A stretch of 45,504 nucleotides of DNA, from positions 1 through 45,504 of the forward strand of contig JAGWWI010000005.1 in assembly GCA_018970465.1 (NCBI GenBank), given 5' to 3'. The notes under the pieces are model-generated. The model was not told the DNA's origin. It ran no database searches and was given only the letters and a program-made list of their open reading frames with translations. Below, one piece after another: positions 1 through 45,504 of this stretch (its first letter is position 1; the number at the start of each line of letters is the position of its first letter). The position numbers and the translations under genes were made by a program. This DNA comes from Patescibacteria group bacterium. Its GTDB lineage: Bacteria > Patescibacteriota > Minisyncoccia > Phycocordibacterales > Phycocordibacteraceae.

Positions 1-75
1 CTCTTTAATTTCTGCCACAGTATCCCTCGCCATAGTATTTCGATTCTACCGCGTTTTTTAAGTACTGTATAAAGT

Positions 76-942
76 TCAATAGCTTGGAATCGCTTTAAGC
101 ATTTCTGCAGGAGTTTTGCAGTCGATGCCCATATGCGGCCGCTCAGTGTTGTACCACTCACAGAAAACCGGAATATCTGCTGGGATGTGCATGGAGAATC
201 CTTCCTTTGGCATCTCCTCCTGCAGAGTTCGATTAAATCGTTCCAGATGGCCGTTCTCATTCGGTGAGCGTGGGTGGTTGTGGCGGTGCAACACACCACG
301 GCGCTTCACATGATCGGTGAACCATGTCTTGAACTCCGGACCATTGTCGGTTTGAATTGTTTCAATACGGAAAGAGAAATACCGTCGTGTCTTGTCGAAG
401 AAGCGGGTTGAGACAACAGCATTGGCTTTGTCGCTCGCCATGGCGTATCCCGTGCGGGAGTACACATCGAGAGCTGTATAGACATATCGTTTGACACCGT
501 CTGCACCAAAAAAGTGAACCGTATCCATCTCCACCAGTGCTCCAGGATGGTCGGCTTCCGGGCGTGGTGGGTACCTCCTCGTCTTCGCCCAGGCACTCTT
601 GCGCTTGAGCGGTGCACAGTACGTGCTGATGATACGCTTGACCGATGAGAGCGAGACAACCACCTCTTCTCGCTTCAAGAGTGCATGTACCACGATGGCA
701 CAGCGCCTGACCTCGAGACGCTTGGCGATGATCTTTGCGCGCAGCTCCGGGGACATCGCCCGAGGAGATTTCTTTGGCACTGGTGACAGGGTGTCTGCGG
801 TCGTGCGATGACTCCACTTCACGATCGCACCTTGGGTGTATCCCAGGTGCCGGGCGACCTTTCTGGTCGACCAGCCCTGTTTCAACAGCTCTCTCGCTTT
901 CCTGCGTACCTCGGGAAGTTTTTCATTGGTTGTGTATGCCAT
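76..942 (-). CDS. IS481-like DDE transposase (N-terminal HTH + integrase core)
   Basis: Protein from internal Met MAYTTNEKLPEVRRKARELLKQGWSTRKVARHLGY; DDE core LVEMDTVHFFGADG...YTALDVYSRTGYA...IQTDNGPEF...NGHLERFNRTLQEE...WYNTERPHMGI. Confidence 0.9.
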   Translation of the reverse strand: MAYTTNEKLPEVRRKARELLKQGWSTRKVARHLGYTQGAIVKWSHRTTADTLSPVPKKSPRAMSPELRAKIIAKRLEVRRCAIVVHALLKREEVVVSLSSVKRIISTYCAPLKRKSAWAKTRRYPPRPEADHPGALVEMDTVHFFGADGVKRYVYTALDVYSRTGYAMASDKANAVVSTRFFDKTRRYFSFRIETIQTDNGPEFKTWFTDHVKRRGVLHRHNHPRSPNENGHLERFNRTLQEEMPKEGFSMHIPADIPVFCEWYNTERPHMGIDCKTPAEMLKAIPSY

Positions 943-983
943 ATGCCTTGGGTGATTCCAAGGTATTGAACCATTACGAGGGC

Positions 984-1011
984 TTGACAAAGTCTGCGGG
1001 TCATGTATACT
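984..1011 (+). promoter_or_regulatory. Sigma70-like promoter TTGACA-N16-TATACT reading into the RNA/ORF array
   Basis: ttgaca at 984-989, tatact at 1006-1011, 16-nt spacer; divergent from the transposase gene. Confidence 0.65.
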
Positions 1012-1062
1012 GCTGGCATTCGATAGTTGATCCTTGGAAGCGGGAGAAGAAGACAATCTTTA

Positions 1063-1136
1063 GAGGAGAGAGTCTTGAGCGGCCGAACGGCCCTCAACGC
1101 AACCAATCGGTCCAGAACAGGCGATTGGCTCTCCTC
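1063..1136 (+). ncRNA. Three-way-junction-like structured element near the 5' end of the array
   Basis: Closing helix GAGGAGAG(1063-1070)/CTCTCCTC(1129-1136) encloses TTGAGcGGCCgaacGGCCcTCAA (1075-1097) and CCAATCG(1103-1109)/CGATTGG(1122-1128). Confidence 0.5.
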
Positions 1137-1550
1137 GAGAGCTAGTCGCCTTTTTCGTTGGTAGAAGCCGGTCGGCGAGAGCAGCATATTGATTGCGTCG
1201 CCACCGCCTTCTCTCAGAGAAAGAGAGGTGTACATCCGAGGTCAGCCCGTCGTCGCACAAGGCTATGGCAGGGCACAGTGAGGACATCGGTTGCCGGGGA
1301 GGACGTAAACCACCCTCGCCGGCAAAAATGTCCTCGCAGAAGGGGAAGACGCTTGACACACGCATAGGCAGAACAGGAGTACGCGGAACAATGCTCCCGC
1401 AAGGGACGACCGCAATGTAATTCCTCTTCTCCGGCAGGATGGCCGCGCGAGGTTGCCGACACTACCGCGCACTCGCCGCCATCGTGCTGGAAGGAGGGCT
1501 CACATGTCGTGACCCGTGCCCGCTCCGGCGGAAAAAGAGAGGAAACAAAA

Positions 1551-1742
1551 ATGCTGCAGATTAGCACTCATACGTCCCGTCAGCTCGAAGCCCAGGCGAC
1601 CAAGTTTTTGGTCGCGCATGGCGCCTCGCCAGACGGGCGGTCACTGGACACGTTCGATCGCCGCCAGGCGACGTTCGAACGCCGGTTGGCGTTCGCCGCA
1701 GTCCGTGGGGCCGCTGACTTCTTGGTGGCCGAAGAAGAGTAG
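1551..1742 (+). CDS. Hypothetical protein, array ORF1
   Basis: MLQISTHTSRQLEAQATKFLVAHGASPDGRSLDTFDRRQATFERRLAFAAVRGAADFLVAEEE; hairpin-rich coding sequence (GCGACCAAgtttTTGGTCGC, CGAACGCCggttGGCGTTCG). Confidence 0.45.
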   Translation: MLQISTHTSRQLEAQATKFLVAHGASPDGRSLDTFDRRQATFERRLAFAAVRGAADFLVAEEE

Positions 1743-1788
1743 CGTATTTCGGGAGAGCAGAGCTCCCAAGTCAATTCTCCGCGAGAGT

Positions 1789-1883
1789 GGCGAGGCAGCG
1801 ATTGGTTATCGTTGTTGTCGCCGCCCCTCTTGAGTTCATCATCGCGTATGATGGGTTCAAGAGGGGAATGTGCGCAAGCACAT
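1789..1883 (+). ncRNA. Repeated three-hairpin leader RNA, copy 1
   Basis: H1 GGCGA..AGCGAT/ATCGTT..TCGCC; H2 CCCCTCTTGA-gtt-CATCAT/ATGATG-ggt-TCAAGAGGGG; H3 ATGTGC-gcaa-GCACAT. Confidence 0.75.
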
Positions 1884-1971
1884 GAACCTGAACTTCTTCC
1901 CAGACGAGCGATGGTCGCTGTCTGGTTATGTTCAACAAGCCGTATGGATGCCTGTGGGCACACGGTTAGAG

Positions 1972-2499
1972 ATGGAGTTCGAAATGTTCAAAGGCATGCT
2001 GACCATCGACATGGCCGAGGGCGCCGGGATCGCCTGGGCCGCGCAGGCCCGTGCAACTTTCGCGGATGCCTGGGCGGATGCCCAGGCGCTCCGGGTCGCG
2101 CCCTACGAAAAGGGCGTACCAGGCGTCCAGCCCGTCGAGGACATCTCGGCAGGGGCTCGGTACTTCGGCTTCGCGATCGCCGACGGGATGTTCCCGTCCG
2201 GTTGCAACGCCGTTCGCCGGGCGCTTTCGGTTGAGGAGGTTACGAGCCTTCTCGCCGAACCGTTTGTCTCGTGCTGCAATCCGCAGCACCGGACGAGCCT
2301 CGATGCGGCGCGTCGCCGATTCGGCCTCGAGATCCCGGTGCCCGAAAAAGCACAGATGGTCTCGCTCAAGGCCGGCGACGAAGTCGTCGTCATGAGCGTT
2401 CGCGGCCTGCCTCGGCTCGAGGAAAATCGTCACGAGTATACCGAAGAGGAGATCGCGCGAGCGACCTTCGTCTTCGGCCTCTGGACGGTCGTCTCATAG
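1972..2499 (+). CDS. DUF1874 / STIV B116-like protein (AcrIII-1/Crn2 ring-nuclease superfamily), array ORF2
   Basis: C-terminal part ALSVEEVTSLLAEPFVSCCNPQHRTSLDAARRRFGLEIPVPEKAQMVSLKAGDEVVVMSVRGLPRLEENRHEYTEEEIARATFVFGLW follows the family pattern FVS..H..T...L....G.E.PV......L..GD..VV......LP......T.EE.....F.FGL. Start chosen at the Met after the leader (ORF open from 1870). Confidence 0.6.
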   Translation: MEFEMFKGMLTIDMAEGAGIAWAAQARATFADAWADAQALRVAPYEKGVPGVQPVEDISAGARYFGFAIADGMFPSGCNAVRRALSVEEVTSLLAEPFVSCCNPQHRTSLDAARRRFGLEIPVPEKAQMVSLKAGDEVVVMSVRGLPRLEENRHEYTEEEIARATFVFGLWTVVS

Positions 2500-2516
2500 T
2501 TCTTTCTAAGGGCCTG

Positions 2517-2609
2517 ATGGGGAGCCTGACTATAAATCCCCATGCCTTTTGAGCACAGGATCATACAACGTGATCGTGGATTCAAAAGGAATGTGTGCAA
2601 GCACATTCC
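2517..2609 (+). ncRNA. Repeated three-hairpin leader RNA, copy 2
   Basis: H1 ATGGGGA/TCCCCAT; H2 CCTTTTGA-gca-...-gat-TCAAAAGG (compensatory C-G to T-A versus copy 1); H3 GGAATGTG/CACATTCC. Confidence 0.75.
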
Positions 2610-2739
2610 CGTTCAACGCCTTTTTCTTCCGGCGAAGTGGAGGACCTCATTGGCCAGGCGAGCGATGGTCGCTGCTTGGCTACGTGCAACAAGCCGTGGG
2701 GTGCGCAAGGCGCACGCGGCTAAATCGGGAGTGTGAGTA

Positions 2740-3147
2740 ATGAAGATAGAAGAAATTCGGGCCGCTTGCATCACGGCTGGTTTTGGGGAAGAGGAGGTAG
2801 CGGACAGCATCCGCTACACTCTCACGGAAACGCCTGACGGGGCATCGATGACTACGGGTGACCGGCTTGACCTCGTGCCCGTCACCACGGACGAGCTCGG
2901 AGCCGTCTTGGCTCGGGCGGCCCAGGTCGGCTTTGCCGAGGCCTGGACGGAACTCGTCGAGACCCGCATCTACGGCAGCCTCGAGGCTGCCGACGCTGCC
3001 AAGCATCAGGCGGCGGCAGACGTAGCCGCGTACGAAGCGGCCGTGGCCAACGGCACCCACGTGCCGTTTGGTGGCTACCACATCAACCGGCCGGCAGAGC
3101 GCGGGCGGTTGGAGGACCTCGGCCATCTGGGGGGCCACCGCGATTAA
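2740..3147 (+). CDS. Hypothetical protein, array ORF3
   Basis: MKIEEIRAACITAGFGEEEVADSIRYTLTETPDG..., preceded by gggag; contains perfect palindrome GGCAGCCTCGAGGCTGCC. Confidence 0.6.
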   Translation: MKIEEIRAACITAGFGEEEVADSIRYTLTETPDGASMTTGDRLDLVPVTTDELGAVLARAAQVGFAEAWTELVETRIYGSLEAADAAKHQAAADVAAYEAAVANGTHVPFGGYHINRPAERGRLEDLGHLGGHRD

Positions 3148-3175
3148 CCCCGACCTCAAGCAGGACAAGTTCTTT

Positions 3176-3316
3176 CGCCCGCGAGCGCGGCAATGCGCTC
3201 GCGGGCGGAGCGAGACCTCCGCTTACATGGTCTCGGATGGCGTCGACCTCGGTCGGCGCCCCATCTTGAGCGCATCATTTTCGAATGGTGAATTCAAGAG
3301 GGGAGGACGCCTCTCG
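3176..3316 (+). ncRNA. Extended structured leader: duplicated 5' module + three-hairpin leader copy 3
   Basis: CGCCCGCGAGCGC/GCGCTCGCGGGCG 13-bp hairpin; CGAGACC/GGTCTCG; H1 GGCGTCGACC/GGTCGGCGCC; H2 CCATCTTGA-gcg-CATCATTT/GAATGGTG-aat-TCAAGAGG; H3 GGGAGG/CCTCTC. Confidence 0.8.
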
Positions 3317-3507
3317 TTGGTCTGGTGACCTAAGGGGCCCTTGTGCCCGGCGAGTGTTTTTGCATCCTCTCCGACCTACCGCAAGAGAGCGGATTACGGC
3401 CCGCGTGTACCTCGCAACGAGGAGCGCGGTAATGTTCAACAGGAGTCGCGATGGGCCAGAGCGCCGCGCGGTTCCATAGTGCCCTAATGGGGCGAAGGAC
3501 GCGAGAA

Positions 3508-3984
3508 ATGACGATGACGAAGATCCGTGGTATTTTCATGCGATTCGCAGGTCAAGACGGCCTCGAGACCGCGTTGTACGCGGTTGCCGAGGCGTTCGGG
3601 TCGCTCGGCGGCGGCGGGTCATGCGCCCGCCACGCCGACGAGGCGCTCCGGCGCCGCATCGCATCGGCGGTTGCCGCCGCCGCCGTGGGCAACGGCAGCC
3701 TCCGGGCGGTCCGAGACGCTTTACAGGCGGCGGTGCCGCGCTGCGAGTGGGCCGCCGCCGTCACGGCGGAGGTCGAGAAGAACGGGGTGGTCCACCTGGC
3801 GGTGGTCACCTCAATGGGAAGTGCCGTGCGGGTAACGCACGGCGACTCGGGCGACGCCGAAATCTTCGTAGATTTCGGCGTCGCCGGCAGTGCGCGGCGA
3901 GCAGAGCTAACGCTCGCGGCGATCGAGCGGGAGGGCATTACGCCCTCTCGGATCGTCCGCTTGCCGCAGTATGTGGTTCTTTAA
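3508..3984 (+). CDS. Hypothetical protein, array ORF4
   Basis: MTMTKIRGIFMRFAGQDGLETALYAVAEAFGS...; contains 12-bp perfect hairpin GACGCCGAAATC/GATTTCGGCGTC. Confidence 0.55.
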   Translation: MTMTKIRGIFMRFAGQDGLETALYAVAEAFGSLGGGGSCARHADEALRRRIASAVAAAAVGNGSLRAVRDALQAAVPRCEWAAAVTAEVEKNGVVHLAVVTSMGSAVRVTHGDSGDAEIFVDFGVAGSARRAELTLAAIEREGITPSRIVRLPQYVVL

Positions 3985-4014
3985 CAGGCTGAGATTGCCT
4001 GGCTATAAAATCTC

Positions 4015-4101
4015 GGGGCGAGCGCGTGATTCAACCAACGCGCTCGCCTCCCTGACTGGGCCCATTGCGATGGGAATTCGCGGTGGACCCTGAGGGGAGA
4101 A
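4015..4101 (+). ncRNA. Duplicated structured module II, copy a
   Basis: GGCGAGCGCGT/ACGCGCTCGCC hairpin followed by near-invariant cctccctgactgggcccattgcgatgggaattcgcggtgg and ..ctgaggggagaa. Confidence 0.7.
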
Positions 4102-4235
4102 GGAAACATGCTTTGAATTCGAGCGCCAGAGCGGCGCGGGGATACAAGTGGCTCTCAGCGCCGGCAGCTGCACGTGTCGGGGAAACGTCGCTGCGGGGCG
4201 CATACCGCAGCAAACCACAAGACGAAGGAGGAACC

Positions 4236-4283
4236 ATGTTCCCATACCTCTGGCCGATAGGGCATGGTCCCAAGCGATTATGA
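4236..4283 (+). CDS. Putative 15-aa micro-ORF MFPYLWPIGHGPKRL
   Basis: Strong Shine-Dalgarno gaaggagg 5 nt before ATG; TGA stop; lies between module II and leader copy 4. Confidence 0.35.
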   Translation: MFPYLWPIGHGPKRL

Positions 4284-4311
4284 CCCCCTGTCCATCATAC
4301 AGGCCAAACTT

Positions 4312-4394
4312 GGCGCCGCTACGCGGCGCCCCTTCTTGAGCACACGATCATGCGATCGCGGATTCAAGAAGGGAGATTGCATGGTGCAACTCCC
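4312..4394 (+). ncRNA. Repeated three-hairpin leader RNA, copy 4
   Basis: H1 GGCGCCGC-tac-GCGGCGCC; H2 CCTTCTTGA-gca-...-gat-TCAAGAAGG; H3 GGGAG-a-TTGCA-tgg-TGCAA-CTCCC. Confidence 0.8.
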
Positions 4395-4466
4395 TGTCTG
4401 CCTTCGGGCAGGCGTGGCTGCGAGCCACATAACCTCGAAGTCGCTGCGAGCGGCAAGGAGCGCAAG

Positions 4467-4913
4467 ATGCAGATTCGTAAGATAGGTTCGGCTGGTTCAA
4501 TTCAGGGCACGGATCATTTCGATCCGTGGTGCCTGACCGTCCGGGCCATGGATTTGGCCCCGGATGTGACCTGGATCGGCCTCGCCGGCCTCGGCGAGCA
4601 ATGGAAAGGGTCCCGAGTAATCGGGACCGTCCAAGGGAATGGCGACCGGGTCATGTGCCCGGCGCACACGCCGTTGGAGGTAGTGAATTACCTCCAGATC
4701 CACCTGGAGATCGTATTCACTCGCTGGGCGGGCGTGAGGAACGAAGAGGATGCTCCCCAGCATCCTCTAGACTGCCTGTCGCCCCGCTATGGGGCGATAT
4801 TCGAGGAGGAGTCCGGCGGCAAGCGTCGCTGGATCATCGTGACCGGCCACCCGCATTCGCAGGAAACCGCGAATGCGGCCGCACAGATCGCGGTCACTCG
4901 GATGGGGGAGTAA
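4467..4913 (+). CDS. Hypothetical protein, array ORF5
   Basis: MQIRKIGSAGSIQGTDHFDPWCLTVRAMDLAPDV..., SD aaggag; coding sequence is a near-continuous run of hairpins. Confidence 0.6.
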   Translation: MQIRKIGSAGSIQGTDHFDPWCLTVRAMDLAPDVTWIGLAGLGEQWKGSRVIGTVQGNGDRVMCPAHTPLEVVNYLQIHLEIVFTRWAGVRNEEDAPQHPLDCLSPRYGAIFEEESGGKRRWIIVTGHPHSQETANAAAQIAVTRMGE

Positions 4914-4914
4914 A

Positions 4915-5319
4915 ATGGAGGACCACGACTTCAGGACTTTGAGAGCCCTGATATGCGGTAGAGACGACCCCGTCTCTACCGCAGTACGTGTCTACGTAGA
5001 CACGTACTGGTACTCCCTCGAACGGGGGGCCGAAAATGCCTACAAGGATGTCTTCCTCCCCTGGTGGGACGCCGAAGCGACGTCCCACGGCGGGTGGTGG
5101 TCGCCAGCTGCGCTGGCGGTCTCCGCGATAGCCGGCTCCGGGGCAGGGTACCCCCATGCTGCCGTAATGACGGCAGCATGGTTTCCCGAGTACTTTGCCC
5201 GGGAGGCCACGGAACTGGTGGTCTCGTACATCCTGGGAGAAAAGGATGTGCGAGATCGTCTAAACCCAGACAGTCCCTACAATAAGAGACGTCTGGGGAG
5301 AAGCCCGATGGACGGGTGA
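4915..5319 (+). CDS. Hypothetical protein, array ORF6 (translationally coupled to ORF5)
   Basis: MEDHDFRTLRALICGRDDPVSTAVRVYVDTYWYSLERG...; starts 1 nt after the ORF5 stop. Confidence 0.55.
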   Translation: MEDHDFRTLRALICGRDDPVSTAVRVYVDTYWYSLERGAENAYKDVFLPWWDAEATSHGGWWSPAALAVSAIAGSGAGYPHAAVMTAAWFPEYFAREATELVVSYILGEKDVRDRLNPDSPYNKRRLGRSPMDG

Positions 5320-5345
5320 CTCCGCTCTTGGGCACGTTCTTTCAT

Positions 5346-5486
5346 CCGCGAGCGCGGCAGCGCGCTCGCGGGCGGACACGAGACCTCCGCTCACACGGTC
5401 TTGGAAAGGCATCGGCTCTGCCGGTGTCCCATCTTGAGCGCTTCAGCCGCGGTTGGAGAATTCAAGAGGGGATGTGCAATCCTCTC
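5346..5486 (+). ncRNA. Extended structured leader: duplicated 5' module + three-hairpin leader copy 5
   Basis: CCGCGAGCGC/GCGCTCGCGG; CGAGACC/GGTCTTG; H1 GGCATCGGC/GCCGGTGTC; H2 CCATCTTGA-gcg-CTTCAGCC/GGTTGGAG-aat-TCAAGAGG; H3 GAGGGGAT/ATCCTCTC. Confidence 0.8.
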
Positions 5487-5489
5487 CCG

Positions 5490-5984
5490 ATGGCGGTGGA
5501 GTCATCGAGGTACACAGAAGGGCCGCCGTGGGCGGCAAACAAAATGATCAATCTGTTGTTCGACGTTGGCTGTGCTGCGCGGCGGACGAAAGACTTCGAG
5601 GTTGCGAACGCCGTGTTCGCAATCATTTTCGACTGGATGTGTGGGGGTCCAGAAATCTCGAAGGTGGATTCGAGCGATTTCGAAGATCGCTCTCTCATAG
5701 AAATTAAATATGAGACCGATAACGATTACCGGGACGAAGGGGCCTACTACGATCTTCTCAGCCTGATCTGGGGGGATCGGAGACTTGCGATCCCCGTCCC
5801 GCTCCTCACAAGAGCGGCGCTGATCGTTGCTTTGCGGCAGGGGGCTGTCCCTGTACAGAAGGGAGACTACCCTTCGGGCGCTGCGCCAGGGGGTGTTGAT
5901 GAAGACACTACGCCCGACGACTGGGCGCTCATACGGTGGCTTGGGGGAGTGCCCGACTGGGTATTACTGCCCCAGACCATCTGA
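5490..5984 (+). CDS. Hypothetical protein, array ORF7
   Basis: MAVESSRYTEGPPWAANKMINLLFDVGCAARRTKDFEVANAVFAIIFDWMCGGPEISKV...; alternative start at 5544. Confidence 0.5.
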   Translation: MAVESSRYTEGPPWAANKMINLLFDVGCAARRTKDFEVANAVFAIIFDWMCGGPEISKVDSSDFEDRSLIEIKYETDNDYRDEGAYYDLLSLIWGDRRLAIPVPLLTRAALIVALRQGAVPVQKGDYPSGAAPGGVDEDTTPDDWALIRWLGGVPDWVLLPQTI

Positions 5985-5993
5985 CAATCTCTT

Positions 5994-6080
5994 GGGGCGA
6001 GCGTGTGGTTCAACCCATGCGTTCGCCTCCCTGACTGGGCCCATTGCGATGGGAATTCGCGGTGGGTCCTGAGGGGAGAA
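5994..6080 (+). ncRNA. Duplicated structured module II, copy b
   Basis: GGCGAGCGTGTG/CATGCGTTCGCC hairpin (wobble-preserving changes versus copy a) plus the same cctccctgactgggcccattgcgatgggaattcgcggtgg block. Confidence 0.7.
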
Positions 6081-6262
6081 AAATTGTTTCGATGACAGTA
6101 CCAGTTCCAGGGGTGGGGCGAGTGCCTTATCAAACCGCCTCCTGGGATAGATATGGAAAATCCCGCCATATCGAATCTAGGGTAGGGTTCAGTGTCCCTG
6201 GAGAGACACAGCGCGTCGATAAAGTCATCTATAGCGCCCAGGTCTCCAAAACACCACTCAGT

Positions 6263-6342
6263 GGCGATTGTCTCCGGATAATCGCCGCTCCTTTTGAGCG
6301 CATCATGGCAATGGTGAATTCAAGAGGGGGATGGGCGATCCC
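6263..6342 (+). ncRNA. Repeated three-hairpin leader RNA, copy 6
   Basis: H1 GGCGATT/AATCGCC; H2 CTCCTTTTGA-gcg-CATCAT/ATGGTG-aat-TCAAGAGGGG; H3 GGGAT/ATCCC; no convincing downstream ORF. Confidence 0.7.
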
Positions 6343-6488
6343 TGATAAGCCCCTGCGGGGCTGTGGGCTGTGGCTGGTGCGGGGCGGCGGGCGTGAGAAA
6401 AAACTCTCTCCTCTAACCGCTTGGCGCCCCCGCAGCTGCGGCCCGTAGCCCCGCGGGGAGTTATCTGGGTGAAATGGTGAATACAAGA

Positions 6489-6521
6489 GAAACCGCCGCG
6501 GCCTTTGGCCGCGGCGGTTTC
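6489..6521 (+). terminator. Array-terminating hairpin (possibly bidirectional)
   Basis: GAAACCGCCGCGGCC-ttt-GGCCGCGGCGGTTTC, perfect 15-bp stem. Confidence 0.7.
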
Positions 6522-6539
6522 TGCATCTATTCGCCTACG

Positions 6540-7490
6540 CTATTCTACCGTGATCGTCGCGCTTGCGGAGTCGCCCGCCGCCGCGCCCGTGAACGTGTAG
6601 GTGTAGGTGCCGGGCGTCGTCGGGAGCGACAAGGAGCCCGTCGAGAAGTTGCCGCCGCCGTCGGCGTGCGCCGAAGCGACCTGCTGCCCGTCGAGCATTA
6701 CCGAGACCTGCTCCTCGTGGCCGAAGTTATGCCCGCCGAAGTCGATCGACCCGCCCGCCGAGAAGGTCCCGCCGTTCTGGTCGATCATCGCTGCCTCCTG
6801 CGGCGAACCGCTGCCGGTCGTCGTCGAGCCCGGGCCGAGGAGTTCGTTGATGAGCCCCTGCAGCACGCCCGCGAACGAGGGATAGGTATTCGCGAGGCTT
6901 TGGAGCTGCGCGACCAGATTGTCGAGATCAGAAGGGGGCGTCGTCGTGCCGGTGCCCGAGCCGGTCGAGGTCGCCGTCGTCGTGCCCGTCCCGCCCGCCG
7001 CTGCTATGGTGAAGCTCGCGAAGGGGGAGCCGGCGAGACCCGGGAAGACGACGCGATAGCCGCCTGCCGCGACGGGCGAACTCGAGGCGTCCGTCGTGCT
7101 CCCGTCCCACATATCGGCGAAGAAGGTTGTCGAGGACGCGTTCTCGTCAAGCGTCCCGGCTGCGGGCGTGAATACCGGCGTCCCGGAGGCGTCCGTGATC
7201 TGCCACGGGTGCGTCCCCGCCATCGTCAGCGGCGTCCCCGTCGCGTCGGTGAGGCAGAAGGATACTGCCATGCCCTCGGTATAGTCGGACATGTCGGTCG
7301 CGACGGCGTAGCCGCCGCTTGAAGACGCCGTCTCCATGCTTGGGCAATAGGCCGGAGCCGTAGATGAAGCCGAACTTGAACTTGTCGTTGTTGCCGTATC
7401 TGCGGCCGCGATTGGCACTGCACTGCTTAGGGTAAAGAGTGCCGCTGCGGCGAGCGCGCCGAGACCCGAGACTACTTGTTTCGTGGTCAT
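6540..7490 (-). CDS. Secreted/surface hypothetical protein with Ig-like C-terminal domain
   Basis: Signal peptide MTTKQVVSGLGALAAAALFTLSSAVPIAAADT; Ser/Thr/Gly-rich linker; C-terminal GGHNFGHEEQVSVMLDGQQ...TYTYTFTGAAAGDSASATITVE. Confidence 0.65.
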   Translation of the reverse strand: MTTKQVVSGLGALAAAALFTLSSAVPIAAADTATTTSSSSASSTAPAYCPSMETASSSGGYAVATDMSDYTEGMAVSFCLTDATGTPLTMAGTHPWQITDASGTPVFTPAAGTLDENASSTTFFADMWDGSTTDASSSPVAAGGYRVVFPGLAGSPFASFTIAAAGGTGTTTATSTGSGTGTTTPPSDLDNLVAQLQSLANTYPSFAGVLQGLINELLGPGSTTTGSGSPQEAAMIDQNGGTFSAGGSIDFGGHNFGHEEQVSVMLDGQQVASAHADGGGNFSTGSLSLPTTPGTYTYTFTGAAAGDSASATITVE

Positions 7491-7624
7491 CGCCCGCCAC
7501 TCTACCGGCCGGCCGATTAACGGCAGGTGAATTGGTGAAGGACGATAGAGAATAGGGGGTAATTTTTGAATGAGCACGCTCGTTAGCGCTAAGTGGCACT
7601 AGGCCAAATGCTAGGATATATGAA

Positions 7625-8293
7625 GTGGCGCTTATAGCTTCGCTCAATTTCCCAAAGAAAAGCCACCGAAAGGAAGTACGGCTACCCCAACCATCCGCCC
7701 GGCTTGCAGAATTCATCGGTATCATGATGGGGGATGGAGGCATAAATAATTCATGGCAGGCAACCATTACGATAAATGCGATTGCCGACGCGGCGTATGC
7801 AGCGTACATCCACGCGCTGTGCCTAGAGCTTTTCGGCATCGCGCCCGCCATGCGTAAGCGCAAGGGGCGCCAAGCGCTCGTCCTTTCTCTGGCCAGCACG
7901 ACGGTGGTAGATTTCCTGGTCTCCAAGGGCCTTTGTCGTGGCAACAAACTCGCCCAGGGCCTCGCTATGCCCGGGTGGATCCTTGCAGACCCCATACTCC
8001 AGAGAGCGTGTGTGCGGGGGTTGGTCGATACTGATGGATGCCTGTTCATTCACAGACATGCCGTGCGCGGGAAAATGTATAGGAATCTCGGCCTCTGTTA
8101 TTCGAGCGCATCACCGACGCTTTTACAACAAGTCGCCAGCGCGTTTGAAAAAAATGGCATTGTGGCGCATATTGATAAAAGATGCCGGAATATCTATCTC
8201 TATAGGCAAGCGGCCGTCGCAGCATACTTAGAGATATTTGGGACATCGAACGACCGTATCTCGGGTGTGTATAAAAAATGGAGAGGTGGCTGA
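7625..8293 (+). CDS. LAGLIDADG-type homing endonuclease-like protein
   Basis: LAEFIGIMMGDGGI and ACVRGLVDTDGCLFI motifs; GTG start, stop lies inside the tRNA-Ser gene. Confidence 0.8.
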   Translation: MALIASLNFPKKSHRKEVRLPQPSARLAEFIGIMMGDGGINNSWQATITINAIADAAYAAYIHALCLELFGIAPAMRKRKGRQALVLSLASTTVVDFLVSKGLCRGNKLAQGLAMPGWILADPILQRACVRGLVDTDGCLFIHRHAVRGKMYRNLGLCYSSASPTLLQQVASAFEKNGIVAHIDKRCRNIYLYRQAAVAAYLEIFGTSNDRISGVYKKWRGG

Positions 8294-8366
8294 GTGGTCG
8301 AAAGCACCGCCTTGGAAAGGCGGCAGGCGGGAAACTGTCTCGCGGGTTCGAATCCCGCCCTCTCCG
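8280..8366 (+). tRNA. tRNA-Ser(GGA)
   Basis: ggagaggtggctgagtggtcgaaagcaccgccttggaaaggcggcaggcgggaaactgtctcgcgggttcgaatcccgccctctccg; long variable arm; anticodon GGA. Confidence 0.95.
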
Positions 8367-8404
8367 CACATTGCGCTCTTGGGCTATTTCGTATACTTAG
8401 GCGG

Positions 8405-8872
8405 ATGGATGAACGACGGCTTATCGGGCTCTCGGTAGTCACGGCTCTGGTCATGCTCGGCGGAATCTGGCTCTATCGGACATCGCCGCACGCGCAAGGC
8501 GCGGTCGAGTTTGGCGGTGTGTCCTTGAGGCTCGACTATGCGACAACGGAGCCCGAGCGGGAGCTGGGTCTCGGCGGGCGGGCAGATGTCCCAGAAGGCT
8601 ACGGCATGCTGTTCGTCTTCCCGCAGGACGGCTCCTACGGCTTCTGGATGAAGGGCACGCAGGTGCCGCTCGACATCTTCTGGCTCGACGACGAAGGGCG
8701 CGTCGTCTCGGTCGCTGCAGACGTCGCGACCTCGACATTCCCCAACGTCTTTTATCCCGCGGCGCCGGCGCGCTATGTCCTAGAGACCGCCGCCGGCTTC
8801 GCTCGCGCGCACGCGGTCGCGACCGGGACGCCCCTCGACTTCGCTCGGGGCGCGCTGCCGACGGCGCAATGA
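8405..8872 (+). CDS. DUF192 family protein
   Basis: GVSLRLDYATTEPERELGLGGRADVPEGYGMLFVFPQDGSYGFWMKGTQVPLDIFWLD. Confidence 0.85.
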   Translation: MDERRLIGLSVVTALVMLGGIWLYRTSPHAQGAVEFGGVSLRLDYATTEPERELGLGGRADVPEGYGMLFVFPQDGSYGFWMKGTQVPLDIFWLDDEGRVVSVAADVATSTFPNVFYPAAPARYVLETAAGFARAHAVATGTPLDFARGALPTAQ

Positions 8873-9029
8873 TTTCCGAAATACTTTCGGGAGAACGCAA
8901 TTCATTTTAGTTTTCCACACCTCGGCGCCGCGGGCGCTTCATCGGCGCGCGCGCCGCGCGGTGTAGACTAGGGGTAACGCACGTCGCCTTGTGCGCATTT
9001 ATCCAGGTGCGATAAGGTCCGCCACGCCT

Positions 9030-11426
9030 ATGCCCAAAGTGATGAAAGCTCCCGTCCGCGCCAAGTCCGCTCCCGCGAAGCGGCCGCTCGCTGCGCCCGC
9101 TGCCGCGAAGAAGGCAGAGCCGCCCGCTTCGGCCGAGACCCTGCGCTACCGCGCGACCGTCCCGCAGATCGAGAAGCGCGACGGGCGGCTCGCGCCCTTC
9201 GACTTCGACAAGATCGTCGCCGCGATCGAGAAGGCGATGGCCGCCGCAGACAATGGCACCAAAGAGGACGCCATCCTCGTCGCGCACCAGGTCGCGGGCG
9301 AACTCTCGCGCTTCGCGAAGAAGTACAAGACCTTCCTCCCGACCGTCGAGGGCATCCAGGATTCCGTCGAGAAGCACCTCATTATTAATGACTACGTCGC
9401 GGCGGCGAAGGCCTACATCCTCTACCGCGACAAGCGGGCGCAGCTGCGCTCCACCCGCGTCGAGGTGCCCGAGCACGTCCGCAAGCTCGCGGAGGAGAGC
9501 AAGAAGTACTTCCTCGGGAACGAGCTCGGCGAGTTCGTCTACCTGCGCACCTACGCCAAGTGGATCCCCGCGGAAGGGCGGCGCGAGACGTGGATCGAGA
9601 CGGTAGATCGCTACATGGGCTTCATGCGCGAGAACCTGGGCGATAAGCTTACGGAGAAGGAGTACGCAGAGCTCCGCGAGGCGATCCTTCGGCAGCAGGT
9701 GATGCCCTCGATGCGCCTCATGCAGTTCGCGGGCGACGCGGCCAGGAAGTCGAACGTCTGCGCCTACAACTGCTCCTACATCGCGCCCGCGAAGCTCGAA
9801 GACTTCGCCGAGATCATGTACATCTCGATGTGCGGCACCGGCATCGGCTACTCCGTCGAGAGCGCGAACGTCGAGCAGCTCCCGCAGATCAAGGGCCAGA
9901 CAGGCGAGCACCTCGGCACGCATGTCGTCGCGGACAGCAAGGAGGGCTGGTGCGACGCGTTGACCCTCGGGCTCCGCGCTTGGTACGGCGGCAAGGATGT
10001 GAGCTTCGACCTCTCGCAGATCCGCCCCGCGGGCGCGCGCTTGAAGACGATGGGCGGCAAGGCCTCGGGCCCCGAGCCCCTGCGCTCGCTGCTCTCCTTC
10101 GCACGCGAGCGGATCATGGCGCGGCCGGGGCGGCGGCTCCGCACGATCGACGTGCACGACATCATCTGCAAGATCGGCGAGTGCGTGGTCGCGGGCGGCG
10201 TGCGCCGTTCGGCGATGATCTCCCTCTCCGATCTCGACGACGAGCTCCTCCGCGACGCCAAGAAGGGCCAGTTCTTCCTCTCCGACCCGCATCGCTCGAT
10301 CGCGAACAACTCCGCGGTCTATATGGAGAAGCCGACCAACGAGGAGTTCATGGACGAGTGGGTCGCGCTCATGAAGAGCCGCTCGGGCGAGCGCGGCATC
10401 TTCAACCGCGGCGGGCTCATGACGCAGCTCCCGGAGCGCCGGCGGAAGGTCTGGGAGGCGACCGGCTACATCGAGAACGGCCGGGTGGCGGGCCCTGCGG
10501 GTACGAACCCGTGCGGCGAGATCGTCCTCAAGTCGAAGCAGTTCTGCAACCTGACGGAGGTCATCGCGCGCCACGACGACACCCGGGAGAGCCTCGTCCG
10601 CAAAGCGCGCCTCGCGACCATCCTCGGCACCTACCAGTCCACCCTGACCGCGCTCCCGTACCTCTCGAAGGAGTGGCAGGAAAACTGCGAGACGGAGCGC
10701 CTCCTCGGCGTCTCGGTGACGGGGCAGTGGGACTCGAAGGCCGCGCGCGACGCGGGGAATCTTGCGGCGATGCGCGCCGAGACGGTGAAGGTCAACAAGA
10801 AGTACGCGGAGCGCTTCGGCGTGAACCAGTCGACCGCGATCACCTGCGTGAAGCCATCGGGCACGGTCTCGAAGACGCTGAACGTCGCGAGCGGCATGCA
10901 CGCGCGCCACGCGCCCTACTACATCCAGCGCATCCGCATCAGCGCGACCGACTCCCTCTTCAAGCTCATGCGCGAATCGGGTGTGCCGTATCACCCCGAA
11001 GTTGGGCAGCAGGAGGAGACGGCGAATACCTTCGTGCTCGAGTTCCCGATGAAGGCGCCTGACGGCGCGATCTGCAAGGACGACATCTCTGCATTGGACC
11101 AGCTCGAGCACTGGAAGACGGTCAAGGAGCACTACACCGAGCACAACCCCTCCGTCACCATCTCGGTGGGCGACGACGAGTGGATCGCGGTCGCCAACTG
11201 GGTCTATGCGAACTGGGGCATCGTGGGCGGCCTCTCCTTCCTCCCGCGCTCCTCGCACGTATATCGCCTCGCGCCGATGGAGGAGGTGACGAAGGAGCGC
11301 TACGAGGAGCTCGCGCGCACCTTCCCCAAGATCGACTACGCGCGGCTCCTGCAGTACGAGCGCACGGACGAGACCGAGCAGAAGCGCGAGCTCGCCTGCG
11401 CCGGCGGCACCTGCGAGATCGAGTAG
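9030..11426 (+). CDS. nrdJ: Adenosylcobalamin-dependent (class II) ribonucleotide reductase
   Basis: N-terminal ATP-cone, NVCAYNCSYIAP...MCGTGIGYSVE, GTNPCGEIVL, C-terminal CAGGTCEIE. Confidence 0.9.
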   Translation: MPKVMKAPVRAKSAPAKRPLAAPAAAKKAEPPASAETLRYRATVPQIEKRDGRLAPFDFDKIVAAIEKAMAAADNGTKEDAILVAHQVAGELSRFAKKYKTFLPTVEGIQDSVEKHLIINDYVAAAKAYILYRDKRAQLRSTRVEVPEHVRKLAEESKKYFLGNELGEFVYLRTYAKWIPAEGRRETWIETVDRYMGFMRENLGDKLTEKEYAELREAILRQQVMPSMRLMQFAGDAARKSNVCAYNCSYIAPAKLEDFAEIMYISMCGTGIGYSVESANVEQLPQIKGQTGEHLGTHVVADSKEGWCDALTLGLRAWYGGKDVSFDLSQIRPAGARLKTMGGKASGPEPLRSLLSFARERIMARPGRRLRTIDVHDIICKIGECVVAGGVRRSAMISLSDLDDELLRDAKKGQFFLSDPHRSIANNSAVYMEKPTNEEFMDEWVALMKSRSGERGIFNRGGLMTQLPERRRKVWEATGYIENGRVAGPAGTNPCGEIVLKSKQFCNLTEVIARHDDTRESLVRKARLATILGTYQSTLTALPYLSKEWQENCETERLLGVSVTGQWDSKAARDAGNLAAMRAETVKVNKKYAERFGVNQSTAITCVKPSGTVSKTLNVASGMHARHAPYYIQRIRISATDSLFKLMRESGVPYHPEVGQQEETANTFVLEFPMKAPDGAICKDDISALDQLEHWKTVKEHYTEHNPSVTISVGDDEWIAVANWVYANWGIVGGLSFLPRSSHVYRLAPMEEVTKERYEELARTFPKIDYARLLQYERTDETEQKRELACAGGTCEIE

Positions 11427-11437
11427 CTCTGGGCGCA

Positions 11438-11474
11438 CATCAAGAACCCCCGCGTGAGCGGGGGTTCTTGATTT
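11438..11474 (+). terminator. Rho-independent terminator after nrdJ
   Basis: CAAGAACCCCCGC-gtga-GCGGGGGTTCTTG followed by attttg. Confidence 0.85.
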
Positions 11475-11478
11475 TGGT

Positions 11479-11757
11479 GGCTCTGGCCGATAAGCCGGAT
11501 TCTGTCGTGGGCGATCATTTATCTGGTCCCGCGCTCGCGCGCGGGATCGAGCGGCACTCTCCGCTTGCGCGGAGCACGGCCTTGCATGCGGGTAAGGATT
11601 TTGCCGTTTCACCTCGCCCGAAGGCGAGCTCGTCTCTGTTCGCACCTCTATCGTTACCGACGGCAGGCGTTACCTGCTACCGTTCTCCTCCGAAGAGGGC
11701 ATGTCCGGACTTTCCTCCCTCCGGCCGAAACCGGAGGGCGATCGCCTAGCCAGGGCC
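11479..11757 (-). ncRNA. rnpB: RNase P RNA (bacterial class A)
   Basis: Reverse strand has GGAGGGAGGAAAGTCCGGACATGCCCT at the 5' side and CCACGACAGAATCCGGCTTATCGGCC at the 3' side. Confidence 0.93.
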
Positions 11758-11874
11758 GTTCGCATCATACCACACATTCCGCTCCGCGTAAGGTGTGGAG
11801 AAGCGCGAGCGGGCGCTCAAACGGGCGCTATAGTGCAAGAGTTCGCTCATTATCAGATTAACGAGACATAAGAA

Positions 11875-14286
11875 ATGCCTCCGCAATCATCTGCGGCTCG
11901 GCGCTTCTCCCTAGAATGGGCGAGCGTCTGGGCCTTGTGCGCAACCATTATCATCGCAGCGGTCCTCATCATCCCCGCTGTCGCATTCCCCACGCTACCG
12001 ACCAAGAGCTTCTTGCTTGCCGCGGGCGTGCTCGTGACGCTTGCTGTCTGGATCCTCGCGCGCTTGTCGCGGGGGAACATCATCTTCCCGCCCGCGCTCC
12101 TCTTGGCCGCGCTCTGGCTCCCGGCGCTCGCGTACCTGCTCTCGGCCGTCTTCGCCGGCGGCTCGTTCGCGAATGCCACATGGGGCACCGCGCTCGACGA
12201 GGATACGCTCGGGTTCATCGCGATGCTCGCGGCGCTCGGGACGCTCGCGGCGCTCGTCGTGCGGCGGAATGACCACTATCAGGCGTTCTTGCGCGTCTTT
12301 GCGCTCGCCGCGGGCGCGCTCGTCGCGCTCTCGGCGCTCCTGCTCCTGCTTGGCGAGATCGCGCCGTCGCTCGTCTCGCCCTCCTTGACGCTCCTCGGCT
12401 CCGGCAAGGATCTCGCGGTCGTCCTGGGGCTCATCGTGATCTCCGTCCTCCTCGCGCTCCGCTTCCTCGCTCTTACCGCGCGCGCGCGCCAGTACCTCTT
12501 CGCGACGGGCGGCGCAGCGCTTGTCCTCGCAGTCGTCTTCAACATCCAGCTCGTGCTCATCCTCGTCGCGCTCGTCGCGCTCGGGCTCTTCGTCGAGGCG
12601 ATCATGGCGCGCCGGCCAGGCTCCTTCGCTGAGGGCGATCTCGATGAGGTCGCGAGCGTGACCGAGTCCGCCGTTGCGGAGGCGCCCGAGCATGGGCGTT
12701 CCTTCCTCGCGCCCTTGGTGGTGCTCGTCGTTGCGCTCTTCTTCATTATCGGCGGGAATCTGGGAAGCGCGCTCGCAGGCGCCCTCCACACGGGCGGGCT
12801 CGACGTGCGCCCCTCCTGGCAGGCGACGCTTGGCGTCGGCCGGCAGGTCTGGAGCGCGTCGCCCATCTTCGGCTCGGGGCCCGACACCTTCGGCGCCGCC
12901 TGGCTCAAGGGGCGCGGCGCCTCGCTTAACGCGACGCCGTTCTGGAACGTGAACTTCACCTCCGGCATCGGCTTCATCCCGACCTCGGCGGTGACGACCG
13001 GGCTCGCGGGCGCCTTGGCCTGGCTCGCGCTCATCGCGCTCTTCCTTGTCTACGGCATCCGCACGCTCGTCGCGCGGGCGCCCGAGGACCCGACCGTGCA
13101 GTATGTCGCGATCGCGTCCTTCGTCGGCGGGGCGTATCTCCTCACCTTCGCCTTCCTCAATCTGCCTGGCCCGGTCGTGCTCGGCCTCGCCTTCCTCGCG
13201 CTCGGGCTCTTCGCCTCGGCCGCGCGCTACGCGCGCGGCGCGCGGCAGTGGGGCGTCGTCTTCGCGCGGGCGCCGCGCCTCGGCTTCGTGGTCGTCTTCG
13301 CGCTGACGCTCCTCCTTCTCGGATCGGTCGGCGTCGCGTACGCCCTCGTCGAGCGCTCGCTCGCGGTCTCGGAGCTTGCGCGCGGCAATGCTGCGTATGC
13401 GGCGGGCAATCTCGATGCCGCCGCAAACGACGCTGCTGCCGCGATCTCCTTCGCGCCCCTTGCGGATGCGTACACGCTCCAGGCGCTCGTGGCGAACGCT
13501 AAGCTCGCCGCGATTGTCTCGAGCTCCTCGCCCGCGGCGAACGCGCAGCAGCTCTTCCAGTCGACGATCTCGGCCGGGATCGCCGCCGCGCTCGCAGCGA
13601 CGAAGGCGTCCCCCGCCGACTACCAAGCCTGGATCGCGCTCGGGAATCTCTACGCCGAAGCGGTGCCGCTCGGGGTCTCGGGGGCCTATGCCTCGGCGAA
13701 GGACGCGTACCAGAAGGCAATCGCGCTCTCGCCGACCGATCCGCAGCTCTACTACGCGCTTGCGCAGCTTGACCTCGCGAACAAGGATCTGAAGTCCGCC
13801 GAGACCGACCTCAAACAGGCGATCACCCTGAAGAACGACTACACGAATGCGATCGTGCTCCTCACGCAGGTCCTCGTCGCCGACGGCAACGTCAAGGACG
13901 CGCTCTCGGCGGCGCAGGCGGCAGCCTACTTCACCCCGAACGATCCGAACGTGCTCTTCGAGCTCGGCGTCCTCGAGGCCGCCTCGGGCGACCTTGCGAA
14001 TGCGGCGGCCGCCTTGAATGCTGCGGTCACCGCGGAGCCGACCTTCGCGAACGCGCGCTACTTCCTCGCGGCGGTCCTCGCCGAGGGGAAGCAGTATGCC
14101 GAGGCGAAGGCGCAGCTTGAAGCGATCGCGGGGCTCTCGGCCGATAACGCCGCGGCGGTCGCGAGCGCGATGGCTGCCCTCGACAAGAATCAGAACCCGT
14201 TCCCGGCGAATCTCTTGAAGCTCTCGTCGCCGACTGGCGCCCCAGCAGCCGGGAACGCGGCGACCTCGACCGCAGTAGCTCCCTAA
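11875..14286 (+). CDS. Polytopic membrane protein with C-terminal TPR repeats
   Basis: Many TM segments, then TPR-like AYASAKDAYQKAIALSPTDPQLYYALAQLDLANKDLKSAETDLKQAITLKNDY. Confidence 0.75.
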   Translation: MPPQSSAARRFSLEWASVWALCATIIIAAVLIIPAVAFPTLPTKSFLLAAGVLVTLAVWILARLSRGNIIFPPALLLAALWLPALAYLLSAVFAGGSFANATWGTALDEDTLGFIAMLAALGTLAALVVRRNDHYQAFLRVFALAAGALVALSALLLLLGEIAPSLVSPSLTLLGSGKDLAVVLGLIVISVLLALRFLALTARARQYLFATGGAALVLAVVFNIQLVLILVALVALGLFVEAIMARRPGSFAEGDLDEVASVTESAVAEAPEHGRSFLAPLVVLVVALFFIIGGNLGSALAGALHTGGLDVRPSWQATLGVGRQVWSASPIFGSGPDTFGAAWLKGRGASLNATPFWNVNFTSGIGFIPTSAVTTGLAGALAWLALIALFLVYGIRTLVARAPEDPTVQYVAIASFVGGAYLLTFAFLNLPGPVVLGLAFLALGLFASAARYARGARQWGVVFARAPRLGFVVVFALTLLLLGSVGVAYALVERSLAVSELARGNAAYAAGNLDAAANDAAAAISFAPLADAYTLQALVANAKLAAIVSSSSPAANAQQLFQSTISAGIAAALAATKASPADYQAWIALGNLYAEAVPLGVSGAYASAKDAYQKAIALSPTDPQLYYALAQLDLANKDLKSAETDLKQAITLKNDYTNAIVLLTQVLVADGNVKDALSAAQAAAYFTPNDPNVLFELGVLEAASGDLANAAAALNAAVTAEPTFANARYFLAAVLAEGKQYAEAKAQLEAIAGLSADNAAAVASAMAALDKNQNPFPANLLKLSSPTGAPAAGNAATSTAVAP

Positions 14287-14302
14287 GGGTATCCTAGAGG
14301 GA

Positions 14303-15967
14303 ATGGTCAAGCGCCTCCTCGAACGAATCAGTGCTCCAGTACGCGGCCTGCATCAGGCCGCGTACTTGCTTGCCGGCCTCACGCTCGCGTCGCAGGCCTT
14401 GGCCCTCTTGCGCGACCGCACCTTCGCGCACTTCTTCGGCGCGGGGCACGTCCTCGACCTCTACTACGCCGCCTTCCGCATCCCCGATCTCGTCTTCGCG
14501 CTCGTCTCCTCGCTCGTCTCGGCGTACGTGCTCATCCCCCGCATCACGGGCATCTCGCGGGAGGAGGCGGGCGCGTTCCTCTCCGAGACGGCATCCTTCC
14601 TCCTCATCGCGGGCGGCGCGCTCTGCCTTCTCCTCGCGCTCTTCATGCCAGCGGTGCTCCGGGTCCTCTACCCGCAGTTCGCGGCGGAGCCCGACTACGG
14701 CCCGTTCGTTCTCCTGGCGCGGATTCTCCTCGTGCAGCCCCTCCTCCTCGGCCTCTCGGGCGTCTTGGGGAGCGTGACGCAGGTCGAGCGGCAATTCTTC
14801 CTCTTCGCGCTCGCGCCTGTCGTCTACAATCTCGGGATCATCGCGGGCGCCGTCCTCCTCTATCCGATCTGGGGGCTCCCAGGGATCGGCGCGGGCGTCG
14901 TCCTCGGCGCCGTGCTCTACGTGACGACGAACATCCCGTCGCTCGCGCGCGCGGGCGTCCGCGTGCGCCTCGTCCTCCCGCGCGTCGCAGTGATCCGCTC
15001 CGTCGTCCGCGACTCGGTTCCGCGCTCCTTGGCGCTCGCGATGGACTCCTTCGCGCTTCTCTACCTCACGACCCTTGCCGCCGCGCTTGGCGCCGGCGCG
15101 GTCTCCGTCTTCACCCTCGCGGGGAACTTGGAGAACGTGCCGCTCTCCCTCATCGGCGGGTCCTACGCGGTCGCGGCGTTCCCGGCCCTCTCGCGGCACG
15201 CCGCGAGCGACCGCGAGGCGTTCACGCGCGTCCTCTCGGGGAGCGCGCGGCACATCATCCTCTGGTCGATGCTCGCCTTGGGGCTCGTCATCGTATTGCG
15301 CGCCTATATCGTCCGCGCCGTTCTCGGGACGGGCGCCTTCGGGTGGGACGCGACGCGGCTCACGGCCGCCTTGCTCGCGATATTCGTCGCGGGCCTTGTC
15401 GCGCAGGGCCTCGTGCTCCTCTTCTCGCGCGCGCTCTACGCGGTGAAGCAGTCGTGGCGCCCGTTCCTCTATCAGCTCGGGGGCGCGTTGTTCGCGAGCG
15501 CGATCGGGCTCGCCTTCGTCGCGGCGGGCCCCGGGGGAGTCGTCGCTCTGTGGCTCGAACGTCTCCTCCGGGTCGATGCTGTCCCGGGCGGGCTCGTCCT
15601 CTCGCTCGCGTTCGCTTCGACCGTGGGCGAGTTCTTCCTCGCGGCGGCGTCCCTCGCCGCGCTCCGGAGCGCGGCGCCGGGTCTCGCATCGAGCCTCGCG
15701 CGGCCCCTTCTCGAGGGCGTCGTCGCGGCGCTCGCGGCCGGGGCGGCGGCCTACGCGGTCCTCGCCGGCCTCGGCTCGCTCGAGTCTCTGACGAAGACCG
15801 CGATCGTATTCGCGCACGGCGCTGCAGCGGGTGCGGCCGGGCTCCTTGCCGGAGTGCTCGTCCTCCTCGCGCTCCGCAACCAGGAGCTCCTCGACATCCT
15901 CGGATCGCTCCGCCGCAGGGCGCCTATCCGTGCGGTGCTGCCGCCCTCGGGCGAAGAGCCAACCTGA
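14303..15967 (+). CDS. murJ: MurJ/MviN family lipid II flippase
   Basis: LAGLTLASQALALLRDRTFAHFFGAGHVLDLYYAAFRIPDLVFALVSSLVSAYVLIP. Confidence 0.88.
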   Translation: MVKRLLERISAPVRGLHQAAYLLAGLTLASQALALLRDRTFAHFFGAGHVLDLYYAAFRIPDLVFALVSSLVSAYVLIPRITGISREEAGAFLSETASFLLIAGGALCLLLALFMPAVLRVLYPQFAAEPDYGPFVLLARILLVQPLLLGLSGVLGSVTQVERQFFLFALAPVVYNLGIIAGAVLLYPIWGLPGIGAGVVLGAVLYVTTNIPSLARAGVRVRLVLPRVAVIRSVVRDSVPRSLALAMDSFALLYLTTLAAALGAGAVSVFTLAGNLENVPLSLIGGSYAVAAFPALSRHAASDREAFTRVLSGSARHIILWSMLALGLVIVLRAYIVRAVLGTGAFGWDATRLTAALLAIFVAGLVAQGLVLLFSRALYAVKQSWRPFLYQLGGALFASAIGLAFVAAGPGGVVALWLERLLRVDAVPGGLVLSLAFASTVGEFFLAAASLAALRSAAPGLASSLARPLLEGVVAALAAGAAAYAVLAGLGSLESLTKTAIVFAHGAAAGAAGLLAGVLVLLALRNQELLDILGSLRRRAPIRAVLPPSGEEPT

Positions 15968-15977
15968 GGCGTAGCAT

Positions 15978-16784
15978 ATGCCTGATGCTGCAAGTCTTTT
16001 CAAAGGCACAGCGTGGTACTACGCACGCTATCGGCGGCCATACCTGCCGGAGATTTTTGACGACATCGTCGCTTATTACGACCTCAATGGCCATGGCCGT
16101 TTGCTCGATCTCGGCTGTGGCACCGGCGAGCTCGCAGTTCCGCTCGCCACACATTTTGAGAGCGTTATCGGCCTCGACCCGAGCGCGGAGATGCTCGCAG
16201 AGGCCAAGGAACGCGCCAAGCGTGAGGGCGTTGCGAACATCGAGTGGTGCGAGGGGAGAGCCGAGGAGGTAGACCCGAGCTATGGCCCTGTGCGGCTCAC
16301 CACGATCGGCGTCTCGTTCCACTGGATGAATCAGCCTACTGTGTTTGAGAAAGTCTACGAGATTACGGAGCAGGGCGGCGGCATGGTCATTATCGGCGAC
16401 ACCTCGCCCGTGCGGGGCAAGAGCAAGACCGAGGATTGGAAGATGAAGCGAAAGGAACTGATTATCAAATATCTCGGCGAGGAGCGCCGCGCGGGTGACC
16501 ATTTGCATAAGGAGTTTATCCCCGAGAAGCGACCGTTTGAGAAGCTTATTGCCGGGTCGCCCTTTAAAACCTTTGAGTTTAAAGAGTATCCGTACGAGAC
16601 AGAGCGCACCATTGATGAGATAGTCGGCTTCCTCTATTCGACCTCGTACGCTACCAAGCGGCTCTTTGGCGACCGCGCTGACGAGTTCGAGCAGGAGCTC
16701 CGCAGCGAACTGCTCCGCCTCGTCCCATCCGGCAAGTTTATCGAGGGAGGGAAGTCGGACGTGTTCTTTTTGTACAAATCTTAA
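15978..16784 (+). CDS. Class I SAM-dependent methyltransferase
   Basis: GRLLDLGCGTGELAVPLATHFESVIGLDPSAEMLAEAKERAKREGVANIEW. Confidence 0.88.
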   Translation: MPDAASLFKGTAWYYARYRRPYLPEIFDDIVAYYDLNGHGRLLDLGCGTGELAVPLATHFESVIGLDPSAEMLAEAKERAKREGVANIEWCEGRAEEVDPSYGPVRLTTIGVSFHWMNQPTVFEKVYEITEQGGGMVIIGDTSPVRGKSKTEDWKMKRKELIIKYLGEERRAGDHLHKEFIPEKRPFEKLIAGSPFKTFEFKEYPYETERTIDEIVGFLYSTSYATKRLFGDRADEFEQELRSELLRLVPSGKFIEGGKSDVFFLYKS

Positions 16785-16834
16785 CTTCTGTATAATAGCG
16801 CAACTAGACCACGAGTGGATGGTAAGATATATGC

Positions 16835-17665
16835 GTGGCTCGCGCGAAAATCCTCATACCGGCCTCAGTCCTACATCAGTTGTACGTCGTTAAGCGTTTG
16901 TCACCGCGGGCCATAGGACTCCGGTACGGCTGCGATGCCGTAACCGTCCGTACTCGCATACGAGAGGCGCACATGACGCTTCGGACAAAAAGTGCAGCGC
17001 AGACAAAATATCCGCGCCATGATTTTGCAGGGACGCATTTAGATAAGGCGCATATGCTGGGCTTTCGCTACGGTGATCTGAACGTATACATGCCGAAAGG
17101 CAAATCAGAAACCCTCGTGGTGCGCAGCCATACGACTTTGTTACCGCAAGCACATCTCTTCAATTCTTTGTTTAAGAGATACGGCATGGTAATCACGTCG
17201 CGTAATGCGCGCAGTCTCCAGCAGACCTGCTACTTGAATGAGTCGTTCAAGTTCTTGCTTGGTAAATATCCTGATGAGATACGAAAATGGCTTCTGAAGA
17301 ATGATGAACGCTTCTGGGCTTTTGCTGCGGGATATATAGATGCGGAAGGGACATTTGGCCTGAACCAAGGCAAAGGGCGATTCAAGATAGATGCCTATGA
17401 TCTGCCCATTCTCCAAGACATGAACACTTTTCTTATGCGGAAGGGGATACACACACGTTTCTTGCCCATAGCCCGTAAGGGAGAAAACGACTACGGATGG
17501 GTCTGGAGGGAGGATGTGTGGCGTCTCTCAGTCAATCAGGCGTCATCAATCGAACTTTTGATCAAGCGGTTGTACCCGCTCCTGCGTCATGGCAAGCGAC
17601 GAGCTGATGCTCGTAAAGTATTGAGAAACATAGTACAAAGGAGACGCAATGGGACGATTCGATAA
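16835..17665 (+). CDS. LAGLIDADG-type homing endonuclease-like protein
   Basis: HMLGFRYGDLNVY and FAAGYIDAEGTFGL motifs; last 17 nt overlap lepA. Confidence 0.78.
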   Translation: MARAKILIPASVLHQLYVVKRLSPRAIGLRYGCDAVTVRTRIREAHMTLRTKSAAQTKYPRHDFAGTHLDKAHMLGFRYGDLNVYMPKGKSETLVVRSHTTLLPQAHLFNSLFKRYGMVITSRNARSLQQTCYLNESFKFLLGKYPDEIRKWLLKNDERFWAFAAGYIDAEGTFGLNQGKGRFKIDAYDLPILQDMNTFLMRKGIHTRFLPIARKGENDYGWVWREDVWRLSVNQASSIELLIKRLYPLLRHGKRRADARKVLRNIVQRRRNGTIR

Positions 17666-19478
17666 TATCAGGAACTTCAGTATTGTGGCCCACGTGGACC
17701 ATGGGAAGTCCACATTGGCTGACAGAATGTTGGAGCGCACCGGGACCATCCCCGAGCGCTTGATGCGCGACCAGGTGCTCGACCGGATGGACCTCGAGCG
17801 CGAGCGGGGGATCACGATAAAGATGCAGCCGGTGCGGATGGTGTGGAAGGACTACGTCCTCAACCTGATCGACACGCCCGGCCACATCGACTTCGCCTAT
17901 GAGGTCTCGCGCGCCCTCTCGGCGGTCGAGGGCGTCTTGCTCTTGGTCGACTCGACCCAAGGCGTCGAAGCGCAGACCCTGACGACGCTCGAGATGGCGA
18001 AGGCCGCCGGCTGCGTCATCATCCCCGTCGTCTCGAAGATCGACGCGCCAGCGGCGCGCGTCGAGGAGGTCTCGGCCGAGCTCGCGCAATTGCTCGGCGT
18101 CGACGCCGCGACCGTGCTCCCCGTCTCGGGTCGCACCGGCGCGGGAGTTGACGCGCTCCTCGACGCGATCGTCGAGCGCGTCCCGCCCCCGAAGTTGGCA
18201 AAGTCGGGCTTTGCCAATTCGCAAAATTGGCAAAGTCCGACTTTGCCAGCAGAGGCGCGCGGCGTCATCTTCGACTTCTCGTATTCGATCCACCGCGGCA
18301 TCACGCTCTACGTGCGCGTCACCGACGGAGTGTTCAAGAAAGGGCAGCCCCTCGCGCTTCGCGCCGCGGACGCGGGCTTCACCGCGCTCGAGGTCGGCTA
18401 CTTCGCGCCCGAAGAGCGGCCTGCCGAAGCGCTCTCTGCGGGCGAGATCGGCTATATCGTGACGGGGATCAAGGAGGCGGGCGTCGCGCATGTGGGCGAC
18501 ACGGTGGGAGAGAAGGGCGGCCGGCTGCCGGCCCTAAGCGGCTTCGACCGGCCGCGGCCGGTCGTGTGGGCCTCCGTGTATCCGGAGAGCCAGGATGATC
18601 TCCCGCAGCTCCGGCAAGCGCTCGCGCGATTGCGCCTCTCCGACTCCTCGCTCTCGTTCGAGGAGGAGTCGTCGGGTGTCTTGGGGCGCGGATTCCGCTG
18701 CGGCTTCCTGGGGCTCCTCCACCTCGAGATCGTGATCGAGCGCCTGAAGCGCGAGGCGGGCCTCGCGCTCGTCGTCACGACGCCGACGATCTCCTACATC
18801 GTCTCCACGACCGCGGGCGCGCGCGAGACCGTCTATACGCCGTCGAAGTTCCCGCCCTACGGGAGCATCCAGATGATCGAGGAGCCATGGGCGAAGGTCG
18901 TGATCATCATGCCGTCCTCCGCGATGAGCCCCGTCGTGTCGCTTCTCTATGAGCACGAAGCTGAGAGCGAAGAAGTGGAGACGCTCCTCGACGGCCGCAT
19001 CGAGCTCACTGCCGAGATGCCGTTGCGCGAACTCATGCGCGGCTTCTTCGACTCGCTGAAAAACGTCTCGGCGGGCTACGCCTCGCTCTCGTACGAACTC
19101 CTCGAGAACCGGCCCGCGGACGTGGTGCGCCTCGACTGCCTCGTCGCGGGGGAGGAGGTGCCCGCCTTCGCGAAGATCGTCGCGCGGCGCCGAGTCGAGA
19201 TCGAGGCGGAGAAGCTCGTCGAGAAGCTCTACGCGACCCTGCCGCGCCAGCTCTTCGTCACCAAGATCCAGGCGCAGGCCTTGGGTCGCATCATCGCCTC
19301 GAAGTCCCTCTCCGCCTTGCGCAAGGACGTCACCGGCTACCTCTACGGCGGCGACGTCTCCCGCAAGAAGAAGCTCCTCGAGAAGCAGAAGAAGGGCAAG
19401 AAGAAATTGCAGGAAGGCGCGAAGGTCGAGATCCCCGCCGACGTGTTCATGAAGATGGTCCAGGACGCGGATCGCTAA
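17649..19478 (+). CDS. lepA: Elongation factor 4 (LepA)
   Basis: IRNFSIVAHVDHGKSTLADRMLERTG...[20 protein letters not shown]...DTPGHIDF; SD aaaggag. Confidence 0.95.
   Translation: MGRFDNIRNFSIVAHVDHGKSTLADRMLERTGTIPERLMRDQVLDRMDLERERGITIKMQPVRMVWKDYVLNLIDTPGHIDFAYEVSRALSAVEGVLLLVDSTQGVEAQTLTTLEMAKAAGCVIIPVVSKIDAPAARVEEVSAELAQLLGVDAATVLPVSGRTGAGVDALLDAIVERVPPPKLAKSGFANSQNWQSPTLPAEARGVIFDFSYSIHRGITLYVRVTDGVFKKGQPLALRAADAGFTALEVGYFAPEERPAEALSAGEIGYIVTGIKEAGVAHVGDTVGEKGGRLPALSGFDRPRPVVWASVYPESQDDLPQLRQALARLRLSDSSLSFEEESSGVLGRGFRCGFLGLLHLEIVIERLKREAGLALVVTTPTISYIVSTTAGARETVYTPSKFPPYGSIQMIEEPWAKVVIIMPSSAMSPVVSLLYEHEAESEEVETLLDGRIELTAEMPLRELMRGFFDSLKNVSAGYASLSYELLENRPADVVRLDCLVAGEEVPAFAKIVARRRVEIEAEKLVEKLYATLPRQLFVTKIQAQALGRIIASKSLSALRKDVTGYLYGGDVSRKKKLLEKQKKGKKKLQEGAKVEIPADVFMKMVQDADR
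18195..18248. repeat. Pair of REP-like palindromes inserted in frame within lepA
   Basis: TTGGCAAAGtcgggCTTTGCCAA then TTGGCAAAGTCCGACTTTGCCA. Confidence 0.75.
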
Positions 19479-19489
19479 GAATATAAAAA

Positions 19490-19519
19490 AAGAACGGCCG
19501 GGCAGATTGCCCGGCCGCC
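19490..19519 (+). terminator. Terminator between convergent lepA and M16 peptidase genes
   Basis: CGGCCGGGCA-gat-TGCCCGGCCG. Confidence 0.7.
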
Positions 19520-19526
19520 TTCCAAG

Positions 19527-20777
19527 TTAGGGTCGCATGAGTACTGTGAAGCGGCGCTCGGGAGCGAGGCGTTCAAGGACCCCTTGCACCTCAGGCATAC
19601 TGAGTGATTCCAGATTCGCGATTTTGTCCCCAAGTGTGCGGACGCTATGGTAATGTGCCAGACTTTCTCCGCATTCGTTTACGATTTGGTGATGGTTCGG
19701 ATCGATCATTTGCTTCGCCGCGATGCGCCTCCGCCGGACCTTTTCGAATCGAGCCGTCTGAGTAGCGCATCTCTCGATACACATAGTAACGCAGCCATCG
19801 AAGTCGTGTTCGGCCGACAGGTTTGCATTTTCGCAATGGACCCGGAATTCGACGGATGATCCGAGTGGTTCCCAGACGGGACTGACGTCATATGTCCACT
19901 GTCGCTTCTCCCGAATCTCGTCGAATAGTTCTTGAGAGAGCAACTCCCAAGCAACCTCCATAGCCGCCGGGTTCGTGGGAATCGTCGTGGCAGCCGCGCT
20001 CACGTATCGCATGTTTTGGAATCCCGGAACGTGCGGATTAAGTCGCAGTACGAACCCTGTATCCACTGGCTTGGGTGCATCGAACGGAACAGGAACCGGA
20101 CGGCGTACCCCGGGTTTTCCCGTGCCGAAAACGCTCTCTATCACAAGCGATACCAGCGTGGATGGCGCGAGTCCGCCAAGCGCGACGATGGTCATATTTG
20201 CGGGCGTATACCAACGGTCGTAATGCGTCTGCAGCTCCTGATGGGTTATGGCCAAGATCGACTCGGGTGTGCCCAGAGGGCAGACAAAACTGTGAAGTGG
20301 GTGGCCCGGGTACAAGGCCTGTCGTCGACGCGAGATTGGATCCCAGGTCACCTCTTTCACAACGTAGTCCTCTTTCCATTCTTCGAGGATGACTCGCCGC
20401 TCCTCCTCTACACCTTTTTCGAGCCGTGCAGTGAGCAGCATTGAGCCGAAGAGCTCAAGTCCGCGTGCGCATGAGCGTATGTCTACAGGGAGCGTGAAGC
20501 CATAGCTGGTTCCATTCCAACTTGTTCCGCCGAGATACGCGCGCCCTCCGAGATCGATGAAGAAGTCTCGCAACTCAATGGTAGGCAGAGGAGCGTTCTT
20601 GTTCGCGAGGTGTTCAACGAAATGTGCCATGCCAGGTCTCTCAGCCGGGTCGGCTTCAGATCCGCTATGGATGATGAAGCGGAAGATCTCGAAACCCTTG
20701 CTAGGGGCTTCTGCGACGTACACGGTTAGTCCATTCGGCAGCACGTGCCGTTCGAACTCTGCATAAGGGTCCCACAT
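19527..20777 (-). CDS. M16 family zinc metallopeptidase
   Basis: LPNGLTVYVAEAPSKG...PGMAHFVEHLANKN (HXXEH), RVILEEWKED, YTPANMTIVALGG. Confidence 0.88.
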   Translation of the reverse strand: MWDPYAEFERHVLPNGLTVYVAEAPSKGFEIFRFIIHSGSEADPAERPGMAHFVEHLANKNAPLPTIELRDFFIDLGGRAYLGGTSWNGTSYGFTLPVDIRSCARGLELFGSMLLTARLEKGVEEERRVILEEWKEDYVVKEVTWDPISRRRQALYPGHPLHSFVCPLGTPESILAITHQELQTHYDRWYTPANMTIVALGGLAPSTLVSLVIESVFGTGKPGVRRPVPVPFDAPKPVDTGFVLRLNPHVPGFQNMRYVSAAATTIPTNPAAMEVAWELLSQELFDEIREKRQWTYDVSPVWEPLGSSVEFRVHCENANLSAEHDFDGCVTMCIERCATQTARFEKVRRRRIAAKQMIDPNHHQIVNECGESLAHYHSVRTLGDKIANLESLSMPEVQGVLERLAPERRFTVLMRP

Positions 20778-20879
20778 GGGGCTGCTCCTTTTCTGTAAAG
20801 GTCTAGTCCTAGCGCAAGAGTAACATTGTTAAGACAGATAGTCAATGTTCGTTGGCAGGAGGAGTGCTATACTCGAGAC

Positions 20880-21218
20880 ATGCGCGCGAAGGATCTGCGG
20901 CAGGGGATTATCGTCGGGGTCTTGCTCGTCGCTTCGCTCTGGCTCGCCTCCCTCATCTGGAACCTCGCGGGGAAGGCCGAGATCGCGATCGGCCAGGAGG
21001 AGGACGCCAAGCGCCAATACCAGGAGCTCGAGGCGCGCAAAGCGACGCTCGAGGCGAACCTCGCCGAACTCGCGACCCCGCGCGGGCAGGACGAGGCGAT
21101 CCGCGAGGCCTTCGGCGTTGCCAAAGCGGGCGAAGGCGTTATCGTAGTGGTACCCCCGGCCTCCTCGACGCCCCCGGTCAAGAAGAGCTGGTGGCGCCGC
21201 TGGTTCGGGTGGCTCTAG
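20880..21218 (+). CDS. FtsB/DivIC-like septum formation protein
   Basis: Single TM + coiled coil, ...LEANLAELATPRGQDEAIREAFGVAKAGEGVIVVVPP. Confidence 0.7.
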   Translation: MRAKDLRQGIIVGVLLVASLWLASLIWNLAGKAEIAIGQEEDAKRQYQELEARKATLEANLAELATPRGQDEAIREAFGVAKAGEGVIVVVPPASSTPPVKKSWWRRWFGWL

Positions 21219-21222
21219 CGAG

Positions 21223-21292
21223 CGGGATTAGTTTAGTGGCAGAATAGTTGCTTCCCAAGCAATAGGCGCGAGTTCGATTCTCGCATCCCGCA
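21223..21292 (+). tRNA. tRNA-Gly(CCC)
   Basis: gcgggattagtttagtggcagaatagttgcttcccaagcaataggcgcgagttcgattctcgcatcccgca; anticodon loop ttcccaa. Confidence 0.95.
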
Positions 21293-21487
21293 CTGTGCTA
21301 CCGATAACCCCCGTCAATACCCCGCATGTGCATTGGGTTTTGTACAATGAGCACATGCCGAGCGCTCCGCTCCGGCACAGGCGATTGCCGCCGCAGTGGC
21401 CACGGCGCGAGGAGACTGATTTCACGTACCGATCCGTGCCTTAACGCACAAGCTGCATAGCGGAAACCCGAGGCCCCACAGGTATAC

Positions 21488-22546
21488 TCAGCGTCCCGAA
21501 CGACGAAGCACGAAGGGTGGGCGCCCCGGTTGTCCGAAGTCAGCGGAGGACACGAACGGACGTTGGTCCTTCAGAACCCTCCAGACCACGGCACACAGCT
21601 TTCGCGCCGTGGCCACTGCGGCGGCAGAGGAGCCTTTGCGGCTCTTGATGCGGGCATAGTACTTCCCGAAGCCCTTCACCCGCTTGGCGGCGCTCTGGTG
21701 GTGGGCCGCCTCCACGAGGACGAACCGCAAGTACGTCGACCCCGCCTTGATGATCTTGCCGTGCCGCGTCACGCCTCCCGAGGAGTACGTCGCCGGCACG
21801 AGCCCGGCGTATCCCATGAGCTGCTTGGCGGAAGGGAAGCGCTCCACCGTTCCGACCTCCGCCATGATGGTGAGCGCCGAGAGGTACGAGATGCCGGGAA
21901 TGGTCGTCAGCAAGCGCGCTCCCTCATTCTCGCCCACGGCCGCCTCAACGGCCCTGGCCGCTTCCTTGATCCGCCCGTCGAGCTCGCCGATGAGCGCGCG
22001 ATACTCCGCGAGGTGCCGCCCGAACGGCTCAGGGAGAGCGAGAGATGCCAGCCAGCGTTCGCCGCCCTTCGTCCACAAATCACACGGAGCGGCCAGCGCG
22101 TTCTTCCAGAGGATGCTGTGCACCTTGTTCTTGGCCTGCACCCGGAGCCGCACGAGCGAGGTATGGAAGCGCGCCAGCTCCTTCCACGCCCGCACCTCCT
22201 TGGGCGCATGATACGCCTCGGGCAGGAGGTTGCCCCGCAGCAAGTCGCAGAGCACTCCGGCGTCGATCATATCCGTCTTGATACGGGCCGAGGCGATGGC
22301 CTTCACCCGCCTCGGGTGCGCGATGTGCACGTCAATACCGAGCGATTCCAAGAGATCGGCATAGAAGTACCACTGCGAGACCGGCTCCACCGCGAGGGAG
22401 GCCCCGATCCATTCTTCGGCATACGAACGCACCGCCTCCGGCGTCGTCTCGATCTTCCGCTTGTCGAGTACCGTCCCGTCCCTATCCTTCACCACGAGCG
22501 TGGACGTGCGCTGATGCAGGTCCATGCCGATGAATACGTCAGTCAT
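21488..22546 (-). CDS. IS110-family transposase (DEDD RuvC-like + Transposase_20)
   Basis: MTDVFIGMDLHQRTSTLVVKDRDG...KTDMIDAGVLCDLLR...TIPGISYLSALTIMAEVGTVERFPSAKQLMGYAGLVPATYSSG. Confidence 0.92.
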   Translation of the reverse strand: MTDVFIGMDLHQRTSTLVVKDRDGTVLDKRKIETTPEAVRSYAEEWIGASLAVEPVSQWYFYADLLESLGIDVHIAHPRRVKAIASARIKTDMIDAGVLCDLLRGNLLPEAYHAPKEVRAWKELARFHTSLVRLRVQAKNKVHSILWKNALAAPCDLWTKGGERWLASLALPEPFGRHLAEYRALIGELDGRIKEAARAVEAAVGENEGARLLTTIPGISYLSALTIMAEVGTVERFPSAKQLMGYAGLVPATYSSGGVTRHGKIIKAGSTYLRFVLVEAAHHQSAAKRVKGFGKYYARIKSRKGSSAAAVATARKLCAVVWRVLKDQRPFVSSADFGQPGRPPFVLRRSGR

Positions 22547-22633
22547 ACGAGGTTTCGATGAACTGCTAATCTGCGGCACAAACCCAGCGTACTGCGAGTG
22601 GCACTGAAGGGGTTATAGCGGTATACTGGGCGC

Positions 22634-22822
22634 ATGACTACCGCGACGCAGCTCAAGAAGCTCGAACGGTTGGCGCAGGAGAGCGCCCGTTACGCGAAGA
22701 AAGCGCTCGCTAAGAGCCGCGAGTTCGAACTCTATGCCAGCGTGCTTGAGTACAAAACGGGGAAGGTGAAAGAGTACCCGTCTGTCGCGGCGATGTTCCG
22801 CGCCGCGAAGCGCGGGCGATGA
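22634..22822 (+). CDS. Putative antitoxin of a RelBE/ParDE-type pair
   Basis: 62-aa charged protein immediately upstream of, and overlapping, a RelE-like ORF. Confidence 0.6.
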   Translation: MTTATQLKKLERLAQESARYAKKALAKSREFELYASVLEYKTGKVKEYPSVAAMFRAAKRGR

Positions 22823-23082
22823 GGCGCAAGTTCCTCACGCCGGGATTCTTGCGCGCCCTCGCGAGCTTTGTCGACAAGCATCCGGAGTTCGCGACTAAAG
22901 CCGAGGAGGTCGCGAACCGAATCGTGACGGGAGAGCATGCTGGTCTGCGCATCCACGCGCTCCGTGGGCCGCTCAAAGGTCTGTATGCTGCCCGCATCTC
23001 GCAGGCGTATCGTATCGTCTTCGCGCTTGAGAGCGATCGCGTTATCTTCCTCGACATCGGCGCCCACGACGACGTGTACTGA
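22819..23082 (+). CDS. RelE/ParE superfamily toxin
   Basis: GLRIHALRGPLKGLYAARISQAYRIVFALESDRVIFLDIGAHDDVY; ATGA overlap with antitoxin. Confidence 0.8.
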   Translation: MRRKFLTPGFLRALASFVDKHPEFATKAEEVANRIVTGEHAGLRIHALRGPLKGLYAARISQAYRIVFALESDRVIFLDIGAHDDVY

Positions 23083-23137
23083 ATACTGCACGTAATCGGC
23101 GCGGACGATAGTCGTCCGCGCCGGTGTGAAGGCCGCT

Positions 23138-23674
23138 CTACTTCCTCGATTCCTCCCATGACAGGATCTTTCTCAGAACAGATTTGACGAACTCAAACTC
23201 GCCTCTCTGGACGTGCGGCACGATGGCCATGAAGAGCCTCCCCGCTTCCTGGTCGCTCATCGCCGCGAGCGCCGGCGAGTCGAGGGCGGTATCAAGAACT
23301 AGCATCAGCGAGGCGAAGAGGTTGTGCTGATAACCATCCGGCAGGTTCGGGATGATGCTGAAAGCGTTCACGAATGCAGTGACCAGGACGGCAGTCCCCT
23401 GATCCGATTCGTCCGGATCAGATCGCCTTGTCAGCAATGGGGTGTCCGGCCATGCCGCGATCTCGGCGTCAGTCATGCCGAGCTTGAGACGGTTGCCTGT
23501 GAGCCAGTGCACGACCTCCTTTTTCTGGTTGTCACGAAGGCCGAGGCCGTCGAGGTTTGGGAGTTTGACAAGAGCGTGTACCGTTGGTGCCCCCTTCTCA
23601 GCAAGGCTGCGGCCAGTCCGTACCGATATCCCGATTTCGGCGGTATCTACTCGATGATTGAAGACTTCGTGCAC
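23138..23674 (-). CDS. Hypothetical protein
   Basis: 178-aa ORF, MHEVFNHRVDTAEIGISVRTGRSLAEKGAPTVHALVKLPNLDGLGL... Confidence 0.6.
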   Translation of the reverse strand: MHEVFNHRVDTAEIGISVRTGRSLAEKGAPTVHALVKLPNLDGLGLRDNQKKEVVHWLTGNRLKLGMTDAEIAAWPDTPLLTRRSDPDESDQGTAVLVTAFVNAFSIIPNLPDGYQHNLFASLMLVLDTALDSPALAAMSDQEAGRLFMAIVPHVQRGEFEFVKSVLRKILSWEESRK

Positions 23675-23774
23675 CGTTCTCCTCCTATGTCTGTGGTTGA
23701 TCTGCCGCCACCTTGCGCTTTTTCTAGATTCCTGTCAATATGCGGGTATCGGCCCGACGGCCATTTTTATTTCT

Positions 23775-25577
23775 ATGCAAGAAATCCGGAACATCGCCAT
23801 CATCGCGCACGTCGACCACGGCAAGACCACGCTGACGGACGCGATCCTGAAGCAGTGCGGCGCGGTCGCGGACGGGGTCTCGATGGACAGCAACACGCTC
23901 GAGCGCGAGCGGGGGATCACGATCTACGCCAAGAACGCCGCGGTCGAATACAAAGGGACGAAGATCAACATCGTCGACACGCCCGGGCACGCCGACTTCG
24001 GCTCTGAGGTCGAGCGGGTCTTGCGCTCGATCGACTCGGTGCTGCTCGTCGTCGACGCGGCCGAGGGGCCGATGCCGCAGACGCGCTTCGTCCTCAAGAA
24101 GTCCTTGGAGCTCGGCTTGAAGCCAATCCTCGTCCTCAACAAGATAGATAAGCCCGCTGCGGACGCCGCGCGCGCGGAGGAACAGGTGCTCGAGCTCTTC
24201 CTCGAGCTCGGGGCGACCGACACGCAGGCGGACTTCCCGGTCGTCTACGCGATCGGCCGCGAAGGGCGGGCGGGCCTCGCGGCGGATGCTCTGGCGAGCG
24301 ACCTCTCGCCCCTCCTAGATTTGATACTGGCGAAGGTGCCTGCGGCGAACCCTACTTCGCCAGAGGCTTCGCAGGGCACAGCGCCGCTGCTTGCACAACC
24401 ATTTAACCTGGCCTACGACAACTTCCTCGGCCGCATGGCCGTCGCCCGCATCTATCAGGGCTCCATCAAGGCGGGGCAGGGCGTCTCGATCAAGAAGCCG
24501 GACGGCAGCGCGCGCGCGGGCAAGGTCACGAAGGTCTTCACCTTCTCCGGCCTCGACCGCGTCGAGGCGCCCGCGGCTGCGGCGGGCGACATCGCGCTTA
24601 TCGCTGGTTTGCCCGACATTTACATCGGCGAGACGATCACGACCGACCCCGCGGCCGCGCCCTTGCCTGCGATTGCCGTCGACGAGCCGACGATCACGCT
24701 GAACTTCCTCGTCAACGCGTCGCCCTTTGCCGGCCGGGAGGGCAAGTTCGTCACCTCGCGCCAGATCCGCGAGCGCCTCGAGAAGGAGCTCGAGGTGAAC
24801 GTGGGCCTCGCGGTCAGCTTCGGCGCGGCGGACCGCTTCGCCGTCTCGGGCCGCGGCGAGCTCCACATCGCCGTCCTCCTCGAGCAGATGCGCCGCGAGG
24901 GCTACGAGCTTGCGGTCTCGCAGCCGCAGGTCATCCTCCGCAAGGAGGGCGGCGAGACGCTCGAGCCCTATGAGGAGGTGGTCATCGACGCGCCGAGCGA
25001 ATATCAGGGCGCGATCATCGAACGCCTTGGCCAGCGCGCGTTCGTCCTCCAGGACCTCGCGCCCGAGGGGGGCGGCGTGCGCCTGACGCTCGAAGGGCCC
25101 ACCCGCGGGCTCTTGGGCTACAAGAACCAGTTCATCATCGACACCAGGGGCGAGGGCATCCTCTCGTCGCGCTTCGTCGGCTTCAAGCCGTGGGCGGGCG
25201 ATATCAAGAAGCGCGCTGTCGGCTCGATGATCTCGATGGCAGCGGGGAAGGCACTCGGCTACTCGCTCTGGAATCTGCAGGAGCGCGGCACGCTCTACGT
25301 GACGCCCGGCGCCGAGGTGTACGAGGGGCAGGTGATCGGCAACACCGCGAAGGGCGAAGAGATGATGGTGAACCCGACCAAGAACAAGAACCTCACGAAC
25401 GTCCGCGCCTCGGGCACCGACGAGGCGATCACGCTCGTCCCCGCCTGGCTCCTCTCGATCGAGCGCGGGCTCGAGGTCATGGCCGACGACGAGCTCCTCG
25501 AGATCACGCCGAGCTCCGTCCGGCTCCGCAAGGAATACTTGACTGAGATCGACCGCGCTCGCGCGCGCCGCGGCTAG
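23775..25577 (+). CDS. typA: GTP-binding protein TypA/BipA
   Basis: [27 protein letters not shown]...[17 protein letters not shown]...DTPGHADFG. Confidence 0.95.
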
Positions 25578-25638
25578 CTCACGCGATTTTCACCGCCCGC
25601 CCGTAGGATGGAGCCATTATCGGCTCATCGCTACTGCC

Positions 25639-25797
25639 ATGCTCGTCAGCATCGCCGTCATCCTGCTCATCCTCTGGCTCCTCGGCATCGTCGGGGTCTA
25701 TTCGATCGGGTGGATCGTCCACATCCTGCTCGTCCTCGCGGTCATCGCGATCCTGATCCGCATCATCGCGGGCGAGTATCCCTTCGGCCCGCACTGA
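25639..25797 (+). CDS. Small hydrophobic lmo0937-like membrane protein
   Basis: MLVSIAVILLILWLLGIVGVYSIGWIVHILLVLAVIAILIRIIAGEYPFGPH; below the ORF-track length cutoff. Confidence 0.7.
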   Translation: MLVSIAVILLILWLLGIVGVYSIGWIVHILLVLAVIAILIRIIAGEYPFGPH

Positions 25798-25810
25798 ATC
25801 GGGAACGTGA

Positions 25811-25840
25811 AAGCCCCGGCACGGGTGCCGGGGCTTCAGG
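25811..25840 (+). terminator. Rho-independent-like hairpin
   Basis: AAGCCCCGGCAc-ggg-TGCCGGGGCTT. Confidence 0.6.
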
Positions 25841-25866
25841 TTGGTGTGGGCTTTCAGCCCGCGACG

Positions 25867-26031
25867 CTACCTGCGGGCAGCCGGAGTGGGGCGGATTTGA
25901 TCGCCCGGCGCTCGCTTCCGACTCGCAGTGCCAGCCTGTTTTTTGCGGTGCTTGCGCACCGCGCGCTTCGTCTGTTTGGTCGCGGCGCGATTATTCGCGC
26001 GCCGCACAGGATCTTTCAATCGTCCGCTCAA
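25867..26031 (-). CDS. Small highly basic protein (54 aa, TTG start)
   Basis: Reverse strand taggaggaaacgTTG; MSGRLKDPVRRANNRAATKQTKRAVRKHRKKQAGTASRKRAPGDQIRPTPAARR. Confidence 0.45.
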   Translation of the reverse strand: MSGRLKDPVRRANNRAATKQTKRAVRKHRKKQAGTASRKRAPGDQIRPTPAARR

Positions 26032-26063
26032 CGTTTCCTCCTACTGCGAACCCTTCGACCTTA

Positions 26064-26633
26064 TCACGCACTCTTCATCTTTGGCAACTTGCTCACGTAG
26101 GGATTGTCTTTGATATAAAAACGCCAGGGGAGCTCGACCGCGCGAGTGATGCCGACGCGCGGGGCAGCCACGATCATTTCGTCGGCAATAGGGGGCGCGC
26201 CGAAGATACCGAAGTCGCGCGCGAGGGGAGCGCCGTTCTCGGTCTTGCCGATACCGAACGCCTCGGCGAAGCGGGCGGGGCCCGTCGCGAGCCGGCGCGC
26301 GTCCTCCACGCCGCGCCGCCGCCGCATCTCCTCGATCCCCGCGATCGGCTTGACCGCGCGGATGAGGACGGCGCCCGCACCCCTCGCATCGCAGGTGACG
26401 TTCGCGCACCAGTGCATGCCGTAGGTGAAGTAGATATACCAGCGGTCGACCGTCTCGCGCATCAGGCGCCCCTGCTCGCGCTTCTTGACCGCGTGACTCG
26501 CTTCGTCGAGGGCATACGCCTCCGTCTCGACGATCACTCCCGCGCACGCGCCCTTCTTCACCACCTTGCCGAGTAATCCCCGCGCGACCGTCACCGCGTC
26601 GTGGTCGAAGAATGCGTAGGGGAGTTGCTGCAT
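26064..26633 (-). CDS. 3-methyladenine DNA glycosylase (AAG/MPG family)
   Basis: VARGLLGKVVKK...GVIVETEAYALDEASHAVKKREQGRLMRETVDRWYIYFTYGMHWCANVTC...VLIRAVKP. Confidence 0.9.
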   Translation of the reverse strand: MQQLPYAFFDHDAVTVARGLLGKVVKKGACAGVIVETEAYALDEASHAVKKREQGRLMRETVDRWYIYFTYGMHWCANVTCDARGAGAVLIRAVKPIAGIEEMRRRRGVEDARRLATGPARFAEAFGIGKTENGAPLARDFGIFGAPPIADEMIVAAPRVGITRAVELPWRFYIKDNPYVSKLPKMKSA

Positions 26634-26677
26634 GCCGAGAAGTATACAGAAACGCGAGCGCCGTGAGGCGCCCGCAT

Positions 26678-27316
26678 TTATCCTGCAGGATAGACGTGAT
26701 GGTCCAGGGCCGCACCCCAGCGAAGCGTTGAGGGTGGAGCACGGAAGGTCCTGACGACGCGATGAGAGAAGCCACGGAAGTCTATGACTGGATCCGGCAC
26801 GGGCGGGCCAGAATCGAACTTCACCACCTGGACGATCGCGCCCGGCGGAACGAACGGCGTCTTCTCTCGCCACGCGTCGATGGCGAGCGTCGATACAGAC
26901 TCGCTCGTGGTGCCCTCTGCGTCGCTTGCGGCGATAATCAGCAGGCGCCGCTCTAGTGAGGGATCGCTTGCTTGGATTCGCTCAACGATCCTGCCTGCGC
27001 GACAGGAGTCGTTGATGAGGATGAGCGGAGCCGAAGCGGCCTGCAAAAGTTTAACCAGCCGGGAGTAGCGCAGGAGCTCCCATTCATCAAGGGCCCACCC
27101 GTGGTCGCCTCCGTGGCCTGTGTATATCAGCAGGTGTACGGATGCGGGTGTATTCAAGAAACCCGCAATCAGCTTCTCAGTAGCTGTTACGCCGGCATAG
27201 CAAGCGCGAACGATTTTGATGTGGTGTACGTTGACCGATCGCAGGGCTCGTTTGGTACGGAGGGCTTCCTGTGCGAACTGCCGAGCATTGCCGACAATGA
27301 TGAGTGCGGGAATCAT
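26678..27316 (-). CDS. Caspase-like (C14/metacaspase-type) peptidase domain protein
   Basis: MIPALIIVGNARQFA...VHLLIYTGHGGDHGWALDEW (His motif) and APLILINDSCRAGRIVERI (Cys motif). Confidence 0.75.
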   Translation of the reverse strand: MIPALIIVGNARQFAQEALRTKRALRSVNVHHIKIVRACYAGVTATEKLIAGFLNTPASVHLLIYTGHGGDHGWALDEWELLRYSRLVKLLQAASAPLILINDSCRAGRIVERIQASDPSLERRLLIIAASDAEGTTSESVSTLAIDAWREKTPFVPPGAIVQVVKFDSGPPVPDPVIDFRGFSHRVVRTFRAPPSTLRWGAALDHHVYPAG

Positions 27317-27395
27317 GTCTCGCCCCTGTGTTGTCCGCGGTGACAATACTCCGAACCTCAAAAAATGACAAAGCCGCCCGAAGGCGGCTGTCATC

Positions 27396-27817
27396 TGGTG
27401 GAGGCGGGGGGAATCGAACCCCCGTCCGAATCTGGCAAAGAGAGCGCTTCTACGACGCGTAGTCTTGATTAGAGTCTGATTGCCGGTGGGAGAATCAAGA
27501 CGAAATCACTCGGCAACGAGCCCGAAGGTTCGAGCGGGCGAGTGGGCACTCGCTACTCTAGCTCACAGGAGATTCCGCCCGTGCTGGCGCTGTGAGCGCC
27601 GGGACAGCACGGACGTCGCTCACGCGAGGCGAGGCTTAGCCTCGAGCCGTCGCGTAAGCGAACGCGAGATCGCCGACCGTACCGAAGTACGGCGAGCGAA
27701 CTGCGCCTGCAACAGATTTGTTGGCAGGTTTGGTGCCAGAGCGGATTAGAGTGTCGCTTAGGCGTGCACTGCGTCGCGCATCTCTCAATGTGCAGACCGT
27801 CAAAGCCGGTCACCCCC
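27396..27817 (-). ncRNA. ssrA: tmRNA
   Basis: Reverse strand 5' GGGGGTGACCGGCTTTGACGGTCTGCACATTGAGAG, 3' GGACGGGGGTTCGATTCCCCCCGCCTCCACCA; acceptor GGGGGTG pairs CGCCTCC; adjacent smpB. Confidence 0.95.
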
Positions 27818-27876
27818 GAAGAGCAGAGAAGCGTAGATCGTAAAAGAGGCTTCCATGCTCGTCGGGATCGATCGGG

Positions 27877-28320
27877 CTACTTATTCTTGACGAGGCGGGC
27901 GGTCTCGCGCGCGGCGTCGCGCTTCTTGAGGTCTTCGCGGCGGTCGACCTCGGTCTTGCCGCGGACGATCGCGACCTTCGCCTTCACGTTCCGTCCGCTA
28001 GTATATACCTCAAGCGGGACGATTGTCAACCCTTTCTTCGACTCTGCATCGGCGAGCTCGGCGATCTCTTTCTTCGTGAGGAGCAGGCGGCGCGTGCGCG
28101 CGGGGTCGTAGTCCTTCGCCGCGTTCGCCGGCTGGTAGGGCGGGACGCTCATCCCGAGGATGAACGCCTCGCCGCCGCGCACGACGACCCGGGCGCCCTC
28201 CAGGGAGCCCTGCTTCGCGCGGAGCGCCTTCACCTCCGCGCCCGAGAGCTCGACTCCGGCCGCGTAGGTCTCGACGGGCGCATACTTGAGCCGCGCCTTC
28301 TTATATTCGAGGAGGGTCAT
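27877..28320 (-). CDS. smpB: SsrA-binding protein SmpB
   Basis: VETYAAGVELSGAEVKALRAKQGSLEGARVVVRGGEAFILGMSVPPYQPANAAKDYDPARTRRLLLTKKEI. Confidence 0.95.
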   Translation of the reverse strand: MTLLEYKKARLKYAPVETYAAGVELSGAEVKALRAKQGSLEGARVVVRGGEAFILGMSVPPYQPANAAKDYDPARTRRLLLTKKEIAELADAESKKGLTIVPLEVYTSGRNVKAKVAIVRGKTEVDRREDLKKRDAARETARLVKNK

Positions 28321-28428
28321 GCGGCGACTATAGCATTTGGCGGCCAGCGCGCGGGCGCGGCCCCGTGTTCATGCGAACTTGCGGCTCGGGTAGGAAAATG
28401 GAGCGTGGTTCGTTATACTCCTACACAT

Positions 28429-30417
28429 ATGTTCGCCTTCGCCGCTAGCGACAAGAGCAAGAAGCCCGGGCCGCGCCGCCCGGGCGGCGGCTCGGGCGGC
28501 GGCAAGAAGCCCGCGGGCGGTTCCTTCTTCAAGAACCCCTTCGGCCGGGGCTCCTTCGTGGGGAACCTCGTGCTCACCATCCTCATCTTCCTCTTCCTCA
28601 TGAGCGGGTACTCGCTCTTCGCGGGGCTCTTCACCCAGGTCCCGACGATCCCGCTCTCCGAGGTTGCGGCCGACGTCGCGGCAGGGAAGGTCTCGGCGAT
28701 CACCGTCTCAGGCGACTCGCTCGATCTCGCCTACGCCGACGGCGCGCACAAAGCTTCCGCCAAGGACCCCGCCGCCGCGCTCCCAGAGCAGCTTACGACC
28801 TACGGCGTCACGCCCGACGAGCTCCAGAAGGTCGCGATCACGGTCGAAGGGCAGTCGGGCTTCGCGTACTGGTTCGGGCTCCTCGGGCCGTCCTTGCTCA
28901 CGCTCGTGTTCATCATCGCGCTCGTGTGGTTCTTCACCCGTCAGATCCGCGGCGCGGGGATGCAGGCGTTCTCCTTCGGCCAGTCGCGCGCCCGGCTCGT
29001 GGAGCCCACCGACACCACGCAGCGCGTCACCTTCGCCGAGGTCGCGGGCGCGCGCGAAGCGAAGGAGGAGCTGATGGAGATCGTCGACTTCTTGAAGAAC
29101 CCGAAGAAGTTCCTCGATATCGGCGCGCGGATCCCGAAGGGCATCATCCTCATGGGCGCGCCAGGGACCGGGAAGACCTTGCTCGCCCGCGCGGTCGCGG
29201 GCGAAGCAGGCGTGCCGTTCTTCTCGATCTCGGGCAGCGAGTTCGTCGAGATGTTCGTCGGCGTGGGAGCTTCAAGGGTGCGCGACCTCTTCGACATGGC
29301 CAAGAAGGCGGCGCCCGCGATCATCTTCGTCGACGAGATCGACGCGGTGGGGCGGGTGCGGGGCGGGGGCGTAGGCGGGGGCAACGACGAGCGCGAGCAG
29401 ACGTTGAACCAGATCCTCGTCGAGATGGACGGCTTCGAGCCCACCGAGAAGGTGATCGTCATGGCCGCGACCAACCGGCCCGACGTCCTCGACCCGGCGC
29501 TCCTGCGGCCCGGGCGCTTCGACCGGCGCGTCGTGATCGACCTCCCAGACAGGCGCGACCGCGAGGAGATCCTCTCTATCCACGCGCGCAAGAAGCCCCT
29601 CGGGCCCGACGTGAAGCTCTCGGTCATCGCCGAGCGCACGCCCGGCTTCTCGGGCGCGGAGCTCTACTCCCTCATGAACGAGGGCGCGATCCTCGCCGCC
29701 CGCGAGAACCGCAAGGAGATCACGCAGTATGACCTCATCCGCTCGATCGAGAAGGTGATGCTCGGGCCGGAGCGCAAATCGCATTTGCTTACGAAAAAAG
29801 AGAAGGAGCTGACCGCCTACCACGAGGCCGGCCACGCGCTCGTCTCCTCCGTCCTCCCCTATGCTGACCCGGTGCACAAGATCTCGATCATCAGCCGCGG
29901 CCGCGCCGCGGGCTACACCCTGAAGCTCCCGTTCGAGGACAAGAAGATGCAATCGAGGAAGCAATTCTTGGACGACATCGCCGCGACCCTAGGCGGCTAC
30001 GTCGCCGAGGAGATGCTCTTCGACGACCTCTCGACGGGGCCCAGCAACGACCTCGCTGTCATCACCGGCCTCGCGCGTGACATGGTGATGCGCTACGGGA
30101 TGAGCGAAGCCTTGGGCCCCATCTCCTTCGGCGAGCGCGAATTGCTCGGCAAGGAGACGTACTCCGAGGAGGTCGCGGCGAAGATCGACGCGGAGGTCGC
30201 GAAGATCATCGCGGAGGCGAAGGCGCGCGCCGAGCGGGTGCTCGCGGATCATCGCGCTGCGCTCGACACGATCGCGAAGGCCCTCATCGAGCACGAGACC
30301 ATCGAGCGCGAGGAGTTCGAGAAGCTCCTCGTCGCGAGCGGTATCACCCCCAAGACGAACGAAGACGAGCTCGTCTCGGTGACCCCCGACATCCCCCCGA
30401 TCGAGCGGAATCCGTAG
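28429..30417 (+). CDS. ftsH: ATP-dependent zinc metalloprotease FtsH
   Basis: [46 protein letters not shown]...[12 protein letters not shown]. Confidence 0.96.
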
Positions 30418-30465
30418 CTTTGAAACGTGTCAGCCCCCGGCAAGCCGGGGGCTGTGGAGAATCGT

Positions 30466-31644
30466 TCAGGCGGCGAGCGGGAGCCGTTCGGAGTTGTAGG
30501 GCATGACCGAATCGGCAAAGAGCGGAATCGCCTGCGCGCCCTGGCTCTGGTAGAGCCCCGGCACGTACCAGTCCTGCTCGCGGATGATCGTGTGCGAGCG
30601 CGGAGTCGGGTCGAGCTCGTACCAGACTATCGGCCGCCGGCACTGGAAGTCGAGGAACTTCTCGAACCAGCTGGGCCCGCCGTGGAGGCGGAACAGGTGG
30701 AAGTACACGTACAGCCCGACCGGCCCGCTGAAGACGCCTCCCGAGCAGCCGCGCGGCCTGCTCTTGGCGGTGATGTCGTGGATCGCGTTGTCCTTGCCGG
30801 CCATGCCGAGGCCGTCCATCAAGAAGGCGATCAGCGCGAGCCGGTCCTCCTCGTCCCCGAGGATGGGGATGGAGAAATTGACCGGATTCATCCCGCCGGC
30901 GAACAGCGCGGTGCTGTTCCAGATGGCGTATTGCGGAGCTATCGTCGCATCGACGAGTCGATCCTCCGCCTGCCACAGGCGGACCGCCTCGACCATCGGC
31001 TTCTTCGAGAGGTGTTCGATGGTGACCCGGAGGCCGGGGAATGTCCGGAGAATCCTGTCCACGACCGCTATGGAGAGGGGCTCGCGGAGGCGATCGGCAA
31101 TCAACTCGCCCACCGAGTCGAGCACCATCTCGCTGTGGAGGAGTAACCACATGCGAAGCTTCTCCATCCGTTCGAGTATCGGAAAGATGGACTCGATGTA
31201 GCGGAAGTCGATGCCCCACTCGCTCTCGGTCGTGCCGTTCTTGGGATACCCCTTGCCCATCCGCCATGCGCCGAGATGGTAGCCCTCTTCGACGAGGTCT
31301 GGATGCATGCCCGGCTCGATGAAGAACGGCGTCTCGAGCTGGAAGTTCGGGTTGGTGGGCAAAGCGAGATCTAAGACGCGGTCGCGATACCGGAGGGATC
31401 GTTGGGGCAGGAAGAGGCGGTGCTTGCCGAGATTCGGCATCCCGATCGCCCAGTCGTAGATTTTCGCAGTTTCCGTCACGGCGATGTCGAAGAGGCCTGG
31501 CTGCGTGATAGGGCAGCGCAGGTGGTCGTGCAGTTCGTGAAGCGAGAAGGGGATGAGCCACCCGCCGAGCGCTTCGTCGAAGCCGGCGTATGCCCATGGC
31601 TTGGCGCGGGCAGCCGCAAGGTCGAGCGCATATCGCAGAGCCAT
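30466..31644 (-). CDS. pyrC: Dihydroorotase-like protein
   Basis: LRVTIEHLSKKPMVEAVR...VDATIAPQYAIWNSTALFAGGMNPVNFSIPILGDEEDRLALIAFLMDG; neighbour of pyrD. Confidence 0.7.
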   Translation of the reverse strand: MALRYALDLAAARAKPWAYAGFDEALGGWLIPFSLHELHDHLRCPITQPGLFDIAVTETAKIYDWAIGMPNLGKHRLFLPQRSLRYRDRVLDLALPTNPNFQLETPFFIEPGMHPDLVEEGYHLGAWRMGKGYPKNGTTESEWGIDFRYIESIFPILERMEKLRMWLLLHSEMVLDSVGELIADRLREPLSIAVVDRILRTFPGLRVTIEHLSKKPMVEAVRLWQAEDRLVDATIAPQYAIWNSTALFAGGMNPVNFSIPILGDEEDRLALIAFLMDGLGMAGKDNAIHDITAKSRPRGCSGGVFSGPVGLYVYFHLFRLHGGPSWFEKFLDFQCRRPIVWYELDPTPRSHTIIREQDWYVPGLYQSQGAQAIPLFADSVMPYNSERLPLAA

Positions 31645-31775
31645 CGTCTGTGTCCTCCTGTGTTTGCTATGTTCCGCGCCGACTCTACCACGAATCCCGC
31701 CCGCCGCTACGGGCGATGGGAATGCGAGAACCCCGCCCTGGTGGGGGCGGGGTCAGCAGTGAGCCAGACAGACGC

Positions 31776-32837
31776 TCAGCAGGCGCGCCGAATCTGGCGG
31801 ATGAGCTTCGGGCCCTTGAAGACGAAGCCGGTCAGGACCTCGATGAGATCGGCAACATCGAGCGCGCGGGCAGCCTTGTCTGCCGAGTCGATGCCGCCCA
31901 CGTGGATGAGCGAGAGGCGCGGCGCATGTCGCCTCGTGTGCATGCAAAGCGTGAGCGTGCGATCGAAGAGCCAGTCACCGCCGCTCTTGCCGCCTGTTTC
32001 GGCATAAACGCCGGTGACCGGCTGGGAGAACATGGCGGTGGAGGTTGTCGTGTTGCCGATGACGATCCCATCGATCCCGACCTCTATCCCTGCGTCGAGG
32101 AGGTCATCGAGCTCCTGGATAGACAGATCCGGTGCGACTTTGACCAGTAGCGGGAGCCACGACAAGTCGTCGCTCGCGCTCAGCTCCGAGTCACGCCGCT
32201 CGACGATGTGCCTGAGCAGGTCCCGAATCAAGGACCGCTTCTGCAAATCGCGCAGACCCGGCGTGTTGGGCGAGCTCACGTTCACGACGGCGAAGTCGGG
32301 CTGCATCGCGACGCCTTCGGCAAGCACCGCCTCATAGTCTTCGTGAGCGCGGTCGTCTGGTGTCTCCTTATTTTTCCCGAGCGATAAGCCGATCGGCATC
32401 CGGACGTGCGAACGCAAGGGGGCCACGTTCTCGTTCACTTTCCCGATACCCTGGCTGTTGAAGCCCATGCGATTGATGAGCATCTCTTCAGGGTCGAGGC
32501 GAAAGAGGCGTGGGCGCGGATTGCCCAGCTGCGGTCGCGGCGTCACCGTTCCGATTTCGGCGAAGCCGAAGCCGATAGCTTCCCAGAAGGGCAACCCAAC
32601 GCCTTCTTTGTCGAGACCCGCCGCTAACCCGATCGGCGTAGGGAAACTGAGGTCGAAGACCGTGCGCGGCTTCGCTCTGCTCACTGTCTCGGTAACGAAC
32701 TTGAGCAGTGGCATGAGCCCGGGCATTCCCTCTAGCCGCTGGATAAGTCCGAGTGCGATTTCATGTATGCACTCATCGTCACGATACAGTCGGCCGTGTG
32801 CCGTGAGCCACGGTAGCACGATGTTTTCGTAGAGCAT
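31776..32837 (-). CDS. pyrD: Dihydroorotate dehydrogenase (class 2)
   Basis: NPIGLAAGLDKEG-like segment, FGFAEIGTVTPRPQLGNPRPRLFRL, NRMGFNSQG, NVSSPNTPGLRDLQ. Confidence 0.92.
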   Translation of the reverse strand: MLYENIVLPWLTAHGRLYRDDECIHEIALGLIQRLEGMPGLMPLLKFVTETVSRAKPRTVFDLSFPTPIGLAAGLDKEGVGLPFWEAIGFGFAEIGTVTPRPQLGNPRPRLFRLDPEEMLINRMGFNSQGIGKVNENVAPLRSHVRMPIGLSLGKNKETPDDRAHEDYEAVLAEGVAMQPDFAVVNVSSPNTPGLRDLQKRSLIRDLLRHIVERRDSELSASDDLSWLPLLVKVAPDLSIQELDDLLDAGIEVGIDGIVIGNTTTSTAMFSQPVTGVYAETGGKSGGDWLFDRTLTLCMHTRRHAPRLSLIHVGGIDSADKAARALDVADLIEVLTGFVFKGPKLIRQIRRAC

Positions 32838-32908
32838 GGCAGTACCCCATGTAGTGTCCGCCCCCGACCATAGCATGGAGGGCGCTTTTCCGATACAGTT
32901 TCCGTACC

Positions 32909-32950
32909 CGCCTCTAGCTCAATGGTTAGAGCACCGAGCTTACGGGCGAG
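32909..32950 (+). pseudogene. Truncated tRNA 5'-half (D-arm plus partial anticodon arm)
   Basis: cgcctctagctcaatggttagagcaccgagcttacgggcgag; no matching anticodon 3' stem or T-arm before the next tRNA. Confidence 0.5.
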
Positions 32951-32963
32951 TGAACGAGTCAAA

Positions 32964-33037
32964 GGGCATGTAGCTCAGCTGGTTAGAGCTCCGAGCTTAT
33001 ACCTCGGCGGTCCCTGGTTCGAATCCAGGCATGCCCA
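32964..33037 (+). tRNA. tRNA-Ile(UAU)
   Basis: gggcatgtagctcagctggttagagctccgagcttatacctcggcggtccctggttcgaatccaggcatgccca; anticodon loop cttatac gives TAT. Confidence 0.88.
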
Positions 33038-33128
33038 CACACATCGCAGACTATTCACAGCGCCGGAGAAGCTGCGGAGCCGGGGCAGGCTAGGATGGGG
33101 AGGTACTCCTAATACCGATACCTTATTT

Positions 33129-34319
33129 ATGGCTTTCTCCGCAGGCGTTGGCACGAGCCGCGCGCTCCAAGACTCAAAGACCGCGGGCCACGACGCGGCC
33201 GCTAAGGCGCTCGCCGCTTCGGGCGCGGCCGCCGCAGGGCTCGCCGTCGTCGTCGCTTCGCCCAAATACGACCAGGCCGCGATGCTCCAGGGCGTCGCCG
33301 AGGCCCTGCCCGGCGCGCGGATCGTCGGGTGCACCTCAGCAGGCGCGATTACCGAGAACGGCGTCGAGGAGCAGGCGGTCTCCGTCTTGGCGCTCGCGGG
33401 CGAGGCGGGCGCGTTCGTCCCCGTCAAGGTTGAGGGGATCGGCAAGGACATGCGCGGCGCCGGGAAGCGCTTCGGCGAAGCCCTCAAGGCCGCAGGCGGG
33501 GAGATGAAGCTCGCGCTCATCTTCTCGGATGCGCTCGCAGGGAACGGCACCGAGCTCGTGCGCGGCATCCTCGAGGTGATGGGCGGCAGCTTCCCGATCG
33601 CGGGCGGCGCCGCGGGCGACGACATGGCCTTCAAGAAGACGGAGCAGTATTTCGACACGGAGGTATTGACCGATGCGGTGGTGGGCTTCGGCCTCGCGGG
33701 CGATGTCCAGGTCGCCGTCGGCGCCGACCACGGCTGGCAGCCCTTGGGCGACGCGCACACGGTCACGAAGGCAGAAGGGACGAAGCTCATCGAACTCGAC
33801 GGCAAGCCTGCCTTCTCGATCTATCAGGACTACTTCGGCGATCGGGCGAACGACTTCAAGCAGGCCTTGTCGCTCCAGGCGGTGACCTACCCCCTCGGCA
33901 TGAAGTCGCCGGGCGCCGAGGGGGTGATGATCCGCGTGCCGCTCGCGGTCGGCGAGGACGGCTCGATCACCTGCGGCGCGGAGGTCCTCGAGGGGAGCCA
34001 GATCTTCCTCATGATCGGGACCTTGACGAGCGCGATGGACGCGGCGAAGGCGACCGCCGAGAAGCTCGTCGAGCGCGTGGTAGACGCCAAGCCGCGCGTC
34101 GTCTTCGTCTCCGACTGCATCGCGCGCAAGATCCTCTTCGGCGAGCACGCGGCCGACGAGGTCACGCTCTTGAAGAGTATCGGCGGGCCGAAGTCGGTCA
34201 TCTTCGGCCTCTACACCTACGGCCAGATCGCGACCCTCGACCCGGCCCCGAAAGACATCAACACCTGCGACCCGGGCTTCTACGAGCAGTCGATCTCGAT
34301 CACCGTCTTCGGGTCGTAA
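33129..34319 (+). CDS. FIST sensory domain protein
   Basis: FSAGVGTSRALQDSKTAGHDAAAKAL...GARIVGCTSAGAIT...FSIYQDYFGD...FVSDCIARKILFG. Confidence 0.85.
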   Translation: MAFSAGVGTSRALQDSKTAGHDAAAKALAASGAAAAGLAVVVASPKYDQAAMLQGVAEALPGARIVGCTSAGAITENGVEEQAVSVLALAGEAGAFVPVKVEGIGKDMRGAGKRFGEALKAAGGEMKLALIFSDALAGNGTELVRGILEVMGGSFPIAGGAAGDDMAFKKTEQYFDTEVLTDAVVGFGLAGDVQVAVGADHGWQPLGDAHTVTKAEGTKLIELDGKPAFSIYQDYFGDRANDFKQALSLQAVTYPLGMKSPGAEGVMIRVPLAVGEDGSITCGAEVLEGSQIFLMIGTLTSAMDAAKATAEKLVERVVDAKPRVVFVSDCIARKILFGEHAADEVTLLKSIGGPKSVIFGLYTYGQIATLDPAPKDINTCDPGFYEQSISITVFGS

Positions 34320-34324
34320 TCACC

Positions 34325-34717
34325 ATGGCAGACGCACCGGAGAAGCAGGGCGCCATCCTCCTCGTCGAAGACGATGACTTCCTCCGCGACATCCTCGCGG
34401 GCGAGCTCGCTAAGGAGGGCTTCGCGGTCGCGGTCGCCCCTGACGGCGAGAAGGCGCTCGCCGCCGCCTCGGCGCATGTCCCTGACCTCATCCTTCTCGA
34501 CCTCGTCCTCCCCGGCATGAGCGGCTTCGAGCTCATCGCCAAGCTGCGCCAGCAGGAGGCGACGGCGAAGGTGCCGTTCATGGTCCTCTCGAATTCGGCG
34601 GAGCGGGAGAATAAGCAGGAGAGCGTCTCGCTCGGCGCCGTCGGGTACCTCGTGAAGGCCGAGTCTACGCCGCCCGAGATCGTCGACGCGATCAAGGCGT
34701 GGTTCGCCGCGCGATGA
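34325..34717 (+). CDS. CheY-like response regulator
   Basis: ILLVEDDDFLRDILAGELAKEGF...PDLILLDLVLPGMSGFELI...YLVKAE. Confidence 0.93.
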   Translation: MADAPEKQGAILLVEDDDFLRDILAGELAKEGFAVAVAPDGEKALAAASAHVPDLILLDLVLPGMSGFELIAKLRQQEATAKVPFMVLSNSAERENKQESVSLGAVGYLVKAESTPPEIVDAIKAWFAAR

Positions 34718-35625
34718 CCCGCGCCGCCTTCGCGCTCCTCGCGGGCCTCGCGGCGGCGGGCGCCCTGCTCGCGCTCGCGCTCCGCTCGCTCCGGCGCGAG
34801 ACGGCGGCGCTCCGCGCCGAGCGCGCGGAGCGCAAGGCCGCGCTCGCCAAGACCTCGAAGCTCCTCATCGACAAGAACATGGAGCTCTTCGATCAGAACG
34901 TCGCGCAGCAGGAAGAGATCGCGCGCAAGGAGGACTTCATCGAGATCCTCTCGCACCAGCTCCGGACGCCGGCGACCGAAGTGCGCTGGGGCCTCGGCGC
35001 GCTCGGTGCCGAGATGAAGAAGAACGGCCGCGGCGGGCTCGAGCTCGCCTACTTCGAGAAGCTCGAGGCGAGCGCCGAGCGGATGGTCGCGCTCATCGAC
35101 GGCCTCGTGCGGCTCATGTCGCTTGAGGGCGAGGGGCGCCGGCCGGCCGTCGAGCCGTATGCGCCCGACGAGGTCGTCGCAGCCGCAGCCGCGGCGGCCG
35201 CGGCGCGCTTCGCCGACAAGAAGATCGCGCTCGAGTCGAAGCTCGCCTTCGGCGGCTCGATCACGTCGATCGACCGGGACGCGCTCGGCCTCGTCGCCGA
35301 TAACCTCATCGCGAACGCGTACGAATATACGCCCGATGGCGGGCGGGTCACTATCTCTACGGAGCAGGGCGCGGAGGGCGGCTTCGCCCTCTCGGTCGCG
35401 GACACGGGCGTCGGGATCTCGGAGGCGCGCCGCCCCACGATGTTCGTCAAATTCGAGCGCGGCGAAGCGGCGCGCACGATGAACAAGGGCGGCATGGGGC
35501 TCGGCCTCTACCTCGTGAAGAATATCGTAGAGAAGAACGGCGGGACGATCGGCTTCGAGAGCGCCGGGGAGGGGAAGGGCACCACCTTCCGCGTCGCGCT
35601 CCCGGCGAAGCGCAAGACCGCGTAG
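34714..35625 (+). CDS. Sensor histidine kinase
   Basis: IEILSHQLRTPATEVRW (H-box), DNLIANAYEYTPDGG, DTGVGIS, GGMGLGLYLVKNIVEKNGG; ATGA overlap with regulator. Confidence 0.93.
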   Translation: MTRAAFALLAGLAAAGALLALALRSLRRETAALRAERAERKAALAKTSKLLIDKNMELFDQNVAQQEEIARKEDFIEILSHQLRTPATEVRWGLGALGAEMKKNGRGGLELAYFEKLEASAERMVALIDGLVRLMSLEGEGRRPAVEPYAPDEVVAAAAAAAAARFADKKIALESKLAFGGSITSIDRDALGLVADNLIANAYEYTPDGGRVTISTEQGAEGGFALSVADTGVGISEARRPTMFVKFERGEAARTMNKGGMGLGLYLVKNIVEKNGGTIGFESAGEGKGTTFRVALPAKRKTA

Positions 35626-35643
35626 GTGGTATACTTCGCGGCA

Positions 35644-35898
35644 ATGCCAAAGAAGAGCGTAGATGAGAAGCTCGACGAGCTCGCGCAAATGGTGGCGCGA
35701 GGATTCATGGAGGTTCGTGGCGAAATGAAAGAGATGCGCGAGGAGCTGGCAGCCAAAGAAGATCTCGCGCAGATTCGCTCAGAAATGGCGACCAAGGCCG
35801 ACCTGCGGCAGCTCGACAAGACGTTCAACGTGCATCAGGTGCAGATCGACGATCTCGCTCGCCGTACGAAAGATCTGGAAGTGGCTACCGCGAAGTAA
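35644..35898 (+). CDS. Small coiled-coil hypothetical protein
   Basis: MPKKSVDEKLDELAQMVARGFMEVRGEMKEMREELAAKEDLAQIRSEMATKADL. Confidence 0.7.
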   Translation: MPKKSVDEKLDELAQMVARGFMEVRGEMKEMREELAAKEDLAQIRSEMATKADLRQLDKTFNVHQVQIDDLARRTKDLEVATAK

Positions 35899-35905
35899 GC
35901 CGCCG

Positions 35906-38074
35906 TCATTCGAGGTGGAGCGATGCGAGGGCCGCGCTCGCCCGCAGGGCGAGCGCGGGATAGCGGGCGAGCTCCGGGTCGGCCTCGATGAGCCGCTTCG
36001 CCTCCGTGCGCGCCGCCTCGACGAGCTTCAGATTGCGCAAGGCCTCCATCGCGATATCGGAGACGCCCCACTGCTTGCCGCCCGCGAGTTCGCCCGCGCC
36101 GCGGAGCGCGAGGTCGTACTCGGCGAGCTCGAAGCCGTTCTTCGCCTTCACGAAGGCGCTGAGACGCTCGCGGGTCGCGGGGCCCGAGGTCTGCGGGAGG
36201 ACGAAGCAGTACGCCTGGTGCGTGGAGCGGATCACCCGGCCGCGCAGCTGATGCAGCTGGGCGAGCCCGAAGCGCTCGGCGCCCTCGATAAGGATCACCG
36301 TCGCGTTCGGGACGTTGACGCCTACCTCGACAACGGAGGTCGCGACGAGGATCTGCGTCTCGCCCGCCGCGAAGAGCCGCATCGCCGCCTCCTTCGCCGC
36401 CGGTGTCATCTTGCCGTGGAGGATGCCGATCGTGGCGTCGGGGAAGACCTCTTTCTCTAAGCGCGCGGCCTCCGCGGTGACCGACTTCGCCTGGAGCGCG
36501 AGGGCTTTCGCCGGGTCGGGCTCGTCGATGCGCGGGCAGATCACGTACGCCTGGTGCCCGGCTGCGAGCTCAGCGCGAACGCGCGCGTACGCCTCCGGAC
36601 GCGCGCCCTTCTCGACGATCTTGGTGACGATCGGCTTCCTGCCGGCCGGCAGCTCGTCGAGGAGCGTGAGGTCGAGGTCGCCGTAGATAGTGAGCGCGAG
36701 GGTGCGCGGGATCGGCGTCGCCGTCATCGAGAGGAGGTGCGGCGTCGTCGGAGCGCGCCCGACGAGGCCGCGGCGGTGCGAGACGCCGAAGCGATGCTGT
36801 TCGTCGATAATCGCGTACGCGAGGTCCTTGAAGACGAGCGATTTCTCGATGATGGCGTGCGTGCCGATCACGATCGGGATGAGGCCGTCGGCGACGCGCT
36901 TCCTAAACGTCGCCTTCGAGAGCGCAGCCGACTCCTCGTACGGCACGCGGGAGGGGAAGACGCGGCATTCGCTCCCCGTCACGAGCCCGATCGGGATCGG
37001 GTGATCGCGGAAGTTGGCGACGAAGGTCGAGAAGTGCTGCTTGGCGAGGATCTCCGTCGGGCAGAGGTAGGCGACCTGGAGCGCGCCTGTCCGGCCGCGG
37101 GGCGCGGAGGTCGCGACCAGGTACGCGGTCGCCGCGGCGACCGCCGTCTTGCCGCTCCCGACGTCGCCCTCGAGGAGGCGGAGCATCGGCGAAGGCTTCG
37201 CGAAGTCGAGGACGATCGCCTCGATCGCGCGCGTCTGCGCGGCGGTCGCAGGGAAGGGGAAGGAGGAAACGAAGCTCGCGAGCCGCTCCCGCGCGGCGGC
37301 ATCGACCGCGACCGGGAGCGCGCGCGTCGCCGCGAGCTCCCGGCGGCGCCTCGCGAGCGCGAGCTGCAGCGCGAAGACTTCTTCGAAGGCGAAGCGCTTC
37401 TTCGCCGCCTCAGCATCCTTCGGCGCTCTTGGTGCGTGGATATAGAGGAGCGCCGCCTTAAGCGCGGGGAGCTTGTAGCGCGCACGGATGTCTTCGGGCA
37501 GCGGGTCCTCGAGCGCATCTGCCTTGAGCGACTCGAGCGCCTTCTTGACCGCGTGGAGGAACCAGAGCGAGGAGATGCCCTGGCTCTCCGGGTAGATAGG
37601 GTAGAGCCCTACCTCGCGCTCGGGATCAGCGGCGCCTTCGTGGAAGAGCGAGGCGTGGATCTGGCCCGCGCTCTTCTCGACGGCCGGGTTCGCGATGTAG
37701 GGCTTCTCCGCCGTCCCTGTCACCGCTCCCGCAACCTTCACAACCATCCCGTCGGCCAAGGTCTTCGCGATATAGGGCTGGTTGAACCACATGAGCTTGA
37801 TCCGCCCGCTCTCGTCCTCGAGCCAGGCCTCGGAGAGGGGGCGCTTGCTCTTCCAGGCCTTCCTGGTCTCCGGCTTCCGGATCGTGCCGTAGAGGGTGGC
37901 CTCGGCTCCGGGGCCGACCGTAGCAATCTGGGTCGACGGCCCGGATCGCTCGTAGCGAGAGGGGAAGTGGTAGAGCAGGTCGCGGATCGTCGCGATGCCG
38001 AGCTTCGCCAAGGCCTTCTTCTGCTCCGGCCGGAGCCGGGCGAAGTGCTTCTCGATCGGGTCCTCTGGGCGCAT
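35906..38074 (-). CDS. recG: ATP-dependent DNA helicase RecG
   Basis: LLEGDVGSGKTAVAA, IGTHAII, IIDEQHRFGVSHR, LSMTATPIPRTL, QLHQLRGRVIRS. Confidence 0.94.
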   Translation of the reverse strand: MRPEDPIEKHFARLRPEQKKALAKLGIATIRDLLYHFPSRYERSGPSTQIATVGPGAEATLYGTIRKPETRKAWKSKRPLSEAWLEDESGRIKLMWFNQPYIAKTLADGMVVKVAGAVTGTAEKPYIANPAVEKSAGQIHASLFHEGAADPEREVGLYPIYPESQGISSLWFLHAVKKALESLKADALEDPLPEDIRARYKLPALKAALLYIHAPRAPKDAEAAKKRFAFEEVFALQLALARRRRELAATRALPVAVDAAARERLASFVSSFPFPATAAQTRAIEAIVLDFAKPSPMLRLLEGDVGSGKTAVAAATAYLVATSAPRGRTGALQVAYLCPTEILAKQHFSTFVANFRDHPIPIGLVTGSECRVFPSRVPYEESAALSKATFRKRVADGLIPIVIGTHAIIEKSLVFKDLAYAIIDEQHRFGVSHRRGLVGRAPTTPHLLSMTATPIPRTLALTIYGDLDLTLLDELPAGRKPIVTKIVEKGARPEAYARVRAELAAGHQAYVICPRIDEPDPAKALALQAKSVTAEAARLEKEVFPDATIGILHGKMTPAAKEAAMRLFAAGETQILVATSVVEVGVNVPNATVILIEGAERFGLAQLHQLRGRVIRSTHQAYCFVLPQTSGPATRERLSAFVKAKNGFELAEYDLALRGAGELAGGKQWGVSDIAMEALRNLKLVEAARTEAKRLIEADPELARYPALALRASAALASLHLE

Positions 38075-38112
38075 GGGTGAAGTATACTTGGCATCTAATA
38101 CGTACTTACTGT

Positions 38113-39273
38113 ATGGCTAGCAAGAAGGCGGGAAGCAGGGACATTGTCGCGGCCTACAAGAAGCAGGGCGCGCGGATCGAGACGAAGGCGCGGGTCAAGC
38201 TCGGGGGCAAGGAGGACTTCTCGCTCTGGTACACGCCCGGGGTGGGCGCGGCATCCTCCCACCTCGCGAAGCACCCCGAAGACGCGCGGCGGATGAGCGT
38301 CAAGAAGAACTCGGTCGCGGTTATTTCCGACGGCTCCGCGGTGCTTGGCTTGGGGAACATCGGACCCTATGGCGCGTTGCCGGTGATGGAGGGCAAGGCC
38401 TTGATCTTCCGCGAGAAGGCGGGAGTCGACGCGTGGCCGATCGTTCTCGACGTGCATGAGCCGGAAGAGATCATCGCGGTCGCTAAGGCGATCGCGCCGG
38501 CGTTCGGGGGGATCAATCTGGAAGACATCGCAGCGCCGAAGTGCTTTGCGGTAGAGCGGGCCTTGATCGAGGCGCTCGACATCCCCGTGATGCACGACGA
38601 CCAGCACGGCACCGCGATCGTCGTTCTCGCGGGCCTCTTGAATGCGGCGAAGGTGGTGAAGAAACCGCTCGCGAAGCTGCGGGTCGTGGTGAGCGGCGCA
38701 GGCGCGGCAGGCGTCGCGACCGCCGGGCTCCTCGCCAAGGCGGGCGTGCGGGACATCGTGCTCCTCGACCGGCAGGGCACGATCTACGCGGGCCGCAAAG
38801 ACGCAACCGGGAAGAGTCTGGCGGGAGTGAAAGCAGAGCTCGCCGCGCATACGAACCCGCGCAAGGTCGCGGGCGGCTTGCGCGACGCGCTTACCGGGGC
38901 CGATGCGCTAATCGGCGTCTCGGGCCCCGGGCTCGCGACCGCAGCCGACATTGCGCGCATGGCCCCAGGCGCGATCGTCTTCGCGCTCGCGAACCCGATC
39001 CCCGAGATTTTCCCGGACGAAGCCAAGCGGGGCGGGGCAGTGGTCGTCGCGACGGGGCGCTCTGACTTCCCGAATCAGATCAACAACGCGCTCGTCTTCC
39101 CGGGCATCTTCCGCGGCGCGCTCGACAAGGGCGTGCGGAAGATCACCGACAAGACCAAGCTCGCCGCAGCAAAAGCGCTCGCGGCCTTGGTCGCGAAGCC
39201 TTCGGCCGACAAGATCATCCCCGACCTCCTCGACCCCCGCGTCGTCAACGCGGTCGCCAACTCCGTGCGCTAA
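38113..39273 (+). CDS. NAD(P)-dependent malic enzyme
   Basis: FSLWYTPGVGAASSHLAKHPEDA...SDGSAVLGLGNIGPYGALPVMEGKALIFREKAGVDAWPIVLD...HDDQHGTAIV. Confidence 0.93.
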   Translation: MASKKAGSRDIVAAYKKQGARIETKARVKLGGKEDFSLWYTPGVGAASSHLAKHPEDARRMSVKKNSVAVISDGSAVLGLGNIGPYGALPVMEGKALIFREKAGVDAWPIVLDVHEPEEIIAVAKAIAPAFGGINLEDIAAPKCFAVERALIEALDIPVMHDDQHGTAIVVLAGLLNAAKVVKKPLAKLRVVVSGAGAAGVATAGLLAKAGVRDIVLLDRQGTIYAGRKDATGKSLAGVKAELAAHTNPRKVAGGLRDALTGADALIGVSGPGLATAADIARMAPGAIVFALANPIPEIFPDEAKRGGAVVVATGRSDFPNQINNALVFPGIFRGALDKGVRKITDKTKLAAAKALAALVAKPSADKIIPDLLDPRVVNAVANSVR

Positions 39274-39276
39274 TTC

Positions 39277-39297
39277 TACGGCAGTCTGACTGCCGTA
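39277..39297. repeat. Palindrome TACGGCAGTC-T-GACTGCCGTA, left flank of Y1 transposase
   Basis: Exact inverted repeat; reverse complement equals the copy at 40001-40021. Confidence 0.9.
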
Positions 39298-39317
39298 AGG
39301 CGGTGTATTATCTTGGT

Positions 39318-39998
39318 ATGCGCGTCGAGCCGCATGCGATTGATTCATATGTGCACGTCGTGAGGCGCGGGGCCCGCGGGCTGCCCATTGTCGGAGATGA
39401 GTCGGACAAAAGGCGTTTCGTGCGGCTGCTCTTTTACATGAATGATACGTACCTGGATGAAAACTGGAGCAAAGCGGCTCGGTTAGGCGTATTCGAAAGG
39501 TTAGAAGGCTGGCCCGAGCGTGAGCCGCTCGTCTCCCTAATCGCGTTTACGCTCATGCCCAATCATACGCACCTCATCGCTCGAGTCGCACAGGAAGACG
39601 GGCTCCCGACATTCATGCGCAAGGTCGGCCAAAGTATGACGAATTATCACAACAAGAAATACCGACAAATGGGCAGCCTCTTTCAAGGTTCTTATCGCAG
39701 CAAGACCATTGCCGACGATGGATACATGCAGTACGCGGCGGCGTACGTTATGGTAAAGAACGTGTTCGAGCTGTATCCAAACGGCGGGTTGCGCGCGGGC
39801 ATGGAAGATTTCGAGACGGCGTGGCGATGGGCGATTGCCTACCCGTACTCAAGTCTCCGGGATTTCGTAAATGGAACATTTTCCCCCGTTCTGGACACCG
39901 ACCTGATTCGAGAGGTACTCCCGAGCCCGCACGAATTTAAGGGATTTAGCCGCGACGTGATCAAGGGCGGGAAATGGCTCGATGCTGACTTTGAATAA
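39318..39998 (+). CDS. Y1 (IS200-like/RAYT-type) HUH transposase
   Basis: AFTLMPNHTHLIARVAQEDGLPTFMRKVGQSMTNYHNKKYRQMGSLFQGSYRSKTI. Confidence 0.9.
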   Translation: MRVEPHAIDSYVHVVRRGARGLPIVGDESDKRRFVRLLFYMNDTYLDENWSKAARLGVFERLEGWPEREPLVSLIAFTLMPNHTHLIARVAQEDGLPTFMRKVGQSMTNYHNKKYRQMGSLFQGSYRSKTIADDGYMQYAAAYVMVKNVFELYPNGGLRAGMEDFETAWRWAIAYPYSSLRDFVNGTFSPVLDTDLIREVLPSPHEFKGFSRDVIKGGKWLDADFE

Positions 39999-40000
39999 CC

Positions 40001-40021
40001 TACGGCAGTCAGACTGCCGTA
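40001..40021. repeat. Palindrome TACGGCAGTC-A-GACTGCCGTA, right flank of Y1 transposase
   Basis: Reverse complement of the left-flank palindrome. Confidence 0.9.
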
Positions 40022-40110
40022 AGACACGCGCGGTGGCGCAGGCGGTGCGCTAACTTGCAGGCTTTAAAACACGTGGTATAGTAAGTTCAGGCAGAGAAGA
40101 GGGGGACCCA

Positions 40111-40491
40111 ATGTCTCGACATGTTCCCGTCAACCGGGAGAAGCTGAAAGAATTGCTCGACCTTGCCGATGAGGCACGGCCAATCGCCGACACGACAGAG
40201 CGCCAAGCCGTCCGCGACCGAGCCTCTCAGCTCGCGCGCGAGGCCTTCTACGGCTACGTGCCGGGCATCGAGCCTGACAACATGCGCCGCCTCTTGCTCT
40301 GGGAGCCAGGCGATGGTGAGCGGCGAAGCTGCGTCGGCGCGAGCTTCAAGAGCTCGCCCGACTACAACCCCGGCATCGACTGGCTGTCGGTCGGGGACGC
40401 GGTCCGAGCACTATGGATTGTCGACGAGAAGGTCAGCCCGAACCCAATCTTCTCTGTGGACATCCGCCATCTCGCATTCGAGATCGACTGA
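40111..40491 (+). CDS. Hypothetical protein
   Basis: 126-aa ORF MSRHVPVNREKLKELLDLADEARPIADTTERQAVRDRASQ... Confidence 0.6.
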   Translation: MSRHVPVNREKLKELLDLADEARPIADTTERQAVRDRASQLAREAFYGYVPGIEPDNMRRLLLWEPGDGERRSCVGASFKSSPDYNPGIDWLSVGDAVRALWIVDEKVSPNPIFSVDIRHLAFEID

Positions 40492-40499
40492 ACATCTCG

Positions 40500-40540
40500 G
40501 ACGCGAGAAAACGCGGCCCATGCGGCCGCGTTTTCGCGTT
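40500..40540 (+). terminator. Hairpin terminator between convergent genes
   Basis: ACGCGAGAAAACGCGGCC-catgc-GGCCGCGTTTTCGCGT. Confidence 0.8.
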
Positions 40541-40553
40541 CAGCAGGCTGTCT

Positions 40554-40943
40554 TTATACTGTCATGCCCCGCACTGTTCTCTTGGTTGCTGTAGGCCAGA
40601 GCGCGAGCGCGACGGCGATCGAGGCGATCGCGAGGTCGCGAAAGAGGATCTCGAAGTCGAAGGTGTTGAAGCCTACGATCGCGAGCAGGAGCGCGGCTGC
40701 GGCGAGCGCGGGCAGGCGGATCTTCCAGCCGGAGAGGACCCACACCGCGATGCCGACTTCGACAACGCCGAGTGCGTGCAAGAGGACGAGCGGGGAGACG
40801 GGGAGTGCGTGCACGAAGGGCGGGAAGTAACCCTCCCACGAGAGCGGGTCCGAGAGCGCGGCATACGGCGGGTAGAGGAAGGCGAAGGCGAGGCCGAGCC
40901 GGAGGACGAAGTGCGCGGCCGCCGCATTACTGGACCTGGACAT
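40554..40943 (-). CDS. DoxX-like membrane protein
   Basis: VLRLGLAFAFLYPPYAALSDPLSWEGYFP...LLHALGVVEVGIAVWVLSGWKIRLPA. Confidence 0.65.
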   Translation of the reverse strand: MSRSSNAAAAHFVLRLGLAFAFLYPPYAALSDPLSWEGYFPPFVHALPVSPLVLLHALGVVEVGIAVWVLSGWKIRLPALAAAALLLAIVGFNTFDFEILFRDLAIASIAVALALWPTATKRTVRGMTV

Positions 40944-41484
40944 TAACGGAGGTTGAGGCCGAAGCGCCCGTGTCGCCGCCCTTCTCGCCGGTGCCTGGCG
41001 CGGGAGCTGCCGCCGTCACGATGATCGTCCCCGTCATCGCGTGGTCGAGGTGATCGTGGTAGCCCCAGGTGCCGGCCTTGCCGAAGGTGAAGTTCCACGA
41101 CGAACCGGGCGCGCCTTCCGCGCACTCGTCGAAGGGCGCGAGGCCCGTGTAGCTTGCGGCGCAGTGCGTTGTCCGGCTCGTGCCGTCGTAGGCGGTGTGC
41201 GTCGGGTGCGGGTTCGAGGCGACCCACAAGGGCTGCGAGCTCTTGTTGACCCAGATCACCGTCTGGCCCTCGGCGATCGTGACGGAGGCGGGGGAGAAGC
41301 CCTGGTCGGTGTAGGTGACGGTCACGGGCGCGAGGACGGGTGCCGTAGTCGAGCTCATCGCCTCGGTCGAGGTTGCCGTCTCGGGCGCGGGCGCCGCGGA
41401 CCGCGTCGGGTGAGAGAATATATACCAGCCGCCGAGGGCGAGAATGATAACGAGTGCGATACCGCCGAGCCATCTGCTATCCAT
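40927..41484 (-). CDS. Membrane-anchored cupredoxin (plastocyanin-like) protein
   Basis: VTVTYTDQGFSPASVTIAEGQTVIWVNKSSQPLWVASNPHPTHTAYDG...GTWGYHDHLDHAMTGTIIV. Confidence 0.8.
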   Translation of the reverse strand: MDSRWLGGIALVIILALGGWYIFSHPTRSAAPAPETATSTEAMSSTTAPVLAPVTVTYTDQGFSPASVTIAEGQTVIWVNKSSQPLWVASNPHPTHTAYDGTSRTTHCAASYTGLAPFDECAEGAPGSSWNFTFGKAGTWGYHDHLDHAMTGTIIVTAAAPAPGTGEKGGDTGASASTSVNVQVQ

Positions 41485-41560
41485 AATCAGGGCATGAAAG
41501 TGCTAATGCTCACCACTATACCAAATGCTATAGTGTCGCCATACCGGTAACCCACCTGCC

Positions 41561-42124
41561 ATGGCGCTCTACATCATCCTCGGCATCCTCGTCCTGCTTC
41601 TCCTATTTATCTGGGCGAGCTTTAACCGCTTGGTGCGGCTCAAGAACCGCGCGAAGGAGGCCTGGTCGGATATCCAGGTGCAGCTGAAGCGCCGCTACGA
41701 CCTCATCCCGAACCTCGTCGAGACGGTGAAGGGCTACGCCGCCCACGAGTCGCAGGCGTTCGAGAACGTCACCAAGGCGCGCGCCGCCGCGATCTCCGCA
41801 GGGAGCTCGACGCCCGCGGCGCAGGCGCAGGCGGAGAACCAGCTCTCGGGCACCTTGAAGAGCCTCTTCGCGGTCGCGGAGGCGTATCCCGACCTCAAGG
41901 CGAATCAGAACTTCCTCGAGCTCCAGCGCGAGTTGCAGGACACCGAGGACAAGATCCAGGCCGCGCGCCGCTTCTACAACGGCACGGTCATGATGCTCAA
42001 CACCGCGGAGCAATCCTTCCCGGGCAACATGGTCGCCTCTGCCTTCGGCTTCGGCCCGATGGACCTCTTCGAGCTCTCCGCGGGCGAAGCGGCGGCGAAC
42101 GAGCCGGTCAAGGTGCAGTTCTAG
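41561..42124 (+). CDS. lemA: LemA family protein
   Basis: FNRLVRLKNRAKEAWSDIQVQLKRRYDLIPNLVETVKGYAAHE...RRFYNGTVMMLNTAEQSFPGNMVA. Confidence 0.95.
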   Translation: MALYIILGILVLLLLFIWASFNRLVRLKNRAKEAWSDIQVQLKRRYDLIPNLVETVKGYAAHESQAFENVTKARAAAISAGSSTPAAQAQAENQLSGTLKSLFAVAEAYPDLKANQNFLELQRELQDTEDKIQAARRFYNGTVMMLNTAEQSFPGNMVASAFGFGPMDLFELSAGEAAANEPVKVQF

Positions 42125-42126
42125 CC

Positions 42127-43833
42127 ATGCCGACGCGGCCGCTCGCCCTCGCCGCACTCCTCGCGCTCGGGCTCCTCGCTCCGCTTGGCGCGCGCGCCGC
42201 CGAGACCGAGCAGTACGCGACCGCGATCACGATAGCTCCCGACGCTTCGATCCGCGTCGTCGAGACGATCACGACCGACCCTTTGGGCCCGCACGGCATC
42301 TATCGAGACGTCCCCTTCGCGTTCACGACTGCTGACGGGCGCGCGGGGAGGCTCGCGATCACAGACGTCTCGGCGACCGACGAGAACGGCGCGCCCTACG
42401 AGGTCGTCGTCTCCGAGCAGGGCGGCAACGAGCACATCCGCGTCGGCGACCCGAACGTGACCGTCTCGGGAGTGAAGACGTACGTCATTTCCTACACGGT
42501 GCGGGGCGCGGTCGTGCCCTACCCGGGCTTCGACGAGCTCTACTGGAACGCGACGCCGCCCGGCTGGCAGGCGCCCGTCGCGAGCTCGAGCGCGCAGGTC
42601 GAGCTGCCTGCTCCAGTCCCCGTTGCGGCAGTGCGGAGCGCCTGCTACGAGGGCGCCGCAGGGTCGAAGGAGTCGTGCGCGATCGCGACGCGCGGGGACG
42701 TGAACGGCGTCACGGCGGTCGCCTTCGCTGGTCGCGCGCTCGCGCCGGGCGAGGGGCTCACGGTCGCGGTCGGCTTCCCGAAGGGGCTCGTGACGTATCC
42801 GCCACCTGTCCCGTGGTGGCGGCAGTGGCTCTTCACGCTCCTCGGCGGCGCGCTCCTTGTGCTTGCGGCCGCGTTCGCGATCGTCTTCGCAATCCGCGAT
42901 CGCAAAGGCCGCGGCGTCATCATCCCGATCTACGAGCCCCCGAGAGCGCAGAGCGGCCGGCCCTTGCGGCCCGCCGAGGCGGACGTCCTCGTCCACGGCC
43001 GGGTGGGGAGGCGCGCGTGGCCCGCGACCGTCGTCGACCTCGCCGTGCGCGGCCTCGTCACGATCGAAGAAGCGGCGGGCAGCTGGTGGACGCTCTGGCG
43101 CAAGGACTACCCCGTGAAGAGTACGGGCGCTGAACGAGCGGGCCTCGAGCCGTGGGAGGCGAGCTTCTTCGACGCGCTTCTTGCGGGCGGTACCTTCTCG
43201 ACGCGCGCGCTCCGCCGGGATACGGCCGCGGCTCGCGCGCTCTATATGAATGTCCAGCAAATTGAACAGGATCTCCGGAAAGAAGTCGCCACTGACACCG
43301 CTGCGTATGTCGTTGATCCGCAAACTGCTCGTGTCCGCAAAGTCGTACTGCTCGTCGGCCTTATAATCGGCTGTCTGAGCGCCTTCTTCTTGTCAGCGTT
43401 CGGCCGTGATGCGATGTTCGCGGGCTATCTCGTACTTGCGGCGACAGGAATCACGCTATATGTCCGCTCGGCGCGCGTGCGCCTCAATGCCGCAGGGGCC
43501 AAAGAGCGCGAGGATTGGCTCGGCTTCAAGCTCTACCTCGAGACGGCAGAGAAGTATCGCTTGGAGAATCTGACGCCCGATCAATTCCAGAAATTCTTGC
43601 CCTACGCGATGGTCTTCGGTGTGGAGAAGAAGTGGGCCAGGGCGTTCGCGGGGATCGCGATGCCGCCGCCCGCTTGGTATAGCGGGAGCGCCGCGAATGC
43701 GGGCGTGTTCTCGGCGAGCGCGTTCACCGCAAGCTTCAGCAACAGCTTCGCTGCCTCCGGAGCCGGGGGCGCGTCGGGCGGGGGCGGCGGGGCAGGGGGC
43801 GGGGGTGGCGGCGGAGGCGGGGGCGGGTGGTAG
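42127..43833 (+). CDS. DUF2207 membrane protein with poly-Gly tail
   Basis: ITIAPDASIRVVETITTDPLGPHGIYRDVPF...C-terminal GASGGGGGAGGGGGGGGGGGW; follows lemA. Confidence 0.85.
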   Translation: MPTRPLALAALLALGLLAPLGARAAETEQYATAITIAPDASIRVVETITTDPLGPHGIYRDVPFAFTTADGRAGRLAITDVSATDENGAPYEVVVSEQGGNEHIRVGDPNVTVSGVKTYVISYTVRGAVVPYPGFDELYWNATPPGWQAPVASSSAQVELPAPVPVAAVRSACYEGAAGSKESCAIATRGDVNGVTAVAFAGRALAPGEGLTVAVGFPKGLVTYPPPVPWWRQWLFTLLGGALLVLAAAFAIVFAIRDRKGRGVIIPIYEPPRAQSGRPLRPAEADVLVHGRVGRRAWPATVVDLAVRGLVTIEEAAGSWWTLWRKDYPVKSTGAERAGLEPWEASFFDALLAGGTFSTRALRRDTAAARALYMNVQQIEQDLRKEVATDTAAYVVDPQTARVRKVVLLVGLIIGCLSAFFLSAFGRDAMFAGYLVLAATGITLYVRSARVRLNAAGAKEREDWLGFKLYLETAEKYRLENLTPDQFQKFLPYAMVFGVEKKWARAFAGIAMPPPAWYSGSAANAGVFSASAFTASFSNSFAASGAGGASGGGGGAGGGGGGGGGGGW

Positions 43834-43844
43834 CATAGCGGCAT

Positions 43845-44342
43845 ATGATCGAACCCAAGGAGAAAGAGCTGCATCGCATCGCGGTGACGGGCATCATCTG
43901 GAAGGAGGAGGGCGGCGCGCGCACGTACCTCATCACCAAGCGCGCGCCGCACAAGAAGGCCTGGCCCGGCAAGTGGACGGTGCCCGGGGGCGGCATGCAG
44001 GTGGATGATTACATCAACGAAGAGAAGACCTTCGCGAACGAAGAGAGCCCGCAGTGGTACAACGCCGTCGAGAAGACGCTGCGGCGCGAGATCAGGGAGG
44101 AGGTGGGGCTCGAGGTCTCGGACATCGGGTACCTGCTCGACGTCGCGTTCATCCGCCCCGACGGCATCCCCGCGATCGTGCTCTCCTTCTACTGCCAGTA
44201 CGCCTCCGGCGAGGTGGCGCTCGACGAGGACGCGACGGAGTACGCCTGGATCACCGCCGCCGAGGTGGGCGACTACGAGCTCATCCAGGGCATCGACCAC
44301 GAGATCACGCTCGTCGAGGAGCGGCTCGCGGGCCGGCCCTAG
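43845..44342 (+). CDS. NUDIX hydrolase
   Basis: KWTVPGGGMQVDDYINEEKTF...AVEKTLRREIREEVGLEV. Confidence 0.88.
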   Translation: MIEPKEKELHRIAVTGIIWKEEGGARTYLITKRAPHKKAWPGKWTVPGGGMQVDDYINEEKTFANEESPQWYNAVEKTLRREIREEVGLEVSDIGYLLDVAFIRPDGIPAIVLSFYCQYASGEVALDEDATEYAWITAAEVGDYELIQGIDHEITLVEERLAGRP

Positions 44343-44393
44343 CGCGCGGCGCAGGGCGCCGCGCGCGGCCGCCGTCTTTGCTAGAATGGGCGC

Positions 44394-45290
44394 ATGAACC
44401 TCTACGCCGAGCGCGCGCGCAATGTGCGGCGCACGTGGGCGCTGATTATCGTCTTCGCGCTGGTCGTCGTCGCGATCGGCTATGCTATCAGCGGGTACTA
44501 CGGCAACCCGGCGATCCTCGTCATCGCCGGCGCTATCGCGATCGCGACGAACTTCTACGCCTACTGGGCCTCCGACAAGCTCGTGCTCTCCCTGAACAAG
44601 GCGCGCCCGGCGAGGCGCGAAGAATTTTTCGACTTCTACACCGTGACCGAGAACATGGCGATCGCCGCCGGGCTCCCGAAGCCCAAGCTCTACGTGATCG
44701 ACGATCCGGCTCCGAACGCATTCGCGACGGGCCGCGACGAGCAGCACGCGGTCGTCTGCGCCACTACGGGCCTCCTCGCGATGATGACGCGACCAGAGCT
44801 CGAGGGCGTCGTCGCGCACGAGCTCTCGCACGTGAAGAACCGCGACATCCTGCTCATGACAGTGGCGGTCGTGCTCGCGGGCTCCGTCGCCCTCGCGGCG
44901 AATATCTTCCTCCGCGCCTCGTTCTGGGGCGGGGGCGGGCGGGATAATCGCGACAACGGCAACGCGCTCTTCGCCGTGCTTGCGATCGTCGCGATCATCC
45001 TCGCGCCCTTGGCGGCGCAGCTCATAGAGCTCGCGATCAGCCGCCGCCGCGAATACCTCGCCGACGAGTCCGGCGCGCTCCTTACGCGCTACCCCGAGGG
45101 CCTCGCCTCGGCCCTCGAGAAGATCGGGGAGTGGCGAGAGCCGATGCGGAGCGCGAACCTCGCGACCGCGCACCTCTTCATCGGCGACCCGTTCGGCAAG
45201 AGCGGCGGGGGAGCCGGCTGGATCGAGCGCCTCTTCTCGACGCACCCGCCGATCCAAGAGCGCATCAAGCGCCTCCTTGCGACCGCCTAG
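44394..45290 (+). CDS. htpX: M48 family metalloprotease HtpX
   Basis: LEGVVAHELSHVKNRDILLMT, SRRREYLADESGALLTRYPEGLASALEKI, FSTHPPIQERIKRL. Confidence 0.94.
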   Translation: MNLYAERARNVRRTWALIIVFALVVVAIGYAISGYYGNPAILVIAGAIAIATNFYAYWASDKLVLSLNKARPARREEFFDFYTVTENMAIAAGLPKPKLYVIDDPAPNAFATGRDEQHAVVCATTGLLAMMTRPELEGVVAHELSHVKNRDILLMTVAVVLAGSVALAANIFLRASFWGGGGRDNRDNGNALFAVLAIVAIILAPLAAQLIELAISRRREYLADESGALLTRYPEGLASALEKIGEWREPMRSANLATAHLFIGDPFGKSGGGAGWIERLFSTHPPIQERIKRLLATA

Positions 45291-45371
45291 GGGCGAAGGC
45301 CGAAAGTAGCGAGCAAGTAAGCCATATTTCGCAGCCCCCCGCCCGCGGCCTTCCCAAGGGCCGAATAGAGT

Positions 45372-45504
45372 TCAACACCTTGGAATCGCTTTCAGCATTT
45401 CAGCGGGCGTTCTGCAGCCGATGCCCATGTGCGGCCGCTCCGTGTTGTACCAGTCAACGAAGAGCGGGATGTCCTTCGCGTCGTGCATCGAGAACCCCTC
45501 TTTC
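45372..45504 (-). CDS. IS481-like transposase, C-terminal part, truncated by window edge
   Basis: Encodes ...HMGIGCRTPAEMLKAIPRC, homologous to the 76-942 transposase. Confidence 0.85.
   Translation of the reverse strand, partial: KEGFSMHDAKDIPLFVDWYNTERPHMGIGCRTPAEMLKAIPRC

Follow-up and report, generated by a model that had tools for sequence, protein, structure and literature searches.

Sporadic, strongly folded operons framed by conserved RNA modules in one order of Patescibacteria

Patescibacteria are tiny, probably symbiotic bacteria. In a contig from one of them, small genes follow each other on a single strand, and copies of the same structured RNA lie between them. What kind of gene cluster is this, and what might such an arrangement do? 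The window analysed here (the whole stretch of 45,504 nucleotides) holds the cluster at positions 1020-6530, and this locus is one member of a family found sporadically within one order of Patescibacteria. Each member is an operon in which variable small genes are flanked on either side by a conserved RNA module. The function proposed below is inferred from this anatomy, which was directly observed. No published description of such gene clusters was found in the literature.

The locus and its genes

The first-pass annotation of the window described a near-consensus promoter and about seven short ORFs on the + strand, arranged as a modular array with copies of the same structured RNA ahead of the genes. 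Direct reading confirmed the promoter and the ORFs (Table 1), and the modular array was borne out. The seventh ORF is present, but an ATG at 5544 fits better than the start at 5490, and the closing perfect hairpin is real but has 16 bp instead of 15. The element occurs as a single copy in the chromosome and is apparently a single transcription unit.

Table 1. Features of the element in the window
Feature	Position	Strand	Remark
Sigma70-like promoter TTGACA-N16-TATACT	984..1011	+	boxes 984-989 and 1006-1011, 16 nt spacer; read directly from sequence
Conserved 5' motif GACAATCTTTAGAGGAGAGAGTC	1052..1074	+	5' strand of proposed leader-trailer stalk; seen in 14 elements; 1060-1073 is an exact 14-mer of the motif
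Leader hairpins A and B	1120..1224	+	model R1
boxA-like sequence TTGACACACGCATA	1353..1366	+	degenerate in this copy; position shared with other elements and host rRNA leaders
Leader region P3-P4	1381..1506	+	model R2, 94.9 bits
ORF1	1551..1742	+	63 aa; no relative found; codon-shuffle z -1.3, not significant
Inter-ORF leader hairpin, copy 1	1825..1865	+	
Further duplication	1900..1978 / 2654..2732		72%
ORF2	1972..2499	+	175 aa; residues ~62-175 AcrIII-1/Crn2 (DUF1874)/Csx16-like; codon-shuffle z -4.1
Inter-ORF leader hairpin, copy 2	2544..2590	+	
ORF3	2740..3147	+	135 aa; orphan; codon-shuffle z -1.4
Duplicated module III, copies 1/2	3163..3237 / 5330..5405	+	3163-3209/5330-5376 at 87%; 3211-3237/5379-5405 at 89%
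Inter-ORF leader hairpin, copy 3	3261..3302	+	
ORF4	3508..3984	+	158 aa; orphan; holds 16-bp perfect hairpin 3850-3885; codon-shuffle z -5.3
Duplicated module II, copies 1/2	4011..4101 / 5990..6080	+	91%
Inter-ORF leader hairpin, copy 4	4331..4372	+	
ORF5	4467..4913	+	148 aa; orphan; codon-shuffle z -6.2
ORF6	4915..5319	+	134 aa; orphan; holds hairpins 4982-5009 and 5154-5181; codon-shuffle z -6.4
Inter-ORF leader hairpin, copy 5	5429..5470	+	
ORF7	5544..5984	+	146 aa; distant relative in the G408 element; codon-shuffle z -4.3
Inter-ORF leader hairpin, copy 6	6289..6328	+	no clear ORF after it
3' motif ACTCTCTCCTCTAA	6403..6416	+	exact complement of 1060-1073
Closing hairpin, 16 bp, perfect	6488..6522	+	arms 6488-6503/6507-6522; likely terminator

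All six inter-ORF hairpins proved real. When they were aligned with one copy from another genome, 95% of cells were paired and 5 of 15 pairs had changed on both sides; covariation was 0.305 against 0.130 after shuffling (0/500) and 0.02-0.17 in slid registers. The hairpin thus covaries, and a second genome (G427) has the motif, so neither a lack of covariation nor confinement to one locus was found. The duplicated structured modules were confirmed, with copies 72-91% identical.

On sequence grounds, the ORFs are real genes, because ORF2 and its copy in G427 (68% identical) differ at 27/25/51 sites by codon position. Most of the ORFs are orphans, as first described, except ORF2 and ORF7; the latter shares 27% over 116 residues with its relative (pairwise E 3e-9). 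ORF2 is predicted to have the AcrIII-1/Crn2 ring-nuclease fold, although the match is modest: its model (pLDDT 52) matched 2x4i, 2j6b, 2j85 and 6scf in Foldseek (E 1e-4 to 1e-2, probability 1.0). The G427 copy scored 16.2 bits against Pfam STIV_B116-like (DUF1874), under the cut-off of 26, and the protein type matched Csx16 in PADLOC with E 0.0011 and 0.0085. Both copies keep the His within NPQH. A protein search of viral contigs with ORF2 gave no match.

Secondary structure of the whole sense strand

The element stands out by its folding. In 120-nt windows, the mean folding z was -2.36 for 1021-6530 (59% below -2) and -0.20 for the rest of the analysed stretch (7% below -2). At 1.2 kb, the folding mean of the element reached -3.66, compared with a lowest value of -1.69 across ~298 kb of the same genome. 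Shuffling of synonymous codons gave most genes of the elements a z between -4 and -9 (extreme -9.2), compared with -1.7 to +0.4 for ordinary genes of the window, with one exception at -3.6. Selection for secondary structure acts on the whole sense-strand RNA, including its coding parts. An exclusively non-coding giant RNA, the first idea drawn from the folding, was ruled out by the conserved protein with its codon-position bias and by recognisable enzymes. Likewise, the codon-shuffle results and the inter-ORF hairpin covariation ruled out a decaying repeat or pseudogenes. GOLLD, ROOL and OLE are also long structured bacterial RNAs with conserved modules, but those RNAs are non-coding.

The unit of leader plus ORF suggested at first is present but incomplete, since coding regions are also selected for structure and conserved end modules exist. 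Two points had been missed by the earlier reader: the ORFs themselves are structured, and both ends of the element are modules that recur across a wider family.

The hairpins might instead act at the DNA level, as folded single-stranded DNA in mobility, like integron attC sites or IS200/IS605 ends. The idea of a mobile element, raised in the first-pass annotation, is in line with the sporadic occurrence of the elements and with a congener whose site is empty, and the modular cassettes and duplicated units would suit it as well; but no recombinase was seen inside the elements. Moreover, the sense strand folds more strongly than the antisense strand in 9/9 elements, as is expected of RNA with G-U pairs, and the promoter, boxA and hammerhead speak for RNA. 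A DNA-level role is thus very improbable.

A DNA search of 59 relatives returned G006 as the only match, and viral contigs held no match to the elements. Matches to the pattern GAAGCCGGTCNNCGAGNGCAG in viral contigs and in G110/G015 were rejected as coding-sequence coincidences, and contig matches labelled Flavobacteriaceae, Bacteroidetes and Ignatzschineria, which lack the promoter, as chance. The match labelled Armatimonadota, on a contig of 1.7 kb, has both the promoter and the 5' motif, and this contig was probably misbinned.

Conserved ends and likeness to rRNA leaders

The family is better recognised by its 5' and 3' end modules than by the inter-ORF repeat. A complete locus consists of a sigma70-like promoter, a leader of ~0.4 kb, 1-7 small genes and a 3' module. 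Within the leader, the invariant UUUAGAGGAGAGAGU is accompanied by hairpins, by a boxA-like sequence of the rRNA type and by a hairpin that covaries; the exact complement of the invariant motif lies in the 3' module, often together with a terminator. Complete elements hence carry 14-nt exact complements at both ends, and all other elements whose 5' end is present have a similar promoter ahead of the 5' motif. This motif has a complement in the loop of hairpin A. In P3-P4, both sides have changed in 10/24 pairs. G470 and G342 were weak R1 matches, of which G470 proved a real element. An Rfam search of the elements found no family besides hammerheads.

Hammerhead-III matches lie directly 5' of the 3' module in four members. 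They score 31-41 bits, under the Rfam gathering threshold of 48.5, with complete CUGAUGA/GAAA cores. The window element has no hammerhead (Rfam search of 900-6600), and no papers on Patescibacteria with hammerheads were found. Together with the complementary, panhandle-like ends and the folding through coding regions known from RNA viruses, these ribozymes might point to a viroid-like agent or RNA replicon that also exists as a DNA copy. Genome-scale RNA folding combined with coding is likewise found in Obelisks, viroid-like RNAs and ssRNA phage genomes, some with hammerhead-III. In contrast, the elements are DNA-encoded, with their own promoter, often a terminator, and a single chromosomal copy; no polymerase or replicase was found among the matched cargo. 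They have hammerheads on one side only and do not form a rod closed by two ribozymes. With viral contigs also lacking a match, such an agent is highly improbable.

The leader resembles that of rRNA operons. The boxA-like TTGA[AC]A-ATA occurs in 10/14 modules, compared with a mean of 0.34 and a maximum of 3 after shuffling, for a pattern picked after looking. It lies 55-101 nt ahead of P4 in 9/13 P3-P4 matches, 12 of these 13 being outside the training set of the model, which does not include boxA. In the same genomes, CTTTGACAAC..ATA is found in the rRNA leaders together with the leader-trailer motif UUGUUCC/GGAACAA, which is common to the elements and their hosts' own 16S flanks. CRISPR-array and phage nut antitermination are uses of boxA outside rRNA; they likewise place a boxA-type signal on a non-rRNA transcript otherwise prone to terminate, but lack over-folded coding messages and paired end motifs. 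In E. coli, the rrn leader combines boxA antitermination with a 16S leader-trailer helix (PMC10250234). As there, the elements combine a boxA-like sequence that follows leader hairpins with end sequences complementary to each other and a long, strongly folded transcript. They differ in that they enclose protein genes, that their end motifs are invariant instead of covarying, that the rRNA-like motif order is permuted, and that a conserved P4 hairpin and in some a hammerhead are added.

Our leading explanation, held tentatively at somewhat under an even chance, is that the elements are polycistronic mRNAs made and matured like pre-rRNA, hardened against RNases and carrying genes directed against cyclic-oligonucleotide (cOA) signalling. 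In this view, Nus antitermination factors would be recruited at the boxA-type leader and would carry the polymerase past the many hairpins. Pairing between the two invariant end motifs would form a leader-trailer stalk like that of rRNA, with the loop of hairpin A as an earlier, competing partner of the 5' motif, and in some members the hammerhead would trim the 3' end. Folding may harden the message against single-strand-specific RNases and guide-RNA pairing, keeping it translatable while such RNases act. The end-to-end helix was absent from the minimum-energy fold of all six elements folded, and imposing it raised the energy by 4 to 25 kcal/mol in the three elements tried. This result was counted against the explanation, as were the degenerate boxA and missing hammerhead of the window element, the still mostly orphan ORFs, the modest matches of several cargo proteins, and a scan of 351 kb of the same genome (44%) that turned up neither a CRISPR array nor a convincing Cas10.

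Cargo and translation start

Elsewhere in the family, the cargo includes proteins like Csx3-AAA (2.7e-32), Csx15 (2.6e-6), Csx20 (5.9e-6) and DHH (0.0017), the last three being modest matches; PADLOC covers defence families only. At least five elements carry cargo matching the families or folds of AcrIII-1/Crn2, Csx3, Csx15, Csx16 or Csx20, which are known accessory proteins, the ring-nuclease activity of Csx15 not being confirmed (PMC12409355). The loci appear often to encode relatives of enzymes that turn off a CRISPR alarm signal. In contrast to the known proteins, the element cargo seems to have no cas neighbours and lies inside over-folded operons. Under the leading explanation, this cargo (AcrIII-1/Crn2-, Csx15- and Csx20-like, Csx3-AAA, DHH) would interfere with cOA signalling, as a reset or counter-defence operon.

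An ordinary accessory operon with rrn-type antitermination would fit the boxA and leader evidence equally well. Folding would then do no more than stabilise the message or couple translation, and cOA-related genes would be among the cargo by coincidence, in keeping with the mixed remainder of the cargo (MoxR-VWA, ART-like, DnaQ-like by motif, many orphans). It leaves unexplained, however, why these genes alone in the genome are over-folded and why cOA-linked families recur among the recognisable cargo, and we regard it as doubtful.

If the explanation by pre-rRNA-like messages is true, the elements would represent a bacterial gene-expression format of which no earlier description was found: coding messages structured throughout under selection, with a leader like that of rRNA, ends that match and, in some members, a self-cleaving ribozyme. 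It would also bear, in a testable way, on three questions: what allows structured polycistrons to be transcribed, what allows mRNAs to outlast defence RNases, and how ribosomes begin translation in a lineage with the anti-Shine-Dalgarno (SD) sequence lost from its 16S. The cOA-linked cargo, if confirmed, would point to counter-defence or reset genes in Patescibacteria.

As for translation start, CCUCC was present in 0/36 readable 16S tails of this order, and SD enrichment was absent in 299 genes of this genome (13% vs 10% shuffled). Yet SD-like 5-mers, a pattern picked after looking, precede 15/28 element ORFs, compared with 1/26 antisense and 18/179 host frames. Some sites are canonical, e.g., AAGGAGGTGACCG in G179. 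An anti-SD supplied in trans by the 16S trailer was ruled out, CCTCC-type motifs being no commoner there than in the reversed control. Start at these sites might involve foreign ribosomes: an RNase-hardened message, shielded by its folding once outside, would leave the episymbiont, be translated by the anti-SD ribosomes of its bacterial partner and silence the partner's RNA-triggered cOA defence. The effector-like look of the cargo agrees with such an export, but no export signal or route is known and the window element's own SDs are weak (1/5 by strict rule); export is very improbable. Alternatively, the element's CUCUCUCCUCU 3' motif may replace the missing anti-SD. Foreign ribosomes are not required, because this motif pairs with the element SDs as well as the classic anti-SD does.

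Structured arrays and their distribution

The first-pass annotation had proposed a single-strand modular array of orphan ORFs, each with a repeated structured RNA. In the window, the promoter and closing hairpin, the seven small ORFs on the + strand, the six hairpins between ORFs and the duplicated modules were all confirmed, and covariation of the inter-ORF hairpin family was borne out, with compensatory changes clearly exceeding those in shuffled and slid controls. In 120-nt windows, the folding excess starts directly 3' of the promoter, extends beyond the intergenic segments into the ORFs and ends with the closing hairpin. Mean z is -2.36 within the element vs -0.20 in the remaining window. 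The 1.2-kb mean z of the element, which is single-copy in its genome, falls to -3.66, compared to a minimum of -1.69 in ~298 kb of the same genome. A putative transposase with, judged by sequence alone, an IS481/IS3-like integrase-core appearance, flanked by imperfect inverted repeats, ends just 5' of the promoter, near the contig end.

Coordinates of the features in the window and in stretches from relatives (L numbers)
Feature	Sequence	Position	Strand
Putative transposase	window	76-1056	-
Inverted repeats	window	74-102/943-971	
Element	window	1020-6530	+
5' motif (14-mer)	window	1052-1074 (1060-1073)	
Hairpins A, B	window	1120-1224	
P3-P4 region	window	1381-1506	
3' motif	window	6403-6416	
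Closing hairpin	window	6488-6522	
G379 leader modules	L034	7570-6290	-
tmRNA gene	L034	4387-4802	+
Second array (hammerhead core)	L058	~7000-7900 (7826)	+
Small orphan gene	L009	540-180	-

Elements of the same kind occur in related genomes (G numbers). In the congener G006, a weak DNA match corresponds to an element with shared ends and different genes, and a covariance model built on the 5' hairpins recovered the G087 element. When 398 genomes of the order were searched for the exact 14-mer, ten more loci emerged, every one with an element end. A scan of 85,462 species, whose loci are nearly all labeled Patescibacteria or Parcubacteria, added P065, P067 and P068, three loci that have both the promoter and the 5' motif. 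The P3-P4 model, in which 10 of 24 pairs are changed on both sides, matched 19 of the 398 genomes, but just 2 of 388 sampled across the class. The elements found with it in G247, G461 and G380 are counted as members by leader only, since the sequence examined for them does not extend to the 3' end and no clear 5' motif was seen within the G247 stretch. Family presence is sporadic. At the G231 locus, one congener has an empty intergenic space of ~40 bp, and others carry unrelated inserts there.

The G379 element has three near-identical leader modules of ~190 nt with small ORFs between, differing in sequence from those of other elements; within an element the leaders seem to have been homogenised, and between elements they differ. 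A tmRNA gene (97 bits) lies ~1.3 kb past its 3' end. Immediately 5' of the G427 element, a second structured array with small ORFs of its own contains a hammerhead core and lacks the family's 3' motif. It may represent a second class of these elements.

Coding and structure together

Protein selection was separated from RNA selection by shuffling synonymous codons within each ORF. The resulting z was -4.1 to -6.4 for the window ORFs at 1972, 3508, 4467, 4915 and 5544, and only about -1.4 for the first and third. In relatives, the MoxR ATPase (-9.2), VWA (-6.1) and Csx3-AAA (-5.9) genes behaved likewise. Ordinary window genes gave +0.4 to -1.7, LepA (-3.6) being the single exception. Across the analysis, shuffle numbers were low (20-300) and several of the alignments small. 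The element ORFs prove to be genes: relatives carry recognisable enzymes, and ORF 1972-2499 shares 68% identity over 110 residues with a G427 ORF, with codon-position differences of 27/25/51. The sense strand is more stably folded than the antisense strand in 9/9 elements, with near symmetry in the flanks, as would fit hairpins acting as RNA rather than DNA. That the family exists, with these ends and under dual selection for protein and RNA structure, is held with high confidence. Beyond the ends of the G006 element, but close to it, another small orphan gene also has strong hairpins in frame.

Cargo proteins

The cargo includes orphans and, in several elements, proteins linked to cyclic-oligonucleotide (cOA) signaling. 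These are an AcrIII-1/Crn2 fold (window element, G427), Csx3-AAA (G237, the match covering the AAA part), Csx15-like (G247) and Csx20-like (G461) proteins and a DHH protein (G380). Other cargo includes MoxR-VWA (G179) and an ART-PolyVal-like protein (G087). Judged from motifs, G172 and G206 may encode DnaQ-like exonucleases; the G172 protein had no Pfam match. Both Csx16 and Csx20 are ring nucleases specific for cA4; what Csx15 does is uncertain (PMC12409355). Each cOA-linked match is modest taken singly, and the link is drawn because families recur, with cargo statistics partly devised after data inspection. No CRISPR array or convincing Cas10 was seen in 44% of the window's own genome. The element RNA might be an RNase-hardened message carrying genes that interfere with cOA signaling, a full account we consider possible rather than probable.

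rRNA likeness and translation signals

The elements consist, in order, of promoter, GACAATCTTTAGAGGAGAGAGTC, hairpins A and B, boxA-like TTGACAANTGAATAGGC, P3-P4, genes, an optional hammerhead, ACTCTCTCCTCTAA and often a terminator. Leader hairpins are repeated among the genes of multi-gene elements. Type III hammerheads occur in four members, ~100 nt 5' of the 3' motif (31-41 bits, under the Rfam cut-off, cores complete); an Rfam search found none in the window element.

The boxA-like motif is present in 10/14 modules vs 0.34 expected, by statistics partly devised after data inspection, and in 9 of 13 hits of the P3-P4 model; of these 13, 12 lie outside the model's training set. A closely similar sequence, CTTTGACAAC-ATA or CTTTGAAAATTAAAA, occurs in the rRNA leaders of three hosts. 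A UUGUUCC/GGAACAA leader-trailer motif in the 16S flanks of four hosts is also present in the element leader, in permuted order. In E. coli rRNA, boxA and the leader-trailer helix have roles in antitermination and 30S biogenesis (PMC10250234). The 14-nt motifs at the two ends of the elements complement each other exactly and hardly vary. Their stalk is a proposal, since the end-to-end helix is absent from minimum-energy folds of six whole elements and, in about 8/14, the loop of hairpin A offers a rival partner. Expression in an rRNA-like manner seems somewhat probable.

The CCUCC anti-Shine-Dalgarno (SD) looks lost order-wide, being kept in 0/36 readable 16S genes (L072, L074-L079, L088, L146-L174). 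Such loss is in print for a few Parcubacteria, and the Wolfebacteria and Campbellbacteria entries agree (PMC10783764). SD enrichment is absent in 299 genes of the window's genome (13% vs 10% shuffled). SD-like sites precede 21/25 element ORFs with hand-picked starts and, by a mechanical rule, 15/28 element ORFs vs 1/26 antisense and 18/179 host frames, again by partly post hoc statistics; the window element is the weakest case. For such sites, the 3' motif of the element itself could be as good a pairing partner as a normal anti-SD. In several element hosts (L078, L080, L081, L083-L085), 16S genes are split or extended, as though by rRNA introns.
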